Positions 1-64,000 of a DNA stretch of 64,000 bases are shown in pieces. Position numbers and translations under genes: made by a program. The notes below the pieces were generated by a model. The model had not been told where the DNA came from and did not search any database. It saw nothing but the letters and a program-made list of their open reading frames with translations. How positions within the stretch are numbered: position 1 is the stretch's first letter; each line of letters starts with the position of its first letter. Origin of the DNA: Bradyrhizobium sp. NDS-1 (lineage in GTDB: Bacteria > Pseudomonadota > Alphaproteobacteria > Rhizobiales > Xanthobacteraceae); assembly GCF_032918005.1 (NCBI RefSeq), contig NZ_CP136628.1, positions 5,255,501-5,319,500 on the forward strand, in the 5' to 3' direction.

Positions 1-958
1 CGGAGACGCCGGCGAGATCGAAATGGATCAGCGTATCCGAGCCGAGCGGCTCGACCAGCTTGACATCAATGGCGATGCCATCGGCTCCATCCGCGGCGAC
101 GGCGAAATGCTCTGGACGAATGCCCAGCACGGCATTGCCGGCCTTGCCCAGGCGGGCTGTGATCTCGCCATCCAGCGGCACCACCGTTCCGCCCTGCGAG
201 AGGACCGCACGCCCATCGCGCCATTCGACCGGAAAGAAATTCATCGCAGGCGAGCCGATGAAGCCGGCAACGAACTGGTTGGCCGGGCGCTCGTAGACCG
301 TCTCCGGCGTGTCGTATTGCTGGATCGTGCCGCTCTGGAGCACCACGATCCTGTCGGCCATGGTCATGGCCTCGATCTGGTCATGCGTCACGAAGACCAT
401 GGTGGTCTTCAGCTCCTGCGACAGCGCCTTGATCTCGGCCCGCACCTGCCCGCGCAGCTTTGCGTCGAGATTGGACAGCGGCTCATCGAACAGGAACGCC
501 TTGGGATTGCGCACGATGGCGCGGCCCATGGCGACGCGCTGGCGCTGTCCGCCGGAGAGCTCCTTCGGCTTGCGGTCGAGATAGGGCTCAATGTGCAGAA
601 GCGCTGCGGCACGCCTCACGCGCGCGTCGATCTCGGCCTTCGGCACGCCGCGCAGCTCCAGCGCAAAGGACATGTTGTCGTAGACCTTCATGTGCGGATA
701 GAGCGCGTAGTCCTGGAACACCATCGCAATATCGCGCTGCGCGGCCTGCACACCGTTGACGCGCTTGTCGCCGATATAGAGCTCTCCGGAAGAAATCGGC
801 TCGAGGCCGGCGATGATGCGCAGCAAGGTGGATTTGCCGCAGCCGGACGGGCCGACGAAGACGACGAATTCATGGTCCGCGATCTCAAGATTGAGATCTG
901 GGATCACGGTGAAATTGCCATAGCGCTTGACGAGGTTGCGGATCGAGATCGAGGCCAT
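1..958 (-). CDS. Sugar ABC transporter ATP-binding protein, UgpC/MalK type (partial, runs off window start)
   Basis: This is the ATPase of a carbohydrate importer. I translated the minus strand from the ATG at 958 and found an open frame through position 1; the C-terminus lies outside the window. Walker A (GPSGCGKST) is at residues 36-44, the signature LSGGQRQR near 135, and Walker B with D-loop ([12 protein letters not shown]) near 155. A MalK-like TOBE region follows from about residue 245. It is the last visible gene of the leftward operon substrate-binding protein, permease, permease, dehydrogenase, ATPase. The start is 7 bp past the dehydrogenase stop, which suggests translational coupling. 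UgpC/MalK-type ATPases can serve several porters, so the substrate cannot be read from this gene. Confidence 0.93.
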
Positions 959-964
959 GATCGC

Positions 965-1969
965 TCAGTCCAGCGCCAGCACGGGCTTGATCAGTTCGCC
1001 CTTGGCGAAGCGGGCGAAATTCTCGGGCAGCGCCGACAGGCCGAATTCGCCGTCGACGAGGACGCGGTATTCGTCCTTGTACTTGCGCAGCAGCTCGACA
1101 TTCGGCTCGAAATCGGAAACCGGGAAGTAGAAGGTCCGGATCATGTAGAAATCCTTGCGGCGGAACACCTTGCCTTCCTCGATGGTCCAGGGTGCGGCGT
1201 TCTCCCCGACCAGCACCAGGGCGCCGCGCGGCAGGACCAGCTCGATGCCGAGATTGCGGGCCGCATGCGCGCCGGAGCATTCCATGATCAGGGCGAAGCG
1301 CTTCGACGTATCGCCGACGGGGTGCGCCTTCGCACCGAAGGATTGCGCGATCTCGAGGCGCGCGGCGTTGGGATCGGCGACATGGACGTCATCGTAGCCG
1401 AGCGCGCGGAGCGCCAGCACCACACCGAGGCCGACAGGCCCTGCCCCCATGACCAGCACCGGACCGGCCTCGGCCGGCGGCACGACGCGGCTGACGAAGC
1501 GCACCGCATGGCCCGACGTGCCGATGGTGTCGAGCAGCAACGGCGCGAGGCTGTCCTCGATATCGTCAGGCACCGGCAGTAGGCAGTTCTCCGGAACGGG
1601 GACGTATTCGGCATAGCCGCCCGGCCTGTTCCAGCCGATCAGGCTGGAGACTTCCAGGCACATCTGGGTGTCGCCGCGCTTGCAGGCCGCGCAGCGGTCG
1701 CAGTGCAGCGGGATATAGACGGCGCAGCGCCGGCCATGCAGACGATGACCGGGCTGCTCGACCACGCCGAAGATCTCGTGGCCCGCGGTGAACTCGGCGC
1801 CCTTGTGCCAGAGCTTGAAGTCCGAGCCGCACAATGCGGTGCGCGAGACCCGCACGAGCACCTCGCCGGTGCCGAGGTCGGGCATCGCCACACGCTCGAT
1901 GGTGATGCGGTCATTGCCGTGGAAGACCGCGGCCTGCATGATCGAATTGGGACGGGGTGATACATTCAT
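965..1969 (-). CDS. Zinc-dependent alcohol/polyol dehydrogenase (MDR family)
   Basis: A 334-residue medium-chain dehydrogenase. Catalytic zinc ligands are visible as C47 (CGSD) and H64-E65 (GHE). The structural zinc lobe has C90, C93, C96 and C104. The nucleotide fold GAGPVG is near residue 175. Family members oxidise sugar alcohols or alcohols with NAD(P). It sits between the permease and ATPase genes of the ABC operon, 7 bp from each, so it probably acts on the imported substrate or its first product, for instance a polyol. An in-frame ATG at residue 11 (MQAAVF) is an alternative start and would better match the usual N-terminus. The exact substrate is not determinable. Confidence 0.88.
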   Translation of the reverse strand: MNVSPRPNSIMQAAVFHGNDRITIERVAMPDLGTGEVLVRVSRTALCGSDFKLWHKGAEFTAGHEIFGVVEQPGHRLHGRRCAVYIPLHCDRCAACKRGDTQMCLEVSSLIGWNRPGGYAEYVPVPENCLLPVPDDIEDSLAPLLLDTIGTSGHAVRFVSRVVPPAEAGPVLVMGAGPVGLGVVLALRALGYDDVHVADPNAARLEIAQSFGAKAHPVGDTSKRFALIMECSGAHAARNLGIELVLPRGALVLVGENAAPWTIEEGKVFRRKDFYMIRTFYFPVSDFEPNVELLRKYKDEYRVLVDGEFGLSALPENFARFAKGELIKPVLALD

Positions 1970-1976
1970 CAGATAA

Positions 1977-2804
1977 CTAGCCTTTCACCGCGCCGAGCGT
2001 CAGTCCGGAGACGAGCCAACGCTGAACCAGGGCCGCCAGCACCAGCGGCGGCAAGGCGATCAGCGTCGCCGCGGCCATCAGCGCGCCCCATTGCGTCGAG
2101 CCTTCGCCGATGAAGTTGAAGGCCGCCGCAATCAGCGTCTTGGTGTCGCCATTGGAGAGCACCAGCGCAAACAGGAAGTAGTTCCACGAGAACACGAAGG
2201 CGAGGATCGCCGACACCGCGACGCCGGATGCCACCAGCGGCAGCGCGATGCGCCAGAGGATGCGCGTAACACTGCATCCATCCACCTGCGCCGCCTCGAA
2301 CACGCTGCGCGGAATACCGTCGAAGGACGGCAACAGCACCCAGATCACGATTGGCAACGTGATCACGGCATGACTGAGGATCAGCGCGGTGTAGGAGCCG
2401 ATCATGCCCACCTGCCGGAACATGACGTACCATGGCAGCAGGAATAGCGTGCCCGGCGCCATGCGCGCCCCCAGCGTCAGAATTGCCGGCCACGAAATCC
2501 GCGTCCAGGAAACGGCAAAGGCGGCGGGGATCCCAAATAGCAGACCGAGCGCGGTCGAGCCGACGGTGACGATGAGGCTGTTGAGCGCGTAGCTCAGGAA
2601 CGGCGTGGTCTTGGTCAACTCGACATAGTTTTCCAATGTCGGCGTGAAGATCAGCGTCGGCGGATAGGCGGTGACCTCGAAAGACGGCTTGAACGAGGAC
2701 AGCACCATCCAGACCGTCGGCGCCATGATGATGATCCCGGCCAGCACGAGCTGCACCGTATTGAGCCAGCGGATCCAGCGGTCGGTGTTGGCGGCATCTG
2801 TCAT
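1977..2804 (-). CDS. Sugar ABC transporter permease, MalG type
   Basis: A 275-residue inner-membrane permease with about six hydrophobic segments. The conserved cytoplasmic EAA loop (FEAAQVDG, residues 169-176) docks the ATPase. It starts 4 bp after the partner permease stops, so the two membrane subunits are probably made together. MalF/MalG-type pairs belong to the CUT1 carbohydrate importers, which take up oligosaccharides, glycerol phosphate and polyols. Length and motif placement are normal for the family and nothing suggests damage. Confidence 0.92.
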   Translation of the reverse strand: MTDAANTDRWIRWLNTVQLVLAGIIIMAPTVWMVLSSFKPSFEVTAYPPTLIFTPTLENYVELTKTTPFLSYALNSLIVTVGSTALGLLFGIPAAFAVSWTRISWPAILTLGARMAPGTLFLLPWYVMFRQVGMIGSYTALILSHAVITLPIVIWVLLPSFDGIPRSVFEAAQVDGCSVTRILWRIALPLVASGVAVSAILAFVFSWNYFLFALVLSNGDTKTLIAAAFNFIGEGSTQWGALMAAATLIALPPLVLAALVQRWLVSGLTLGAVKG

Positions 2805-2808
2805 GGCG

Positions 2809-3696
2809 TCACCAGGCCACCGCGCCGCGCAGGCGGTTGAAGGCGAGCACCGCGCCGAACACGATCGCCGTCAGCGTCAGCATCAGGGCGCTGGCATAGC
2901 CGATGTTGAAGAACTCGAAGCCGACCCGGAAGCCATAGATGTTGAGCGTGTTCGAGGCGTCGCCGGGGCCGCCCTGGGTGGTGATGTAGATGATGTCGAA
3001 GAAGCGCAGGAGGTCGACGCTGCGCAGAATGGCCGCGGTGACGATGGTCGGCAGCAGCAGCGGCAGCGTGATGCGCTGGAACGTCTTGAACGGGGATGCG
3101 CCGTCGATCTGCGCAGCCTCGTAGACGCTCGGCGGCAGCGATTGCAACCCGCCCAGCACGATCAAGGCGACGTAGGGCGTCCACTGCCAGCTGTCGATCA
3201 GAGCAAACGTTGGAATGACCCATGTCGGCGACGCCAGCCAATCCGATGGCGGCAGGCCGAACGCTTGCAGGACGTAGTTGGCCGCCCCCAGCGAGGGATC
3301 GAGAATCACCAGCCACATCATGCCTGCCACCACCGGCGGCATCATGAAGGGCGAGATGAACAGCGAGCGCACGATCCCCGGCAGGCGCTTGGCATGAAAC
3401 AGCACCAGCGCGAGCCAGACGCCGAAGACGAGCTGCAGCACCAGCGACAGCACATAGAGGGCGATCGTCACCCACAGCCCGTGCCAGAACTCGTAATCGG
3501 AGACCAGCTTCGAATAGTTGGCGAGGCCGGCGAAGGACTGCTTGCCGGTCGAGGAGAAGTTCTGGAAGCCGAGCCAGATCGTATAGACGACGGGAAACGC
3601 GATCATCGCGACCGTGAAGATCACGGCCGGCGCGGAGAGCGCCGACATTTCCAGCTTCTGCCGGTCCTGCGCGAGTGTCGCAGCCGCATCAGACAT
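2809..3696 (-). CDS. Sugar ABC transporter permease, MalF type
   Basis: A 295-residue inner-membrane subunit with six predicted membrane segments and the EAA loop (YEAAQIDGAS) at about residues 192-201. It pairs with the MalG-type permease immediately downstream. A 63-bp gap separates it from the solute-binding protein gene upstream. A short cytoplasmic N-terminus precedes the first segment (about residues 21-41), as usual in CUT1 permeases that lack the long MalF periplasmic loop. It is part of the carbohydrate import operon repressed, by inference, by the divergent LacI-family protein. Confidence 0.92.
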   Translation of the reverse strand: MSDAAATLAQDRQKLEMSALSAPAVIFTVAMIAFPVVYTIWLGFQNFSSTGKQSFAGLANYSKLVSDYEFWHGLWVTIALYVLSLVLQLVFGVWLALVLFHAKRLPGIVRSLFISPFMMPPVVAGMMWLVILDPSLGAANYVLQAFGLPPSDWLASPTWVIPTFALIDSWQWTPYVALIVLGGLQSLPPSVYEAAQIDGASPFKTFQRITLPLLLPTIVTAAILRSVDLLRFFDIIYITTQGGPGDASNTLNIYGFRVGFEFFNIGYASALMLTLTAIVFGAVLAFNRLRGAVAW

Positions 3697-3759
3697 GCGT
3701 GCGTTTCCTTGAGGAGTGAGGAGGTGCCGGCAGGCAGCGAGCCCGCCGGCCTCGAGGTG

Positions 3760-5061
3760 TTACTTCTGTGCGATCAGCGCATCAAGCGCCTTGTCGGCAT
3801 CCGCGCAGGCCTGCTCGATCGGCTTCTGCTTCAGGATCAAATCCTGCACCGCCTGGCCGATGAACTCGCGCGATTCCGGATTGGCAACGATGGGATAGCC
3901 GACCTCGGACGAGCCCTTGGTGGCGAGCACGTCGAGCGCGGCCTGCCATTCCTTGCGGACCGGCTCTTCGTCGATCCACTTGCGATATTCGGGGTCTTTG
4001 GCGACGGACGGACGCGGCGGGGCAATGCCCTGCAGTGCCATCCTCTTCTGGACCTCGGGGCTGGTCGCCCATTGCACGAAATACCAGGCCGCTTCCGGCT
4101 GCTTGCTGCGCGAGGATACCGCCATGCCCCACCCGATCGTGGTCGGCACCTGGCCCGCCTCGCCTGCCGGGAACGGCAGCAGGCCGGTGTCCTTCAGCCG
4201 GGCGCCGCCTTCCATCACCGTGCGCAGCTCATTCGAGGATTCGAATGCCATTGCCGCGCGGCCGCTGCGGTACAGCGCTGAAATCTGCTGGAAGCTGTAA
4301 TTGACGACGCCGGGCGGACCGAAATCGCGCAGCAACCGGCTATAGGTGTCGAGCGCTTCCTTGCCCTTGGCCGAGCAGAGGTTCGACTTGCCGCTCGCGA
4401 TATACGTCCCGCCGATATTGTGCAGCATGTTGCTGAAGGTGTAGGCGATCGCGGGCTTGAGGCCGCGAGACACGAACGGCGTCACCGCGCTGTCGCAGGT
4501 CTTGATCTTGGCGGCGGCGGCCTCGACCTCCTTGATGGTCTTCGGCGCCTCGATACCGCACTTCTTGAAGATGTCGGTGCGGTAATAGAAGATCGGACCC
4601 TCGATGTTCATCGGCATGCTGGTGAGCTTGCCGCCGAAAGTCGCGGCCTTCAGCAGCGCCTGACTCAGCCCCGCCGGATCGTACTCCTTGGCGACCTCGT
4701 TCTTGGCCATCGCGGTGAGGTCGCCGTACCAGCCGGCGGCGGCGAACTGCTCGCCCTCGCGCGATGGCAGCGTCATGAATACGTCGACCTCGTCGCTGTT
4801 CGCATTCATGACGGTGACCAGACGCTGGCGCATCTGCTGTTCCTGATAGCCGTCGACCTTCAGGGTCATGCCGGTCAGCTTCTCGAAATCGGCCTTGTAG
4901 GTCAGCAGCGCCTGCGCGACCGGATTGTTGTTGGCGAGAAAGGTGACGGTCTTGCCCTTGAACTTCATCCAGTCGAAATCGGCGGCATGCGCCTGCGCGC
5001 CGGCAGCGGCAATCGCGAGAACCGGCAACGCGACGTGGGTCGCGAGCATCCTGGCCTTCAT
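3760..5061 (-). CDS. Periplasmic sugar-binding protein of CUT1 ABC transporter (family 1)
   Basis: The 433-residue solute-binding protein is the first gene of the leftward operon. The chosen ATG at 5061 follows a strong GGAGGAG ribosome site. It opens a clear signal peptide ending in AGAQAHA-A. The frame stays open 21 codons further upstream, but those residues (MCSKMFKMVRR...) are not signal-like. The mature protein has the two-lobe extracellular solute-binding family 1 character, with FDWMKFKGKTVTFL at the N-terminus. A promoter (5140-5167) and a LacI-type palindrome lie upstream, so expression is probably induced by the transported sugar. The specific sugar is unknown; the dehydrogenases in the locus suggest a polyol or similar. 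Confidence 0.92.
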   Translation of the reverse strand: MKARMLATHVALPVLAIAAAGAQAHAADFDWMKFKGKTVTFLANNNPVAQALLTYKADFEKLTGMTLKVDGYQEQQMRQRLVTVMNANSDEVDVFMTLPSREGEQFAAAGWYGDLTAMAKNEVAKEYDPAGLSQALLKAATFGGKLTSMPMNIEGPIFYYRTDIFKKCGIEAPKTIKEVEAAAAKIKTCDSAVTPFVSRGLKPAIAYTFSNMLHNIGGTYIASGKSNLCSAKGKEALDTYSRLLRDFGPPGVVNYSFQQISALYRSGRAAMAFESSNELRTVMEGGARLKDTGLLPFPAGEAGQVPTTIGWGMAVSSRSKQPEAAWYFVQWATSPEVQKRMALQGIAPPRPSVAKDPEYRKWIDEEPVRKEWQAALDVLATKGSSEVGYPIVANPESREFIGQAVQDLILKQKPIEQACADADKALDALIAQK

Positions 5062-5126
5062 CGAACTCTCCTCCCGGCTGGCCGCCGTAAGCCGGCGGAC
5101 CATTTTGAACATTTTCGAGCACAACT

Positions 5127-5140
5127 TGAAAACGGTTACA
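5127..5140. promoter_or_regulatory. LacI-family operator for the ABC operon
   Basis: Read on the minus strand, TGTAACCGTTTTCA matches the classic 14-bp LacI/GalR-type palindrome TGTAAACGTTTACA at 12 of 14 positions, with the central CG intact. It begins on the last base of the -10 element of the operon promoter. A bound repressor would therefore block initiation. The likely ligand-responsive protein is the LacI-family gene starting at 5254. Confidence 0.7.
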
Positions 5141-5167
5141 AAATAGACCTCCGCTCAGCCGTGTCAA
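5140..5167 (-). promoter_or_regulatory. Promoter of the carbohydrate ABC operon
   Basis: On the minus strand, TTGACA (5162-5167), a 16-bp spacer and TATTTT (5140-5145) form a near-consensus housekeeping promoter. It lies about 80 bp upstream of the binding-protein start. The LacI-type operator overlaps its downstream edge. Confidence 0.6.
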
Positions 5168-5238
5168 GCGGTGGACACATCGTGCAATCTGCTGCAGTTT
5201 AGAGCCATTATCACAACCACGCGGCGCGACCCGCAGGA

Positions 5239-5250
5239 TGTAACGTTACA
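5239..5250. promoter_or_regulatory. Perfect palindrome TGTAACGTTACA at the lacI-family start (autoregulatory operator)
   Basis: This 12-bp perfect palindrome ends 3 bp before the ATG of the LacI-family gene. It shares the TGTAAC half-site with the operator at 5127-5140. It is 2 bp shorter between half-sites than the usual 14-bp operator. It covers the position where a ribosome-binding site would sit. Autorepression is the simplest reading. Confidence 0.6.
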
Positions 5251-5253
5251 TTC

Positions 5254-6294
5254 ATGAGATTGACCAACGCCAACTCCGTCAAACAGGGCATCCGCGCCGT
5301 TGCGGCTCGCGCCGGCGTTTCAACCGCCTCGGTCTCGCGCGCCCTCAACAATCCGGACGCGGTGAGCCCTTCCCTGCGCGCGCGGATCGAACAAGCCATC
5401 GACGCACTCGGCTACATCCCGCACGCGCCCGCCCGCATCCTGTCGTCGCGCCGTTCGCGCACGCTCGGCGCGATCGTGCCAACGATCGACAACACGATGT
5501 TCGCGCGCGGCATCGCCTCGCTCCAGCAATATCTATCGTCAGTCGGATACATGCTGTTCCTCACCACGAGCGGATATGATCTCGACGTCGAATTGCAGCA
5601 GGCGCGCAATCTGATCAGCCGCGGCGTCGACGGCCTCGTGCTGCGCGGAGATTGCCATCACGACGGATTGCGCAAGCTGCTTGCCGACAACGAAGTGCCC
5701 TTCATCAATGTCGGGATCTACCAGCCCGACAGGCCCTACCCTTGCGTCGGAACGGATAACGAAGCCGCAGCCCACCGCGCCGCCGCCCACGTCATCGAGC
5801 TCGGTCACCGCCGCATCGGAATCGTCTCGGCGCTCCAGCGCAACAACGACCGCGCCAGCGCCCGCGTCGCCGGTTTTCGCCGCGCGCTGACGGAGAACGG
5901 CCTCGAGCTTCCGCCGCAATGGCACGTCGAGGTGCCCTATACGCTGGACGATGCGCGCGAGGCGGCGCGCTATCTCCTCAACCTCAAGGACCGGCCAACG
6001 GCCGTCGTGTGCGGCAACGACGTCATTGCCTACGGCGTGTTGCTCGAGGCGGAACGCGACGGGTTCTCCGTGCCGCGCGATCTGTCGGTGGTCGGCTTCG
6101 ACGACCTCGACTGGAGCCGCCATTTGCGCCCGAGCCTCACCACGATCCACGTTCCCACCGGCGAGACCTGGCAGCGCGCCGGCGAATATCTGGTGCGGAG
6201 CCTTGCCGGCGAGCAGACCATCATGCATCGCGAGATCGATTTCTCACTGGTGGTCCGCGAATCGACGGCTCCGCCTCCGAAGTCCCTGAAATGA
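5254..6294 (+). CDS. LacI-family transcriptional regulator
   Basis: A 346-residue repressor. The N-terminal helix-turn-helix with hinge (residues 15-34, [17 protein letters not shown]) is followed by a periplasmic-binding-protein-like sensor domain (about 65-335). It diverges from the ABC operon and its stop overlaps the start of the next dehydrogenase gene (ATGA), so the two are translationally coupled. Two TGTAAC-type palindromes in the 192-bp intergenic region fit control of both itself and the transporter. The effector is probably the transported sugar or a metabolite of it; its identity cannot be read from sequence. Confidence 0.92.
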
Positions 6295-7037
6295 GACGTC
6301 CAATGAATTCGAATTTTTCCCTTGCACCCGGCTTTCATGCCGTCGTGATCGGCGGCGCCGGGGACATTGGCGCCGCAATCAGCAATCAGTTTTGCGATCT
6401 CGGCGCGACGGTCACCGCAACAGGCGCGAACGACGCCGATCTGGCCCGCACCCTGCTGAAGCCGCGCGCCGGGCTCACGCTCGCGACGCTTGACGTCACC
6501 GACGACGACGCCGTCACGGCCTTCGCCGGGCAACACAGACGCGTCGACGCCCTTGTCAATTGCGCCGGGATTCTCGCGCGCGACAAGGAGTTCGAGATCG
6601 AGACCTTCATGAAAGTCCTCGACGTCAACCTCACCGGCACGTTCCGCACCTGCATGGCATTTCATCCGCTGCTCGCGCAAACGAAGGGTTCGATCGTCAA
6701 CATCGCCTCGATGAATGCCACGCTGGCATTGCCGCGAATTCCCGCCTATTGCGCCAGCAAGGGCGGCGTCGTGATGCTGACCAAGGCACTGGCCCTGAAG
6801 TGGGCCGAGGACGATATCCGCGTCAACGCCGTTGCGCCCGGCTACATCGAGACGGCGATCAATGCCGCGGGCCGCACCGATCGGGCCCACTATCAGCGCA
6901 TTGCCGACCGCACCGCGTTCAAGCGCTGGGGACAGCCGGAGGACATCGCCGGCGCGGTTGCTTTCCTCTGCATGCCGGCCTCGCGATACGCGACCGGAAC
7001 GGTCGTCGCGGTGGACGGAGGGTTTCTCGCGGGCTGA
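6291..7037 (+). CDS. SDR-family NAD(P)-dependent oxidoreductase
   Basis: A short-chain dehydrogenase of 248 residues from the ATG that overlaps the regulator stop; an in-frame ATG 12 bp later (MNSNFS) is equally possible. The glycine-rich cofactor motif GGAGDIG is near residue 21. NCAG, the catalytic Ser region (NIASMN) and the YCASK active-site motif follow. The C-terminus ([11 protein letters not shown]) is typical of classical SDRs. Gene order suggests it oxidises or reduces the sugar or polyol imported by the neighbouring ABC system, together with the zinc dehydrogenase at 965-1969. Confidence 0.9.
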
Positions 7038-7061
7038 GGCCCATCGCGCCTGCGGCCAGCG

Positions 7062-7844
7062 CTACGATTTTGCCGTGCCTGGCTCCGCCATCTTGCGATG
7101 CTGCTTTGCCAGCAGCTCGTTCGGGGTGACGTTGGCAACCGTGGTCTGGATCTTGTTCTTCAGCCCGGTGACGATATCGGAGTCCCCGCGCAGCATCGCA
7201 TCGAAGCCCGCCTTGGCGACGTCGTAGGCGCCGTCCTTCTTCTCGGTACCGACCTTGGTGTCCATCATCCCGGCGCGGCGGAAGAACTCGGTGTCGGTGG
7301 CGCCGGGCATCAGGCAGGTGACAGTGACCCCGCTGTCACGCAGCTCCTCGCGCAGCGCGAACGAGAATGAATCGAGGAAGGCCTTCGAGGCATTGTAGAC
7401 CGCCTGAAAGCTGCCCGGCGTGAAGCCGGCGATCGAGCCCGTGATCAGGATGCGCCCGGCATTGTGCCGGAGCATCTCATTGCCGACACGATGGATCAGA
7501 TAGAGTGTGCCGGTGATGTTGGTGTCGACGAGGTGCCTCACCCTGGCAAAATCCTGATCGAGGAAGGCCTTTCCCAGTCCGACGCCGGCATTGGCAAGCA
7601 GCGCGTCGATCGGCCGATCGCCGATCGCGGCGCAGAGACTGTCGACGCCTTCGGTCGTGGCGAGATCGGCCTCGACCGGCTCCACGCTGCCGCCGAGCCT
7701 GCGCAGATCCACCGCCACTCTCTCGATCTCGGGCTCGTCTGCCGCGATGACGAGATTGAAACCGGCCTGAGCGCAGCACCTGGCGAGTTCCAGGCCAATA
7801 CCGGTGGAGGCGCCGGTAACGACGGCGAGTTGATTGGCGGGCAT
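7062..7844 (-). CDS. SDR-family oxidoreductase
   Basis: A 260-residue short-chain dehydrogenase. TGASTGIG (residues 10-17) binds the dinucleotide, NAG follows, and YNASKAF carries the catalytic Tyr and Lys. The start at 7844 is chosen because MPANQLAVVTGAS is the normal N-terminus and GCGAGGA precedes it. The frame extends 37 codons further upstream but reads as unrelated sequence. It converges on the SDR at 6291-7037, only 24 bp apart, and is only distantly similar to it. Substrate unknown. It diverges from the zinc dehydrogenase at 8003 across a 158-bp intergenic region. Confidence 0.88.
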   Translation of the reverse strand: MPANQLAVVTGASTGIGLELARCCAQAGFNLVIAADEPEIERVAVDLRRLGGSVEPVEADLATTEGVDSLCAAIGDRPIDALLANAGVGLGKAFLDQDFARVRHLVDTNITGTLYLIHRVGNEMLRHNAGRILITGSIAGFTPGSFQAVYNASKAFLDSFSFALREELRDSGVTVTCLMPGATDTEFFRRAGMMDTKVGTEKKDGAYDVAKAGFDAMLRGDSDIVTGLKNKIQTTVANVTPNELLAKQHRKMAEPGTAKS

Positions 7845-8002
7845 GAGCGTGTCCTCGCTTGACTGTCGATCACGTCCAATCGCTGCCCCGCACTCTCGTT
7901 CCAAATTGCGCGCGCCGGTGCGGCGTGAAGATTTGCGCGCGACGATAGCAACCATCGTTCCTTGCTGGACTTGAATGCCAACTGGTTCAGCCCGGAGGAC
8001 GG

Positions 8003-9181
8003 ATGATGAAGGCGCTGGTTTGGCACGGCAAGGAGGATATCAGGTGCGACACCGTCACCGATCCGGAGATCCAGGACCCGCGCGACGCCATCATCAAGGT
8101 CACGAGCTGTGCCATTTGCGGATCCGACCTGCACCTGTTCCACAACTTCATCCCGGGTATGATGCCCGGCGACATCATGGGCCACGAGACCATGGGCGAA
8201 GTGGTGGAGGTCGGCTCGGGCGTCGACGGCAAGCTGAAGAAGGGCGACCGCATCGTCGTGCCCTTCACGATCATTTGCGGCGAATGCGATCAGTGCAAGC
8301 GCGGCAATTTTTCCGTGTGCGAAACAACCAACCGCAAGCGCCATCTCGCGGACAAGGCTTTCGGACACACGACCGCCGGCCTGTTCGGCTACACCCATCT
8401 GACCGGCGGCTATCCCGGCGGGCAGGCCGAATACCTCCGCGTGCCCTATGCCGACGCCACCCACATCAAGGTACCCGCCGGCATCCCCGACGAGCAGTTG
8501 CTGTTCCTCAGCGACATCTTCCCGACCGGCTGGCAGGCTGCCGTGCAATGCGACATTGAGCCGACCGACACGGTCGCGATCTGGGGCTGTGGTCCCGTGG
8601 GACAGATGGCGATCCGCAGCGCCATCCTGCTCGGCGCCAACCAGGTGATCGCGATCGACTGCCTGCCCGAGCGCCTCAGCATGGCGGAAGCCGGCGGCGC
8701 CACCACGATCAATTTCGAGACCGAGAGCGTCCTCGAACGGCTCAAGGAGCTCACCGACGGCAGGGGCCCTGAAAAGTGCATCGATTGCGTCGGCATGGAA
8801 TCGCACGTGATGGCTTCCCTGCCCGACACGCTGCTCGACCGCGCCAAGCAGATGGTGATGGCGGAGAGCGACCGGCCCCACGTGCTGCGCGAGATGATCT
8901 ATGTCTGCCGACCCGGCGGCGTGATCTCCGTGCCGGGCGTCTATAGCGGCCTCTCCGACATGCTGCCCATGGGCGCCTTCATGAACAAGGGCCTGACGAT
9001 GCGAACCGGCCAGACTCACGTCAATCGCTGGACTGACGACCTGCTCCGCCGCATCGAAGAGGGCGAGATCGACCCGTCCTTCGTCATCACCCACACCGTC
9101 CCGCTCGAGCAGGGACCGGAGATGTACCAGGTGTTTCGCGACAAGCGGGACTCCTGCGTCAAGGTCGTACTCAGGCCCTGA
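8003..9181 (+). CDS. Zinc-dependent alcohol dehydrogenase (formaldehyde-dehydrogenase-like MDR)
   Basis: A 392-residue medium-chain dehydrogenase. Catalytic zinc ligands are C39 (CGSD) and H61-E62. Structural zinc cysteines are C92, C95, C98 and C106. The cofactor motif is GCGPVGQ. The length and the long insert after the structural zinc lobe resemble glutathione-independent formaldehyde dehydrogenase-like enzymes. It is followed 11 bp later by a small membrane-protein gene, and I recall this pair together in other rhizobial genomes. Two adjacent ATGs (8003 and 8006) are possible starts. Substrate unproven; detoxification of an aldehyde or alcohol is plausible. Confidence 0.9.
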
Positions 9182-9192
9182 AGGAGCAAGCC

Positions 9193-9726
9193 ATGTTTCA
9201 TTTCTCCAACATCGTCCGCACCGAGGGCGATCCGAAGATCGTCGAGGGCGGCCCGAGCCTGAAGCGCCCGGTGGATCAGCTCGCCCGCGCGCTCGGCTGG
9301 TTCAGCATCGGTCTCGGCGTCGTCGAGTTGTTCGCGCCCCGCCGCGTCACGAAAACGCTCGGCATGGAAGGCCATGAGACCATGGTCCGCGCCTTCGGCG
9401 TCCGCGAGATCGCGGCCGGGGTCATGACGCTGTCGGTCGAGAAGAACGCCGGCCTGTGGGCCCGCGTGGGCGGCGACGGCCTCGACGCCGCCGCGCTGCT
9501 CTCGGGACTGACGTCGGACAATCCCAAGAAGGGCAATATCGCATTGGCGCTATTGATGGTCGGCGGCATCGCCATGCTCGACTACCGAGCCGCGCAGGAC
9601 ACCAAGCCACGACGCCCGCCGCGCGATGCACGCCGCAAGCTGTATCCCAACCGCAGCGGCTTTCCCAAGGGCATCGAGAGCGTCCGGAAAGCAGCAAGGC
9701 AGATCACGGCACACGCCAAGGCATAG
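9193..9726 (+). CDS. Small conserved membrane protein (DUF4267-like)
   Basis: A 177-residue protein of no known reaction. It has short hydrophobic stretches around residues 34-48, 80-90 and 115-132, and a basic C-terminal tail rich in Arg and Lys. The pattern LGWFSIGLGVVELFAPRRV ... GVREIAAG resembles DUF4267 and the membrane segment attached to some 'cyclase/dehydrase' proteins. It follows the zinc dehydrogenase by 11 bp and precedes the GH13 gene by 17 bp, so all three are probably co-transcribed. Role unknown. Confidence 0.75.
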   Translation: MFHFSNIVRTEGDPKIVEGGPSLKRPVDQLARALGWFSIGLGVVELFAPRRVTKTLGMEGHETMVRAFGVREIAAGVMTLSVEKNAGLWARVGGDGLDAAALLSGLTSDNPKKGNIALALLMVGGIAMLDYRAAQDTKPRRPPRDARRKLYPNRSGFPKGIESVRKAARQITAHAKA

Positions 9727-9743
9727 CGAGGTGAAGCACGGCA

Positions 9744-11342
9744 ATGGGCGGGTTCAGTGATGAAGCTGCGTGGTGGCGATCCGCCGTCATCTACGAGATC
9801 GCACTGATCTCCTTCCAGGACTCGAACGGCGACGGCAGGGGCGACCTCGCCGGCCTGATGTCGCGCATCGACTACCTGAAATGGCTCGGCGTCGACGCCG
9901 TGTGGCTGACGCCGATCTACAAGAGTCCGTTCCGCGACCTCGGCTACGACATCTCCGACTATTGCTCCATCGATCCCGCCTTCGGCAGCCTGGAGGAGTT
10001 CGACCAACTGCTCGAAGCGCTGCACGCCTCGGATATCCATCTGGTCCTCGACCTCGTCCCCAATCACACCGCGGACAATCATGCATGGTTCGTCGAGAGT
10101 TCCAGTTCGCGCAACAGCGCCAAGGCCGATTGGTACATCTGGGCTGATCCTGCCCAGAATGGCGGCCCACCCAACAATTGGCTGAGCCGCTTCGGCGGCA
10201 GCGGCTGGGAATGGTGCGCGGCGCGGCGGCAATATTACTATCATTCCTTCCTGGTCGAGCAGCCCGACCTCAACTGGCGCAATCCGGACGTGAGGGCCGC
10301 GATCGCCGATGCCATGCGTTTCTGGCTCGACCGCGGCGTCGACGGCTTCCGCGTCGATGCCAGCGCGGTCCTGATCAAGGACGTGCTCTTGCGCGACAAT
10401 CCAGCCAATCCCGATGCCAGGGGCAAGCCGCCGCCGCAGCGTCAGACGCCCGTGTTCACCGACGACCGGCCGGAGACGATGGAGTGCATCGAGTTCATCC
10501 GGGAGGTGATCGACGAATATCCGGGGCGAATGCTCTGCGGTGAGGTCCAGGGCAAGACCGACCGCATCGGCCACTTCTACGGTAACGACCGGCCGCGGCT
10601 GCATCTGCCGCTCAATTTCGCCCTGCACGATTCGCAGTGGGACGCCCTGTCGCTGCAGGCAACGATCGACGCCTATTTCAACGCCATCCCTGAACATGCC
10701 TGGCCGGTCTGGGTGGTCGGCGGCCACGACAAGCAGCGGATCGCGAGCAAGATCGGCGAGGCGCAGATGCGCGTGCTGGCGATGCTGCTGATGACGCTAC
10801 GGGGAACGCCGTTCTTCTTCATGGGCGACGAGATTGGCCGCAAACGCGTTCCCATTCCGTCCGACCGCGTCCACGATCCCTTCGAAAAGCTCGTGCCGGG
10901 ATTTGGCCTTTGCCGCGATCCCGAACGCGCGCCGATGCGCTGGGACGCCAGCGCCGGCGGAGGATTTACCAGTGGCGATCCGTGGCTGCCGCTCGAGGCC
11001 GGCGGCACGCCCAACGTCGCCGAGCAACAACGCAACGAACGGTCGGTGCTTGCGCTGTTCCGAGCATTGATCAGGCTGCGGCGGGAACATGCCTGCCTGC
11101 GCGAAGGTGGCCATGAACCGTTGCGATCGCAGAACGATGTTCTCGCCTACAGGCGGACCGACGGCCGGAGCCAAATTCTGGTCGCGCTCAATATCGCCGG
11201 CGAGCCGCGGAAATGGCAATGGCTCGGTCGCGGTCGCCTGCTGACGTCGACGCATCTCGACCGGCCCTCGGAAACATGGCCTGAAGCATCGATCCTGCTG
11301 CGAGGCAATGAAGGCGTAATCATTAAACTCGAGGTCCGGTGA
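9744..11342 (+). CDS. GH13 alpha-glucosidase / alpha-amylase family glycosyl hydrolase
   Basis: A 532-residue cytoplasmic enzyme without a signal peptide. The (beta/alpha)8 motifs are intact: DLVPNHTA (about 103-110), the nucleophile D205 in GFRVDAS, the acid/base E267 in GEVQ, and H328-D329 in GGHDK. A short C-terminal beta domain ends the protein. The architecture fits alpha-glucosidases, oligo-1,6-glucosidases and trehalose-related GH13 enzymes acting on small alpha-glucans. It sits in an apparent stress island with CsbD-like and Mn-catalase genes. Turnover of storage glucan or trehalose during stress is a reasonable inference, but specificity is unresolved. Confidence 0.9.
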   Translation: MGGFSDEAAWWRSAVIYEIALISFQDSNGDGRGDLAGLMSRIDYLKWLGVDAVWLTPIYKSPFRDLGYDISDYCSIDPAFGSLEEFDQLLEALHASDIHLVLDLVPNHTADNHAWFVESSSSRNSAKADWYIWADPAQNGGPPNNWLSRFGGSGWEWCAARRQYYYHSFLVEQPDLNWRNPDVRAAIADAMRFWLDRGVDGFRVDASAVLIKDVLLRDNPANPDARGKPPPQRQTPVFTDDRPETMECIEFIREVIDEYPGRMLCGEVQGKTDRIGHFYGNDRPRLHLPLNFALHDSQWDALSLQATIDAYFNAIPEHAWPVWVVGGHDKQRIASKIGEAQMRVLAMLLMTLRGTPFFFMGDEIGRKRVPIPSDRVHDPFEKLVPGFGLCRDPERAPMRWDASAGGGFTSGDPWLPLEAGGTPNVAEQQRNERSVLALFRALIRLRREHACLREGGHEPLRSQNDVLAYRRTDGRSQILVALNIAGEPRKWQWLGRGRLLTSTHLDRPSETWPEASILLRGNEGVIIKLEVR

Positions 11343-11411
11343 CGGCTGCAGGAACTATCCGCCCGTACGGGAGTCTCACCGGCACTTCCGGCATGAGTGC
11401 GGAGACAGATC

Positions 11412-11609
11412 ATGGGCAAGACGAAGCATCTTCAGCGGCGGATCGCCGGCAAGACCAGACAAGCCATCGGCGAAATCATCGGCGACCAGGATCTGCACGA
11501 TGACGGCAAGGCGCAAGCGCAGCGCGACCGCCAGGAACAGGACGAGCAGGCCAACCACGACAGGCCGAGTGAGCTCAATCCGCTGAAGAAACTCAATCAG
11601 CTCACATGA
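11412..11609 (+). CDS. CsbD-family small stress protein
   Basis: A 65-residue, highly hydrophilic protein. GKTRQAIGEIIGDQDLHDDGKA corresponds to the CsbD signature (GKxKxxxGxxxGDxxLxxxGK). CsbD proteins are induced by general stress in many bacteria; their molecular role is not known. The ATG at 11412 is preferred over one five codons upstream because MGKTKH matches the usual beginning. It lies between the GH13 and Mn-catalase genes, consistent with a general-stress cluster. Confidence 0.8.
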   Translation: MGKTKHLQRRIAGKTRQAIGEIIGDQDLHDDGKAQAQRDRQEQDEQANHDRPSELNPLKKLNQLT

Positions 11610-11776
11610 CCGCCGGGTCGCCGCCGATGCCTTCCTGCAGCGCGGCGTACCGACGAAGGCGCGTCGGACGTCACCGACGGACGGCAACGATCGCACCGGC
11701 TCCGCGATAGGAACAAACGAATGCACCGCCTATTGGGGACACATCTTCTACTGTCCTCCGAACACCGAGAGCCCCC

Positions 11777-13048
11777 ATGTATCACCACGTCAAGAAACTG
11801 ATGTTCACCGTTCGCGTCGATGAGCCGGACCCCCGTTTTGGCAACATGCTTCTGGAGCAATTCGGAGGCGCCAACGGCGAACTCGCAGCCGCGATGCAAT
11901 ATTCGATACAAGGCCTGAACTGCGAGGATCCCGACCGCAAGGACCTCCTGATGGACATCGGCACCGAAGAGCTCAGCCATCTGGAAGTCGTCGGCACGCT
12001 CGCGCGGATGCACCTCAAGCCGTCGAAGTTCGATCGTCAGGCCGCCGAGGCGGATCCCCTGATCGCGATCGCGGGCGGCGGCGGGGTCAACCTCTTCAAC
12101 TCGCAGGGCAATGCCTGGACCGCGGACTATCTAAAGATCACCGGCGAGCTCGACGTCGACCTGCGCAGCAATATCGCTGCGGAGGCGCGGGCGAAGATCG
12201 TCTATGAGCGGCTCATCAATTTCTGCGACGACGCCGGCACCAAGGACGCGCTGCAATTCCTGATGACCCGCGAGATCACGCACATGAAGGCGTTCGGGCT
12301 GGCGCTCGAGAGCATGGGCAAGCCGTCGCTCAGCATCGGCCGTATCGCGCCGACTCCAGGCCTGGTCGACCAGTTCTTCAACGATTCGACCGGCAGCGGA
12401 GATCACGGCGAGATCGATACACGCGGGCCCTGGAACGAGGGAGGCGACTGGGTCTTCACGGACTCGCCCGCGATCCAGGCCGGCGAGCCCGGCCCCGCCA
12501 CCGCTATCGTTACCGAGAGTTCGTCGCCAATGGACGAAGCCGGTCTCGGCGATCTCCTGATCGATGAGCTCCGCGACATCCTGCATGCGGAAAAGCAACT
12601 GACCAAGGCGCTGCCCAAAATGGCGGAAGCAGCCCGCTTCGATCAATTGCGCGAGCTGTTCGAGCAGCATCTGGCAGAGACCGAGGCCCAGGTCGAGCGC
12701 ATCAACGAGTGCTTCGAGATGCTCGGCAAGTCCGCACGCGCCAAGCCCTGCAAGGGAATGATGGGTCTCGTCGAGGAGGGTCAGGAGATCATGGCGGAAG
12801 GCGAGGACAAGGAGGATGCGGCCGCCGACCTCGCCCTGATTGGAGCGGCGCAACGTGTCGAGCATTACGAGATCGCCGCCTACACGACGGCGCGCAATCT
12901 CGCCCAGCAGCTTCGCCACAGCGCCGTGGTCAGCCTGCTATCGAAGTCGCTCGCCGAAGAGGAAAACTCGGATCAGCTCCTCAATCAGGTTGCCCGATCG
13001 TTGATGTCGGTGGCGAAGATGCCGGCCGCGGTCGAGCAGACGGAGTAG
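11777..13048 (+). CDS. Manganese catalase fused to DUF892 (YciE/YciF-like) ferritin-fold domain
   Basis: A 423-residue two-domain protein. Residues 1 to about 235 are a manganese catalase with dimanganese ligands E35, E65, H68, E136 and H169, plus the family C-terminal motif RGPWNEGGDW near 215. It disproportionates hydrogen peroxide. Residues about 257-423 are a DUF892 four-helix domain (LGDLLIDELRDILHAEKQL; HLAETEAQ; AAQRVEHYEIAAY) of the ferritin superfamily, usually a separate stress protein. A Gly/Ser/Pro-rich linker joins them. The frame is continuous with no sign of a sequencing join. It converges on allE, 15 bp away. Confidence 0.93.
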   Translation: MYHHVKKLMFTVRVDEPDPRFGNMLLEQFGGANGELAAAMQYSIQGLNCEDPDRKDLLMDIGTEELSHLEVVGTLARMHLKPSKFDRQAAEADPLIAIAGGGGVNLFNSQGNAWTADYLKITGELDVDLRSNIAAEARAKIVYERLINFCDDAGTKDALQFLMTREITHMKAFGLALESMGKPSLSIGRIAPTPGLVDQFFNDSTGSGDHGEIDTRGPWNEGGDWVFTDSPAIQAGEPGPATAIVTESSSPMDEAGLGDLLIDELRDILHAEKQLTKALPKMAEAARFDQLRELFEQHLAETEAQVERINECFEMLGKSARAKPCKGMMGLVEEGQEIMAEGEDKEDAAADLALIGAAQRVEHYEIAAYTTARNLAQQLRHSAVVSLLSKSLAEEENSDQLLNQVARSLMSVAKMPAAVEQTE

Positions 13049-13063
13049 CCTCAACGCTCGAGG

Positions 13064-13909
13064 TTAAATCAGCGGAGGTCCCTGCCGCAAATTCATGTGC
13101 CGGTTGACGTCCTTGTAAAGGAGGTAGCGGAACCGGCCGGGGCCTCCCGCGTAGCACGCCTGCGGGCAGAACGCGCGTAGCCACATGTAGTCTCCGGCCT
13201 CGACCTCCACCCAGTCCCGATTGAGGCGATAAACCGCCTTGCCCTCGAGGACGTACAACCCGTGTTCCATGACATGCGTCTCGGCAAAGGGAATCGTGGC
13301 GCCCGGCTCGAACGTCACGATGTTGAGGTGCATGTCGTGGCGCATGTCGGCTGGATCGATGAAGCGTGTGGTTGCCCATCTCCCTTCGGTGCCGGGCATC
13401 GCCACGCGGTCGATCGCGTCCTCGTTGGTCACGAACGCCTCGGGCACGGCCAACCCAGGCACGCGCTGGTACAGTTTGCGGATCCAGTGAACCTGCGCAG
13501 GAGCCTCGCCGCGGTTGCGTATGGTCCACACGCAGCCGGCGGGGACATAGGCGAAGCTGCCGGGCCTCAGCTCATGTTCTCCGTTCGGCAAATTGAGAAT
13601 CAGCTTGCCGCCCACGACGAACAACGCGCCCTGGGCATCCTTCTCCGGCTCGGGCTTTTCGCTTCCGCCGGCCGGCGCGATGTCCATGAGATAATGGGAG
13701 AACGTCTCGGCGAAGCCGGACAGCGGTCGCGCCAGGACCCAGACGCGCGTGTTGTCCCAGTGCGGCAGATGGCTGACGACGATATCGCGTTGCACGCCGC
13801 TGGGGATGACGGCGTATGCATTGGTAAAGACCGCCCGGCCGCTCAGAAGGTCCGTCTGCGGCGGCAGGCCGCCCTGCGGGATGTGATAGGTTTGCGACGA
13901 CATCATCAA
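13064..13909 (-). CDS. allE: (S)-ureidoglycine aminohydrolase
   Basis: A 281-residue bicupin. It hydrolyses (S)-ureidoglycine to (S)-ureidoglycolate and ammonia in allantoin catabolism, using Mn2+. The two cupin halves are visible (about 60-135 and 190-265); the C-terminal half carries HLNIVTFEPG and ETHVMEHGLYVLEG, which supply the metal ligands. Length fits the family. It is third in the leftward operon after the DctA-like carrier and allA, 12 bp after allA. The two enzymes catalyse consecutive steps, which supports the assignment. Confidence 0.9.
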   Translation of the reverse strand: MMMSSQTYHIPQGGLPPQTDLLSGRAVFTNAYAVIPSGVQRDIVVSHLPHWDNTRVWVLARPLSGFAETFSHYLMDIAPAGGSEKPEPEKDAQGALFVVGGKLILNLPNGEHELRPGSFAYVPAGCVWTIRNRGEAPAQVHWIRKLYQRVPGLAVPEAFVTNEDAIDRVAMPGTEGRWATTRFIDPADMRHDMHLNIVTFEPGATIPFAETHVMEHGLYVLEGKAVYRLNRDWVEVEAGDYMWLRAFCPQACYAGGPGRFRYLLYKDVNRHMNLRQGPPLI

Positions 13910-13921
13910 GCCTCGTGAAAT

Positions 13922-14440
13922 TTACCGGTGCGACGCGATCGATCCGGGATCGAGCTGCATCTCCTGGCTCAGCCAGCATTCTTCGAGATTATCGCCGCCC
14001 CCCGCCCGGTCGACAACGAGGAACGAGCTCGCGTCCTCGAGAACCAGCAGCGGATGGTGCCAGCAGTTCCGGGCATAGTTAACCCCCTGGCGTCCATTTG
14101 CAACGAACGCCCGATAGCTCGAGACCACGAGCGGGTCCGCGCAAACGACGGCCAGCCAGCTCGCTCCGTTCAAGGGCATGAACATCTGGCTTCCGAGCGG
14201 ATGGCGCTCCATCAGGCGGATGGCGATCGGCGCGGGCCGTACTGAGGCGACAAACCAGCTGATATTGATCCGCCCGCCTTCCGCGGCGATATCGATATTG
14301 GCGAGCCCGTTGTAGCGCTCGGCAAATCCCTGGTTGATCGACAGGGGCGTCATCCCTTCCGTTTCGACGACGTCTCCGAACGGCGCGAACGCCCGCTTCG
14401 TCAAAGGTTCGATCGAGAGTGTCACCATCGCCAAGTCCAA
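13922..14440 (-). CDS. allA: Ureidoglycolate lyase
   Basis: A 172-residue AllA-type lyase that splits (S)-ureidoglycolate into glyoxylate and urea. Recognisable features are LTKRAFAPFGDVVE near the N-terminus, HPLGSQMFMPL near residue 85, and GVNYARNCWHHPLLVL near 125, which form the small cupin-like active site. An in-frame ATG at residue 5 (MVTLSIEPL) is a plausible alternative start and a more typical N-terminus. It lies 12 bp upstream of allE and 12 bp downstream of the carrier gene, so the three form one unit. Confidence 0.92.
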   Translation of the reverse strand: MDLAMVTLSIEPLTKRAFAPFGDVVETEGMTPLSINQGFAERYNGLANIDIAAEGGRINISWFVASVRPAPIAIRLMERHPLGSQMFMPLNGASWLAVVCADPLVVSSYRAFVANGRQGVNYARNCWHHPLLVLEDASSFLVVDRAGGGDNLEECWLSQEMQLDPGSIASHR

Positions 14441-14452
14441 ATGCCTCCACGT

Positions 14453-15787
14453 TCAAGGGGTCTGCAGACTCGCGACGGGAGCCTCCGCACCGACTGGATC
14501 GGCCCGCAGATCTTCTCCCGAAGGATTGATCTCGCCGTTCAGGATGCGGTGCGCCTTGGCGTGATCGAGGTCTCCCTCCCAGGAGGCGACGACGACCGCC
14601 GCAACGCAGTTACCAACATAGTTGCCGAGCGCGCGGGCGATGCCGATGAACCAGTCCACCGACAAGATGAGCACCAGTCCGATCGCCGGGATGGCCGGAA
14701 TGGCCGCCAGTGTCGCGGCGAGGACGACGATGGCCGAACCCGGGACGCCATGAGCACCTTTCGAGGTCAACAATGCGACGCCGAGAATAGCCAGGAGATC
14801 GCCCGTGGCAAGCGGCGTATTCGTCGCCTGCGCAATGAAGACGGCCGCCAGGGTCAGGTAGATGGAGAACGCATCCAGATTGAACGAGTACCCGGTGGGG
14901 ATCACCAGACCGACGGTCGATCGCTTGATCCCGAGCTGCTCGAGCTTCCGCATGGTCTGAGGAAGCACGCTATCGCCCGCGGCCGTCCCTAGAACGATCA
15001 GCAGCTCTTCGCGGAGATAGGCCAGCAACTTGAACAGGCTGAAGCCGGAAAGCCGCATGATCGCGCCGAGCACGACGACCACGAACAGAATCACCGCCAT
15101 ATAGAACAGGGCAACCAGGCCCCCGAGCTGCTTGAGCGAACCGATGCCGTACTTCCCGACGGTGAAAGCGATCGCACCGAAGACGCCGATCGGTGCGAGC
15201 CGGACGACGAAGTTCATCATCTTGAAGATGATCTCGTTCATCCGCTCGATGAAATCGACGACTGGCCTCGCGCGCTCGCCGCACAATGAAACGGCACACC
15301 CGAACATGATCGAGACGATGAGGACCTGCAGGACGTCGCCGGAGCTGAAAGCTCCGACGAGCGTCGTGGGAATGAGTTTCATCAGGAATTCGGAGACGCC
15401 TCCGCCGGAGACCTGAGCCGCCGTCTGGCTGAACCCGCCGATCGCCTTGGCGTCCAATGTGCTCGGGTCGATGTTCATCCCGGCACCGGGCTGGAAATAG
15501 TAGGCGAGCGCGAGGCCGAACACCAAGGCGATGGTGGTGACGATCTCGAAATAGACGAGCGAACGAATTCCGACCCTTCCGACCTTCGTGAGGTCACCGG
15601 CCGCTGCAATTCCGTGCACGACGACGCAGAACACGATCACGGGCACCAGCATCTTGATGAGCTTGATGAAGCCGTCACCCAGCGGCTTCATCTGCAATGC
15701 GACGTCCGGATAGGCAACGCCGAGCGCGATGCCGGCGGCGAGCGCGAGGACGACTTGGAAGAAGAGTGACTTGAATATCCTGGGCAT
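14453..15787 (-). CDS. DctA-like dicarboxylate/amino acid:cation symporter (DAACS) in ureide operon
   Basis: A 444-residue inner-membrane carrier of the DctA/GltP family. The ATG at 15787 follows GAGGAAAG and begins MPRIFKSLFF, the usual start; the upstream 44 codons are not family-like. The carboxylate-binding Arg (R385, in IARALGN) is kept. The hairpin-1 motif that in DctA reads TSSSES is TAAGDS here (268-273). The TM7 motif usually NLDGTS is NLDAFS (303-308). Those positions touch substrate and sodium. Operon context with allA and allE suggests a ureide or related carboxylate as substrate instead of, or besides, C4-dicarboxylates. Confidence 0.88.
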   Translation of the reverse strand: MPRIFKSLFFQVVLALAAGIALGVAYPDVALQMKPLGDGFIKLIKMLVPVIVFCVVVHGIAAAGDLTKVGRVGIRSLVYFEIVTTIALVFGLALAYYFQPGAGMNIDPSTLDAKAIGGFSQTAAQVSGGGVSEFLMKLIPTTLVGAFSSGDVLQVLIVSIMFGCAVSLCGERARPVVDFIERMNEIIFKMMNFVVRLAPIGVFGAIAFTVGKYGIGSLKQLGGLVALFYMAVILFVVVVLGAIMRLSGFSLFKLLAYLREELLIVLGTAAGDSVLPQTMRKLEQLGIKRSTVGLVIPTGYSFNLDAFSIYLTLAAVFIAQATNTPLATGDLLAILGVALLTSKGAHGVPGSAIVVLAATLAAIPAIPAIGLVLILSVDWFIGIARALGNYVGNCVAAVVVASWEGDLDHAKAHRILNGEINPSGEDLRADPVGAEAPVASLQTP

Positions 15788-15981
15788 GGCTTTCCTCGCT
15801 CGCCGGGCTTCCATCTGGCTTGGTCGGCCGCAGCCTTCGCCATTCTTGTCGTTGGCGGCGAGGTCGCCGCGTACGGAGCCTTTGGTCGCGGCAGGACGCC
15901 GGCATGCTCCATCGGCCATTCGTTGACCAGGTGCGACATCAAGTCCAATATATAGAACGACACGATTGATAGGTTTTCACT

Positions 15982-16872
15982 ATGGATCTCCGCCAGCTCC
16001 GTTACTTCATCGCGGTTGCCGAAGAGCGCAGCTTCACCCTCGCCGCCCGGCGGCTGAACATCTCGCAGCCGCCGCTCAGTCAGCATATCCAGACCCTGGA
16101 GGCGGAGCTCGGGACCCAACTGCTCTACAGGACCAGCCGCAGGGTCGAGTTGACCCAGGCCGGTGAAGCCATGCTCACGCGAGGACGCGCCATCCTGCAA
16201 CAGGTCAAGGTCGCGGAAGACGAGGTTCGCTCGATTGGGGCCGGCCTGATCGGAACGCTCGATGTCGGAGCGACCGGCTCCATTCTGCGCGGCCGCCTCG
16301 CTGAGCTGCTCGCGGCGTACCGGGAGGTCGCTCCGCAGGTCAAGATGACGGTGCATGAGCAAGCACCTGCTCTGCAGATCGCGGCACTTCTCGGCCGCAC
16401 CACCAACATCTGTCTCATTCGCGGCATTCCCGCCGAGCGCGACCTGACCAGCCAGCTTGCATGGCGAGAAGAGGTCGTTCTCGCAATGCCGCACACTCAT
16501 CGGTTGGCGCGCCGCAGGCGCATCGCCCTCGGTGATCTTGCATCCGAGGATCACGTCGTCCTCGATCCCAACAGCTCCGACTTCGCACGGTACGTGCAGA
16601 CCTGCTGTGTCGATGCCGGCTTCCTGCCAAAAGTGTCCCAACAGGTCGTCGACGCCCAGTCGATCCCGAGCTTGATTGCCGCCGGTTTTGGCGTGGCGCT
16701 CGTGCCGCAGTCGATTGCGCGTTTCACGACCGCCGACATCGTATTCCGTCCGATCAGGCCCTCACCGCCCACGGCCGACGTGTTTCTGGTGTTCAGAGCG
16801 GACGAGACGTCGATGGTGGTGCACAATTTCGTCAAGCTGGCGCTTCGGTATCTGAATCAGCGCAAGGGCTAG
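15982..16872 (+). CDS. LysR-family transcriptional regulator
   Basis: A 296-residue LysR protein. The N-terminal winged helix-turn-helix (MDLRQLRYFIAVAEERSFTL..., residues 1-60) is followed by a substrate-binding effector domain (about 90-290). It diverges from the dctA-like/allA/allE operon across a 194-bp intergenic region, the normal LysR arrangement, so it probably controls ureide uptake and breakdown with an intermediate as co-inducer. A non-coding repeat region follows its stop. Confidence 0.92.
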   Translation: MDLRQLRYFIAVAEERSFTLAARRLNISQPPLSQHIQTLEAELGTQLLYRTSRRVELTQAGEAMLTRGRAILQQVKVAEDEVRSIGAGLIGTLDVGATGSILRGRLAELLAAYREVAPQVKMTVHEQAPALQIAALLGRTTNICLIRGIPAERDLTSQLAWREEVVLAMPHTHRLARRRRIALGDLASEDHVVLDPNSSDFARYVQTCCVDAGFLPKVSQQVVDAQSIPSLIAAGFGVALVPQSIARFTTADIVFRPIRPSPPTADVFLVFRADETSMVVHNFVKLALRYLNQRKG

Positions 16873-17685
16873 TGGTCGATCCTTCGAGGCTCGTCGAAGA
16901 AGCGAGCACCTCCAGCGACAACGGCTCTGCCGTTGCGCGGGGGTGACGGGGATGGATTGAAGCTCGCCGCTCCACATCGTCATTCTTCAACTCATATTTC
17001 AAGTTGCAGACACGCCATCGCAGCCTCGCGGCGCAATTCGCCCGAGCTTTGCTTCATGTCTCACCCTCAAGACCAAGAGGGCGCAGGGAAGGCCGGGGTG
17101 CCAGCTCGCACCCGCGGTCCGCTGCGCGACATGCGCACGCAGGAAGAACCGCACAGCAGCATACAGGTGGTGCCGATCACTCGGCCTTCCCTGCGCGATG
17201 GTCGGACGGCTTATGCCGTGCTCTCCCGGGAGCCGAACTTTCCTCTGGCCTCCCTCGCCCCGCGAATTGGATGATGCAGTCTGCCCGGTCGGGCTCGCTC
17301 GCATCTTCGAACGACTTGACCGTGGCAACGACGGCCAGGACCACACGGTTTTGCCGTACGCACGGCCCGCCATGTCGCCGCAGTATTCCCAGCTCTGTCG
17401 ACGGAGCTGAAAACTTACAGCGAGACGAAGCCTGGCAGCGCCGTCGTCCGCACGCGGTTACGGGCTCACAGGGACTACCCGCCCTGCCCGCACCTCTCGT
17501 GCCGACGCTGCCGCGTCCACCGCAGACCCGGCTCGCGAAAATGACGACCTCATGATCGCCCCTCTTGAGTGAGCCGGGATGCACGACACATACGCCGAAA
17601 CCGAATTTCGGTAAAGTGGAATATTTTCGCGCGAGTGGATTGACAGAGGCCGACACAGGCGCGATCGCGCATCAGCCCGGCAAAC
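16873..17685. other. Gene-free stretch carrying repeat-derived sequence
   Basis: These 813 bases hold no credible gene. Overlapping open frames on both strands lack ribosome sites and recognisable domains. The first 80 bases contain a fragment reading ATCCTTCGAGGCTCG and then GGGTGACGGGGATG, similar to short repeats common in rhizobial genomes. The rest is the dispersed element described separately. Near 17637 a TTGACAGAGG on the plus strand could be a -35-like box but leads to no gene. Confidence 0.7.
16985..17660. repeat. Dispersed non-coding repeat element, Bradyrhizobium type
   Basis: I recognise several segments from memory as recurrent in Bradyrhizobium genomes, including GGCCAGGACCACACGG, CGGCTTATGCCGTGCTCTCC and a terminal AATTTCGGTAAAGTGG. 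The element contains a perfect 15-bp inverted repeat, GCGCAGGGAAGGCCG (17081-17095) against its complement at 17182-17196, enclosing 86 bases, so it could fold. No transposase or coding potential is evident. Boundaries are approximate. Copy number cannot be checked here. Confidence 0.6.
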
Positions 17686-19998
17686 CTAGAACGCTCCGGC
17701 GATCGTGAGCCGGAACGTCATGGGCTCCACGGGGTGCAGCACGTAGTCCATCACGCCATTCTGACAGACTGCCGCTGGCGCGGTGCCCGATGTGCAGAGG
17801 TTGTAGAGCGTGTCGGTCCTGAGCAGCGACCCATAGGCATAGGTGATCTGGTTCGCCCTCGTGTTGAAAAGATTGAGCACGTCGAGCTGAAGGCGCCAGC
17901 CATTGTCGATGCGATAGCCGAGGCGGCCGTTGAAGATGCTGGTCGCGGAGGAGCGGAACGCGTTGTCCTCCGTCAGTGGGCTCGACGCCAGATAGCGCCA
18001 GCGCAACGTTCCGAACCAGCCCGTCTTCTCGCCCAGCGTCACGCCGGCCGACGCCACCATCGCCGGCGCATTCGGAATGTAGTTGCCGGGCGCGTTGCCT
18101 ATTTGCGCCTCCGGATAGCCGGCGAGCGAGGCATAGATCTCCGCCTGCTCGCTGTTGTAGCCGCGGAAACGCGCATGGGTCATGGCGAGATCGGCGTCGA
18201 TGTCGATCCATGACAGCGGCCGGTAATGGTTGGTCCATTCGAAGCCGTAGCGGCGGCTGGCGCGGGTGGCCGAGGTGTCGCCGGCATCGCCGGCGAACAG
18301 GATCTCGGAATCCTGGTCGAGGATGAAGAGACTGAGCGAGCTGTCGAGGCCGGGAACGATCCTGCTGCGCACGCCGACCTCCGCCCCCTTGGTACGAACC
18401 AGGAGCGGCGACGGCGTCAGCCTGGTCGCGGGATCGCTCGGGTCTTCCGTCGTGGTCGCACCGCGGGCATCGTTGGAGTGCATGCCGTAGCCCGCGCCGA
18501 GGAAGAACTCGGTCTGATGGAACGGCCCCAGCACCATCCTGAATTTCGGGCTGCCGAGCGCGGCGTCGGCGCGGCCGGAATTGTTGGCGTTGAACCGGGA
18601 GGTCACGTCCGCCGCATAATAGTCGCCGCGCCAGCCGACCGTCGTTCTAAGCCAGTCGGTCCATCGCACCGTGTTCTCGGCGAAGAGGCCGACACTGCCC
18701 TCGCCGACCTTGTCGCTGCGGACGTTGGAGAGAAAATCGCGCCGGAACGTGTTGGTGAGGGCAAGATCGATCGCGTCATAGCGCGACTGCAGACCGAAGG
18801 TGGTCTGCATCGGCAAGCCGGCCAGCGAGCCGTTCAGCGTGCGCGAGATGTTGGCGCCGGCCATCAGACGGTCGTCATGCTGGTGGAACTGGTCACCAAA
18901 CACGGGATCGCTGAGGTAGTAGGTGAAGTTATTGAAGAGATCGAGCTGGCTCTTCACGACATAGGCGTTGGCCTTCCACGACCCCGCATCGTCGCTCTGC
19001 GCAACGCGGCCCGAGAGTGCAAAGCGGTTGGTGTTGCCGCCGTCGCTCGGATCTTCCGAGCCGAAGCGGCTGAGAAAGCCTGCCGCGATCGCGCGCTGCG
19101 GCACCTGGTCGGTCGAATTCCATGCGTTCGTGTAGGCCATGCCGGTGATGGAGACGCCGTCGGTCGCGGTGCCCTGGCTGTAGCGAACCAGACCGTTGAG
19201 CTTGCGGACATTGTCCGGATGGTCCCACGGGCCGTTGTAGGTGCCGATCTCGCCGGCCACGAGCAGCGCGCCGTCACTCATCTTCGCGGAGTCCATGCCG
19301 AGGAGACGCCGGTAGCCGAAGCTACCCACGCTGACCTGCGCCAGTCCCTTGGTGCGGTCGATCAGGCCGACATGGACGCTTCCGACCGAGGCGAAATCGC
19401 CTTCCTCGGCGAAGTACGGACCCTTGCGCACATCCACCGCGGCGATGGTTTCCGGGATCAGCCAGTTGAGATCGGCATAGCCCTGGCCGTGCGCATGGGT
19501 GCGCATGTTGACGGGGACGCCGTCGACGGTGATGGCAAGGTCGGTGCCATGGTCGAGATTATAGCCGCGCAGGAAGTACTGGTTGGCTTTGCCCTCGCCG
19601 GAATGCTGCGTCACGATCAGGCCCGGCACCGCCTCGAGCGCTTCGCCCGGCCGCGTGAATGGGCGTGCATTGAGCTCTTCGCCGGAGATGGTGATCTCGC
19701 TGGCCATGCCGGGCCGGCTCCTTGCACCCGAGGCGACGCTGCTCCCGTCCGAGACTTGCGCCGCCGCAGGATACACAAGGACGCGGTCTCCGGCGGGGGT
19801 CGGCTTGCCGGAGCGTCGCGACGCGACCGGCTTTCTGCGCGTCGCCATCTCAGCACCGCCAATCTGGATTGGCGGCAGCTCGCGCAAGGCGTCACTGCTC
19901 TGCGCGAACACACGACCGTCATCGGCGAGCAGCACCAGGGCCGACAGAGCCGTCAGCGCGGCTCCGCCACGACCGGGCTCACGCCGCTTCGGTCGCAT
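17686..19998 (-). CDS. TonB-dependent outer-membrane receptor, probable nickel uptake
   Basis: A 770-residue receptor from the ATG at 19998. A basic N-terminus and hydrophobic core ending in VFAQ form the signal peptide. A plug domain (about residues 90-220, with LNARPFTRPGEALEAVPG) is followed by a 22-strand-type barrel ending in a terminal Phe (LTIAGAF). The start overlaps the NiCoT nickel permease stop by 20 bp, so the two are coupled. A NikR operator lies upstream of the pair. Together these indicate TonB-driven nickel, or chelated nickel, import across the outer membrane. Cobalt is an alternative metal. Confidence 0.88.
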   Translation of the reverse strand: MRPKRREPGRGGAALTALSALVLLADDGRVFAQSSDALRELPPIQIGGAEMATRRKPVASRRSGKPTPAGDRVLVYPAAAQVSDGSSVASGARSRPGMASEITISGEELNARPFTRPGEALEAVPGLIVTQHSGEGKANQYFLRGYNLDHGTDLAITVDGVPVNMRTHAHGQGYADLNWLIPETIAAVDVRKGPYFAEEGDFASVGSVHVGLIDRTKGLAQVSVGSFGYRRLLGMDSAKMSDGALLVAGEIGTYNGPWDHPDNVRKLNGLVRYSQGTATDGVSITGMAYTNAWNSTDQVPQRAIAAGFLSRFGSEDPSDGGNTNRFALSGRVAQSDDAGSWKANAYVVKSQLDLFNNFTYYLSDPVFGDQFHQHDDRLMAGANISRTLNGSLAGLPMQTTFGLQSRYDAIDLALTNTFRRDFLSNVRSDKVGEGSVGLFAENTVRWTDWLRTTVGWRGDYYAADVTSRFNANNSGRADAALGSPKFRMVLGPFHQTEFFLGAGYGMHSNDARGATTTEDPSDPATRLTPSPLLVRTKGAEVGVRSRIVPGLDSSLSLFILDQDSEILFAGDAGDTSATRASRRYGFEWTNHYRPLSWIDIDADLAMTHARFRGYNSEQAEIYASLAGYPEAQIGNAPGNYIPNAPAMVASAGVTLGEKTGWFGTLRWRYLASSPLTEDNAFRSSATSIFNGRLGYRIDNGWRLQLDVLNLFNTRANQITYAYGSLLRTDTLYNLCTSGTAPAAVCQNGVMDYVLHPVEPMTFRLTIAGAF

Positions 19999-21058
19999 CG
20001 GCGCATCCCAGAGCTTTGGTCGCGGCCCGGTGCCGTCCGCCCGCAAAGACGCGACGATAGAGCACGACCGAGACAAGCCAGGCGATTGCGAACAGTGCGA
20101 TCACGGCGAAGCCGACATTGGCGAGCGACTCGTTGAGACCTTCGACCAGCGCCCACACGCCCCCGGAGAGGCCGAACCGGTCGGCGGCCAACCCGAGCGC
20201 CTCGATACCGCCGATCAACAGCGCGACTGCCACGGAGGCGCCGGTGATCGTGAGGTTGTACCAGAGCTTTCGCAGGGGATCGACGAACGCCCATCGATAG
20301 GCACTCACCATCAGCGCGGAGTCGGCCGTGTCGACCAGCGCCATGCCGGACGCGAACAGCGCAGGGAAAACCAGGACATCCGCGACCGAGGCGCCGCGCG
20401 CGGCTTCGGTCGCGGAGATGCTGAGCAGGCCGATCTCGGTCGCCGTGTCGAAGCCGAGACCAAACAGGAAGCCGAGCGGATACATGTGCCATGGCTTTGT
20501 GACCAGGCGGAAGAGCGGACCAAACAGCCGCGCGAAGAAGCCACGATTGGCGAGCAGCCTCTCGAGACCCTCGGCGTCGTGGACGCCCTGCTCCCGCGCC
20601 GCCCGAAACGTCCGCCACAGGCTGACGAAGATGACGAGATTGATGGCCGCGATCACCAGCAGGAACAGTGCCGACACCGATGTGCCGATGAAGCCGCCGA
20701 TCTCCTCGAGCAGGCTGTCGCCGCCAAGGCTCACCACGCCGAGCGCAAGCAATATGGTCGCGACCACAACGACGGTGGAATGGCCGAGCGCGAAATGGAG
20801 GCCGACGCTGTGCGGCGCGCCGCCGGTCTGCATCAACTTGCGCACGACGTTGTCAATCGCGGCGATGTGGTCGGCGTCGACGGCGTGGCGCAGACCGAAC
20901 ACCCAGGCCAGCAGCGCAGTCGCCAGCACCGTCGGCCGGTCGCCGAACAGCGCGAAGGCCCAGGCCCATGCGGCGATGTTGGCGACGATGAGCCCCCCGA
21001 ACAGCACCAGCGTTCCGGGTTCGATCGCCCTTAAAGTCCGTCTCACCGCTTGCTCCAT
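19979..21058 (-). CDS. NiCoT-family nickel/cobalt permease
   Basis: A 359-residue inner-membrane permease of the HoxN/NixA/NicT family with about eight membrane segments. The diagnostic motifs are all present: RHAVDADH (57-64, the HX4DH metal signature), LGHSTVV (91-97) and LGFDTATE (201-208). It moves Ni2+ and sometimes Co2+ into the cytoplasm for enzymes such as uptake hydrogenase or urease. It is first in a two-gene unit with the TonB receptor. A perfect NikR operator sits 16 bp upstream of the start, so nickel excess should repress it. Confidence 0.95.
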   Translation of the reverse strand: MEQAVRRTLRAIEPGTLVLFGGLIVANIAAWAWAFALFGDRPTVLATALLAWVFGLRHAVDADHIAAIDNVVRKLMQTGGAPHSVGLHFALGHSTVVVVATILLALGVVSLGGDSLLEEIGGFIGTSVSALFLLVIAAINLVIFVSLWRTFRAAREQGVHDAEGLERLLANRGFFARLFGPLFRLVTKPWHMYPLGFLFGLGFDTATEIGLLSISATEAARGASVADVLVFPALFASGMALVDTADSALMVSAYRWAFVDPLRKLWYNLTITGASVAVALLIGGIEALGLAADRFGLSGGVWALVEGLNESLANVGFAVIALFAIAWLVSVVLYRRVFAGGRHRAATKALGCADATEAA

Positions 21059-21073
21059 CCACCCGATCCGGCA

Positions 21074-21101
21074 GTATGAGGTTTATCAAGAACCCTCATA
21101 C
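21074..21101. promoter_or_regulatory. NikR operator (GTATGA-N16-TCATAC)
   Basis: The sequence is exactly GTATGA, 16 bases, TCATAC, identical to the established E. coli NikR site including spacer. The symmetry extends to perfect 10-bp arms (CAGTATGAGG at 21072-21081 and its complement at 21094-21103). It lies 16-43 bp upstream of the NiCoT start, a position suited to nickel-dependent repression of the permease and its TonB receptor. No nikR gene is in the window. Confidence 0.9.
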
Positions 21102-21257
21102 TGGCAAGAGCAAGGAGCCGCGCCAGTTTCGAGCCTAACGGCCCGAAAAGCACACCGAAACGGAATTCAACTCATTGATCCAATGGAGACTTTCCTAGTC
21201 CGGGGCGTCGCCGCGCCGGAGCGGAATGCTGGACTGCGTTTCACGCAGGCGCGGCGA

Positions 21258-23531
21258 CTACATGTCCACCGTCATCGACAGCAGATAGGTGCGCGGTGCT
21301 CCCAGGAAGAACGTTCCGAACGACGCCACGCTCGACCAGTAACTCTCACCGGTCACATTCTGGATGTTTGCGCGGAAAACCGTCTTCTTGCCGTTGATCG
21401 CCGTGGTGTAACGCGCGCCGAGATCGAGCCGCGTCCAATCCGGGATCGGCTGCTTGTTCGCGCTGTCGACGAACTGCCGGCCGGTGTAGATGACGGCGCC
21501 GTTCAAGGTGAGATCTCTCATCCATGGCAGGTCCCATTCCGCCCCGATATTGGCCTGAATGGTCGGAACGCCGATCGGCGTATTGCCAACATTGGTCGCG
21601 ACGGCGGTCTTCGTCAGGGTGCCATCCAGGAACGAAAGACCTCCGAGGAGACGAACATCCGGCATGAGCTCGCCGTAGATGTTGACCTCGAGGCCGCGGA
21701 CCCGTTGCTCTGCGGTCGCCGCGAAGCGCCCGGCGGACAGCTCGCCGCTCGCCTTCGATATCTCGAAGGCGCTGAAGGTGGTTGCGATCCGGCCGAACTC
21801 CACCTTGATGCCGGCCTCGTACTGCTTGGCGACGTAGGGCTGCAGCACTTCACCGAAATTGGTGGCGGTCTGTGGAGCCACGTCGCCCTTGGCGAGACCC
21901 TCGACATAGTTCGCGTACAAGGAGACATGGTCGAGGGGCCGGACGACGAGGCCGACCACCGGGGTGACGGCGGTCTTGTCATAGGACGTCGTCGGCGTCC
22001 CGACATTGGAGGCATAGTTGTTCGCCTCGATGCCCTGGCGCCGGACGCCCAGGGTCAACAGGATGCGCTCGTCGAGCACGGACATGGTGTCGGCAATCGA
22101 AAGCCCCGTGAGCTGACTGTCCGAAAGTCGGGGCCGGTCGCTGATCTCGTTGGCAAATTGGGTTGGCGCGACGGTCGGATTGTAGATGTTCGACCCGACC
22201 AGACTGCCGTTGGTCAGCCGCCGATGCAGTGCGTCATGGTAGACCGAGGCCTGGAAGGCGACGGCATGATGCACGAAGCCGGTATCGAAGCGGGCGCGGA
22301 CGCCGCCGTCATAGGTGGTTCGATCAATGCTCAGTCCGAAGTACTGAGGCGTCGAGGTCGTGTTGCCGTTCGCGTTGACGATGGTCGGAAGGCCGAAAAA
22401 GCGCTCGACATTGGTCTTGGAGCCGCCGACGTCCGCAAACAGCGTGACCTGGTCGCTGAGATCGTACTCGGTCCGCAGCAACGCCGATTTGTCGGTGATG
22501 TTCGACCATTCCCAGGGCTGGGTCACGTTCAACTTGCCGTCCGGCGCCTTCGGCACCTGCAGGCCGGGAGCCATCAGAAACGGACGCGACGGAGCATCGA
22601 ACCGGTCGGTTTGCGCGATGAGATAGAGCCAGGACCTGAACCGCTCGCCTTGATAGTCGAGGGCCAGCGATCCGACGCCCGTCGTTTCGGATTGGCGATC
22701 GATCGGCGTGTCGCCGCCGCGGAGGCTCCCGGTGGCCCGTACGCCCCATTCCTTGCCGCTGCCGTAACGCCTCGCGACATCCCAGTGACCGCCGAAGCGT
22801 GCGACCGAGCCGTAACTTGCGGTCAATCGGGTCAGATCTTCTTCCGCACGCTTCGGCACAACGTTGATGACGCCGCCGACGCCGCCATTGGGAGCCATGC
22901 CGGAGAGCGCGGCCGAGGGACCCTTGAGCACTTCGAGGCGCTCGACGTAGTCCGTGAAGATGCGATAGGTCGGCGCGATTCCGTAGAGGCCTTCGAAGGC
23001 GAACTCACCATTGTTGCCTTCGTTGATCGGGAATCCACGAATGTTGAAGGAATCCACGATACCACCCGTCGGGTGGGAGCTTCGCACGGACGGATCGAGA
23101 ATCAGCGCGTCGGCACCCGTGGACGCCTGCCGATCCCGAATGAACTTGTCGGTGTAGCTCGTCACGTTGAACGGTGACTTCATGGTGTCGGTATTGCCGA
23201 GCAGTCCCAGCCGCGCGCCTCGCGCGACCTCGCCGCCTGCAAAGGCGGGAGCGACCCCCGATTGCGGTCGCGCTGCGGCTGTTTCGGTTTGCGGGGCGCC
23301 ACGCGCCGGGGCCCGCCGCGAATTCGATCGGGCCCGGACATCGTTTCGCTTGGTCGGCGCACGGCGGGCTGATTGTTGAGCCGGAGCATCGACCGTCACG
23401 GGCGGAATGGAATTGCCGCCTTGCGGTGTCTGGGATCGCGCAGGCGATTCGAACCACGCGAGCAACGCAACTCCACCCAGCAGCGCCGCACCAAAGCGGA
23501 CTACCGTCTCAACTCCACCCATCCGTCGCAT
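21258..23531 (-). CDS. TonB-dependent siderophore receptor (FhuA/FoxA-like)
   Basis: A 757-residue outer-membrane receptor. The signal peptide (residues 1-33, ending SPARSQ) is followed by a Pro/Arg-rich linker, a plug domain (about 110-240; VDSFNIRGFPINEG, VLKGPSAALSG) and a barrel. The spacing and SYGSVARFGG segments resemble the ferric siderophore receptor subfamily. It lies 200 bp downstream of the nickel permease start but points the same way, so it is a separate unit. An ICE-like half-palindrome about 75 bp upstream hints at iron control by Irr. The cognate siderophore is unknown. Confidence 0.92.
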   Translation of the reverse strand: MRRMGGVETVVRFGAALLGGVALLAWFESPARSQTPQGGNSIPPVTVDAPAQQSARRAPTKRNDVRARSNSRRAPARGAPQTETAAARPQSGVAPAFAGGEVARGARLGLLGNTDTMKSPFNVTSYTDKFIRDRQASTGADALILDPSVRSSHPTGGIVDSFNIRGFPINEGNNGEFAFEGLYGIAPTYRIFTDYVERLEVLKGPSAALSGMAPNGGVGGVINVVPKRAEEDLTRLTASYGSVARFGGHWDVARRYGSGKEWGVRATGSLRGGDTPIDRQSETTGVGSLALDYQGERFRSWLYLIAQTDRFDAPSRPFLMAPGLQVPKAPDGKLNVTQPWEWSNITDKSALLRTEYDLSDQVTLFADVGGSKTNVERFFGLPTIVNANGNTTSTPQYFGLSIDRTTYDGGVRARFDTGFVHHAVAFQASVYHDALHRRLTNGSLVGSNIYNPTVAPTQFANEISDRPRLSDSQLTGLSIADTMSVLDERILLTLGVRRQGIEANNYASNVGTPTTSYDKTAVTPVVGLVVRPLDHVSLYANYVEGLAKGDVAPQTATNFGEVLQPYVAKQYEAGIKVEFGRIATTFSAFEISKASGELSAGRFAATAEQRVRGLEVNIYGELMPDVRLLGGLSFLDGTLTKTAVATNVGNTPIGVPTIQANIGAEWDLPWMRDLTLNGAVIYTGRQFVDSANKQPIPDWTRLDLGARYTTAINGKKTVFRANIQNVTGESYWSSVASFGTFFLGAPRTYLLSMTVDM

Positions 23532-23970
23532 CAGGAAAGCCCCTCATCAATGGCCCTCTCTAGAAACGCGCCATGGTGACGGCAACGAAAATGCGTGTGC
23601 TGCGATTTAGAATGTCTCGATCATCGATGACAGCAGTGGAAAACACGTCTGGAAGGATTCCAAGGATGCTTTGCGGTCGCGCACAGAATGACGGGGCATG
23701 CCGAGGTTGTGAGTCCGGCTTCCGGCGGCGGCTACGGCCGGGTCAGGCGGCTGCCGCCGAGGGACCCGACTTGGTCATCACACACGATTGTGGCGACCGG
23801 AAAACGGGGACGAGCGACTGCGGGATTAAGACTCTGGTAATGATACGAACGTGATTGAACGCATGAATGCAAATCGTACACCGGCGGTGTCTAGCCCGTA
23901 ACGACCCTGCTATAAAGCAGAGTGACGGCTCGATCGATCGTCGCGAATTGCCCGGTTTCCCTGATTGCGC
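23532..23970. other. Gene-free intergenic region between receptor and acetyltransferase
   Basis: About 440 bases separating divergent genes. No convincing reading frame is present. It holds the ICE-like site near the receptor. On the acetyltransferase side there is a small inverted repeat CTGCT-ATAA-AGCAG around a TATAAA box near 23907-23920, which could be that gene's -10 region. Confidence 0.6.
23606..23620. promoter_or_regulatory. ICE-like (Irr-box) candidate upstream of siderophore receptor
   Basis: TTTAGAATGTCTCGA matches one complete arm of the rhizobial iron control element TTTAGAA-N-TTCTAAA and 4 of 7 bases of the other. It lies 75-90 bp upstream of the siderophore receptor start, a usual distance for Irr or related iron regulators. 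The imperfect second arm keeps confidence low. Confidence 0.35.
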
Positions 23971-25107
23971 ATGAACAAGCTTACCAACAGTTTCGACATC
24001 GTCATCGAGCAGTCGTTCGACTTTCTGTCTCCGGACTATGCCGAGCTGTTTGATCGCTCGACAGCCACCGCGTTCCAGCACCCGATCTGGCTGCACTGCC
24101 TCTACACCAGGCTCGCGCCGGAAGCGGGCGCGGCACCTCTGGTCGTCGTGGTCCGCCACCGTGCGACGGGAGCGCTTGCGATGGTGCTGCCGCTGCTCCG
24201 GATCCGGCGCGGTCCGATCCGAACCGTCGAGTTCGCCGACCTGCGGGTCTCCGACTATCTGGCGCCGGTCTGCAGCCCGGAATTGTTTTCGCAACTGCTC
24301 GACGACGCGGCTGCATGCGCGGAGATACGGCGCCTCGTTCGTCCATTCGATCTGCTCCGAATGACCAAGTTGCCCGACGGGCGGCTTCCGATCGAGAACC
24401 TGCTGGCTGCACCGCGCCGCGCGACGATGGACACCAACGCCTACGCGACGGTACTCGTCGCTCCGTTCGAGCAATGGCGGACGAGTACGATCGATCGCTC
24501 CTATCAGAAGGAGCTCGCAAAGAAATATCGTCAGCTCCAGAAGAAGGGCGTGCTGAGCTTCTCATGCTGCAACGACAGCCCCTCCGTGCTCGAGGCGCTG
24601 GAGGTGATGAAGAAGTTTCGCGGCCCACGCTTTCAGGCGCAAGGCGACGGTGATCTGCTCCAGCGTCCCGAATATTTCGGCTTCTATTCCGACGTGGCCC
24701 TTCGCGGTCTCGGCGCCTTTGTGCGTCTCTACGCCATGACGATGGACGGCGAAGTGATCGCCGCGGTGCTCGGACTGTGCCACCGGGACAGCTTCCTCGT
24801 CATCATGAGCGCCTTCGACATTGCCGGGTACAAGAGCCAGTCCTTGGGCGCGCTGATGTTCGAGCAGGTGGCGCGGGATTGTATCGAGCGCGGGGACCAG
24901 ATGCTCGATTTCACCATCGGTGACGAGCCATACAAGAAATTGTTCGGCGGACAGCCTTCGCCAATGTGGGCCGTCACGAAGGCCGGCAGCACCGTAGGCG
25001 CCGCCGCCCTTTTCGCGCTGAAGCAGGCTCCCTGGCTCAAGCTGGCGGCCAAGCGGCTATCGGATCTGAGGCTGCTGCCCGCCCGCACCCCGACGCCCAC
25101 GCGCTGA
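23971..25107 (+). CDS. GNAT-type acetyltransferase (CelD/BioF2-like), cell-surface polysaccharide
   Basis: A 378-residue cytoplasmic protein from the ATG at 23971. It is built as the double-GNAT fold of the BioF2-like/CelD family, which is related to FemAB: an N-terminal half with FQHPIWLHCLY and LVVVVRH, and a C-terminal half with KLFGGQPSPMW and DFTIGDEPYKK. Such proteins occur in exopolysaccharide and cellulose loci and probably acylate sugars or lipids. It begins the surface-polysaccharide stretch that includes the flippase at 26802 and the glycosyltransferase at 28362. The acyl donor and acceptor are unknown. Confidence 0.85.
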   Translation: MNKLTNSFDIVIEQSFDFLSPDYAELFDRSTATAFQHPIWLHCLYTRLAPEAGAAPLVVVVRHRATGALAMVLPLLRIRRGPIRTVEFADLRVSDYLAPVCSPELFSQLLDDAAACAEIRRLVRPFDLLRMTKLPDGRLPIENLLAAPRRATMDTNAYATVLVAPFEQWRTSTIDRSYQKELAKKYRQLQKKGVLSFSCCNDSPSVLEALEVMKKFRGPRFQAQGDGDLLQRPEYFGFYSDVALRGLGAFVRLYAMTMDGEVIAAVLGLCHRDSFLVIMSAFDIAGYKSQSLGALMFEQVARDCIERGDQMLDFTIGDEPYKKLFGGQPSPMWAVTKAGSTVGAAALFALKQAPWLKLAAKRLSDLRLLPARTPTPTR

Positions 25108-25134
25108 CGGGCGGCAGGCAAAGCGACGCAGACG

Positions 25135-26334
25135 TCAGGCGCGCAGCGCGCCGCGAACACGTCCAAGCCAGCCCGGATGCATCTGATCGACGCGATGGGC
25201 GAGGCTGCGCCGCAGGAAGTGCAGCCGCCGCCGGACATCCCAGCCGATATCGTTGCGGGACGTCAGGGCCTCACGAAAGCGTGCCATCTTCAGGGACTGC
25301 TGGTCCGCCGCGATCTTGTCGCGATCGGAATAGAACTGGGCAATCTTCTCCCGGCCCATGCCTGGCGTCATGAGCCATCGCGGCGCATGTTCGGTGCAAA
25401 GACGATCGACGTCCACCAGCAGGCGCGCGACGCCCGTGCCGGCGGCGGGACAATTGGTCTGGTATGCATCGCCGATGAGCACGATTCCGGGTTGGAGATG
25501 TCCCTCGACGACGGTCAGATCCATCACCCAGTTCCGGACCCGGTCGATGACGCGGAAATCGCCGAGATAGGGCCGCAATCCCGGCAGCAGGCGCAACAAT
25601 GTCGCTTCCGGTTCGCGGCGCAGCTCGCGCATGATCGGATCGGTCGGGTCGCGGAACATAAAGAGATTGGCCCGCATGCCGGCGCGGACGGGAAACAGGC
25701 TGAGATAGTCGATGCCGTCAGCCGTGCGCTCGCCATAGCAGGTCAGGGCCTCGAAATCGAACGGGCTACCGTCCTGCCGGGCAATCGTGAAGCCGAACGA
25801 AACCGAATGGCGCTCGGCCAGCACGCGCCGCCTGATCCCGAGTTTGTAGCCGAGAGCTCCCGCCATGCCCGTGGCCAGAACGACAAGGCGCGCGGTCACG
25901 CGCCGTCCGGAGGCCAGTTCGAGATGCTGGACGTCGTCGCTGCTGCTGATCGCGATGACCTCGTCGACGATCAGGCCGGATGGATCCGGTAGCTGGCTGC
26001 GCGCCATGGCAACGAGGTCGGCATAGGGAAATCCATAGGCCTGGCCGACGCTGACATCCACAACCTTGCCTTCCCGGATATTGAGCACCCGATCATATCG
26101 ACAAGCGATAGTCTCCAGCGCATTGAGGAAGCCCAGCTTGCGGAGCATCGCCAACTGGGGGCCGCCGATCTTTTCGACGCGGAACTCGTCCGGATAGACC
26201 GCCCGCTTGTCGATCAGGGCGATGCGATGCCCTACCCGCGCCAGCACGGCCGCCGCAAGCGATCCCGCAAGGCCGCCGCCGACGATCGCGATGTCTGCAG
26301 CGATCGGCTCGGTCACAGTTCTGTCCGCCGTCAT
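25135..26334 (-). CDS. FAD-dependent oxidoreductase / monooxygenase-like flavoprotein
   Basis: A 399-residue flavoprotein. The ADP-binding GGGLAGS motif begins near residue 19; IGDAYQTNCPAAGTGVARLL near 285 is the second FAD-contacting (GD) motif of p-hydroxybenzoate hydroxylase-like enzymes. The ATG at 26334 is preferred because it opens about 20 residues before the FAD motif; the frame is open 27 codons upstream. It converges on the acetyltransferase with 27 bp between stops. Position within surface-polysaccharide genes suggests a tailoring or quinone-related role, but no substrate can be named. Confidence 0.85.
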   Translation of the reverse strand: MTADRTVTEPIAADIAIVGGGLAGSLAAAVLARVGHRIALIDKRAVYPDEFRVEKIGGPQLAMLRKLGFLNALETIACRYDRVLNIREGKVVDVSVGQAYGFPYADLVAMARSQLPDPSGLIVDEVIAISSSDDVQHLELASGRRVTARLVVLATGMAGALGYKLGIRRRVLAERHSVSFGFTIARQDGSPFDFEALTCYGERTADGIDYLSLFPVRAGMRANLFMFRDPTDPIMRELRREPEATLLRLLPGLRPYLGDFRVIDRVRNWVMDLTVVEGHLQPGIVLIGDAYQTNCPAAGTGVARLLVDVDRLCTEHAPRWLMTPGMGREKIAQFYSDRDKIAADQQSLKMARFREALTSRNDIGWDVRRRLHFLRRSLAHRVDQMHPGWLGRVRGALRA

Positions 26335-26801
26335 GATCCAGGCTCCCACGGTCAACCAAAGTCGCACGTGCAATTCTCCGGCCTGATGTCGCATTGCAGG
26401 TCCAAACGCGATCACTTCTCGATATCGAGGTTAACGGAGCGGAGAGCCGAACGTCCCGACGATGGCCGGCACGCCTCTTGCTCGGGATTCCCCGCAGAGT
26501 CCCGTTCCTTGCAGCTCGACGGCCGGTCCCGGCGAGCCAACCCGCATTCAAACGGCTGATCTCGCCTGTCTCGGCCCTCGATGCGGCGCTACGCCGTCAT
26601 TCGATCCGGGCCAGACCTTGCTTGATTTGAGACAATGAGGACGACGATGTTCCACAGTGAAGCAACCGGAACGACCGCGATGTCGTCGCCGTCGGCAAGA
26701 TCCTGCTCGGTGCCCATTAACACTCGCGATTTTTCGGCATGCTAGGTTGTCGGCGATATCGGAACATGTCTCTTCAGGAGAGAGCAGCTCCTTAAACTTC
26801 C
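26335..26801. other. Gene-free intergenic region upstream of flippase
   Basis: About 467 bases between divergent genes. I see no coding frame with a start and ribosome site. A TTGAT-TTGA-GACAA sequence at 26622-26635 resembles half of an FNR/FixK box but has two mismatches in the second arm. An AGGAGAGAG is found near 26776, too far from the flippase ATG to be its ribosome site. Otherwise nothing recognisable. Confidence 0.55.
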
Positions 26802-28148
26802 ATGATCGGATCCATCCTCCAGTTCCTGCGGCGTGACGTCACGCGTGGTGTCGTCGGCACCATCCTCCTCAAGGTTGGCAGCGGCGTGCTGGCGTTTGCG
26901 TTGTTTTCGCTGGCGGCACGGACGATGTCGCCAGATGGCTTCGGCATCTTCGCGACCTGGCTTTCGGTTGCCCAGATCGCCGCCGTCGTGGGACTGGTCG
27001 GCCAGGAATCGCTGCTGGTGCGCTTCCTGAACGAGTATCAGGTCGGCGACAGGCCGGACCTCACCAAAGGTGTCCTGCTGTCGAGCTTCAAGATTGCCTC
27101 GGTCGCCATGCTGATCGTGATCGCCGGGATTGCCATCGTGGCGAACATGAGAGGCGACTGGTGGCTGCTCATCCTTGCGGTGTCGGCCTACACCGCCGTG
27201 AATGCCGGAGTGATGCTCGGCAGCCAGGTCGCACGTTCGCTGGTCAGCATCCTCATGGGCGAAGGAAATCGCGAGTTCTTCTGGCGGGTCATCGTCGTCC
27301 TGTTTCTGCTCGCCGTGCTGCTCGCGCACCGGCAACTCGATCCCGCCGAGTTGTTCGCGGTGATGGCCATTGCCATGTCGATCAGCCTGACTGCGCAGAT
27401 CATATCGGTCGCCCGCGTGCTGCCGAATCTGCGCGGCACGGCGGCGCGTTCCGAAACGTCGCGCTGGCGGTCGAGCGCCCTTCACTTCTGGCTCGCATCC
27501 ATCCTGGAGGTCGCAAACCAGTATTTCGACGTCATCCTGGTCTACTGGCTGCTGGATCCGGCGACCGCCGGAATCTACTTTGCCGCCTCCCGCCTCGCCA
27601 ACATCTTCGCGATGGTGTCCGCGGCGCTTTACACGTTCGGCGCACGCCGGCTCCCCTCGCTCTATTTCAGCAAGAACCATCGGGAGTTCGAGCGAACCCT
27701 GCGGTTGATGGCGGAAGTGACCGCGCTTTGCGTGGCCGCCGGGCTCGCCACGGTCTGGATCGGCGGTCCTTATCTCCTCAACCTGTTCGGGCCCCATTTC
27801 ACCGAGCAGCATTCGGTCTTGATCGTGCTTGCGATCGGAACGGCCATCCAGGCCGCCGGCGGCCCGGCCGCTGCGATCCTGCAGCTGACCGGCCATGAAC
27901 GAATCTATGTTCCCGTCGTTGCCGCCAACGTCGCGCTGCGCTTCGCGGGATTTCTCATCCTCATTCCCTGGCTCGGCGTGCTCGGCGCGGCGGTTTCGGC
28001 CACAGTGTCGCTGGCGCTCGCCACCATTGCCCTGAACGTCCTCTGCCGCCGGCGCACGGGGGTGGATCCTTCGATCCTCGTGCTGTTGCGCTTCAGCGCC
28101 ATGAAACGCGGCAATTATGCAGTCGGCGGCGCCGACACCCGTGACTAG
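26802..28148 (+). CDS. Polysaccharide biosynthesis flippase (Wzx-like, MOP superfamily)
   Basis: A 448-residue integral membrane protein with about twelve hydrophobic segments spread over its whole length. The N-terminal segment GSGVLAFALFSLAARTMSPD is typical of polysaccharide transporters of the PST/Wzx family, which flip lipid-linked oligosaccharides from the cytoplasmic to the periplasmic face. It heads a rightward group followed by a GT4 glycosyltransferase and a GINT1_N-like protein. The ribosome site is weak. The product probably serves exopolysaccharide or O-antigen synthesis. Confidence 0.88.
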   Translation: MIGSILQFLRRDVTRGVVGTILLKVGSGVLAFALFSLAARTMSPDGFGIFATWLSVAQIAAVVGLVGQESLLVRFLNEYQVGDRPDLTKGVLLSSFKIASVAMLIVIAGIAIVANMRGDWWLLILAVSAYTAVNAGVMLGSQVARSLVSILMGEGNREFFWRVIVVLFLLAVLLAHRQLDPAELFAVMAIAMSISLTAQIISVARVLPNLRGTAARSETSRWRSSALHFWLASILEVANQYFDVILVYWLLDPATAGIYFAASRLANIFAMVSAALYTFGARRLPSLYFSKNHREFERTLRLMAEVTALCVAAGLATVWIGGPYLLNLFGPHFTEQHSVLIVLAIGTAIQAAGGPAAAILQLTGHERIYVPVVAANVALRFAGFLILIPWLGVLGAAVSATVSLALATIALNVLCRRRTGVDPSILVLLRFSAMKRGNYAVGGADTRD

Positions 28149-28361
28149 GCATCAAGCGCAGTCATCGATCGCGCCGTGGCGGTGCGCAGAACCGATTGGT
28201 TAACGCGCTTCCCGCGCGCCATGGGGGAACCAGCGAAATGACGCGCGAATGACGTCGATCGTCGAGCCTCGCATTAACTCCGTTTGCTGCTAGTCGGTGT
28301 CCGCGCCATGGGTGCATGATAGGTACGGTGAAGATTTCGTTTCTCTAGCGGGTCGGGATCC

Positions 28362-29537
28362 GTGCTCCACTATCAGCCGAACAAGGAATTGGGCGAGACG
28401 ACCGCAACGGCACCCGCGCAGCCGGACGGCGGCGGACCAAAGCTGCACGTACTTCTCGCGCAAACCCAGGCCGAGAACGCCGGTGCGCAGGAGATCTCCA
28501 GGTTGCTCGGCGCCGGGCTGACCGCGCGCGGCTACCGCGTCACCAATCTGTTCTTCTTCCGCAAATCGGACTCCTTCGACGAGCCGCCGGATACGCTCTA
28601 TTGCGCCCCGAGCCGGCCCGGCAATCCGGTGGCACTGCTGCGCATGCTGTGGACGCTCGGCCGTCATATCAGCACCGTCAGACCCGACGCCGTCCTGACG
28701 TTCCAGCATTTCGGCAACGTCATCGGCGCCAGCGTGACGCGCCTCGTCAGCCGCGCGCCTGTCATCGCCAATCAGGTTTCATCCGCGTTGGCGATGAGCC
28801 GACCGGTCCGCACCGCCGACATCGTCATGGGCAGTGTCGGCTTCTTCGACCGCATCACGCTCAATTCGCACGACATGGAGCGCGAATATTCGCGTTACCC
28901 CGCGGCCTACCGGTCGCGCATGGTGCATGTGCCGCACGGCTTCGACGACAAGGCCCTCACCCTGTCGAAGGAGACTGCACGAGAGAAATTCAATCTGCCG
29001 CCGGATCGCGTCCTGCTCGGCTGCGCGGCACGGCTGCATCCGCACAAGCGGCTCGACATGGCGATACGTCTGCTGCCGGATCAACCGTCATGGCACCTCG
29101 CTCTCGCCGGCCAGGGCGCCGACGAGGCCCGGCTGAGGCTGCTGGCGAACGAATTGAAGGTATCGGACAGGCTGCATTTTCTCGGGGAAATTCCCCCCAG
29201 CCGAATGGCGGATTTTCTGGCCTGCCTGGACGTGTTTGTATTCCCGACCCAGGCGGAAACCTTCGGCCTGGCCGCAGTCGAGGCTGCAAACGCCGGCGTT
29301 CCCTCCGTCGTGACGGATCTTCCCGTCCTGCGCGAAGTGTTGTCCTACGAAGGAAGACCGACTGCACTCTTCGTCGACGCCTCCGATCATGCCAAGCTCG
29401 CGGCAGCCGTCTCCAGGCTGCTGACGGACCAGCATCTGAGCGATGAACTGCGACAAAATGCCAAAGGCCTCAGGTTGCGCTATTCGGTAGATGCCATGGT
29501 GGAGGAATACGTTCGAATTCTCAGCCGGGTTACTTGA
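28362..29537 (+). CDS. Glycosyltransferase family 4
   Basis: A 391-residue cytoplasmic GT-B glycosyltransferase starting at GTG 28362. The C-terminal Rossmann domain carries LGCAARLHPHKRLD near 222 and the GT4 E-x7-E motif ETFGLAAVE near 301, which binds the nucleotide sugar. The N-terminal domain has the Gly-rich AENAGAQEISRLLG segment for acceptor binding. It sits 213 bp after the flippase and 29 bp before the next gene, which fits assembly of the lipid-linked saccharide exported by that flippase. Sugar and acceptor are unknown. Confidence 0.9.
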   Translation: MLHYQPNKELGETTATAPAQPDGGGPKLHVLLAQTQAENAGAQEISRLLGAGLTARGYRVTNLFFFRKSDSFDEPPDTLYCAPSRPGNPVALLRMLWTLGRHISTVRPDAVLTFQHFGNVIGASVTRLVSRAPVIANQVSSALAMSRPVRTADIVMGSVGFFDRITLNSHDMEREYSRYPAAYRSRMVHVPHGFDDKALTLSKETAREKFNLPPDRVLLGCAARLHPHKRLDMAIRLLPDQPSWHLALAGQGADEARLRLLANELKVSDRLHFLGEIPPSRMADFLACLDVFVFPTQAETFGLAAVEAANAGVPSVVTDLPVLREVLSYEGRPTALFVDASDHAKLAAAVSRLLTDQHLSDELRQNAKGLRLRYSVDAMVEEYVRILSRVT

Positions 29538-29566
29538 CCTGATAGGTTGGAGTAGATGGGCTCGAC

Positions 29567-31102
29567 ATGATCATCGAGTTTCGCTGTGAACGTGAGCATG
29601 CACGGCGCTGGATGGGCCGCGAGACGCTGTCGATCGACGGCCGTGACGTTCCGGTTCAGATCGCGTGGGTGGCAGCGACCGAGCCACGGCCCGCAGGTCT
29701 CGAAATCCTGTTCGAGCTCGAACGCATGGTGCTGCACAAGGGCAAGCACAGCGGCGCCAACAGGCTGAACATCGTTCCGGAACGGACCCAGGTTCGCAAC
29801 CAGACGGCCGACGTGATCGTCGATTTCACCGGCGGCGCGCGCGATCCGAACAGCTCCGCACCGTTGTATCTCCGTCCGCTGTTCAACGGGGTCGCAGGCG
29901 AAAACGCCGCGCTCGCCGCCATTCTGGCCGGCGACCTGCCGGTGATCGACATCGTCAACGAGCTAGACGGTTCAGTCCTCGATCGCGGCCAGCCATCCGG
30001 AGAAATTGCCGCAGGCCTCAGCGGCGCACTCGAAACCGTCATGGCGCGAACCCTGACCATGGTGGCGGCGATCCTGTCGGGACGGCCGCGCATCGTGCCG
30101 CAACTGGCGCGCCGCGCTGGAAACGGCTCGCACCGCGGCCCCCTGGGCTTCGTCGCGCGCGGCCTCGCCGTCTCGATCGCCAAGGAGATCTATCGCCTCT
30201 GCTGCTATGCCCCGCATTGGCATGTCGGATGGCGTTTCAATGACGGCGCGGGCGTCTGGCAGACCGGAGATCTATCGGGTCCGAGCTGGAACGTTCTGGG
30301 TGATCCGGGCAACCACTTCTACGCCGATCCTTTCCCCATCACGTGGCAGGGGCGAACATTCGTCTTCTTTGAGGACCTCGATCACCGTGTCGGAAAAGGC
30401 ATCATCTCGGCGATCGAGTTCAACGACGCAGGCCCGGTGGGAGAAGCCTTGCCGGTGCTGGAGGAGCCCTGGCACCTCTCCTATCCGTTTCTGATCGAGG
30501 ACGGTGGCGCGTTGTGGATGATCCCGGAGAGTTCGACCAACGGGGACGTCGCCCTCTACAAATGCGTCCGGTTCCCGGACAGATGGGAGCGACACGCGAC
30601 GCTCCTGTCCGGCCTCGAGCTGGCCGACGTCACGATCACACAGCACAACGGCCTGCACTATCTGTTCGGAGCCTGGCGCGACGGAACAGGCGGCTATTCG
30701 GATTCGCTGGCGATCTATTATGCCGATCGCCTGTTGGGCCCCTGGTTGCCGCATGCCAGCAATCCGGTCCTGATCGACCGCGCAAGCACGCGGCCGGCCG
30801 GGAATTTCGTCACGCTCAATGACAAATTGTGGCGCCCGATCCAGAACTGCACCGACGGATACGGCGCAGCGCTCGCGCTGGCGGAAGTGGTCGAACTGTC
30901 GCCGACCGCCTTCAAGCAGATCGTGCGCCATTCCTTGAGGCCCGGACCGCCATGGCCCGGCAGGAAGCTCCACACACTGAATCGCTACGGCCGGCTCGAG
31001 GTGATCGACGGATCGCGTGTCCAGCCCAAGACCCGCGCCTTCGCGAGCAGACTTCCATCGGCCATTCAATCTCCGCGCACCAGTTCATTCACGGCCAGCT
31101 GA
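29567..31102 (+). CDS. GINT1_N-like (five-bladed propeller) surface glycan protein with formyltransferase-like N-terminus
   Basis: A 511-residue protein. The C-terminal half (about 230-470) has FYADPFPITWQGRTFVFFED, then HLSYPFLIEDGGALWMIPESS and YLFGAWRDG, a repeating pattern of the GH43-like propeller found in the N-terminal domain of plant inositolphosphorylceramide glucosamine transferases and in bacterial proteins. The N-terminal half includes VIVDFTG and VIDIVNE segments like formyltransferase-fold proteins. It follows the GT4 by 29 bp. I infer a sugar transfer or modification role in surface glycan assembly; no reaction is established. Its last 18 bases overlap the convergent monooxygenase gene. 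Confidence 0.72.
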   Translation: MIIEFRCEREHARRWMGRETLSIDGRDVPVQIAWVAATEPRPAGLEILFELERMVLHKGKHSGANRLNIVPERTQVRNQTADVIVDFTGGARDPNSSAPLYLRPLFNGVAGENAALAAILAGDLPVIDIVNELDGSVLDRGQPSGEIAAGLSGALETVMARTLTMVAAILSGRPRIVPQLARRAGNGSHRGPLGFVARGLAVSIAKEIYRLCCYAPHWHVGWRFNDGAGVWQTGDLSGPSWNVLGDPGNHFYADPFPITWQGRTFVFFEDLDHRVGKGIISAIEFNDAGPVGEALPVLEEPWHLSYPFLIEDGGALWMIPESSTNGDVALYKCVRFPDRWERHATLLSGLELADVTITQHNGLHYLFGAWRDGTGGYSDSLAIYYADRLLGPWLPHASNPVLIDRASTRPAGNFVTLNDKLWRPIQNCTDGYGAALALAEVVELSPTAFKQIVRHSLRPGPPWPGRKLHTLNRYGRLEVIDGSRVQPKTRAFASRLPSAIQSPRTSSFTAS

Positions 31103-32803
31103 AGCCGCCGGCGAGGTACAAAGTACGGCCGCGCTGTCGCTCGCATGGCGTCCGAGCGCGCGGGCGAGGACTTGGCCGATTGCTCCCGCCTGCGACGCGG
31201 CACCGCGCCAGGCCACGATCTGGTCGGGACGTATCAAGGCGAGATCGGCATCGTAGAGATCGCGCAAGGCCGCCGGCAGCGTGACGAGCTTCAAATCCAC
31301 CCCGAGGGCGTGAGCGGCGCCAGCGACGCCCGCGTGGGCCGACGCAGCCTCGCCGAACTGGAGCAGCGTCCATTCGAACCCGAACAGGTCATACAAGGAC
31401 ACGCCGTCGTCCAGCCACGCATGCGGCGCGCGGCCGCCGGGACAGGCGCTGGGCACGTAGACGTTCGCGGCATCGGGCGGCGGCCGGCTGCCATCGGAGA
31501 CGATGATCGGCGAGCCGTCGTAGCGGCCGCCGAAGGTCACACCGGGGATGTTGAACTCCGCACGGGCGTGCTGCTCGAGGTAAATGCCTGCCGTCCGCCG
31601 CGCTTCGTTGCCCGCGTCCGTGGCGTCCTCGATGTCGGGCGCCGGCGCGAACAGGCCGAGCGAATCGGCAAAGCGCCGGGCGTAGTCGGTGTTGCGGAGC
31701 GCCACCGGACGCCGCTCGATGTCGTAGCTGTCGAGCAGCGCTGCCGGGCTCAGACCCCTGACGACGCTTGCGAGCTTCCAGCCGAGGTTGACCGCGTCCT
31801 CGATCGCGGTGTTGTAGCCGAGCCCGCCGGTCGGCGTGAACAGATGCGCCGCGTCGCCACCGAGAAAGACCCTGCCCCGTTGCATGCCGTCCGCGACCAG
31901 CGCGTGACCGGCGGTCCAGGTCAGGAAGGACAGCACCTCACAGTCGATCGGCGCACCGCAGGCTCGCTGGAACGCAGCCTTCGCCTCGTTGATCGTGATT
32001 GCACGCTCGTCCTCGCCCGGCCGAAGCTGCGTGTGAAACGCGAATTCGTCGCGTCCGTTCACCGATGCCATGAACGCGCGGCGATCACCGTTGAAACAAT
32101 TGTACATCCACGCCCTGGCGTGCGGGATGCTCGCGTAGAAGTCCGGCGAGCGGAGATAGACCGCCAGCATACGGCCACCCATGAAGTCGCGTTGCGTTCC
32201 GGTCTGGCCGCCATAGACGATCCCGAGGGATTGGCGCACCATCGAGCGCGGCCCGTCGGCGCCGACGAGGAAGTCCGCGCGAACCTGAAAACGGCTGCCG
32301 TCATCGAGGCATTCGACTTCGCCCACGATGCCGTCAACGGTTTCGGCGAAACTGACGAGTCGGTGGCCATAGTTGAGTTCGATGCCGGGAAGCCGTTCGG
32401 CATGGCGGCGCAGGACCGCCTCGACATATTTCTGCGAGACCCGGTGCGGCAACTCCGCCGCGCTCCAGGAACCCGACATGCCCCTGATGAGCTCGCTCGC
32501 GCGCGCCGAAGAGGGCAACGCGAAGCGCGCGAGTTCGTAGCCGGCATAGCGGGTAAAGTACGCAACATCGGTGGGATAGTCGGCGGGCAGACCTTCGCGC
32601 CTGATCTCGTCGGCAAAACCCAGCCGCCGGTAGTGCTCCATCGAGCGCGCCTGCGTCGCATTGGCTTGCGGATTGAACGCGGTGCCCGGCTTGTCGTCGA
32701 TCAGGATCGCGGACACGCCGCGCCGGCCGAGCTCATTGGCCAGCATCAGCCCGCAAGGCCCCCCGCCCGCGATCAGCACAGAGGCTGTGAGACCTGTTTC
32801 CAA
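31085..32803 (-). CDS. FAD-dependent aromatic-ring monooxygenase (FAD_binding_3 family)
   Basis: A 572-residue single-component flavin hydroxylase. IAGGGPCGLMLANELGRRG near the N-terminus binds ADP, DG-type VGADGPRSMVRQSLG lies near 195, and FLGGDAAHLFTPTGGLGYN near 330 binds FAD; the C-terminus is a thioredoxin-like tail. The family hydroxylates phenolics with NAD(P)H and oxygen. I place the start at TTG 32803 behind GGGAGAAG. The ATG at 32824 lies at the predicted transcription start and would leave no leader. A MarR gene and an 18-bp palindrome immediately upstream suggest induction by an aromatic ligand. Confidence 0.88.
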   Translation of the reverse strand: METGLTASVLIAGGGPCGLMLANELGRRGVSAILIDDKPGTAFNPQANATQARSMEHYRRLGFADEIRREGLPADYPTDVAYFTRYAGYELARFALPSSARASELIRGMSGSWSAAELPHRVSQKYVEAVLRRHAERLPGIELNYGHRLVSFAETVDGIVGEVECLDDGSRFQVRADFLVGADGPRSMVRQSLGIVYGGQTGTQRDFMGGRMLAVYLRSPDFYASIPHARAWMYNCFNGDRRAFMASVNGRDEFAFHTQLRPGEDERAITINEAKAAFQRACGAPIDCEVLSFLTWTAGHALVADGMQRGRVFLGGDAAHLFTPTGGLGYNTAIEDAVNLGWKLASVVRGLSPAALLDSYDIERRPVALRNTDYARRFADSLGLFAPAPDIEDATDAGNEARRTAGIYLEQHARAEFNIPGVTFGGRYDGSPIIVSDGSRPPPDAANVYVPSACPGGRAPHAWLDDGVSLYDLFGFEWTLLQFGEAASAHAGVAGAAHALGVDLKLVTLPAALRDLYDADLALIRPDQIVAWRGAASQAGAIGQVLARALGRHASDSAAVLCTSPAASAGRE

Positions 32804-32829
32804 GACGCTTCTCCCTACCAGCATTCTGC

Positions 32830-32858
32830 ATGGTAAGGACGCTTGACGATATCGTCAA
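32830..32858 (-). promoter_or_regulatory. Promoter of the flavin monooxygenase gene
   Basis: On the minus strand, TTGACG (32853-32858), a 17-bp spacer and TACCAT (32830-32835) form a plausible housekeeping promoter. The -35 element lies inside the MarR palindrome, so repressor binding would block RNA polymerase. Predicted initiation falls near 32823, which favours the TTG start at 32803. Confidence 0.45.
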
Positions 32859-32859
32859 G
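32842..32859. promoter_or_regulatory. Perfect 18-bp palindrome, probable MarR operator
   Basis: CTTGACGATATCGTCAAG is a perfect palindrome in the 64-bp gap between the MarR stop and the monooxygenase TTG start. Size and symmetry suit a MarR dimer site. It overlaps the predicted -35 box of the monooxygenase promoter. Confidence 0.7.
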
Positions 32860-32867
32860 TTACCTGA

Positions 32868-33347
32868 CTAATTGGCATCGTCGAGCGTGTCGAACTTCGC
32901 GCCATAGAGCGCCAGCCCCTTCAGGATGGCCTCCATCGTGGCCTTGCCGAGCTCCGCACGCATCTCGCCCTCGGCGATATCGACGGCATCGCGGAACGCA
33001 TTGAGCCATTTGTGACCGGCCGGCGTGAACATGACGATGCGCGCGCGCCGGTCGGTCGGGTCCGCGATACGATCGACGAGGCCGAGTTCTGCGCATTGAT
33101 CGACTAGCTCGCCCATCGCCTGCTTGCTCATCGAGGCGCGGCGGGCGAGTTCCGTGAGCCTCGTCCCCTCGACGTCGAGATTGCGGGTCAGGCTGACATG
33201 CGCAATGCGCGTCTCGTCGTGACCGCGCTCGCTCATCAGTTCGAGCACGCGGCCCTCGAAGCGCCGCACGGCGTTGTTGAGCAGGCGACCGATATTGGCA
33301 TGCCGCCACGCCGTGCCGGATGCGGTGCCGGCTGTCTTGGCTTTCAC
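32868..33347 (-). CDS. MarR-family transcriptional regulator
   Basis: A 159-residue winged-helix regulator. TRLTELARRASMSKQAMGELVDQCAELGLVDRIADPTDRRARIV (split by the recognition helix and the wing DRRAR) is the MarR DNA-binding core at about residues 75-120. I chose GTG 33347 with GGAAG upstream; the frame stays open 44 codons further but those residues are not family-like. It is upstream of, and co-directional with, the flavin monooxygenase and probably represses it through the 18-bp palindrome, releasing on binding an aromatic acid. Confidence 0.88.
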   Translation of the reverse strand: MKAKTAGTASGTAWRHANIGRLLNNAVRRFEGRVLELMSERGHDETRIAHVSLTRNLDVEGTRLTELARRASMSKQAMGELVDQCAELGLVDRIADPTDRRARIVMFTPAGHKWLNAFRDAVDIAEGEMRAELGKATMEAILKGLALYGAKFDTLDDAN

Positions 33348-33509
33348 GAGATCTGCTTCCGATTCGATCGATCGAGGTTGCACGAAGCTAACACAAGCGC
33401 GGCCTGACGCGTTCGGAGGGGCGATCGGCACGGATGTCGGCGCCGGGCGGCGTGGATCAAGACGCCGCCCGGCATTCACGACTCAGAGCGCTCCCGGCAC
33501 GGCCAGCGC

Positions 33510-34457
33510 TTACTGGGAGCGATCCGAGGTCCACCCCTTGTACTGGGCGACGTTGTCCCTGGTCACGAGCTTGGACGGCAGCAGCTCGACGGTCGAGGCC
33601 GGCTTCTGGCCGTTGAGAATGCCGACACCGACCTGCACGGCCCGCCGCGCCATGAAGAACGGGTCCTGCGAAGCCGAGGCCTGGATCTGCGGCGATTGCG
33701 GATCTTTCAGCGCGGCTTCGATATCGGGGGCGCCGTCGACCGCCGTGATGATGATGCCGCTGCGGTTCTGCTGGCGCGCCGCAAGGTCGGTGCCGATCGC
33801 CTGCGGATCGTTGATGGCGAAGATGGCGTCGATCTTGGGAAAGCGGGTCAGATAGCCCTGCGCGACGGTGAGGCCGCCCTCGCGCGAGCCTTTGCCGTCC
33901 TGGTCGTTGGACAACACCTTGATGCCGGGATTCTTCGAGAACACGTTCTTGCAGCCGACGACACGATCGATCACGGCGGAGACCTGCGGCCCGTTCTCGA
34001 TGATGACGTCGCCCTTGCCGCCCAGTTTGTCGACGATGTACTGGCACGAGATCTCGCCGGCCTGCACGTTGTTCGTGGTCACCGTGGCATCGGCGCCTTC
34101 GGCCGCGGTATCGACCGCGACGACGACGATGCCCGCCGCTTGCGCCTTCCTGATCGCCGGCCCGATCGCCTTGGGATCGCCGGGGTTCAACAGGATCAGG
34201 TCGACACCGGCAGCGATGAAATTGTCGATCTGGGTCACCTGCTTGCCGAGATCGTATTCGAAGCCGACCGTCGTGATCTTCACATTGGGATTGGTCTTCT
34301 TGGCCTCGAACTCCGCGCCCTTCGACAGCGCGACGAAGAACGGGTTGCCCATCGACCCCAGCGAGACGCCGATCGACTTGAGCTCCTTGGCGAAGGACGG
34401 CGCGGTGCTTAAGACCAGCGCCGTCGCGGCGCCGGCGAGCATGATTGTCTTCAACAT
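33510..34457 (-). CDS. Sugar ABC transporter substrate-binding protein (RbsB type)
   Basis: A 315-residue periplasmic binding protein of the CUT2 (ribose/xylose) class. The signal peptide MLKTIMLAGAATALVLSTAPSFA is evident. The mature chain has the type 1 fold with IGVSLGSMGNPFF, AAGVDLILLNPGD and AINDPQAIGTDLA. It is last in the leftward set LysR, xylB, ATPase, permease, binding protein, 123 bp after the permease. It should bind a pentose, pentitol or similar sugar later phosphorylated by the FGGY kinase. It is unusual only in being at the operon end. Confidence 0.92.
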   Translation of the reverse strand: MLKTIMLAGAATALVLSTAPSFAKELKSIGVSLGSMGNPFFVALSKGAEFEAKKTNPNVKITTVGFEYDLGKQVTQIDNFIAAGVDLILLNPGDPKAIGPAIRKAQAAGIVVVAVDTAAEGADATVTTNNVQAGEISCQYIVDKLGGKGDVIIENGPQVSAVIDRVVGCKNVFSKNPGIKVLSNDQDGKGSREGGLTVAQGYLTRFPKIDAIFAINDPQAIGTDLAARQQNRSGIIITAVDGAPDIEAALKDPQSPQIQASASQDPFFMARRAVQVGVGILNGQKPASTVELLPSKLVTRDNVAQYKGWTSDRSQ

Positions 34458-34540
34458 AGACTTCCTCCCTGGTCTGTCTTCATCCCCGGCACGGCAGACT
34501 AGTTGCCGTAGCGGAATCCCGTATCACGCGCGCCGAACCT

Positions 34541-34600
34541 CACGTTCTGGCGGAGCCTCTCATGTTCTGGCGGAGCCTTTCATGTTCTGGCGGAGCCTTG
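34541..34600. repeat. Three tandem 20-bp repeats spanning the permease 3' end
   Basis: Three head-to-tail copies of a 20-bp unit (approximately CATGTTCTGGCGGAGCCTTT) occupy 34541-34560, 34561-34580 and 34581-34600, differing at one to three positions. The copy at 34581-34600 encodes the last residues (GSART) of the permease; its stop codon spans the boundary of copies two and three. The two extra copies lie in the gap before the binding-protein gene. Slipped duplication of the gene end is the simplest origin. Confidence 0.9.
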
Positions 34601-35620
34601 CAGCCGGTAGCGATCGAGCGCCACGGCGCCGATGATGACCAGGCCCTTGATCACATATTGCCAGATGTCGGAGACGCCGACGAGGATCAGGCCATTCGAC
34701 AGCACGGCGATGATCAACGCACCGACCAGCGTGCCCCAGATCGAGCCGATACCGCCGACGAAGGAGGTGCCGCCCAGGATCACGGCGGTGATTGCGTCGA
34801 GCTCGTAGGACTGGCCGAGCTGCAGGCCGTTGGCCGCATAGAGCCGCGCCGCCTGCATCGCACCGCCGAGCCCGGCGAAAAGCCCGGAGATACCGTAGAC
34901 GAAAATAAGCACGGCCCAGACCTTGATGCCGGCAAGCCGCGCCGCGCTTTCATTGCCGCCCACCGCATAGATGTGCACACCGAGTACGGTGCGGCGCAGC
35001 ACCAGCCACGAGAGGAGGATGACGAGCAAGGCGATCACCGAGAGCCACGGGATCGACGCGACGCCGGGGATGAGCGTGAGCGAGCCGTTGCCGATGAAGG
35101 CATAGGGAATGGAGGGATTGAAAACGGTGGTGTCGGCCCCGAGCAGCCGCGCCAGGCCGCGCACGGCGGTGAGAGAGCCGAGCGTGACGATGAAAGGCGG
35201 CAGGCGAAGCAGCGCAATCAGCGCGCCGTTGACGACCCCGAAGCCAAGGCCGGTGAGAAGCGAGGCCGGCAGCCACAGCATGCCGAGCTCCGGCATCTTG
35301 GAGAGCGTCAAGCCGGCCATCGCGGAGGCCGCCAGGATCGAGCCGACCGAGAGGTCGATGCCGCCGGTGAGGATGACGAAGGTCATGCCTGCGGCGAGCA
35401 CGGTGTTCACCGCGGCCTGCTGCAACACGATGCCGAGATTCTGTCCGGTGAAGAAGCGCCCCTCCGACAGGAAATGGAAGCCGATGCAGAGAATCAGCAG
35501 CACCGGCAGCATGCCGAGTGCGCTGATCAGCATCCTCACGCGCTGGCGCTTTGTCTCGGCGGCTGCGCCGTTGGTCGTCGTGGTCGGAGCTGGCTGCGCC
35601 TGCGAGCTATTGTCAGGCAT
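34580..35620 (-). CDS. Sugar ABC transporter permease (RbsC type)
   Basis: A 346-residue inner-membrane permease of the CUT2 class with eight or more membrane segments. The family motif [14 protein letters not shown] and the later [17 protein letters not shown] are present. The ATG at 35620 overlaps the ATPase stop by 8 bp, consistent with coupling; the frame opens 8 codons upstream as well. Its final codons lie in a tandem repeat. It works with the adjacent RbsA and RbsB-type proteins. Confidence 0.93.
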
Positions 35621-37136
35621 CGAGATGCTCCATCCCCGTGGCAAGCGCCATGATGTCCTCTTGTGTCAGCGGCGAATGAGGGCCGCGCGTCACCTCGCCG
35701 GCGATGCGCCCGGAACGCATGACGACGACCCGGTCGCAGATGCCGATGATCTCAGGCAGATCGGACGAGATGACGAGGATCGCGGTGCCGGCCTTGGCCA
35801 GATTGTCGATGATCGAATAGATCTCCGACTTGGCGCCGACATCGACGCCACGCGTCGGCTCGTCGAGGATCAACGCTTTTGGCGCGATGGCGAGAAGCCG
35901 CGACAGGAGCAGCTTCTGCTGATTGCCGCCGGAGAGCCCGCCTGCGGGCACGCTGACATTGGCGGCGCGGATGCTCAGCCCCGCGAAGGCCCTGTCGGCG
36001 CGCTCGCGCGCCTTGTCGCGATCCAGGAACCAGCCGAGCTTCGCATCGCGCGCGAGCACGGCGAGGTTGATGTTATCAAGACATGACATGTCCAGGAACA
36101 GGCCGAGCGCCTTGCGGTCCTCGGTCAGATAGGCGATCCCGGACTCGAGCGCCTCGCCGGGGCTGCGGATCTCGACCGGCCGTCCCTCCAGCTCGAGCCG
36201 GCCGGAGATCTTGGGCAACGCGCCGATGATGAGATGCGCAAGCTCGGTGCGGCCGGCGCCGATCAGACCGGCAAGACCGACCACCTCGCCCGCATGCACG
36301 GTGAGCGAACAACCCTTGACGCGGTGGCCATCGGCCATGTCGATCGCCGCGAGCACGGGATGTCCCCGCCCCGCCTCCGGATCGTGGTCCTTCTTGTAGA
36401 ACGATGAGACCTCGCGCCCGACCATCAGCCGCACGATGGTGTCGGCGCGGATCTCGGGCTTGTCGAGCGAGCCGACCAGCCGGCCGTCGCGCAGCACGGT
36501 GACGCGGTCGCCGAGCGCGTAGACCTCGTCCATGCGATGCGAGATGTAGATGATGGCGAGCCCCTCGGAGCGAAGCTGGCGGATCAGCGCGAACAGCCGC
36601 GCGCTCTCGCCCGCCGACAACGCGGTGGTCGGCTCGTCCATGATCAGGATCTTCGATCTCGCGTGCAGCGCACGCGCGATCTCGACCAATTGCCGCTGGC
36701 CCATCGACAGATGCGCCGCCAGCGTCGATGGCAGGAAGTCAGCGCCCAGCCGCTTCAGGATGGGGCCGACGCTCTCGCGCATGACACCGCGCGCCAGCAT
36801 TCCCGAACGAGAGATCTCGCGTCCCAGATAAATGTTCTCGGCGACACTGAGATTGGGGGCGAGCGACAGCTCCTGATAGATGATGGAGATGCCTGCGTTG
36901 CGGCCGCCGAGCGGGCCTTCGATCCGCACCAAGTGTCCTTCGATGCGGATCTCGCCGCCGGGATCAGGCCTGTAGGCGCCGGACAGAATCTTCATCAGCG
37001 TCGACTTGCCGGCGCCGTTCTCGCCCATCAAGGCATGCACTTCGCCGGCATAGACGGTGAGATCGACGGCGCGCAGTGCCTTGATGCCGAAGAAGGTCTT
37101 GGAGACCCCGCGCATCTCGAGGATCGGATCGTTCAT
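35613..37136 (-). CDS. Sugar ABC transporter ATP-binding protein (RbsA/XylG type, two ABC domains)
   Basis: A 507-residue tandem ATPase. The first nucleotide-binding domain has [10 protein letters not shown] near 39 and [15 protein letters not shown] near 145. The second, from about residue 260, has a degenerate Walker A ([10 protein letters not shown]), as normal for CUT2 ATPases, and [15 protein letters not shown] near 405 with DEPTRGVD. It powers import of a pentose-like sugar with the downstream permease and binding protein. It begins 130 bp after the kinase gene, a gap wide enough for an extra promoter. Confidence 0.94.
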
Positions 37137-37266
37137 CGTGCCTCCCGGCGCACAATGCGTTTCCCACCCGCGTCTCGATCTTTTTGTCAGCGCGGTTCAC
37201 GCATTAAACAAAAGGCCGAAGGCCAGAGCAATACCGAACACACGACAATGCAACGTCGAGGCGATG

Positions 37267-38712
37267 CTAGTGGCGCGGCCGATACAGTTCGCGCCACGCG
37301 GGAAGCAGCCCGGCATAAGCTTCCGTCAGCCCGGCGTCAGGTTCGAACGTCTCGATGCGCTGCGGCCGTGTGCATACGACATCGATTGCCTCACCGGTGA
37401 CAGCAAGCCGCCCCAATCTCGCCGCACCGAACGCCGCGCCGGTCTCGCCTCCGGCAAAGCGATGGATTGGAACATTCAGCACATTCGCCAGCACCGAGAG
37501 CCAGAACGGGGATCGCGATCCCCCGCCAATGACATCGGCTTCCGCGATCGCAATGCCGGCACTCGCGAGCGCGTCCCGGCAATCGGCAAGCGCGAAAGCA
37601 ACGCCTTCGAGCACCGCCTGCACGATCGCTGCGCGATCCGTGCCATGGCTCAAACCATCGAGCATGCCGCGCACGACGGGATCGTCGTGCGGCGTCCGCT
37701 CACCCGCGAGATAAGGCAGGAAGCTCACCGGCGATGGCGCCTGCGGGCGCGATCCGAGCGGCGCCAGCAGCTCGGCCTCGGTGACGCCGAACAAGCGCGC
37801 GGCCCAGGCCAAACAGGAGGCGGCCGAGAGGATCGCGCCAGCCTGAATCCACATGCCGGGAACGGCATGGCAGAACGTGTGGACGAGGCGATCGGGGTTC
37901 GCGGCGATCCGGTCGGCCGGTGCGAGCAAGGCACCCGAAGTTCCCAGCGACACGAAGGCGGTTCCCGGCCGGATTGCGCCGATGCCGACGGCACCTGCCG
38001 GATTGTCCCCCGCGCCGCCCGCAATGATCGGCTGCCGGGTCATACCCCAACGCCGCGCCAGCTCGCCGCGCAAGGTCGTTGCGGCCGCGCATCCCTCGAC
38101 CAGACGCGCCATGTGATCGCGCGACAGGCCGGTCGCGGCCAGTGCCGCGTCCGACCAGTCCCGGCGCGCGGCGTCGAGCCAAAGCGATCCCGACGCATCC
38201 GAGACATCCTCGATGGCCTCGCCTGATAGCACCAGGCGCAAATAGGCCTTTGGCAACAGAACGAGCTTCGTCGCCGCGAAGATGTCGGGCTCATGCGTCG
38301 CGATCCAAAGCAGTTTTGGCGCGGTGAATCCCGGCATGGCCTTGTTGCCTGTTGTCGCACGCAAGGCGGGCCAACGCTGCTCCAGGACACGGCATTCGGC
38401 GGCTGCGCGTCCGTCGTTCCAGAGGATGCAGGGCCGCAAGGGTCTCGAGCTCGCATCGAGCAGCGTGGCGCCGTGCATCTGGCCGGACAGCCCAATGCCT
38501 TTGACGGCCGACAGCGCGCCGGGATGCGTCGCCTTCAGGGCATCCAGCGTGGCGAAGGTCGCATCGATCCACTGCGCGGGATCCTGCTCATAATATCCCG
38601 CCTGCGGCGAGGCGGTCGTCAGCGGCCGGCTCTCGCTTGCGATCACGCGCTGGGCATCATCGACGAGAACGGTCTTGACTGCGGAGGTGCCGAGATCGAT
38701 GCCGAGATACAT
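37267..38712 (-). CDS. xylB: Xylulokinase (FGGY family)
   Basis: A 481-residue FGGY kinase that phosphorylates D-xylulose, or a related ketopentose, to the 5-phosphate for the pentose phosphate pathway. GIDLGTSAVKTVLVD at the N-terminus binds phosphate, SGQMHG (about 76-81) is the xylulokinase substrate motif, and VSLGTSGALLAP near 255 belongs to the second domain. It lies 13 bp after a LysR gene and upstream of an RbsA/C/B-type transporter. A ketopentose produced from an imported pentose or pentitol is the likely substrate; no isomerase or dehydrogenase is adjacent. Confidence 0.92.
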   Translation of the reverse strand: MYLGIDLGTSAVKTVLVDDAQRVIASESRPLTTASPQAGYYEQDPAQWIDATFATLDALKATHPGALSAVKGIGLSGQMHGATLLDASSRPLRPCILWNDGRAAAECRVLEQRWPALRATTGNKAMPGFTAPKLLWIATHEPDIFAATKLVLLPKAYLRLVLSGEAIEDVSDASGSLWLDAARRDWSDAALAATGLSRDHMARLVEGCAAATTLRGELARRWGMTRQPIIAGGAGDNPAGAVGIGAIRPGTAFVSLGTSGALLAPADRIAANPDRLVHTFCHAVPGMWIQAGAILSAASCLAWAARLFGVTEAELLAPLGSRPQAPSPVSFLPYLAGERTPHDDPVVRGMLDGLSHGTDRAAIVQAVLEGVAFALADCRDALASAGIAIAEADVIGGGSRSPFWLSVLANVLNVPIHRFAGGETGAAFGAARLGRLAVTGEAIDVVCTRPQRIETFEPDAGLTEAYAGLLPAWRELYRPRH

Positions 38713-38725
38713 GGATGCTCTCCGC

Positions 38726-39649
38726 TCACTTCGCCGCGTCGATCCAGATCCCCGGCTGCGAATGCTCGCGGATGTGGCTGACCAGGAAGTCGGAAAAGAC
38801 CCTGATCTTGGCGGGCAGCCTGACGCGGTTTTGATAGGCGATGTTCATGGTGAGTAGCGGCAGTTCCCAGCCCATCAGGACCGGTACCAGCCGGCCGGCG
38901 GCGATGTCGGCCTGCACGATATAAAGCGGCTGGATCAGGATGCCGAGCCCTGCGCGCGCTGCACCACAGATGATCTGGCCGTCATTGCTGTCGAGCGTCG
39001 GCGCGATCCGCACGGTCTGCGTCGTGCTGCCCTTGCTCAGCCGCAGCGAATAGGGATCGTTGGCGAGATTGTAGATCAGCATGTTGTGGCGGGCGAGATC
39101 CGTGGGATGCTCCGGCCGGCCGTGCTTCTCGAGGTAGGCGGGAGCCGCCGCGAGCACACGATGCATCTGGCCGATGCGGCGGACGATGATGTTGGAATCC
39201 GGTTCGTGCTCCCGCGTGCGGATCGCGACGTCGATACCGGCTTCGATGAAGTCCAGATAGCGGTTGGCACTGATGATCTGCACGCTGAGATCCGGGTAGA
39301 GCGCGCGAAAAGCCGGCAGCATCGGCGCGAGATAGATCATTGCGAAGGACAGTGAGCTCGTCACGCGCAGCATGCCCTTCGGCGACAGCGCGCGGTCGGA
39401 GACGGCGTCCTCGGCTTCGGCGAGCTCGTTCAAGAGCGTGCTGCAACGCTGCAGCAGTTCCTGCCCGGCTTCGGTCAGCCATTGCCGCCGCGTGTTGCGC
39501 TCGATCAGCCGCACCGCAAGCCGCTCCTCCAGCGCGCTGAGGTGTCGGCTCGCGGCCGCGTTCGACATCCGCAGGATCTCGGCGGCTTTGGAAAGGCTGC
39601 CGAGTTCAGCGGTCTTGGAGAAGACTTCGAGTTGGAGCAGCCGGTCCAT
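38726..39649 (-). CDS. LysR-family transcriptional regulator
   Basis: A 307-residue LysR protein of the CrgA-like type. The winged helix-turn-helix (MDRLLQLEVFSKTAELGSLSK..., 1-60) is followed by the effector domain. It diverges from the hydroxyquinol operon across 106 bp, the typical place for its activator. Unusually, it also runs in the same direction as xylB and ends only 13 bp before it. It may therefore respond to an aromatic intermediate, a sugar, or be read through into xylB. Confidence 0.92.
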   Translation of the reverse strand: MDRLLQLEVFSKTAELGSLSKAAEILRMSNAAASRHLSALEERLAVRLIERNTRRQWLTEAGQELLQRCSTLLNELAEAEDAVSDRALSPKGMLRVTSSLSFAMIYLAPMLPAFRALYPDLSVQIISANRYLDFIEAGIDVAIRTREHEPDSNIIVRRIGQMHRVLAAAPAYLEKHGRPEHPTDLARHNMLIYNLANDPYSLRLSKGSTTQTVRIAPTLDSNDGQIICGAARAGLGILIQPLYIVQADIAAGRLVPVLMGWELPLLTMNIAYQNRVRLPAKIRVFSDFLVSHIREHSQPGIWIDAAK

Positions 39650-39755
39650 TTTTGCTGAAACAGGAAAAGAGACTTACAAATTTTGGCCTTTATTTCCGCT
39701 TTCCGCAAGGCAAAATGGCGCCAACAAAGCAAGTGGCAGGCGAGGAAATCAGGAA

Positions 39756-40079
39756 ATGTCAGGCCCGATCAGGCACATCGTGATGTGGCGGCTGCGCGGG
39801 GAGACCCAAGAGGAGCGTTCCGCCGCCCGGGTCAAGGTCAAGACCCTGTTCGAGGGCCTCAAGGGACGGATCGAGGGCCTCACCCACATCGAAGTCGGGC
39901 TGGACGTCAGCGCGGTCGACTACGCCTGCGACGTGGTCCTGTTCTCCGAATTCACTGACCAGGCCGCGCTCAGCGCCTATGCCAACCACCCGGAACATCT
40001 GCGCGTGCGCGAGGCGCTGGGTGACTTGCGGATCGGACGCTTCCAGGTCGATTATCCCATCAAAGAGACCGGCGCATGA
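39756..40079 (+). CDS. Dabb-domain (stress-responsive alpha/beta-barrel) protein
   Basis: A 107-residue ferredoxin-like dimeric alpha/beta-barrel protein. IRHIVMWRLRGET at the N-terminus and HIEVGLDVS..DVVLFSEFTD match the Dabb domain (PF07876). Family members range from stress proteins to small-molecule-binding or cyclase-like enzymes. The ATG at 39756 follows AGGAA. It is the first gene of the long rightward operon and overlaps the maleylacetate reductase by 4 bp. A substrate-binding or decyclising accessory role in the aromatic pathway is possible but not shown. Confidence 0.82.
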   Translation: MSGPIRHIVMWRLRGETQEERSAARVKVKTLFEGLKGRIEGLTHIEVGLDVSAVDYACDVVLFSEFTDQAALSAYANHPEHLRVREALGDLRIGRFQVDYPIKETGA

Positions 40080-41155
40080 TCGGTTCGTTCACCTTTGAAA
40101 ACCTGCCCTGCCGCGTCGTGTTCGGCAGCGGAGCGCTTGCGTCGGCCAAGGCCGAGGTGGAGCGGCTGGGCGGCACGCGCGCCCTGGTGCTGACGACGCC
40201 GCAGCAGGAAGCACAAGGCAAGAGCCTGGGGACCGCGCTCGGCCCGCTCTATGCCGGACTGTTTTCCGGCGCCACCATGCATACGCCGGTCGACGTCACC
40301 AAGCGGGCGCTCGCAGCGATGAAGGCGTGCGAGGCCGACTGCGTCGTCTCGCTCGGCGGCGGCTCCACCACGGGCCTCGGCAAGGCTTTGGCCTTGCGTA
40401 CCGGAATCAATCAGCTCTGCATCCCCACCACCTATGCCGGCTCGGAGATGACGCCGATCGTCGGCCAGACCGAGAACGGCCTGAAGACCACGGTGCGCGA
40501 TGCCGCGATCCTGCCCGAGACCGTGATCTACGATGTCGATCTGACCCTGACGCTGCCCGCGAATCTGGCCGCAACATCCGGCATCAACGCCATCGCCCAT
40601 GCCGTCGAGGCGCTCTATGCGCGCGACGCCAATCCCGTGACGTCCTTGATGGCGGAAGAAGGCATCCGGGCGCTGGCCCGCGCCCTGCCCGCGATCGCCG
40701 CCAGAAGCGACGATCGCGAGGCCCGCACCGAAGCGCTCTATGGCGCCTGGCTGTGCGGCGTCTGCCTCGGCACCGTCGGCATGGCGCTGCATCACAAGCT
40801 CTGCCACACGCTCGGCGGCAGCTTCGACCTGCCGCATGCCGAGACACACACCATCGTGCTGCCGCATGCGCTGGCCTACAACGCACCGGCGGTGCCCGAC
40901 GCGATGGCGCGGATCTCGCGCGCGATCGGCGCGGCCGATGCCTCGCAGGGACTCTATGATCTCGCCAAGCGGCTGGGTGCGAAGCTGGCGCTGCGAGACG
41001 TCGGCATGCCCGAAAGCGGCATCGACAAAGCCGCTGATCTCGCGGTGACGAACGCCTACTGGAATCCGCGTCCGCTCGAGCGCGACGCCATCCGTGACCT
41101 GATCGCACGTGCCTGGGCCGGCGAGCCGCCGGCCGCGATCAAAGCGGCGGCTTGA
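40076..41155 (+). CDS. Maleylacetate reductase
   Basis: A 359-residue iron-containing alcohol dehydrogenase-family enzyme that reduces maleylacetate to 3-oxoadipate with NAD(P)H. The cofactor motif GGGSTTGLGKALAL is near residue 96; TYAGSEMTPIVGQT near 120 is diagnostic of maleylacetate reductases; metal-ligand histidines lie in HALAHAVEAL-like AIAHAVEALYA and LHHKLCHTLGG. It is coupled (ATGA) to the Dabb gene. With the hydroxyquinol dioxygenase at 43467 it makes a two-step route from hydroxyquinol toward 3-oxoadipate. Confidence 0.92.
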   Translation: MIGSFTFENLPCRVVFGSGALASAKAEVERLGGTRALVLTTPQQEAQGKSLGTALGPLYAGLFSGATMHTPVDVTKRALAAMKACEADCVVSLGGGSTTGLGKALALRTGINQLCIPTTYAGSEMTPIVGQTENGLKTTVRDAAILPETVIYDVDLTLTLPANLAATSGINAIAHAVEALYARDANPVTSLMAEEGIRALARALPAIAARSDDREARTEALYGAWLCGVCLGTVGMALHHKLCHTLGGSFDLPHAETHTIVLPHALAYNAPAVPDAMARISRAIGAADASQGLYDLAKRLGAKLALRDVGMPESGIDKAADLAVTNAYWNPRPLERDAIRDLIARAWAGEPPAAIKAAA

Positions 41156-41159
41156 GGCG

Positions 41160-42527
41160 ATGCGGCGCACGCTCATCAGATCCGCTGTTGTCATCACCAT
41201 GGATGACACGATCGGCGATCTCGCAACCGGCGACGTCCTGGTCGAGGGCAGCCGCATCGCAGAGGTGCGGCCGTCGATCGACCTCGGCAGCGGTGATGCA
41301 GAGATCATTGACGGCGCCGGGCGCATCGTCATCCCGGGCCTGATCAACGCACACATGCACACCTGGCAGACGGGCTTGCGCGGCTACGCCGCCAACTGGA
41401 CGCTGATGGAATATTTCCGCCGCATGCATGCGGGCCTTGCGACCGTGTTCCGGCCCGAAGACATCTATATCGCCACCCTCGTCGGCGCGCTGAACCAGAT
41501 CAATTGCGGCACGACCACGCTGGTCGATTGGTGCCACAACAATCCGACCCCTGAACATACTGACGCTGCCGTGCGCGGGCTGATCCAGAGCGGCATCCGG
41601 GCCGCGTTCTTCCACGGCTCGCCAAAACCCGAGCCGAAGCCGGGCGAGCCGCATTTCTCGGAGGTGCCGCATCCGCGTCGCGAGGTCGAGCGGCTGCTCG
41701 CAGGTCCCCTCGCCGATCGCGACGGCCTCGTCACGCTGGGACTCGCCATCCTCGGCCCGCATTACTCGACGCTCGACGTCGCCATGCACGACTTCCGCAT
41801 GGCGCGGGAGCTGAAGCTGATCGCCTCCATGCATCAGGGCGGCGGACCGGCCAAGACATCAGGCGGCTGGGAGCAGCTGATTGCGGCCGACCTCGTCGGC
41901 ACCGACGTCAACATCGTTCATGGCAACGATCTGCCCGATGATCTCCTCGACCGCCTCGTCGGTCTCGGCGTGTCCTTCTCGGTGACGCCGGAGAATGAGA
42001 TGATCCAGGGCCACGGCTTTCCGATCACCGGGCGGTTGCTGAAGCGCGGCGTTCGCCCGACGATCGGCATCGATCTGGAATCCATCCTGGCCGGCGACCT
42101 CCTCTCCGCCGCCCGCATTGCGCTATCGATGCAGCGGTCCCTCGACAACGCGGAGTCGCGCAAGGCGAGCGGCGCCATTCCGGCAACGACCACGATCCCC
42201 GTCGGCGAGGCCCTGCGCTGGATCACGACGGAAGGCGCGCGCATGCTCGGCCGCGAACACCAGATCGGCTCGCTGACGCCGGGCAAGCTCGCGGACCTCG
42301 TCATCATCAACGCCTCCGACCTGAATCTCTGTCCGGTGCACGATCCCGTCGCAACCGTCGTGATGCAGACGAGCCTCGCAAATATCGAGTCCGTCATGAT
42401 CGGTGGCGTCTGGAAGAAGCGGAACGGACGACTGCTGGTCGAAGGGCTGGACGCCAAGAAGGACCTGCTGGCGCAATCGGGCCGGCGGCTGGTGCAGGAC
42501 ATCGAACGACAGGGACGCGCCGCCTGA
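41160..42527 (+). CDS. Amidohydrolase (AtzA/TrzN/cytosine-deaminase-like)
   Basis: A 455-residue metal-dependent hydrolase. Ligands are visible as HxH in INAHMHTWQTG (about 64), H in SMHQGGG (about 222), H in IVHGND (about 252) and D in TIGIDLES (about 308). The architecture is that of the ATZ/TRZ subfamily, which removes amino or chloro groups from heteroaromatic rings. Start 41160 is the ATG 5 bp after the preceding stop. Its place between maleylacetate reductase and the dioxygenase suggests that the pathway begins from an N- or Cl-substituted or amide-containing compound. Substrate unknown. Confidence 0.86.
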   Translation: MRRTLIRSAVVITMDDTIGDLATGDVLVEGSRIAEVRPSIDLGSGDAEIIDGAGRIVIPGLINAHMHTWQTGLRGYAANWTLMEYFRRMHAGLATVFRPEDIYIATLVGALNQINCGTTTLVDWCHNNPTPEHTDAAVRGLIQSGIRAAFFHGSPKPEPKPGEPHFSEVPHPRREVERLLAGPLADRDGLVTLGLAILGPHYSTLDVAMHDFRMARELKLIASMHQGGGPAKTSGGWEQLIAADLVGTDVNIVHGNDLPDDLLDRLVGLGVSFSVTPENEMIQGHGFPITGRLLKRGVRPTIGIDLESILAGDLLSAARIALSMQRSLDNAESRKASGAIPATTTIPVGEALRWITTEGARMLGREHQIGSLTPGKLADLVIINASDLNLCPVHDPVATVVMQTSLANIESVMIGGVWKKRNGRLLVEGLDAKKDLLAQSGRRLVQDIERQGRAA

Positions 42528-42548
42528 GGCGCCAACGGACGACAACAA

Positions 42549-43451
42549 ATGACAGATGCTTCGAAAAACATCGCTTTCATCGGAATCGGCAAGATGGGCC
42601 TGCCGATGTCGATGCTCGTTGCCAAGGCCGGCTACACCGTCACCGCCTTCGATCGGAGCATGGCGCGGCTCGGCGAAGCCCGCGCGCAGGGCATTTCGAT
42701 AGCGGCATCGCCGGCCGAGGCCGTGAGCGGCAAGGCCGCTGTCGTCACGTCGCTGCCCGATGACGCGGCGTTACGCGGCGCGCTGCTCGGCCCGGCCGGC
42801 CTCATCGCGGCGATGTCGCCCGGAGCTGTTCTGGTCGAGACCAGCACCGTGAGCGTCGACGCGTCCAACGAGGTCGCGACCGCCGCGCAGGCGCGCGGCA
42901 TCGCCTATCTGCGTGCGCCGGTCTCCGGCAATGCCAGCATCGTTCACACCGGCGGGCTGTCCTGCTTCGTCTCGGGACCGAAGGACGCCTTCGAGAACGC
43001 GATGCCGCTGCTCGCTGCTTTCACCCGCGCGCAGACCTATCTCGGGCCAGCCGAGGAAGCGCGCTACGCCAAACTCTCGGTCAATCTGATGATTGCCGTG
43101 TCGGCGGCGATGATGGCCGAGAGCCTGGCACTGGCGCGCAAGGGCGGCATCGCCTGGCAGGACATCTTGAAGGTGCTCGATGACAGCGCCGTCGCTTCGC
43201 CGATGGTGAAGTACAAGACCGCGCCGCTGCGCAGCCGGGATTTCGAGTCCACCTTCTCCTGCAAGCAGATGGCCAAGGATCTCGACCTCATTCTCGGCGC
43301 CGGTCACGCCGTCGGCGTACCGCTTCAGCTCGCCGCGCAAGTGCGCGAGACCTACGGCGCGCTGGTCGCGCAAGGCGACGGCGAGGCGGACTTCATCGCG
43401 ACCGTCAAGCACCTCGAACGACTGTCCGGCCTCGGCGAGCCGAAACTCTGA
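42549..43451 (+). CDS. NAD(P)-dependent beta-hydroxyacid dehydrogenase (3-hydroxyisobutyrate dehydrogenase family)
   Basis: A 300-residue oxidoreductase. The Rossmann motif GIGKMGLPMS is near residue 12, the substrate-binding segment APVSGNASI near 123, and the catalytic Lys with KxxxN (AKLSVNLM) near 176. Members oxidise 3-hydroxyacids or reduce semialdehydes such as tartronate semialdehyde. It lies 21 bp after the amidohydrolase and 15 bp before the dioxygenase in the operon. It probably handles a C3-C4 side product of the pathway; the substrate is not evident. Confidence 0.88.
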   Translation: MTDASKNIAFIGIGKMGLPMSMLVAKAGYTVTAFDRSMARLGEARAQGISIAASPAEAVSGKAAVVTSLPDDAALRGALLGPAGLIAAMSPGAVLVETSTVSVDASNEVATAAQARGIAYLRAPVSGNASIVHTGGLSCFVSGPKDAFENAMPLLAAFTRAQTYLGPAEEARYAKLSVNLMIAVSAAMMAESLALARKGGIAWQDILKVLDDSAVASPMVKYKTAPLRSRDFESTFSCKQMAKDLDLILGAGHAVGVPLQLAAQVRETYGALVAQGDGEADFIATVKHLERLSGLGEPKL

Positions 43452-43466
43452 TCGACGGAGATACGC

Positions 43467-44351
43467 ATGCGCAATTTCAACGAGACCACGATTACCGACG
43501 CGGTGCTGGAGCGGATCGCGGGCGCAACCGATCCGCGCATCAAAGAGGTTAGCGAGGCGCTGGTTCGTCACCTGCACGCCTTCGTCCGCGAAGTGCGGCC
43601 GACCCAGAAGGAGTGGGAATACGGCATCGATTTCCTGACCCGGACGGGACACATGTGCGACGACAAGCGCCAGGAGTTCATCCTGCTGTCGGATACGCTC
43701 GGCGTCTCCATGCTGGTCGATGCTATCAACCATCCGGTGCCGGAGGGCGCAACCGAGACCACGGTGCTCGGGCCGTTCTTCGTTCAGGCCGCGCCGGAGA
43801 AGGACAGCGGCGCTGACATCTCCGGCCCGATGGAAGGTGATCCGATGCTGGTCACCGGCTCGGTCTCGGCCGTGGACGGAAAGCCGCTGGCGGGGGCCAT
43901 CGTCGACGTCTGGCATTCCGACGACGACGGCTATTACGACGTGCAGCAGCTCGACGCCATCGGCGATCTCGCGATGCGCGCGCGCTTCCACACCGATGCC
44001 AGCGGCAGATTCCATTTCTGGTCGATCAAGCCCGCCGCCTATCCCATTCCGCACGACGGCCCGGTCGGCGACATGCTGGAGGCGCAGGGGCGCCATCCCT
44101 GGCGTCCCGCTCATGTGCATTTCATGATCTCGGCGCCCGGTTACGAGCAGCTCGTGACGCACGTGTTCGTTGCCGGCGACCAGTATCTCGACAGCGACGT
44201 GGTGTTCGGCGTCAAGGACAGCCTGATCCGGGAGTTTGTCCGTCAGCCCGCCGGCCGTGCGCCGGATGGTCGCATGGTGGACACCGAGTATTTTCATCTC
44301 AACTACGATTTCGGCCTGAAGCAGGTCGCGAGCGAGGCGAGAGCCGCTTAA
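43467..44351 (+). CDS. Hydroxyquinol 1,2-dioxygenase (intradiol)
   Basis: A 294-residue non-haem Fe(III) dioxygenase that opens 1,2,4-trihydroxybenzene to maleylacetate. The N-terminal helical dimerisation region is followed by the catalytic beta-sandwich. GAIVDVWHSDDDGYYD (about 147-162) is the intradiol signature with the first Tyr ligand. The second Tyr is in AAYPIPHDGP, and the His ligands are in PAHVHF (near 212). The closest well-known relatives are hydroxyquinol dioxygenases, and the maleylacetate reductase in the same operon supports this over catechol dioxygenase. Confidence 0.9.
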   Translation: MRNFNETTITDAVLERIAGATDPRIKEVSEALVRHLHAFVREVRPTQKEWEYGIDFLTRTGHMCDDKRQEFILLSDTLGVSMLVDAINHPVPEGATETTVLGPFFVQAAPEKDSGADISGPMEGDPMLVTGSVSAVDGKPLAGAIVDVWHSDDDGYYDVQQLDAIGDLAMRARFHTDASGRFHFWSIKPAAYPIPHDGPVGDMLEAQGRHPWRPAHVHFMISAPGYEQLVTHVFVAGDQYLDSDVVFGVKDSLIREFVRQPAGRAPDGRMVDTEYFHLNYDFGLKQVASEARAA

Positions 44352-44404
44352 GCTGGACGACGGACCAACAAGAATCCGGCAACAGGGAGCAGACGGAGCT
44401 GAGG

Positions 44405-45799
44405 ATGGGACCGCGGGTCAGCACGGCAGCATTGGCCGATCGCCTCACAGGCATGATCGGTTCGCGCGCGAGCGTTGCGCGGGGCGTGCTCGATCAGCAC
44501 GGGCAGAGCGAGTCGCATTATCGCAATTTGCCGCCCGACATCGTCGTCTTTCCTGACACCACGCAGGAGGTCGCCGAGATCGTCAAGCTGTGCGCCGGCG
44601 CGGGCGTGCCGATCGTGCCATTCGGCGCCGGCACTTCGCTCGAAGGCAATGCGGCGGCGATCGCCGGCGGCGTCTGCTTCGACCTTGCGCGCATGAACAA
44701 GATGCTGGCCGTGCACGATAGCGACATGGATGTCGTCGTGCAGCCCGGCATCACGCGCAAGCAGCTCAATGCCGAGCTGCGCAACACCGGCCTGTTCTTC
44801 CCGATCGACCCCGGCGCCGACGCCTCGATCGGCGGCATGACGTCCACGCGCGCCTCCGGCACCATGGCGGTTCGCTACGGCACCATGAAGGACAACGTCA
44901 TGGCACTCGAGGTCGTCCTGGCCGACGGCCGTATCATCCGCACTGCCAAGCGCGCGCGAAAATCAGCCGCCGGTTATGACCTGACGCGCATGTTCGTCGG
45001 CGCGGAGGGCACGCTCGGAATCATCACCGAGATCACGCTGAAGGTCCACCCGGTGCCGCAGGCGATCTCGGCCGCCGTCTGCAGCTTCGACACGCTTCGC
45101 GACGCCGTCGATACCGCGATCTCCGTGATCCAATCCGCGATCCCCGTCGCGCGCATCGAGCTGCTCGATGACGTCATGATGCGCGGCATCAATGCCTACG
45201 CCAAGCTCGGCTATCGCGAGGCCCCTACCCTGTTCTTCGAATTCCACGGCTCCGAAAGCTCCGTCGCGGAACAGGCCGAGGCTGCGCAGGCGATCGCGGC
45301 CGACCATGGCGGCCATGGCTTTGCCTGGGCCAAGGCGCAGGAAGACCGCAGCCGGCTCTGGCACGCCCGCGACAACACGCTCTATGCCGGCCTCGGCCTG
45401 CGGCCCGGCGCACGCGCCGTGATCACCGATGTCTGCGTGCCGATCTCGCGGCTGGCCGAATGCCTGACCGAGACGCGGCGCGATGCGGACGAGCACGGTT
45501 TCACCGCGCCGATCGTCGGCCATGTCGGCGACGGCAATTTCCACATGCTGATCCTGATCGACCCGGCAAGACCGGAGGAGACCGAAGGCGCCAAGGCGCT
45601 GCAGGCCCGCATGGTCGCCCGCGCCATCGCCATGGACGGCACCTGCACCGGCGAGCATGGCATCGGACTCGGCAAGATCGACTATCTCACCGACGAGCTC
45701 GGCGAGGCCGTCGATGTGATGCGCTCCATCAAGACCGCGCTCGATCCGAATGGTTTGATGAACCCCGGAAAGATCTTTGCAGGCGGAGCCAAGACATGA
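44405..45799 (+). CDS. FAD-linked oxidase (GlcD / D-lactate dehydrogenase family)
   Basis: A 464-residue flavoprotein of the PP-loop (VAO) type. VPFGAGTSLEGN near 78, DPGADASIGGM near 138 and GHVGDGNFHMLI near 375 form the FAD and substrate sites. GEHGIGLGK near 420 closes the FAD-oxidase C-domain. Members oxidise D-2-hydroxyacids such as glycolate or D-lactate and pass electrons to the quinone pool. A 53-bp gap separates it from the dioxygenase. It probably deals with a 2-hydroxyacid released in the pathway, perhaps alongside the hydroxyacid dehydrogenase at 42549. Confidence 0.9.
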   Translation: MGPRVSTAALADRLTGMIGSRASVARGVLDQHGQSESHYRNLPPDIVVFPDTTQEVAEIVKLCAGAGVPIVPFGAGTSLEGNAAAIAGGVCFDLARMNKMLAVHDSDMDVVVQPGITRKQLNAELRNTGLFFPIDPGADASIGGMTSTRASGTMAVRYGTMKDNVMALEVVLADGRIIRTAKRARKSAAGYDLTRMFVGAEGTLGIITEITLKVHPVPQAISAAVCSFDTLRDAVDTAISVIQSAIPVARIELLDDVMMRGINAYAKLGYREAPTLFFEFHGSESSVAEQAEAAQAIAADHGGHGFAWAKAQEDRSRLWHARDNTLYAGLGLRPGARAVITDVCVPISRLAECLTETRRDADEHGFTAPIVGHVGDGNFHMLILIDPARPEETEGAKALQARMVARAIAMDGTCTGEHGIGLGKIDYLTDELGEAVDVMRSIKTALDPNGLMNPGKIFAGGAKT

Positions 45800-45809
45800 G
45801 CGACAAGGC

Positions 45810-47333
45810 ATGAACGACGCGCTCCCCATCGAGGTCACCTCACCGACGCCGCTGCTGGAGCTGCGCGGCATCAGCAAGGAATTTCCCGGCGTCAAGGCGC
45901 TGGACGACGTGTCCTTTGCCGTCTACCCCGGCGAGGTCCACATGCTTCTCGGCGAAAACGGCGCCGGCAAATCGAGCCTGATGAAGGTGCTGTGCGGCGC
46001 CTACAGCGCCGATGCCGGCGAGTTCTACTACCAAGGCGAGAAGGTCGCGATCTCATCGACCGCGGACGCGCAGAAGCTCGGCATCGCCGTGATCTTCCAG
46101 GAATTCTCGCTGGTCCCCTATCTCGACATCGCCCAGAACATCTTCCTCGGCCGCGAGCCCGGCGGACGCATCCCCGGCACCATCGACCGCCGCAAGATCC
46201 TCGCCGATGCGAAGCGCGTGCTCGGCACCATCGGCTTCGACATCGATCCTTCCACGACCGTCGACAAACTCGGCGTGGCACAGCAGCAGATGGTCGAGAT
46301 CGCGAAGGCGATCAGCCAGAACGCGCGCATCCTCGTCATGGACGAGCCGACCGCCGCGTTGTCCGATCGCGAAACCGAGCTGCTGTTCGAACTGATCGCG
46401 CGGTTGAAGGCCGACGGCGTTTCCATCGTCTACATCTCCCACCGCATGGCCGAGGTGTTCGCGATCGGCGATCGCATCACCGTGCTTCGCGACGGCCGCC
46501 GCATCGACGGTGTCCGGCCCGCCGATGTCACGCCGGACCAGCTCGTGCGCATGATGGTCGGCCGCAACGTCGACATGACCTACCCGCGCAGTTTTGCCGA
46601 CAAGCCGGGAGAACTGCTGCTCGAGGTCAAGGGCCTGACCACCTCGACCGGCATCTCCGATATCAACATCGAGGTGCGGCGGGGCGAGATCGTCGGCCTG
46701 TGCGGCCTGGTCGGCTCCGGCCGCAGCGAAGTCGCGCGCGCCATCTTCGGCGCCGATCCCGTGACATCGGGCGAGATCATCTTCGACGGCAAGAGCATAT
46801 CCGGCGAGCCGGATCTCGCCGCGCGCCGCGGCATCGCGCTGATCCCGGAGAGCCGCAAGAGCGAGGGCCTCGCGCTGCTGCGCTCGGTGAGCGACAACCT
46901 CGTGGTGTCGGCGCTGCGAAAGCTGTTTCCGAGCGGCCTGTTCGACCAGCGCAGCGCACAGCGCACCGCCGACGGCCTGATCCGGCAGCTGCGCATCGCA
47001 ACGCCGAGTGCGCGCCAGACCGTCGGCCTGCTCTCGGGCGGCAACCAGCAGAAGGTCGTGATCGGCAAGTGGCTGGCGGCCGGCTCGAAGCTCTTCATCT
47101 TCGACGAGCCGACCCGCGGCATCGACATCGGCGCCAAATCGGAGATCTTTGCCCTGATCGACCGCCTTGTCGCGGAGGGCGCGGCCGCGCTGATGATCTC
47201 GTCCGAGCAGATCGAGATCTGCCACGTCTGCGACCGCGCCTATGTGATGCGCGAAGGGCGCATCGCCGGGCACCTGACCCGCAACGAACTGACCGAGGAG
47301 AACATCGTGCGACTGGGGATGCATCATGCGTGA
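45810..47333 (+). CDS. ABC transporter ATP-binding protein (RbsA type, two ABC domains)
   Basis: A 507-residue tandem ATPase of a CUT2-type importer. Walker [11 protein letters not shown] is near 49 and LGVAQQQMVEIAKAI near 154 in the first domain. The second has the degenerate GLVGSGRSEV near 300 and [16 protein letters not shown] near 411. The ATG at 45810 is the first in frame; a nearby ATGA at 45796 leads only to a five-codon frame. It is about half identical in pattern to the RbsA-type protein at 35613 but belongs to the hydroxyquinol operon, so its cargo may be the pathway's starting compound. Confidence 0.94.
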   Translation: MNDALPIEVTSPTPLLELRGISKEFPGVKALDDVSFAVYPGEVHMLLGENGAGKSSLMKVLCGAYSADAGEFYYQGEKVAISSTADAQKLGIAVIFQEFSLVPYLDIAQNIFLGREPGGRIPGTIDRRKILADAKRVLGTIGFDIDPSTTVDKLGVAQQQMVEIAKAISQNARILVMDEPTAALSDRETELLFELIARLKADGVSIVYISHRMAEVFAIGDRITVLRDGRRIDGVRPADVTPDQLVRMMVGRNVDMTYPRSFADKPGELLLEVKGLTTSTGISDINIEVRRGEIVGLCGLVGSGRSEVARAIFGADPVTSGEIIFDGKSISGEPDLAARRGIALIPESRKSEGLALLRSVSDNLVVSALRKLFPSGLFDQRSAQRTADGLIRQLRIATPSARQTVGLLSGGNQQKVVIGKWLAAGSKLFIFDEPTRGIDIGAKSEIFALIDRLVAEGAAALMISSEQIEICHVCDRAYVMREGRIAGHLTRNELTEENIVRLGMHHA

Positions 47334-48276
47334 AGCCGTGGTCGTATCACAGCCTAATCCGCTGCAGCGCATTCCCGGCGTTGCCATGGTGCTGGTGCTG
47401 CTGATCGCGCTGTTCAGCGTGATCGCACCCGGCTTCCTGTCCGTCGCCAACCTCTCCAATGTGCTGGTGCAGTCGACCATTCTGACCATGCTCGCGTTGC
47501 CGATGACGCTGATCATCATGACGGAGGGACTTGACCTGTCGATGGGTGCGGTGCTGACGCTGACCTCGCTGTGCGTCGCAATCGTGTCGCTCGCAACCAA
47601 TTCGATGCTGCTGGGCCTGGGTGCCGGCCTGCTGGTCGGTACGGCGTTCGGCATCGCCAACGGCTGGCTGGTCGCAATTCTCGGCATTCCGCCTTTCGTC
47701 GCAACGCTGGGCACGCTCGGCATGGCGCAGGGTCTGTCACTGATCGTCAGCGACGGCCAGAGCGTTGTCGGCATTCCCCACAGCGTGCGCGACATCTACT
47801 CGGCGACGCTTCTCGGCGTGCCCGTCCCGATCGTGATGGCGCTGGTAACGTACGCCGCGTTCCACGGCCTGCTCTACCACACCCGTTTCGGCACCTACAT
47901 TTTCGCACTCGGCGGCAACCGCGAGGCGCTGCGCTATGCCGGTCTGTCGCCGAACAAGCTGCTGATCGCGGTCTATGCGATCGGTGGCGCCATGGCCGGC
48001 ATCGCCGGCCTGTTGATGACGGCGCGGATGAACTCCGGCCACCCCACCGCCGGCCTCGGCCTCGAGTTCGATGCCATCGCGGCCGTCGCCGTCGGTGGCA
48101 CCTCGTTCGAGCGCGGCAATGGCTGGCTGCTCGGCACCCTGCTCGGCGTCCTCTCGGTTGGCGTGCTGCGCAACGGGTTGAACCTGATCTCACTGCCGTC
48201 CTCGGTGCAGGTCGCAAGCGTCGGCGTCCTCGTCATCCTCGCTCTGTTCCTCGACGGCCTCAGGAGCCGGGCATGA
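47326..48276 (+). CDS. ABC transporter permease 1 (RbsC type)
   Basis: A 316-residue inner-membrane permease of the CUT2 family. The motif MTEGLDLSMGAVL near 65 and AVAVGGTSFERGNGW near 250 are typical. It starts 8 bp inside the ATPase gene and ends 4 bp inside the next permease gene, so the three are tightly coupled. Two different permease genes point to a heterodimeric channel, unlike the single RbsC of ribose systems. Confidence 0.93.
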   Translation: MREAVVVSQPNPLQRIPGVAMVLVLLIALFSVIAPGFLSVANLSNVLVQSTILTMLALPMTLIIMTEGLDLSMGAVLTLTSLCVAIVSLATNSMLLGLGAGLLVGTAFGIANGWLVAILGIPPFVATLGTLGMAQGLSLIVSDGQSVVGIPHSVRDIYSATLLGVPVPIVMALVTYAAFHGLLYHTRFGTYIFALGGNREALRYAGLSPNKLLIAVYAIGGAMAGIAGLLMTARMNSGHPTAGLGLEFDAIAAVAVGGTSFERGNGWLLGTLLGVLSVGVLRNGLNLISLPSSVQVASVGVLVILALFLDGLRSRA

Positions 48277-49250
48277 CCGACATCAGCAAGGACACAATCA
48301 CGCCGCCACACTCCCTCCTCTCGCAAGACGCCATCCAGGTGTTCTATCGCCTGCTGGCGGCACTGCTGATCTGCGCGGTGCTTGCCGTGCTCAGCGACTC
48401 TTTCCTGAGCCTTGGCAACATCCTCAACGTGCTCAGGCAGGCGAGCCTGACCTTCTTCATCGCTTCCGGCCTGACGCTGGTGGTGCTGACCGCCGGCCTC
48501 GATCTCTCGGTCGGCGCCAATGTCGCGCTGTCCGCCTGCATCGCCGGCACGGTGATCCACAAGACCGGCTCGCCGGCGCTCGGCATCCTCACCGGGCTTG
48601 CCTGCGGCGGCATCGTCGGCCTGCTCAACGGCATCATGGTCACCGCGCTGCGCATCCCCTCCTTCATCGCCACCTACGGCATGCTGTGGGTGCTGAACGG
48701 TCTCACCTATTGGTACATGGCAGGTGAAACCCTGCACGGCTTCCCCGCGGGCTTCCGCCAGATCGGCAGCGGGTATCTGTTCGGCCTGCCCATCCCGGTC
48801 TATCTGCTGCTGGTGTTCCTCGGCATCGGGACATTCTTCGCGCAGCGCACAGTCTGGGGACAGGAGATCTATGCGATCGGCGCCAATCCGGTCGCCGCCC
48901 GCCTCTCCGGCATCCCTGTCGCGCGCCGCCTGCTGCTGGTCTATGCGGTCTCGGGCACCATGGCGGGACTGGCCTCGATCATCTTCCTGTCGCGGCTCAA
49001 TTCGGCCGAGGCCGATATCGGCGAGAGCCTGACCTTGCCGGCGATCGCCGCCGTGCTGATCGGCGGCACCTCGCTCTTCGGCGGCGTCGGCACGGTGTTC
49101 GGCACCTTCATCGGCGCGCTGATCCTGACTTTGGTGCTGAACGGCATGAACCTGCTGTCGGTCAGCGCCAACTGGCAGCCGCTGGTGACAGGCATCATCG
49201 TCATTCTCGCGGTCTGGCTCGACATGAAGACCCGCCGCCGCGCGCAATGA
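48273..49250 (+). CDS. ABC transporter permease 2 (RbsC type)
   Basis: A 325-residue CUT2 permease, start at the ATGA overlap with permease 1. VVLTAGLDLSVGANVA near 75 and AAVLIGGTSLFGGVG near 262 are the conserved stretches. With permease 1 it would form the membrane channel energised by the RbsA-type ATPase. A 42-bp gap follows before the binding protein. Confidence 0.93.
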   Translation: MTDISKDTITPPHSLLSQDAIQVFYRLLAALLICAVLAVLSDSFLSLGNILNVLRQASLTFFIASGLTLVVLTAGLDLSVGANVALSACIAGTVIHKTGSPALGILTGLACGGIVGLLNGIMVTALRIPSFIATYGMLWVLNGLTYWYMAGETLHGFPAGFRQIGSGYLFGLPIPVYLLLVFLGIGTFFAQRTVWGQEIYAIGANPVAARLSGIPVARRLLLVYAVSGTMAGLASIIFLSRLNSAEADIGESLTLPAIAAVLIGGTSLFGGVGTVFGTFIGALILTLVLNGMNLLSVSANWQPLVTGIIVILAVWLDMKTRRRAQ

Positions 49251-49292
49251 GTTTCTGAACTACCAACAAGCAAAACGAGGGATGGAGGCAAC

Positions 49293-50267
49293 ATGAAACG
49301 TAAACTGGGTTACCTGACGCTGCCGCTGCTGATGGCCGCGGCATTCACCACGCAAGCGCGCGCCGACGGCGAGACCATCGCGGTCTTCACCAAGAACCAG
49401 ACCAATCCGTTCTTCCAGACGGTGCGGGTCGGTGCCGACAACATGGCGAAGGTACTGAACGCCAAGACGCTGCAATACATCCCGACCAAGCCGGACTCGA
49501 TCCCCGAGCAGCTCAGCCAGATCGAGGACGTCGTGGTGAAGAAGCCGAGCGCGATCGTGTTCACGCCGGTCGACTACAAGGCGATGGTGCCCGGCGTCGA
49601 GAAGATCAACGAGGCCAAGATCCCGGTCGTCAACATCACCGACCGTTCGGCGGGCGGCAAGTTTCTGTCCTTCGTCGGCGCCGACGATTACAGCCTTGGC
49701 CTCGAGACCGCGCGCTTCCTGCTCAAGGCGCTCGGTGGCAAGGGCAACATCGTCATCATCGAGGGCGTCAAGGGCTCGCTGACCAATGTCGACCGCGTCC
49801 GCGGCTTCAACGATGCGCTGAAGGAGGCGCCTGGCGTCAAGCTGCTCGCCTCGCAGCCCGGCAACTACCAGCGGCTGCAGGCGCTCCAGGTCATGGAAAA
49901 CCTGATGCAGTCGAATTCGCAGATCGACGGCGTGCTGGCTGCCAACGACGCCATGGCGGTCGGCGCGATCGAGGCGCTCGACGGTGCGAACCGGAAGGCG
50001 CAGGTTATCGGCATCAACGGCACCAAGGAAGCCATCGACGCGATCAAGTCCGGCAAGCTGCTCGCGAGCGGCGACTACAACGGCTTTGCTCAAGGCTGTC
50101 TCGGCACCATGATGGCGATCCGCTCCTTGCGCAACCAGCCTGTCATCAACGAGATCGTGCTGAAGCCGACCGTGATCACCAAGGACAATTACCAGCCGTT
50201 CGACGTGCCGCTGGAGCAGCGGACCTGCCCGACCTTCGAAGACGCGAGCAAGCTCAGCGCCAAGTAA
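49293..50267 (+). CDS. ABC transporter substrate-binding protein (RbsB type)
   Basis: A 324-residue periplasmic binding protein. The signal peptide MKRKLGYLTLPLLMAAAFTTQARA is clear and GGAGG lies upstream. The mature protein begins DGETIAVFTKNQTNPFFQTV, the usual CUT2 opening, and contains AANDAMAVGAIEAL and VIGINGTKEA. It completes the ABC system of the hydroxyquinol operon. The GC-rich hairpin after its stop may protect its mRNA. Confidence 0.93.
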   Translation: MKRKLGYLTLPLLMAAAFTTQARADGETIAVFTKNQTNPFFQTVRVGADNMAKVLNAKTLQYIPTKPDSIPEQLSQIEDVVVKKPSAIVFTPVDYKAMVPGVEKINEAKIPVVNITDRSAGGKFLSFVGADDYSLGLETARFLLKALGGKGNIVIIEGVKGSLTNVDRVRGFNDALKEAPGVKLLASQPGNYQRLQALQVMENLMQSNSQIDGVLAANDAMAVGAIEALDGANRKAQVIGINGTKEAIDAIKSGKLLASGDYNGFAQGCLGTMMAIRSLRNQPVINEIVLKPTVITKDNYQPFDVPLEQRTCPTFEDASKLSAK

Positions 50268-50284
50268 ATCCACCCATCACGCCC

Positions 50285-50308
50285 GGACGGCCGCCTCGGC
50301 GGCCGTCC
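50285..50308 (+). other. Perfect 11-bp stem-loop after the binding-protein gene
   Basis: GGACGGCCGCC, two bases, then its exact complement form a very stable hairpin 17 bp after the binding-protein stop and 29 bp before the YCII gene. There is no following T run, so it is more likely an mRNA-stabilising or processing element than a terminator. Such hairpins commonly follow binding-protein genes and raise their relative expression. Confidence 0.65.
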
Positions 50309-50337
50309 CAAGAACCGAGCCAAGACACGGAGACACC

Positions 50338-50625
50338 ATGCTGTTCGCCATTCACGCCGTCGACCGCGCCGGCGCGCTGCCGACCCGGCTCGCCAATTAC
50401 GATGCCCACAAGGCCTTCCTGAGTGACACTTCGCGCTTCGGCGTCAAGATCGTGATGTCGGGGCCGCTCGTCTCCGACGATGGTCAAACGATGATCGGCA
50501 GCCTGTTCCTGATCGAGGCGCCCGGCCGCGGCGAGGTCGAGGCCTTCAACCGCGCCGATCCCTTTGCCGCCGCCGGCATCTGGGAAAAAGTGACGATCAC
50601 GGGCTTCCTGCGCCGGCAGGGTTGA
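50338..50625 (+). CDS. YCII-related (YciI family) protein
   Basis: A 95-residue ferredoxin-like dimer-fold protein. MLFAIHAVDRAGALPTRLANYDAHKAFL and FNRADPFAAAGIWE show the YCII pattern with a conserved His (HKAFL) and Asp (DPF) likely at the active site. Some relatives act in chloro-aromatic or hydroxyquinol pathways as dehalogenase-like or lactone-handling enzymes, which would suit the last gene of this operon, but its reaction is unknown. Confidence 0.82.
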   Translation: MLFAIHAVDRAGALPTRLANYDAHKAFLSDTSRFGVKIVMSGPLVSDDGQTMIGSLFLIEAPGRGEVEAFNRADPFAAAGIWEKVTITGFLRRQG

Positions 50626-50646
50626 GGCCGGCCCCATCAAAACTGC

Positions 50647-50685
50647 GAAAACAACCCCATGCACAGTAGAATGGGGCTTGTTTTC
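50647..50685. terminator. Bidirectional rho-independent terminator
   Basis: GAAAACAACCCCAT (50647-50660) pairs with ATGGGGCTTGTTTTC (50671-50685), a 14-bp stem with one bulge and a 10-base loop. T-rich arms flank the G/C core on both strands. It lies between the convergent stops of the YCII gene (50625) and the peptide ABC operon (50717) and can serve both. Confidence 0.8.
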
Positions 50686-50716
50686 ATTGACGAATTTCTG
50701 ACGCGGATCTCACCCT

Positions 50717-51709
50717 TCAGCCGCTCATCGCCGCAGCGCCGTCCTCGAGATGACAGGCCACCCACTGCTCGTCTCCGGCCGCGCGGAGCACCGGCTCTTC
50801 GACCCGGCAGCGATCGAACACGAGCGGACAGCGGGTATGGAAGCGGCAGCCCTTTGGCGGATTGATCGGGCTCGGAACGTCGCCCTTGAGGATGATGGGA
50901 TTGCGCTCGGCACCGGGCTCGGGCAGCGGCACCGCGGAGAGCAGCGCCCTGGTGTAGGGATGTTTCGGTGCGGCAAATATCTCGCGGCGCGGGGCGACCT
51001 CGACGATCTTGCCGAGATACATCACGGCGACGCGGTGGGTCATGTGCTCGACGATCGCAAGATCGTGGCTGATAAACAGCAGCGCGAGGCCGAACTCGCG
51101 CTGGAGATCCTGCAGCAGATTGACGATCTGCGCCTTGACCGAGACGTCGAGCGCCGAAACCGCCTCGTCGCAGACGATCAGCTCGGGCTCGGCCGCGAGC
51201 GCCCGCGCAATGCCAATGCGCTGGCGTTGGCCGCCGGAGAATTCGTGCGGCCTGCGGTTCAGCGCCTCGCGCGGCAGACGCACGGTGTCCATCAGTGAGG
51301 TGACGCGCAGCTCGAGATCTTCCGCCGATTTGGCGAGGCCGAAATTGCGGATCGGCTCGGCCAGGATGTCGCGCACGCGCATGCGCGGATTGAGGCTCGA
51401 GAACGGATCCTGGAACACCACCTGCACACGGCGGCGCATCTGCCGCATCGTGCCTGGTGCGGCGTCGTCGATGCGCTGGCCATCGAGGATCACCTGGCCT
51501 GCGGTGATGTCGAACAGTCGCAGAATGGCGCGGCCGACCGTCGACTTGCCGCAGCCGGACTCGCCGACCAGCGACAGCGTCTCGCCGCGTGCGATCTCGA
51601 AGGAGACGCCGTCGACCGCATAGACCCATTCGGACTTGCGCTGGAAGAGGCCCTTCTTGACCGGAAAGTGTTTCTTGAGGTCGTTGACCTGGAGCAACGG
51701 AATACTCAT
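50717..51709 (-). CDS. Peptide ABC transporter ATP-binding protein (DppF/OppF type)
   Basis: A 330-residue ATPase. Walker [10 protein letters not shown] is near 52, the signature [15 protein letters not shown] near 160, and Walker [13 protein letters not shown] near 180. The C-terminal oligopeptide-transporter cysteine motif is visible near 290 ([15 protein letters not shown]). The start at 51709 (MSIPLLQV) overlaps the preceding ATPase stop by 4 bp. It is the last gene of the leftward dipeptide/oligopeptide operon and ends at the bidirectional terminator. Confidence 0.94.
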
Positions 51710-52695
51710 GCCGCGACGGCCCCCTTGGCCGCATAATGGCAGGCGGCGATGTGACGAGGTCCCTTCTCTTCGAGCCCCGGCGCATATTGCCGGCACAGAT
51801 CGGTCGCAAGCGCGCAGCGGCCCGCGAAGACGCAGCCGGTGATGGGCTTTCGCAGGTCAGGCACCTGCCCGGGAATCTCGGCAAGCCGTCGTGCCGTGCC
51901 TGTTAGCGACGAGCCGAGCCGCGGCACCGCGCCGAGCAAGCCTTGCGTATAGGGGTGCCGCGGCGAGCGGAACAGCTCGGCCACAGGGGCTTCCTCGACC
52001 TTGCGGCCGGCATACATCACCATGACACGTTCGGCGATCTCGGCGACGACGCCGAGATCGTGGGTGATGAGAATGATCGCAGCGCCGACCCGGCTCTTCA
52101 GGTCCAGCATCAGCTTGAGGATCTGCGCCTGGATGGTCACATCGAGCGCGGTGGTCGGCTCGTCGGCGATCAGAAGCTTGGGATTGCAGGCGAGCGCGAT
52201 CGCGATCATGACGCGCTGGCGCATGCCGCCGGAGAGCTGATGCGGATATTCGCGCACGCGGCGCTTGGGCTCGGGAATGCCGACCAGCGTCAGCATCTCG
52301 ATCGCGTGCGCCTCGGCGGCCTGCTTGTCGAGACCCTGATGGATCATCAAGGTCTCGCGGATCTGACGGCCGACGGTGAGCACCGGGTTCAGGCTCGTCA
52401 TCGGCTCCTGGAAGATCATCGAGATGTCGTTGCCGCGGATGGCGCGCATCTCGCGATCAGACAGTTGCAGCAGATCCCTGCCCGCAAAGCGGATGGTCCC
52501 TGCGATCCTGCCCGGCGGCTCCGGGATCAATCGCATCAGCGACATCGAGGTCACGGACTTGCCGCAGCCGGACTCGCCGACGATGGCGAGCGTCTCGCCC
52601 TCGTTGACATGGAAGGACACGCCGTCGACCGCGCGGTTGATGCCGCCGGGGGTGCGGAAATGGGTCTGGAGGTTTTCGACTTCGAGCAAAGCCAT
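51706..52695 (-). CDS. Peptide ABC transporter ATP-binding protein (DppD/OppD type)
   Basis: A 329-residue ATPase, partner of the DppF-type protein. Walker [16 protein letters not shown] is near 43, the signature [15 protein letters not shown] near 159, and Walker [12 protein letters not shown] near 178. The C-terminal peptide-family Cys region is near 290 ([15 protein letters not shown]). The ATG at 52695 (MALLEVEN) is chosen; the upstream 28 codons are not conserved. It lies 31 bp after the permease. Confidence 0.94.
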
Positions 52696-52726
52696 CGCGA
52701 TCAGCCTCGGCGCATCAGAGGCGACA

Positions 52727-53650
52727 TCACAGACTCTTCGCCATGCGCGGATCGAGCGCATCGCGAAGGCCGTCGCCAAGCAAATTCACGGCGAGAACCG
52801 TGACGGAGAGGAAGGCCGCCGGGAAGAATACGATGTAGGGCTTGACCTGCCACAGCGCGCGGCCCTCGGCCATGATGTTGCCCCAGGACGGAATGGTCGG
52901 CGGCGTCCCGGCGCCGATGAACGACAGGATCGCCTCGGTGATCATGGCGCTGGCACAGATGTAGGTCGCCTGCACCAGCATCGGTGCCACCGTGTTGGGC
53001 AGGATATGCCGGAGAATGATCATCGGCGTGCGCGTGCCGCAGGCGACGGCTGCGTCCACGTAGGGCTGCTCACGCAGCGACAGCACCACGCTGCGGACGA
53101 GGCGCGAGACGCGCGGAATCTCGGCGACGGTGATGGCGAGGATGACGTTGCCGACGCTGCCGCGCGTCAGCGCCATCAGCGCGATCGCGAGCAGGATCGG
53201 CGGGATCGACATCAAACCATCCATGAAGCGCATCAGAATGCCGTCGGCCCAGCGGATGAAGCCGGAGACCATGCCGATGGCGAGACCGGCGGCGGACGCG
53301 AAGATGGCGACTGACAGGCCGACCGTGAGCGAGACGCGGGCGCCATAGAGCACGCGCGAATAGATGTCGCGGCCGAGCACGTCGGTGCCGAACCAGAAAT
53401 CGGCCGACGGTGCGCGGGTGCGTTTTGCCGGCGCGAGCGCGGTCGGATCGACCGTCCCGAGATAGGGCGCGAAGATCGCGATCAGGACCAGCGTCAGCAG
53501 CAGCGCGCCGCCGATCGCAACGGTGGGGTGGCCGCGCAACAACCCGATCAAGCCTCGCCGGATCGCGACCGGCCGGAGGATCTCGGGCAATTGCGGGGCA
53601 AGGACGAGGCCGGCCGGGAGCGATTGCGGATTGACGGTCGTATCGGTCAA
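52727..53650 (-). CDS. Peptide ABC transporter permease (DppC type)
   Basis: A 307-residue inner-membrane permease. An N-terminal segment is followed by [19 protein letters not shown] near 94, the hallmark of DppC/OppC proteins. The EAA-like loop [23 protein letters not shown] lies near 203. Its start overlaps the DppB-type stop by 4 bp. It forms the channel with that protein. Confidence 0.93.
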
Positions 53651-54588
53651 TAGCGGATCCTCGGGTCAACGAGCGTGTAGATGACGTCGATCATCAGATT
53701 GACGAGGACGTAGACGAAGCTGAACAGCAGCACGATGCCCTGGATGACGGGATAGTCCCGGCGCAGGATGGCATCGATCGTGAGCCGGCCGAGGCCGGGG
53801 ATTGCGAACACGCTTTCGGTGACCACCGCGCCGCCGATCAGGAGCGCGATGCCGATGCCGATCACGGTCACGATCGGCACCGCCGCGTTCTTCAGCGCGT
53901 GAATGAACAGGATGCCGCCCTGCCCGAGGCCCTTGGCCTTGGCCGTGCGGATATAGTCCTGTTGCAACACTTCGAGCATGGCGGCACGGGTGATGCGCGC
54001 GACCAGCGCGATATAGACGCAGCCGAGCGCGATCGCCGGCAGGATCAGGTTCTCCAGCCACGGCCAGAAACCTTGCGTGAGCGGCGTATAGCCCTGCACC
54101 GGCAGCCATTCCAGCTCGAGCGCGAAGACGTAGGCGAGCATGTAGCCGACCACGAAGACCGGCAGCGAGAAGCCGAACACGGCAAAGCCCATGATGACGC
54201 GGTCGATCAGGCTGCCGGCCTTCCACGCCGCCACCACGCCGAGCGGCACCGCCACCACGATGGTGAGCAGCAGCGTGACGATCATCAGCGACAGCGTCGG
54301 CCCCAAGCGCTGTCCGATCATCGCCGACACCGGCAGGTTGGTGAAGATCGAGGTGCCGAGATCGCCGTGCAGGATGCGCCAGACCCAGCTTCCAAACTGG
54401 ATCAGGAAGGGTCGGTCGAGGCCGAGACTCTGGCGGATGCGCTCCACATCCTCCGGGCTTGCCTGATCGCCCGCGATCACCACGGCCGGATCACCCGGCG
54501 CGATGTAGAGCAGGCTGAACACGAACAGCGCGACGATTGCCATGACCGGCAAGGTCGCGACGATGCGACGGAGGATGTAAGAGAGCAT
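53647..54588 (-). CDS. Peptide ABC transporter permease (DppB type)
   Basis: A 313-residue inner-membrane permease beginning MLSYILRRIVATLPVMAIVALFVF, the classic DppB N-terminal segment. The cytoplasmic loop QQDYIRTAKAKGLGQGGILFIHALKNA near 205 carries the ATPase-docking motif. It is 17 bp downstream of the binding protein. Six membrane segments fit the family. Confidence 0.93.
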   Translation of the reverse strand: MLSYILRRIVATLPVMAIVALFVFSLLYIAPGDPAVVIAGDQASPEDVERIRQSLGLDRPFLIQFGSWVWRILHGDLGTSIFTNLPVSAMIGQRLGPTLSLMIVTLLLTIVVAVPLGVVAAWKAGSLIDRVIMGFAVFGFSLPVFVVGYMLAYVFALELEWLPVQGYTPLTQGFWPWLENLILPAIALGCVYIALVARITRAAMLEVLQQDYIRTAKAKGLGQGGILFIHALKNAAVPIVTVIGIGIALLIGGAVVTESVFAIPGLGRLTIDAILRRDYPVIQGIVLLFSFVYVLVNLMIDVIYTLVDPRIRY

Positions 54589-54605
54589 CTGGCCTCAGCG
54601 CGCGA

Positions 54606-56207
54606 TCATGCGGACTTCGACACGCCCCAGAAGAACGGCAGCGGCCCCTTGGTGATGCCGGAGACGTTCTTGCGCCAGGCCGTGTAGGTCAGGAAGAAGC
54701 CGGTCGGCGCGTAGACGACATCCTCGATCGCCGCCTTGTTGACCCGTCCGATCGCCGCCTTCTCCTCGTCGACACTCTTGGCGTCGAACCAGCCAGCGAT
54801 CTCCTTCTCGGTGTTCGGGCTGTTCGGCCAGCCGAACCAGGCCTTGTCGCCGTTGGCGCGGATGGCCGTGTAGGCGGCGGGCGTGATGCAATCGGCGCCG
54901 GCATGCCAGCTGTGGAACATGTTCCAGCCGCCCTGTCCCGGCGGTGTCTTTGCGGCGCGACGGGAGCCGACCGTGCCCCAATCGGTCGCGACGAAGTCGA
55001 CATTCATGCCCAGCTTCTTCAGGAGGTCCGCGGTGACGTCGCCTTGCGCCTTCGTGATCGGCTGATCCTGCGCGACCAGACACGTCACCGGCTGGCCGGA
55101 ATAGCCGCTCTCGGCCAGAAGCTTCTTGGCGGCATCGAGGTCGCGCTTGCCCTTCAGGATATCGCCGCCCATCTCGTTGTAAACAGGCGTGTCCGGCGTG
55201 AAGAAGCCGGGCAACGACTTCCACAATGCGTTGTCGTCGCCGACGATGGCGCGCATGTAGTCTTCCTGGCTGAGCGCCATCAGCACCGCACGCCGCGCCC
55301 GCACGTCGTTGAACGGCGCGAACAGATGGTTCATGCGGAACGAGCCGATATTGCCGAGGGGATCGCCGATGTCGACGCTGATGTTCTTGTTCTTCTTCAG
55401 CACGGGCACGAGATCGGCGATGGGGTTCTCCCACCAGTCGACCTCGCCGTTCTGCAATGCGGCCGCGGCGGTGGCCGGATCCGGCATCACGATCCATTCG
55501 ATACGATCGACCATGATCTGCTTGCCGCCGGCCAGCCACGACGCCTTCTCCTGCCGCGGCACGTAATCGGTGAACTTCTCGAACACCGACTTGGCGCCGG
55601 GGACCCATTCGCTCTTGGCGAACTTCATCGGGCCCGAGCCGATATATTCGGTGATCTGCTTGAAGGGATCGGTCTTGGCGATGCGCTCGGGCATGATGAA
55701 GGAGCATGGCGCGTTGTTCTTGGCGAGCGCATAGAGCATTTTCGGGAAGGGCTGCTTCAAGACCCATTTGAAGGTGCGGTCGTCGACGGCGGTCAATTCC
55801 TGCTGGATCGCGACGATCATCAGCCCCATCGGATCGCGTGCAGCCCAGCGCGACAGGCTCGCAACGACGTCCTTGGCCAGCACCGGCTCGCCGTCGTGGA
55901 ACTTGAGGCCCGAGCGCAGCTTGAAGGTCCAGATCTTGCCGTCGTCGGAGGTCTCCTCGGATTCGACCATTTGCCGCTGCGGCTGCAGTTGCGCATCGAT
56001 GCCGTAAAGCGTGTCCCACACCATCGCCGCGGCATTGCGCACGACATATTGCGTGCCCCAGATCGGATCGAAATTGGCGAGATTGGCCTGCGGCACGAAG
56101 CGGAGCGTGCGAGCTGAGGCGCCTTGCGCGATGGCCGGGGCCGAGAGTCCAGTCAATGCCAGACCGCCCGCGCCCGCCAGTCCCTTCAATACGGTCCTGC
56201 GATCCAT
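54606..56207 (-). CDS. Periplasmic peptide/solute-binding protein (DppA family 5), Tat-type leader
   Basis: A 533-residue family 5 solute-binding protein. The leader MDRRTVLKGLAGAGGLALTG has a twin-arginine motif, so export is probably by Tat, common among rhizobial DppA-like proteins. Mature features include LRFVPQANLANFDPIW and the LKFHDGEPVLAKDVVASL segment near 100. It heads the leftward operon with two permeases and two ATPases. Family 5 importers carry peptides, but also opines, nickel or glutathione; this protein's ligand is unknown. Confidence 0.93.
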   Translation of the reverse strand: MDRRTVLKGLAGAGGLALTGLSAPAIAQGASARTLRFVPQANLANFDPIWGTQYVVRNAAAMVWDTLYGIDAQLQPQRQMVESEETSDDGKIWTFKLRSGLKFHDGEPVLAKDVVASLSRWAARDPMGLMIVAIQQELTAVDDRTFKWVLKQPFPKMLYALAKNNAPCSFIMPERIAKTDPFKQITEYIGSGPMKFAKSEWVPGAKSVFEKFTDYVPRQEKASWLAGGKQIMVDRIEWIVMPDPATAAAALQNGEVDWWENPIADLVPVLKKNKNISVDIGDPLGNIGSFRMNHLFAPFNDVRARRAVLMALSQEDYMRAIVGDDNALWKSLPGFFTPDTPVYNEMGGDILKGKRDLDAAKKLLAESGYSGQPVTCLVAQDQPITKAQGDVTADLLKKLGMNVDFVATDWGTVGSRRAAKTPPGQGGWNMFHSWHAGADCITPAAYTAIRANGDKAWFGWPNSPNTEKEIAGWFDAKSVDEEKAAIGRVNKAAIEDVVYAPTGFFLTYTAWRKNVSGITKGPLPFFWGVSKSA

Positions 56208-56393
56208 GAAGTCCTCCCAGTAATGCCAGTGATCCGGCCATCGTTGGCCAAGGGCAGGTGAAACCAGAGCCCATTCGCTTGCAAATGGTATGCCACTAAC
56301 CGGCCCTTCGCCAGCAGGATCTCACCGCTATTTGGACCCTCCCAAGCCTCGAAGAGCCGCCGCGCGTTGCGATCGTCGCTGGTTCGCCTGAGG

Positions 56394-57827
56394 TCAGCCT
56401 GTCAGGGAGAGCCGCAAGCGCCGCAAGCCGATGACGACGCCGGTCATGGAGAACACGAAACCTAGCGCACAGAGGCCGACGATCATGATATCGCGCAAAC
56501 GCGGATGTGCCATGAAAATCGGAAAATCGAGTGTGTGGAGTGCGCCATACAGCCAACGATAGGCGCGGCGCGAGGCATCCAGCCGTTGCAGCATGCGGCC
56601 GTCCGCGCCGTCGATGTCGAACCAGAGCTCGCCGCAGCGCGAGCGAAAGACCGGAGCAGCCGGGAGAGCCGATCGCATGAGGTAGACATCGTCATCGGCG
56701 ACGACGACCGGCGCCTTGCAGTCCGGGGAGAGGCGCGCCGTCAGTGTCGATACCTCGCGCGCGCTGAGAAAGGCCGTCCGCTGCTGGTTCGGCAGATCCC
56801 CTGCCCCGATCAATCTCTGATCATCGAGCGCGACGCGGTCGCGCCGATAGACAGTGCCATTGAAGCCGAACCATTCGACCTCGCGGGCCGAGGAGGATAT
56901 TGGCTGGCGATCGAGCGATGCGGCCTCCCGCCAATCCGGCGCACCGTTGATCACGCCGGCCTCTGGAGGCGTCAACTGCCCGGGCGAGAACAACCGCCCG
57001 TGATCCATCGAGAGCCAGCCGCTGAAGATCCAGGTGAGCACGAACACCATCGCCGCCAGGCCGAGAAGGTGATGCAACGCGTGCCAGCCGCGGTAAGGCG
57101 TTGCGAGTTGACCGTCCCTCATCCGCAGCCGGATGATCCCGAGCGCCGCGCCAAGCGCGGCCGCGATCAGGGCCAGCAGCGACAATGTCCAGACGACGCC
57201 GTCCCATAGCGCCCAATTTCGCCTCAGCACGGTCGGATAGATCCAGTGCAACACGCTGCCCACGAGGTTCCACCCCCGTTCGCTCCGTATCGTGTCGAGG
57301 ACCACTTCGCCGGTGCGCGAGGAGACGTATATTTCCGTGCCGTCGCGATCTGCGAGCACGATGCGAAACAGCGGGCGATGTCGATCGAAGCCGTTCGGCA
57401 CGGTCCATTGATCGTGGTCCGCCTGCGCCTGCACTGTTGCTTGCGCGGGGTCGAGCCCGCGACGGCTGGCATGATCGCGCGCGATCGCGAGAGAGATGTC
57501 GGCCGACCTCACCAAGGCGTCGCCACCGTCGGACGCGTGCAACGCGCGCAGCCCCGATGCTCCCGCGACAACGTAAGCGAGTCCATCGCTGCGCCGGATC
57601 AACCTGACCCGTGTCGCGTCCCTCATTCCACTCGCGACCACGGCGTCCGCAACCGAGATCCGCGGCTCCGCGCGCTCCAGCGGCGCGAGCCCTGCAAAGC
57701 GTTCCGCTTCCGTCAGCGACGGAAACGGAACGAAGTGCATGACGATGCCGGTCGCGAACCACATCGCGAACAGCAGGCAGAACGCGATCCCGAGCCAGCG
57801 GTGCAGCAGGACGGTCGCGTGCATCAT
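56394..57827 (-). CDS. PepSY-domain transmembrane protein (PiuB-like)
   Basis: A 477-residue inner-membrane protein. Transmembrane segments lie near residues 10-32, 210-235, 255-278 and 445-465, with large periplasmic regions carrying PepSY-like folds. Conserved His in LHRWLGIAF, LHWIYP, HALHHLLG and LHTLDFP are suited to bind haem. Relatives next to siderophore receptors (PiuB/FsqB-type) are thought to reduce the metal complex in the periplasm. It starts 12 bp after the TonB receptor stop and so shares the B12 riboswitch upstream. Confidence 0.88.
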   Translation of the reverse strand: MMHATVLLHRWLGIAFCLLFAMWFATGIVMHFVPFPSLTEAERFAGLAPLERAEPRISVADAVVASGMRDATRVRLIRRSDGLAYVVAGASGLRALHASDGGDALVRSADISLAIARDHASRRGLDPAQATVQAQADHDQWTVPNGFDRHRPLFRIVLADRDGTEIYVSSRTGEVVLDTIRSERGWNLVGSVLHWIYPTVLRRNWALWDGVVWTLSLLALIAAALGAALGIIRLRMRDGQLATPYRGWHALHHLLGLAAMVFVLTWIFSGWLSMDHGRLFSPGQLTPPEAGVINGAPDWREAASLDRQPISSSAREVEWFGFNGTVYRRDRVALDDQRLIGAGDLPNQQRTAFLSAREVSTLTARLSPDCKAPVVVADDDVYLMRSALPAAPVFRSRCGELWFDIDGADGRMLQRLDASRRAYRWLYGALHTLDFPIFMAHPRLRDIMIVGLCALGFVFSMTGVVIGLRRLRLSLTG

Positions 57828-57839
57828 GCGGTCAGCGTC

Positions 57840-60197
57840 CTACCATTTGAAGGACGCCGAGAGTTCGTAGGTTCGGGGCGCGCCCAGGAGAATCTGGTCC
57901 GGATAGAACGGATCGCCCCAGATCGCGTAGCGCTTGTCCGTGATGTTGCGAACGCGGAAAGTCAGCCTGGCCTTCTCCACCGCGTTGAACACCGTCCTGG
58001 GGATGTCGACGAAGGCGTAGACGTCCGCGACGGTATACGCCTTCATTGTCACCGTGTTGGCGTCGGTGTTGTAGCGGTCGCCGACATGGCGGCCGGTGAT
58101 GCCGAGCTCCACCGGCCAGGGCGCGAAGAACCGGTAGGACGCGCCGGCGTTCGCGACGATGCGCGGCACGTTTGGCGGCGTGTTGCCGGAGAACGAGCCG
58201 CCGGTGAAATTGTAATCGGCATAGCGCGCGTCGACATAGGCGATGTTGCCCCATAGCCTCAACGGTTCGATCGGCCGAACGGACGCGGCGAGCTCGACGC
58301 CCTTGGATTCCTGTCGTCCCGCGATGTTGAGTTGCATCCCGCCGGCCGCTGCATAGACGTTCTTGCGCTGGATGTCGTATGCCGAAAACGACCATTCGGC
58401 CCTGTTGTCCCAGAACAGGTGTTTGACGCCGGTCTCGTAAGTGCGCGCGGTGGTCAGGTCGAGCGGCTGGGTGGGTGCGAGCAGGAAGATGTTATTGGCT
58501 GCGACGTCGGCGCCGGTGGCGTATTGGCTGTAGAAGGTCAGGCCGGGAACGGCCTCCCAGGTGTAGCCGATGCGGCCGGTCACCGGCGCCCAGTCTTTGG
58601 TGTACGGAAAACCTGCCTTTACGAGGCCGTTGACGTCGGTCGAGTTGCGGTCGAGCCCGATATGTTCGACGCGCAGGCCACCGACCAGCGCGAAGCTGCG
58701 CGTCAGCTTCAGCCGGTCTTCGAACGACAGCGCCTCGTTGTCGATGCGCGCGGTCTGTTGCTGCGTCGTGAGCAGGCCGTAAAAGCCACGGTTGGGATCG
58801 ACCAGCGAAACGGAATCGCCCGGAAAGTTCGCCGCGCCGGGCCTGACGAAATCGAGATAGCTCGACGAGAGCGTCGTGACCAGCCGGTTGTCGAAACCGG
58901 CGATATCGGTATCCCAGATCAGGTCGGTGACGTTGCCGACCAGGCGCTGGCTGTGCGCGACGTAGAAGCGCTCGCGATCGACCATGTTCGTGGTGGAATT
59001 GAACGCCTCGATCTCATTGTTGAACCATTTACGCTCGGCGCCGTAACCATAGGCCTGGCTTTTCAACGTCAGGTCAGGCGCCAGCTTCAGCTCGAAACCG
59101 CCGCGCAGCCATACTTCCTGCGCCACGTTCTTGTTGTCGAGCACGTTGTAATTGGTGTTGAAGGTCCGGTCGTCGATGGTGACGGCACCGAGATTGGTTC
59201 CGTTGTAGTTCGAGACGTAATTGCCGGAGACGATGCCGCTCGTCGCGTGCGAGCCGCTGAAGGCGATCGGCACCAGCGGTGCGCCCCAGTAAGCTTTCGA
59301 GCGATCCTCGCGGTACTCGATCGCGCCCCAGATCTTGAGACTGTCCGAGATGCGGTAATTGAGCTGGCCGGACGTGCCGAACGTCTTGACGTTGGTGTCG
59401 TCGGCAAAGCCGTTGAGCGTGGAACGGCTGATGTCGAAGCGGTAATCGAGGCCTTGCACATTGGTGCTGCCGCCCGAACCGTAATGAGTGCGGAACGAGT
59501 TCAGCGAATCCCAGGAGAAATCAGCTTCGTTCCGGATAGCTCCGGTGTGCGGCTGCTTGGTGACGAAGTTGATGGCGCCGCCGGCGGCGCCCTCGCCCGA
59601 CATCAGCGAGGCCGGACCTTTGAGGAATTCCACCGCCTCCAGATTGGCGGTGTCGGTGATCCGCGAGGTCATGTTCTGCGGACCGATCTTGATGCCGTTG
59701 TAGAGCGTGTTGATCTGGCTGTTGGTGAAGCCGCGCACGGAAAAGCCCGCAGGCTCGGCTGGATTGTCGCCGGCGGTGACGCCGACGGCGCCCTGCGCCA
59801 CCTCGGACACGGTGCGATAGCCCTGCTCGCGCATCGTCTCGGCCGAGATCACCTCGACGGTTGCGGGCGTCTGCCGCACCGTCAGGCCGAGCCGCGAGGC
59901 GCTTTCGGCCACGGCATTGGAGTTGAGCGGCGTCGGTGCGGTCGCGGCCGGCAAGGCGGGCTTGGGCGCCGTTACTGCGCTCGCCGGCCTGCGCGCGGCC
60001 GCGCGGCGCGGGCTTTGCGCGTCCCGGCCGGCTGGTCTCGCCTGCTTGCGGGCTTCGGCCGGCGATACCTCGACAGGCGGCAGGGGTTCGCGCGGCTGCT
60101 GCGCCAGCGCAGCGGGCAGATCGAGAACGGCAAAGAATGTGAGGGCGGTGGAGGCGAGCAGGAATTCTCGCGATCGGACGATGCGGATGGACAACAC
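57840..60197 (-). CDS. TonB-dependent receptor, siderophore-receptor type, under B12 riboswitch
   Basis: A 785-residue outer-membrane receptor starting at GTG 60197. A signal peptide (ending ALAQQ) precedes a Pro/Ala/Arg-rich linker, the plug (about 95-220; ISAETMREQGYRTVSEVAQ, FSVRGFTNSQINTLYNG) and a barrel ending in a terminal Trp (ELSASFKW). By sequence it resembles ferric siderophore receptors more than BtuB. Yet a full cobalamin riboswitch ends 133 bp upstream, and the gene is followed by the PepSY gene. The ligand may be a corrinoid, cobalt chelate or another metal chelate repressed when B12 is abundant. Confidence 0.92.
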   Translation of the reverse strand: MLSIRIVRSREFLLASTALTFFAVLDLPAALAQQPREPLPPVEVSPAEARKQARPAGRDAQSPRRAAARRPASAVTAPKPALPAATAPTPLNSNAVAESASRLGLTVRQTPATVEVISAETMREQGYRTVSEVAQGAVGVTAGDNPAEPAGFSVRGFTNSQINTLYNGIKIGPQNMTSRITDTANLEAVEFLKGPASLMSGEGAAGGAINFVTKQPHTGAIRNEADFSWDSLNSFRTHYGSGGSTNVQGLDYRFDISRSTLNGFADDTNVKTFGTSGQLNYRISDSLKIWGAIEYREDRSKAYWGAPLVPIAFSGSHATSGIVSGNYVSNYNGTNLGAVTIDDRTFNTNYNVLDNKNVAQEVWLRGGFELKLAPDLTLKSQAYGYGAERKWFNNEIEAFNSTTNMVDRERFYVAHSQRLVGNVTDLIWDTDIAGFDNRLVTTLSSSYLDFVRPGAANFPGDSVSLVDPNRGFYGLLTTQQQTARIDNEALSFEDRLKLTRSFALVGGLRVEHIGLDRNSTDVNGLVKAGFPYTKDWAPVTGRIGYTWEAVPGLTFYSQYATGADVAANNIFLLAPTQPLDLTTARTYETGVKHLFWDNRAEWSFSAYDIQRKNVYAAAGGMQLNIAGRQESKGVELAASVRPIEPLRLWGNIAYVDARYADYNFTGGSFSGNTPPNVPRIVANAGASYRFFAPWPVELGITGRHVGDRYNTDANTVTMKAYTVADVYAFVDIPRTVFNAVEKARLTFRVRNITDKRYAIWGDPFYPDQILLGAPRTYELSASFKW

Positions 60198-60326
60198 GGT
60201 TTCGGACCTCGGTATGACGTCAGTGGCACGTCACAGCGAACGAGGTCTCACCTTTGGCCTTGCAGCCGTCCGATGAAGCCGAATGCCTGTACTCCCCGAC
60301 CGACATCTTCGCGTGTGACCACGGCT

Positions 60327-60509
60327 GACGGCAGGTCTCCTGGCTCGCGGGTCAGTACCTTGCATCGCCTTCCCGGGACCGAGATACCCAGTGGCTCGTG
60401 AGGCAAGATTCGCCGCTCACAGTTGCGGGGGCAGCCACGGCATTGGGGACAACGTCCCCGCACCGCATTCCCTTTTCATCCCCTCTCGGGGAAACCGTCG
60501 CGAGCATCT
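60327..60509 (-). promoter_or_regulatory. Cobalamin riboswitch 1 (upstream of TonB receptor and PepSY)
   Basis: The minus strand contains the ordered core of the B12 aptamer: GATGAAAAGGGAATGCGGTG, then AATGCCGTGGCTGCC, CCCGCAACTGTGAGC, CCACTGG, GGGAAGGCG, and the B12 box AGCCAGGAGACCTGCC at 60330-60345. An ACGG/CCGT pair closes the outer stem. The aptamer points toward the TonB receptor (start 60197), leaving 133 bases for an expression platform. High adenosylcobalamin should reduce expression of receptor and PepSY. Confidence 0.93.
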
Positions 60510-60586
60510 AGGATTACCATCAAGACAGAGTCAATGTGCCAGTTGCGGCGTTATGGTCACAACGGCCAACTTCCTTGGAGATGAGC

Positions 60587-61159
60587 ATGGAAGGCGAGAC
60601 CTTCCTCTGGCTGATACGGCACGCACCCGTCGAGGGCGTGAAGGGGACGATCCACGCGACCGACGCGCCGGCCGATCTCGGCGACCGCGCGCAACTGGAG
60701 GCGCTGCGGCGGCGTCTGCCTGGGAACGCCGTCAGCTATGCCAGCCCCTCGCGGCGCACAGTCGAGACTGCGCGCGCACTGGGGCTCGAACCGGAGTTGA
60801 TCGGTGAATTCCGCGAGCAGGATTTCGGCGACTGGACAGGCCATCGGCACGACGAGCTTTCCGCAACCGGCGGCGAGACTTACGCGCAGTTCTGGAGTGA
60901 TCCGGCTGGCGGACGTCCGCCGGGCGGCGAGAGCTTTGCGGATCAGGTCGCGCGCGTCCGGCTGGGTCTGTCGCGGATCGGGACCGGATCGGCCACGCTC
61001 GTCGTGCATTCCGGCACCATCCGCGCCGCGCTCTGCATCGCGCTGGACCTCACGCCACAAGCCGCCCTGCGCTTCGTGATCGATCCGCTGTCGCTGACGC
61101 GGATCGATCGCCTGGCGGCCGGCTGGCGCGTCGTCGCTGTCAATCAGCGGATCAGCTAG
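60587..61159 (+). CDS. cobC: Alpha-ribazole phosphatase-like histidine phosphatase
   Basis: A 190-residue histidine phosphatase. LIRHAPVEG near residue 9 holds the phosphorylated His, SRRTVETARAL near 55 supplies basic residues, and VVHSGTIRAAL near 141 provides the second active-site His. In cobalamin synthesis it dephosphorylates alpha-ribazole 5'-phosphate or the final nucleotide loop. ATG 60587 is chosen because GGAG lies 6 bp before it; ATG 60581 abuts that site. It converges on cobT with an 8-bp overlap of gene ends. Substrate is inferred from location beside cobT. Confidence 0.85.
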   Translation: MEGETFLWLIRHAPVEGVKGTIHATDAPADLGDRAQLEALRRRLPGNAVSYASPSRRTVETARALGLEPELIGEFREQDFGDWTGHRHDELSATGGETYAQFWSDPAGGRPPGGESFADQVARVRLGLSRIGTGSATLVVHSGTIRAALCIALDLTPQAALRFVIDPLSLTRIDRLAAGWRVVAVNQRIS

Positions 61160-62204
61160 GTCTGTCAGGCACGTTGGCCTGTGCGAATGTTGCCATGCCG
61201 TTGTGGAGCGCGCAGGCGAGGCGCACCAGCGGCAGCGCGATGGCAGCCCCCGATCCCTCGCCGAGCCTGAGATCGAGGCTGATCAGTGGCTGCGCGTTCA
61301 GTGCCCGCAACACCAGACGATGCCCCTGCTCGGCCGATTGATGCGAGGCAAGCAGGAACGGCTGGCACGACGGATTCAGCCGCACTGCTGCGAGCGCTGC
61401 CACCGACACGATGAAACCGTCGATCAAGACCGGGATGCGGGCTTGCGCGGCCGCGATGATCGCCCCTGAGATCGCCGCGATCTCGAGGCCGCCGACGGCG
61501 CACAGGACTTTGTCGGTCGACTCCTCCGCAACGCCATGCAGCGCGATCGCGGCATCGATCACGCGTGCCTTGTGCGCGCGGCCGGCCGCATCGACACCGG
61601 TGCCGCTGCCTGCAATCTCCCCGGCACTCACGCCGAGCAGGCCCGCCGCAATCGCCGCCGACGCCGTGGTGTTGCCGATCCCCATCTCGCCGAAGATCAG
61701 CAGATCGGGCTGATTGGTCGCCGCACGCGCAACCGCGCGCCGGCCGGCTTCAAAAGCAAACGCCAGCTCCTCAGGCTGGAGCGCGGCCTCGACGCTGAAA
61801 TCGCGGGTGCCGCCGCGCGGCTTGTCGGTGATGATGCCGCCCATCTCGCCTGGCGCCAGCGTCCCGCAGTCGACCACCTCCAGGCTCGAAGCAAGCTCCT
61901 GCGCCAGCACCGAGATCGCGGCGCCGCCGGCGGCAAAGTTCGCCATCATCGCGATGGTCACTTCTTGCGGATAGGCCGAGACGCCTTGCGCGACGATGCC
62001 GTGATCGCCGGCGAAGACGATGATCGGCACGCGCGCCGCGCGCGGCTGCTCCGTGGCCTGCAGACCGGCAAGCTCGATCGCAAGCTGCTCGAGCCGGCCG
62101 AGCGCACCGGTGGGTTTTGTGAGTTGCGCCTGACGCGCGATCGCCGCCTCGCGATGGAGCGCGGAGATGTCGGGGCACTGTCGATAGACCCATTCGGGGA
62201 GCAT
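61152..62204 (-). CDS. cobT: Nicotinate-nucleotide:dimethylbenzimidazole phosphoribosyltransferase
   Basis: A 350-residue enzyme that makes alpha-ribazole 5'-phosphate from nicotinate mononucleotide and dimethylbenzimidazole for the lower ligand of B12. The family stretch TKPTGALGRLEQLA near 30, VFAGDHGI near 64, FGEMGIGNTTASAAI near 173 and GEGSGAAIAL near 318 (catalytic Glu region) are intact. It starts 10 bp after cobF and follows the CbiM-like gene, under the second riboswitch. Its end overlaps the convergent cobC end. Confidence 0.95.
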   Translation of the reverse strand: MLPEWVYRQCPDISALHREAAIARQAQLTKPTGALGRLEQLAIELAGLQATEQPRAARVPIIVFAGDHGIVAQGVSAYPQEVTIAMMANFAAGGAAISVLAQELASSLEVVDCGTLAPGEMGGIITDKPRGGTRDFSVEAALQPEELAFAFEAGRRAVARAATNQPDLLIFGEMGIGNTTASAAIAAGLLGVSAGEIAGSGTGVDAAGRAHKARVIDAAIALHGVAEESTDKVLCAVGGLEIAAISGAIIAAAQARIPVLIDGFIVSVAALAAVRLNPSCQPFLLASHQSAEQGHRLVLRALNAQPLISLDLRLGEGSGAAIALPLVRLACALHNGMATFAQANVPDRPS

Positions 62205-62214
62205 GCTGCCTCGC

Positions 62215-62964
62215 TTAACCCGCGCGCTTGAGGATGTAGCTGTCCATGATCCAGCCGTGCCGCGCGCGCGCGTCCTGCCGCGCCGCGACGATGCGCGGGC
62301 CGATCTCGGGCAGCGCGCCGGATAGGATGATCTGGTCGGGCATGCCGAGATAGGCGCCCCAATAGATGTGGAGGCCTGCCGGATCCAGCGACTGAAACGC
62401 CGTGTCGCCGTCGAGCATCACCACCACCGTGTCGACACCCCGCGGCCAGCCGCCTTCGCGCAGGCGCCGTCCCGTCGTGACCAGAAAAGGCTCGCCGATA
62501 TCATTGAGCGGCAACGCATGTGCCGCGCAGAGCGCCTGGATCGAGGTGATGCCGGGCACGACCTCGATGTCAGGCGCCGGATTGAGCCGACGCGCAATGC
62601 GCAGCGAGGAATCGTAGAGCGAGGGATCGCCCCAGATCAGCAGCGCAACCTTGCCCTCGCCTGCAAGGTGTCTTGCGATCGTCCGCGACCAGGTCGCGGC
62701 CACCGCATCGTGCCAATCGTCCACGCCCTTGCGGTAATCCGTTTCACCGGCGTCGCGCACGGGAAGATCGAACTCGGCGATTTCAGTCTTGTCGCTTGTG
62801 AGCACGCCCGCGCAGATCGTCCGACGGAGATCGGCAAGATCGGACTTCGCCGTTCCCTTGCGCGGGATCAGGACGAGATCGGCCGCGTTGATGGCGCGGA
62901 TCGCGGCGCGCGTGAGCTGGTCGGGATCGCCGCAGCCGATGCCTATCAGGGAGAGCGTGAGCAT
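62215..62964 (-). CDS. cobF: Precorrin-6A synthase (deacetylating)
   Basis: A 249-residue SAM-dependent methyltransferase of the tetrapyrrole methylase family. CobF methylates C1 of the corrin ring and releases acetate; its presence marks the aerobic cobalamin route. MLTLSLIGIGCGDPDQLT opens the protein; LLIWGDPSLYDSSLRI near 107 and VVPGITSIQALCAAHALPL near 137 are the family motifs. The ATG at 62964 lies 7 bases after a strong hairpin and lacks a clear ribosome site. It follows the CbiM-like gene by about 40 bp. Confidence 0.93.
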   Translation of the reverse strand: MLTLSLIGIGCGDPDQLTRAAIRAINAADLVLIPRKGTAKSDLADLRRTICAGVLTSDKTEIAEFDLPVRDAGETDYRKGVDDWHDAVAATWSRTIARHLAGEGKVALLIWGDPSLYDSSLRIARRLNPAPDIEVVPGITSIQALCAAHALPLNDIGEPFLVTTGRRLREGGWPRGVDTVVVMLDGDTAFQSLDPAGLHIYWGAYLGMPDQIILSGALPEIGPRIVAARQDARARHGWIMDSYILKRAG

Positions 62965-62971
62965 CGCGAGC

Positions 62972-62997
62972 GCGAGGGGCGGCGTACCGCCCCTCGC
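62972..62997 (-). other. Perfect 11-bp hairpin between cbiM-like gene and cobF
   Basis: GCGAGGGGCGG and its exact complement are separated by a CGTA loop. The hairpin lies 7 bp after the cbiM-like stop (63005) and 7 bp before the cobF ATG. There is no T run, so it is unlikely to be a full terminator; it may lower cobF translation or stabilise the permease mRNA. Confidence 0.65.
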
Positions 62998-63004
62998 TGA
63001 TCTC

Positions 63005-63682
63005 TCAGGCCGCGTTGTGCAGGCGCGGGGTAACGAGGCCGGGCGCGGTGACCCCACGCAGCGACTTCGCCAGCGCCAGCACGGCGAGATCGGCGAGCGG
63101 CTCGATCACGATGACGAGCGCGTAGGACGCCGCGAACGTCGCAATGCTCGCGAGGTTGCTCATCGCAAAACCGGAGCCATAGAGAGCCCAGAACGCCACC
63201 CAGGCGATCACGCCGGCCTGGTAGGTCGTCGAGAGCGCCAGCGCCTGCCGGTACTTGAGATCGACATAGGCGGTGTTGCGCGGAATGATCCGCGTGGCGA
63301 TCGCCTGGATCGCGAACAGCGGCACCAGCAGTGTGGTGACGTTCATGCCGTATTGCGGCAGGTCGGGTGGCTCAAAGAAGATGCCCTGGAACAGCAGGCC
63401 GAAGGCGAGGCCAAAGGCGGCAGGCGCAGGGCCGAACAGCAAGAACAAGGTCGAGCCGAGAATGAAGTGGACTTCGGAGACGCCGACCGGGAAGTGCGGC
63501 AGGATCTCGAAGAAGATGAAGACGAGCGCCGTCGTGGCCAGCGTCCGCACGGCGAACGAGACGACGCCCTGCTCGCGCACGGTCTCGGCCGCGAGCTTCA
63601 AGGCAACGCCACCTGCGGCGATGCCGGTTGCGTAACTCAACATGAGCTTGGCGTCGGATACCAGTCCGGGTTCGATATGCAT
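63005..63682 (-). CDS. CbiM-like cobalt transporter permease (ECF-type S component)
   Basis: A 225-residue integral membrane protein. The N-terminus MHIEPG is the CbiM/NikM metal-binding start, in which the exposed N-terminal Met and His coordinate Co2+. HFPVGVSEVHFILGSTLFLLFG and PQYGMNVTTLLVPL are conserved CbiM-family segments; about six membrane helices fit. No CbiN, CbiQ or CbiO gene is visible next to it, so it may act alone or with components elsewhere. It follows the second cobalamin riboswitch and precedes cobF, which argues for cobalt as cargo. SD AAGGA precedes the ATG. Confidence 0.88.
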   Translation of the reverse strand: MHIEPGLVSDAKLMLSYATGIAAGGVALKLAAETVREQGVVSFAVRTLATTALVFIFFEILPHFPVGVSEVHFILGSTLFLLFGPAPAAFGLAFGLLFQGIFFEPPDLPQYGMNVTTLLVPLFAIQAIATRIIPRNTAYVDLKYRQALALSTTYQAGVIAWVAFWALYGSGFAMSNLASIATFAASYALVIVIEPLADLAVLALAKSLRGVTAPGLVTPRLHNAA

Positions 63683-63730
63683 GGCTCAATTCCTTCCTGC
63701 CGTCACACCCGACGGCCTTGGCCTCAAAAC

Positions 63731-63960
63731 GTGCAGGGCCGGTCTCCTGGCTCGCGGTTCACTGGGGTTCTTCGGCCTTCCCGAGCCTTGCGGCCCAGTG
63801 GCTGATCGAAGTCCCTCACCGCTTACAGTCGCGGGGGCGGCTGGGGTTTTGGGCGCCGCAACTTGGTCCGCCCACCCCCATTCCCGATTATGCTCCGGCG
63901 CTTTGCGCCGCGTTGAGCACCATGCCTCTCCTGTGTGCCCCTTTCGGCGAGCCTGCGTCA
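63731..63960 (-). promoter_or_regulatory. Cobalamin riboswitch 2 (upstream of cbiM-like, cobF, cobT)
   Basis: On the minus strand the B12 aptamer elements appear in order: GGTGCTCAAC and GGAGCATAATCGGGAATGGG, then CCGCCCCCGCGACTGTAAGC, GCCACTGGGCC, CTCGGGAAGGCC, and the B12 box AGCCAGGAGACCGGCC at 63737-63752. The aptamer faces the CbiM-like start at 63682, about 50 bp away. It should repress cobalt uptake and cobF/cobT when cobalamin is plentiful. The upstream boundary is approximate. Confidence 0.92.
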
Positions 63961-64000
63961 AGGGGCGAAGGGTGGCCGCTTCCGTCACGACGGTTGATCC

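Follow-up and report, generated by a model that had tools for sequence, protein, structure and literature searches.

We found that an outer-membrane receptor and an inner-membrane permease encoded in the window, the whole 64,000-nucleotide stretch of DNA analysed here, from a Bradyrhizobium-type soil bacterium, very probably form a two-step nickel importer expressed from a NikR-repressed operon. The features of the unit and the gene beside it are as follows.

17686..19998, minus strand: TonB-dependent outer-membrane receptor of 770 aa (PF07715 + PF00593), Bll6948 ortholog and predicted nickel receptor
19979..21058, minus strand: NiCoT (HoxN/HupN/NixA-type) nickel/cobalt permease of 359 aa (PF03824, TIGR00802, four signature motifs)
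21072..21103, no strand assigned: NikR operator; core GTATGA-N16-TCATAC (21074-21101), arms perfect over 10 bp
21258..23531, minus strand: neighbouring TonB-dependent siderophore-type receptor, outside the unit (TIGR01783, 307.5 bits, cut-off 223.5)

The operator core, GTATGAGGTTTATCAAGAACCCTCATAC at 21074-21101, showed no mismatch to GTATGA-N16-TCATAC, the consensus of the E. coli NikR operator, in a motif scan of the window, and its arms are perfect 10-bp palindromes (21072-21081 and 21094-21103). Both the exact match and the extended symmetry claimed in the earlier note are thus borne out. The site also stands just before the NiCoT gene as claimed, at a distance of 15 bp from core to ATG (21059-21073) instead of 16 bp. 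When up to two mismatches were allowed, the window contained 2 matches against a shuffle mean of 0.49, and the 7.65-Mb genome contained 32 places, one exact, none with one mismatch and 31 with two. The backwards pattern, used as the control for the genome scan under the same tolerance, matched 31 places, and therefore the exact site alone rises above background. The search for further sites that the earlier note had proposed accordingly returned a single copy with 0-1 mismatch, and no other target of the same motif in the genome exceeded background. The operator sequence itself is confirmed.

The earlier reading depended on the genome carrying a nikR gene, and this objection falls away because the genome scan found one, as a single NikR_C match (C1:154838-155065). 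The encoded protein aligns over residues 1-132 with the structure of a nickel-responsive regulator, 1q5v (E 1.4e-39), which we take to be the E. coli protein. In this alignment the first strand, MQRITIT, is paired with MQRVTIT, and HHDLALATLHVHLDDNNC is paired with HHDLSVATLHVHINHDDC, a stretch that is presumably the metal site; the DNA-binding strand and the metal site are conserved in the NikR of this genome. Compared with the E. coli NikR/nikABCDE system, the unit shares the operator consensus and these two aligned stretches of the regulator, whereas the target differs, being an ABC importer in E. coli and a NiCoT with an outer-membrane receptor in the window. The NikR of H. pylori recognizes DNA more loosely. 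Hydrogenase and urease matches are also present in the genome.

The open reading frame of the permease matched PF03824 (E 5e-107, 357.9 bits, cut-off 27.7) and TIGR00802 (426.2 bits, above the cut-off of 333.05), and its translation contains all four NiCoT signature motifs listed in Table 2 of PMC7689651, RHAVDADHI in TM2, FALGHSTVV in TM3, LGFDTATE in TM5 and GMALVDTAD in TM6; a search of solved structures with the NiCoT gave no match. The NiCoT stop (19979) and the receptor ATG (19998) overlap by 20 bp, in agreement with the coupling described earlier. The receptor comprises a plug (PF07715, residues 101-206) and a barrel (PF00593, residues 271-710), has one match in its own genome and, among solved structures, resembles only CirA and BtuB, distantly and in the plug. 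It is 82% identical, with 100% query coverage, to P0094 (bll6948), the Bll6948 of another strain, Bradyrhizobium diazoefficiens USDA 110.

The operator accompanies this receptor among its relatives. It was found with 0-1 mismatch at the expected place in 72 of 80 related receptor loci, where 941,346 bases held 73 operator sites and the reversed-pattern control gave 1. All 47 loci with a NiCoT before the receptor carry it (one of them also with nikR near), as do all 13 that have nikR near and no NiCoT before the receptor, and 12 of the 20 that have neither. The eight loci in which the operator is absent are L059, L069, L074, L080, L081, L088, L091 and L092, of which L081 ends at a contig edge. 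Where no permease is adjacent, the operator is in most cases immediately upstream of the receptor, frequently in divergent arrangement with nikR: among the 25 operator loci without a NiCoT before the receptor, it lies 84-476 bp before the receptor match in 23 and 2.3-2.4 kb before it, ahead of exbB, in the remaining two.

A sample of 198 genomes of the family contained 64 exact sites, with 0 in the control among the rows listed, and 42 of these 64 sites stand upstream of a receptor. The exact site, the only form sought here, is absent upstream in 22 of the 64 receptor genomes. NikR was detected in 57 of the 64 genomes with the receptor, leaving 7 in which it was undetected, versus 34 of the 134 without it (Fisher p 4e-18, a value that ignores kinship), and 34 of the 35 receptor-nikR pairs less than 1 kb apart are divergent. 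The tie between receptor and NikR is seen in two genome samples, which overlap. The retention of the operator at receptors lacking an adjacent NiCoT, together with the co-occurrence of NikR, supports the proposal of the earlier note that the receptor is a strong candidate for nickel uptake.

A role of the unit in supplying cobalt, alone or together with nickel, for vitamin B12, with NikR merely tuning its expression, is improbable. Some NiCoT permeases prefer nickel and others cobalt, and the two kinds cannot be told apart by sequence alone; cobalt receptors have been predicted in other systems (PMC7689651); the database name of one relative of the receptor, P0090, reads 'NicelCobaltspecific TonBdependent outer membrane receptor'. 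However, the two cobalamin riboswitches of the window lie elsewhere, at 60313 and 63720, and none was found at the permease-receptor operon, while NikR operators mark those 72 related loci. Nickel enzyme or insertion genes also adjoin the receptor in some relatives, with hydrogenase small subunits in L060 and a Ni-insertion protein in L088; a HupE/UreJ permease is the neighbour in L091. In addition, many nickel-specific NiCoTs are under NikR control or have a [NiFe] hydrogenase operon nearby (PMC7689651), and from NikR control we infer that this permease prefers nickel over cobalt.

Even less probable is a receptor that imports an iron or zinc chelate and is simply co-transcribed with the permease. 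Fe transport is the wording of many database names among the listed receptor relatives, zinc is served by other TonB receptors (PMC4176598), and the adjoining siderophore-type receptor is on the same strand, 154 bp separating its end from the operator arms. A relative of this neighbour with >85% identity adjoins 12 of the 80 related loci. On the other hand, its TIGR01783 score is well above the cut-off while that of the nickel-receptor candidate (47.9 bits) is far below it, and both the 23 loci in which the receptor itself follows the operator and the divergent receptor-nikR pairs speak against mere co-transcription. That the palindrome arose by chance or is the terminator of the upstream gene has a negligible probability, and we reject a chance origin: although it could form a hairpin and lies between two co-directional genes, a simple scan found no terminator-like site in 20950-21300, the exact site is unique in the genome, its half-sites are kept at 94-100% per column across the 72 loci (58 distinct operator sequences), and the controls gave 1 match in the 941 kb of related loci and 0 in the rows listed for the 198 genomes.

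In the two-step nickel importer that we favour, the receptor would bind nickel, as the ion or a small chelate, outside the cell, and the TonB-ExbB-ExbD system of the cell would power its transfer into the periplasm, from which the NiCoT would take Ni2+ through the inner membrane as a secondary transporter. Once cytoplasmic nickel is sufficient, Ni-loaded NikR would occupy 21072-21103, over the promoter/start region, and switch both genes off. Nickel is very likely the cargo predicted for the receptor; we infer this cargo as well as the TonB coupling and the repression by NikR. An ExbB-like gene precedes the receptor in L074, L076, L080 and L083 (by clustering), and in L074 the ExbB, ExbD and TonB beside the receptor were confirmed with Pfam.

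The idea of a nickel receptor is not new, as it had already been predicted for Bll6948, the ortholog of a close relative. BLL6948 is tabulated for nickel in PMC7142613 with a mark, Pr, that we take to mean predicted, citing Rodionov 2006, whereas PMC11247825 counts it among the receptors 'known to function' for nickel; PMC3400609 places it in a nickel/cobalt cluster. Our literature search found no nickel expression or uptake data for the Bll6948-type family. FrpB4 and FecA3 of Helicobacter pylori are NikR-repressed outer-membrane proteins, and FrpB4 and TonB are needed for nickel scavenging (PMC7689651, PMC11247825). The likeness to them would be one of mode, NikR control and TonB-powered nickel uptake through the outer membrane; FrpB4 falls in a heme-receptor cluster apart from that of Bll6948 (PMC3400609).

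The nickel reading does not extend to all relatives of the receptor. No NikR site was found near L122 (59% identity, same order) or near 11 of 12 relatives of the same class at 38-45% identity (L128 was left out, and L135, among the 11, ends at a contig edge before the upstream region), and therefore nickel specificity need not hold for the receptor family at large. H372 (43/43) and H374 (93%) were missing in all 8 relatives whose sequence was obtained, of 12 tried (L122, L124-L134). Histidines 132, 150, 168, 170 and 507 were rejected as nickel-specific ligands because relatives have them too.

In many related loci the operator also adjoins a sigma-54 element, which in the window is altered.

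21110..21125, minus strand: sigma-54-like element TGGCGCGGCTCCTTGC, GG-N11-GC, carrying an extra base between GG and GC

The GG-N10-GC spacing is broken in the window by this extra base, as it is in L019. The strict -24/-12 element, TGG(C/T)-N7-TTGC, was found in 30 of the 72 operator-bearing loci, with the operator following 0-8 bp downstream in each; bound NikR would thus cover the sigma-54 start site. This suggests that in many relatives the NikR switch sits on the promoter type used for hydrogen/nitrogen metabolism. Our literature search found no published description of a sigma-54 element adjoining a NikR operator. Table 1 of PMC13207237, on RpoN-dependent genes of Bradyrhizobium sp. DOA9, gives a sigma-54 site, TGGCCTGGCTCTTGC, at -47 of a gene named 'Nicel/Cobalt-specific TonB-dependent outer membrane receptor', and an identical 15-base stretch immediately precedes the NikR operator of L054, a DOA9 record; the text of that paper does not mention NikR. 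NifA-like TGT-N10-ACA boxes lie upstream in 6 of the 30 sigma-54 loci (~0.4 expected from density) versus 0 of 20 other loci compared, and neither FixK-like nor NtrC-like boxes were found in any of the 30. Three of the NifA-like boxes (L041, L050, L075) share identical 16 bases, L044 nearly so, and their distances vary from -81 to -248; we considered this too thin to name an activator. A simple scan of 20950-21300 gave no sigma-70 promoter match at the operator.

We lean, with some reserve, toward reading the Bradyrhizobium nickel-import operon as an AND-NOT gate from which the lineage of the window has departed. The promoter, a sigma-54 type like that of the uptake hydrogenase, would be on when an activator of hydrogen/nitrogen metabolism is active, and NikR over its start site would turn it off at sufficient nickel. 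Across lineages the operator would have been retained while the promoter was swapped (sigma-54, TTGCAC-type, or TTGACA inside the operator), and the lineage of the window, having lost the sigma-54 spacing, may now use another promoter or read-through.

Few nickel outer-membrane receptors have been proven, and those named are mainly from Helicobacter (PMC7689651, PMC11247825). The Bll6948-type receptor family is common in Bradyrhizobium and its kin, tied to NikR and sometimes adjoined by hydrogenase or further nickel genes, and is therefore a good, non-pathogenic system for proving TonB-driven nickel uptake and for asking whether the ion or a chelate is taken up. The overlap of the sigma-54 element with the NikR operator, if true, would explain how nickel supply is matched to hydrogenase demand.

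The window carries an exact match to the NikR consensus, GTATGA-N16-TCATAC, within a palindrome of perfect 10-bp arms (21072-21081 and 21094-21103). On the minus strand, the operator is followed by genes for a 359-aa NiCoT permease and a 770-aa TonB-dependent receptor that overlap by 20 bp, confirming the operator and gene order claimed in the earlier note.

Features of the nickel unit in the window
21110-21125, minus strand: sigma-54-like element, GG-N11-GC, one base over GG-N10-GC
21074-21101: NikR operator core, GTATGAGGTTTATCAAGAACCCTCATAC, 0 mismatches to GTATGA-N16-TCATAC
19979-21058, minus strand: NiCoT permease
17686-19998, minus strand: TonB-dependent receptor

All four NiCoT signature motifs listed in PMC7689651 were found in the permease. 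Its start is unsure (21044-21058): the ATG of the ORF is immediately preceded by GGGTGG, and a GTG four codons further in has a better-spaced GGAG. When the whole 7.65-Mb genome was scanned for further operators, the window operator stood as the sole place at 0 or 1 mismatch, while places at two mismatches were no more frequent than with the reversed pattern (31 vs 31).

A scan for nikR, which the earlier note had proposed, returned a single NikR_C match (C1:154838-155065 of the NDS-1 genome), distant from the operon, and residues 1-132 of the protein align with a NikR of known structure. The gene ahead of nikR, labelled by eye, looks like a P-type metal ATPase; in B. diazoefficiens, nikR is placed at the copA 3' end (PMC10457146). 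The genome also contains hydrogenase large-subunit matches, a hydrogenase small subunit at C1:2.186 Mb, a urease match, and one match each for the receptor and sigma-54. Another NicO protein, rich in histidine, is encoded at C1:1030136, and we take it to resemble an exporter of the RcnA kind. Elsewhere on the minus strand of the window, two cobalamin riboswitches were observed (60313-60514, 129.8 bits; 63720-63939, 105.3 bits), which probably control their downstream genes.

The operator recurs ahead of related receptors. Among the best 80 of 508 relatives from named genomes, 72 loci have it at the expected place with 0-1 mismatch: all 47 with NiCoT before the receptor (one also with nikR near), all 13 with nikR near and no NiCoT before the receptor, and 12 of the 20 with neither. 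Over the 941,346 bases of these loci there are 73 such sites and one match to the backwards pattern; the 73rd site precedes an opposite-strand NiCoT in L090. No operator of 0-1 mismatch was found at L059, L069, L074, L080, L081 (a contig end), L088, L091 and L092. The 72 operators comprise 58 distinct sequences, with half-site columns 94-100% conserved and an interior that is T-leaning on the left and A-leaning on the right. L039, whose record bears the name of an actinomycete, Frankia sp. RB7, has a receptor 84% identical to that of the window and falls inside Bradyrhizobium on the tree; it is probably a misnamed assembly.

In 198 same-family genomes, the receptor occurs in 64, NikR in 91 and both in 57 (Fisher p 4e-18, uncorrected for descent). 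This sample and the named-genome set are not independent, because receptor contig coordinates are identical in G469 and L019 and in G550 and L045. Receptor and nikR lie <1 kb apart in 35 pairs from 12 genera, 34 of them divergent. Exact operators were found at 64 places spread over 58 genomes, with no control match in any listed row; 42 of them lie upstream of a receptor, 9 near nikR only and 13 at neither. They occur in 3 of the 100 genomes lacking both receptor and NikR, and an exact site upstream of the receptor is missing in 22 of the 64 receptor genomes. Seven genomes of one genus (G406, G467, G486, G548, G561, G569 and G578), none among the receptor genomes, have a lower-scoring NikR (53-58 bits), with an exact operator near nikR in six and elsewhere in G467; perhaps they represent another type of NikR regulon.

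At class level, 15 of 385 genomes match the receptor at E 1e-60. One relative with 59% identity, from the window's taxonomic order (L122), has no operator of 0-2 mismatches nearby, and L123, of the window's genus, has an exact one. For relatives of 38-45% identity, a 0-1-mismatch operator lies near none of the 11 listed of 12, one of which (L135) ends ahead of its upstream region. Aligning 43 close receptors (60-92% identical to that of the window) with 8 distant ones showed H132, H150, H168, H170 and H507 to be common to both. The close group is set apart by H372 and H374 (motif FHQHD), H209, E199, M287, M750 and C735/C745, which are candidate specificity determinants and putative metal-binding residues.

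The nickel role is already a published prediction for the B. diazoefficiens USDA 110 ortholog, Bll6948, and therefore the unit is not a new kind. In PMC7142613, a table assigns BLL6948 to nickel with the mark Pr and a citation of Rodionov 2006; a table of PMC3400609 places it within a nickel/cobalt cluster, and PMC11247825 states it as known to function. The comparisons described here strongly support this predicted role, and we judge the earlier note to have been right about it as the likely role.

The neighbours of the receptor in relatives also include nickel genes. Directly before the receptor in L088 (2085-7295) are a LarC-like Ni-insertion protein (PF01969), a PP-loop protein that is LarE-like by eye, its Pfam match being below the cut-off, and a weak NicO relative also below the cut-off; this looks like outer-membrane nickel uptake next to nickel-pincer cofactor synthesis. 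HupE/UreJ neighbours the receptor in L091. In the subclade of L074, L076, L080 and L083 an ExbB-like gene lies ahead of the receptor, with ExbB, ExbD and TonB confirmed by profile match in L074; L076 and L083 have a 1-mismatch operator ahead of this gene, which would mean a dedicated TonB system under NikR control. Protein clustering places hydrogenase-like genes close to the receptor at 14 of the 80 loci (L023, L042, L043, L047, L051, L052, L056, L059, L060, L084, L086, L089, L090 and L096); two hydrogenase small subunits lie downstream in L060, the only one of these whose members were run against Pfam.

In 30 of the 72 loci, the operator is preceded by TGG(C/T)-N7-TTGC, which has the GG-N10-GC spacing of a sigma-54 -24/-12 element.

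Loci with the sigma-54 element
L020-L026, L030, L031, L035, L036, L040-L044, L047
L049-L052, L054, L060, L062, L063, L065, L075, L084, L086, L097

The element begins 16-24 bases ahead of the operator (21 at -23, 5 at -20, 2 at -21, 1 at -24 and 1 at -16), leaving a gap of 0-8 bp. Across the 941 kb, the forward pattern was counted 109 times, a total that takes in these 30 (0.007 per 60 bases), and shuffled upstream stretches gave a mean of 0.28 of 47 loci (maximum 2). Of spacings N3 to N12, N7 alone is enriched; N6, N8 and N11 occur at one locus each. The 30 loci carry 14 distinct 16-base versions and, being related, are not 30 independent cases. Twenty-seven belong to the 47 NiCoT loci; in the other three, L031, L035 and L075, no NiCoT lies between promoter and receptor, and NiCoT-type matches are found elsewhere in the genomes of L031 and L035. 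It looks as though these three lost the permease gene and retained the promoter. The sole N8 locus, L019, comes from a genome flagged as the window's species (G469) and has the same single extra base as the window; L045 has lost the GC, and L061 differs only in CGG instead of TGG.

In the window's own genome, the gene for the hydrogenase small subunit is preceded by an intact element, TGGCCTGCTTCTTGC, ending 47 bases before the gene start (L137, 5994-6008). In strain DOA9, PMC13207237 gives the identical 15 bases at -46 for a hyaA gene; for a nickel/cobalt TonB receptor it gives TGGCCTGGCTCTTGC, placed at -47. The paper connects its predicted sites collectively with genes altered in rpoN mutants. 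In L054, a DOA9 record, the TGGCCTGGCTCTTGC bases precede the operator, and the NiCoT match starts where the -47 position would have it.

At other loci, a TTGCAC-like or TTGACA-like element was seen by eye at or inside the operator. On the receptor tree, labelled by simple patterns, the NiCoT-linked clade has an unresolved base, where the sigma-54 loci L060 and L063 are found, and the promoter label needs 13 changes vs a shuffled mean of 22.8. Because of these 13 changes, an ancestral sigma-54 promoter that was repeatedly replaced stays a reading, not a result.

Transcription from a sigma-54 promoter starts ~12 bases past the GC. By this spacing, the start would fall within the operator's first half-site, and bound NikR would therefore block opening or start. 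A search of the open-licence literature by title and abstract found no paper on NikR overlapping sigma-54/RpoN in rhizobia, and we consider this sigma-54/NikR arrangement the part worth following.
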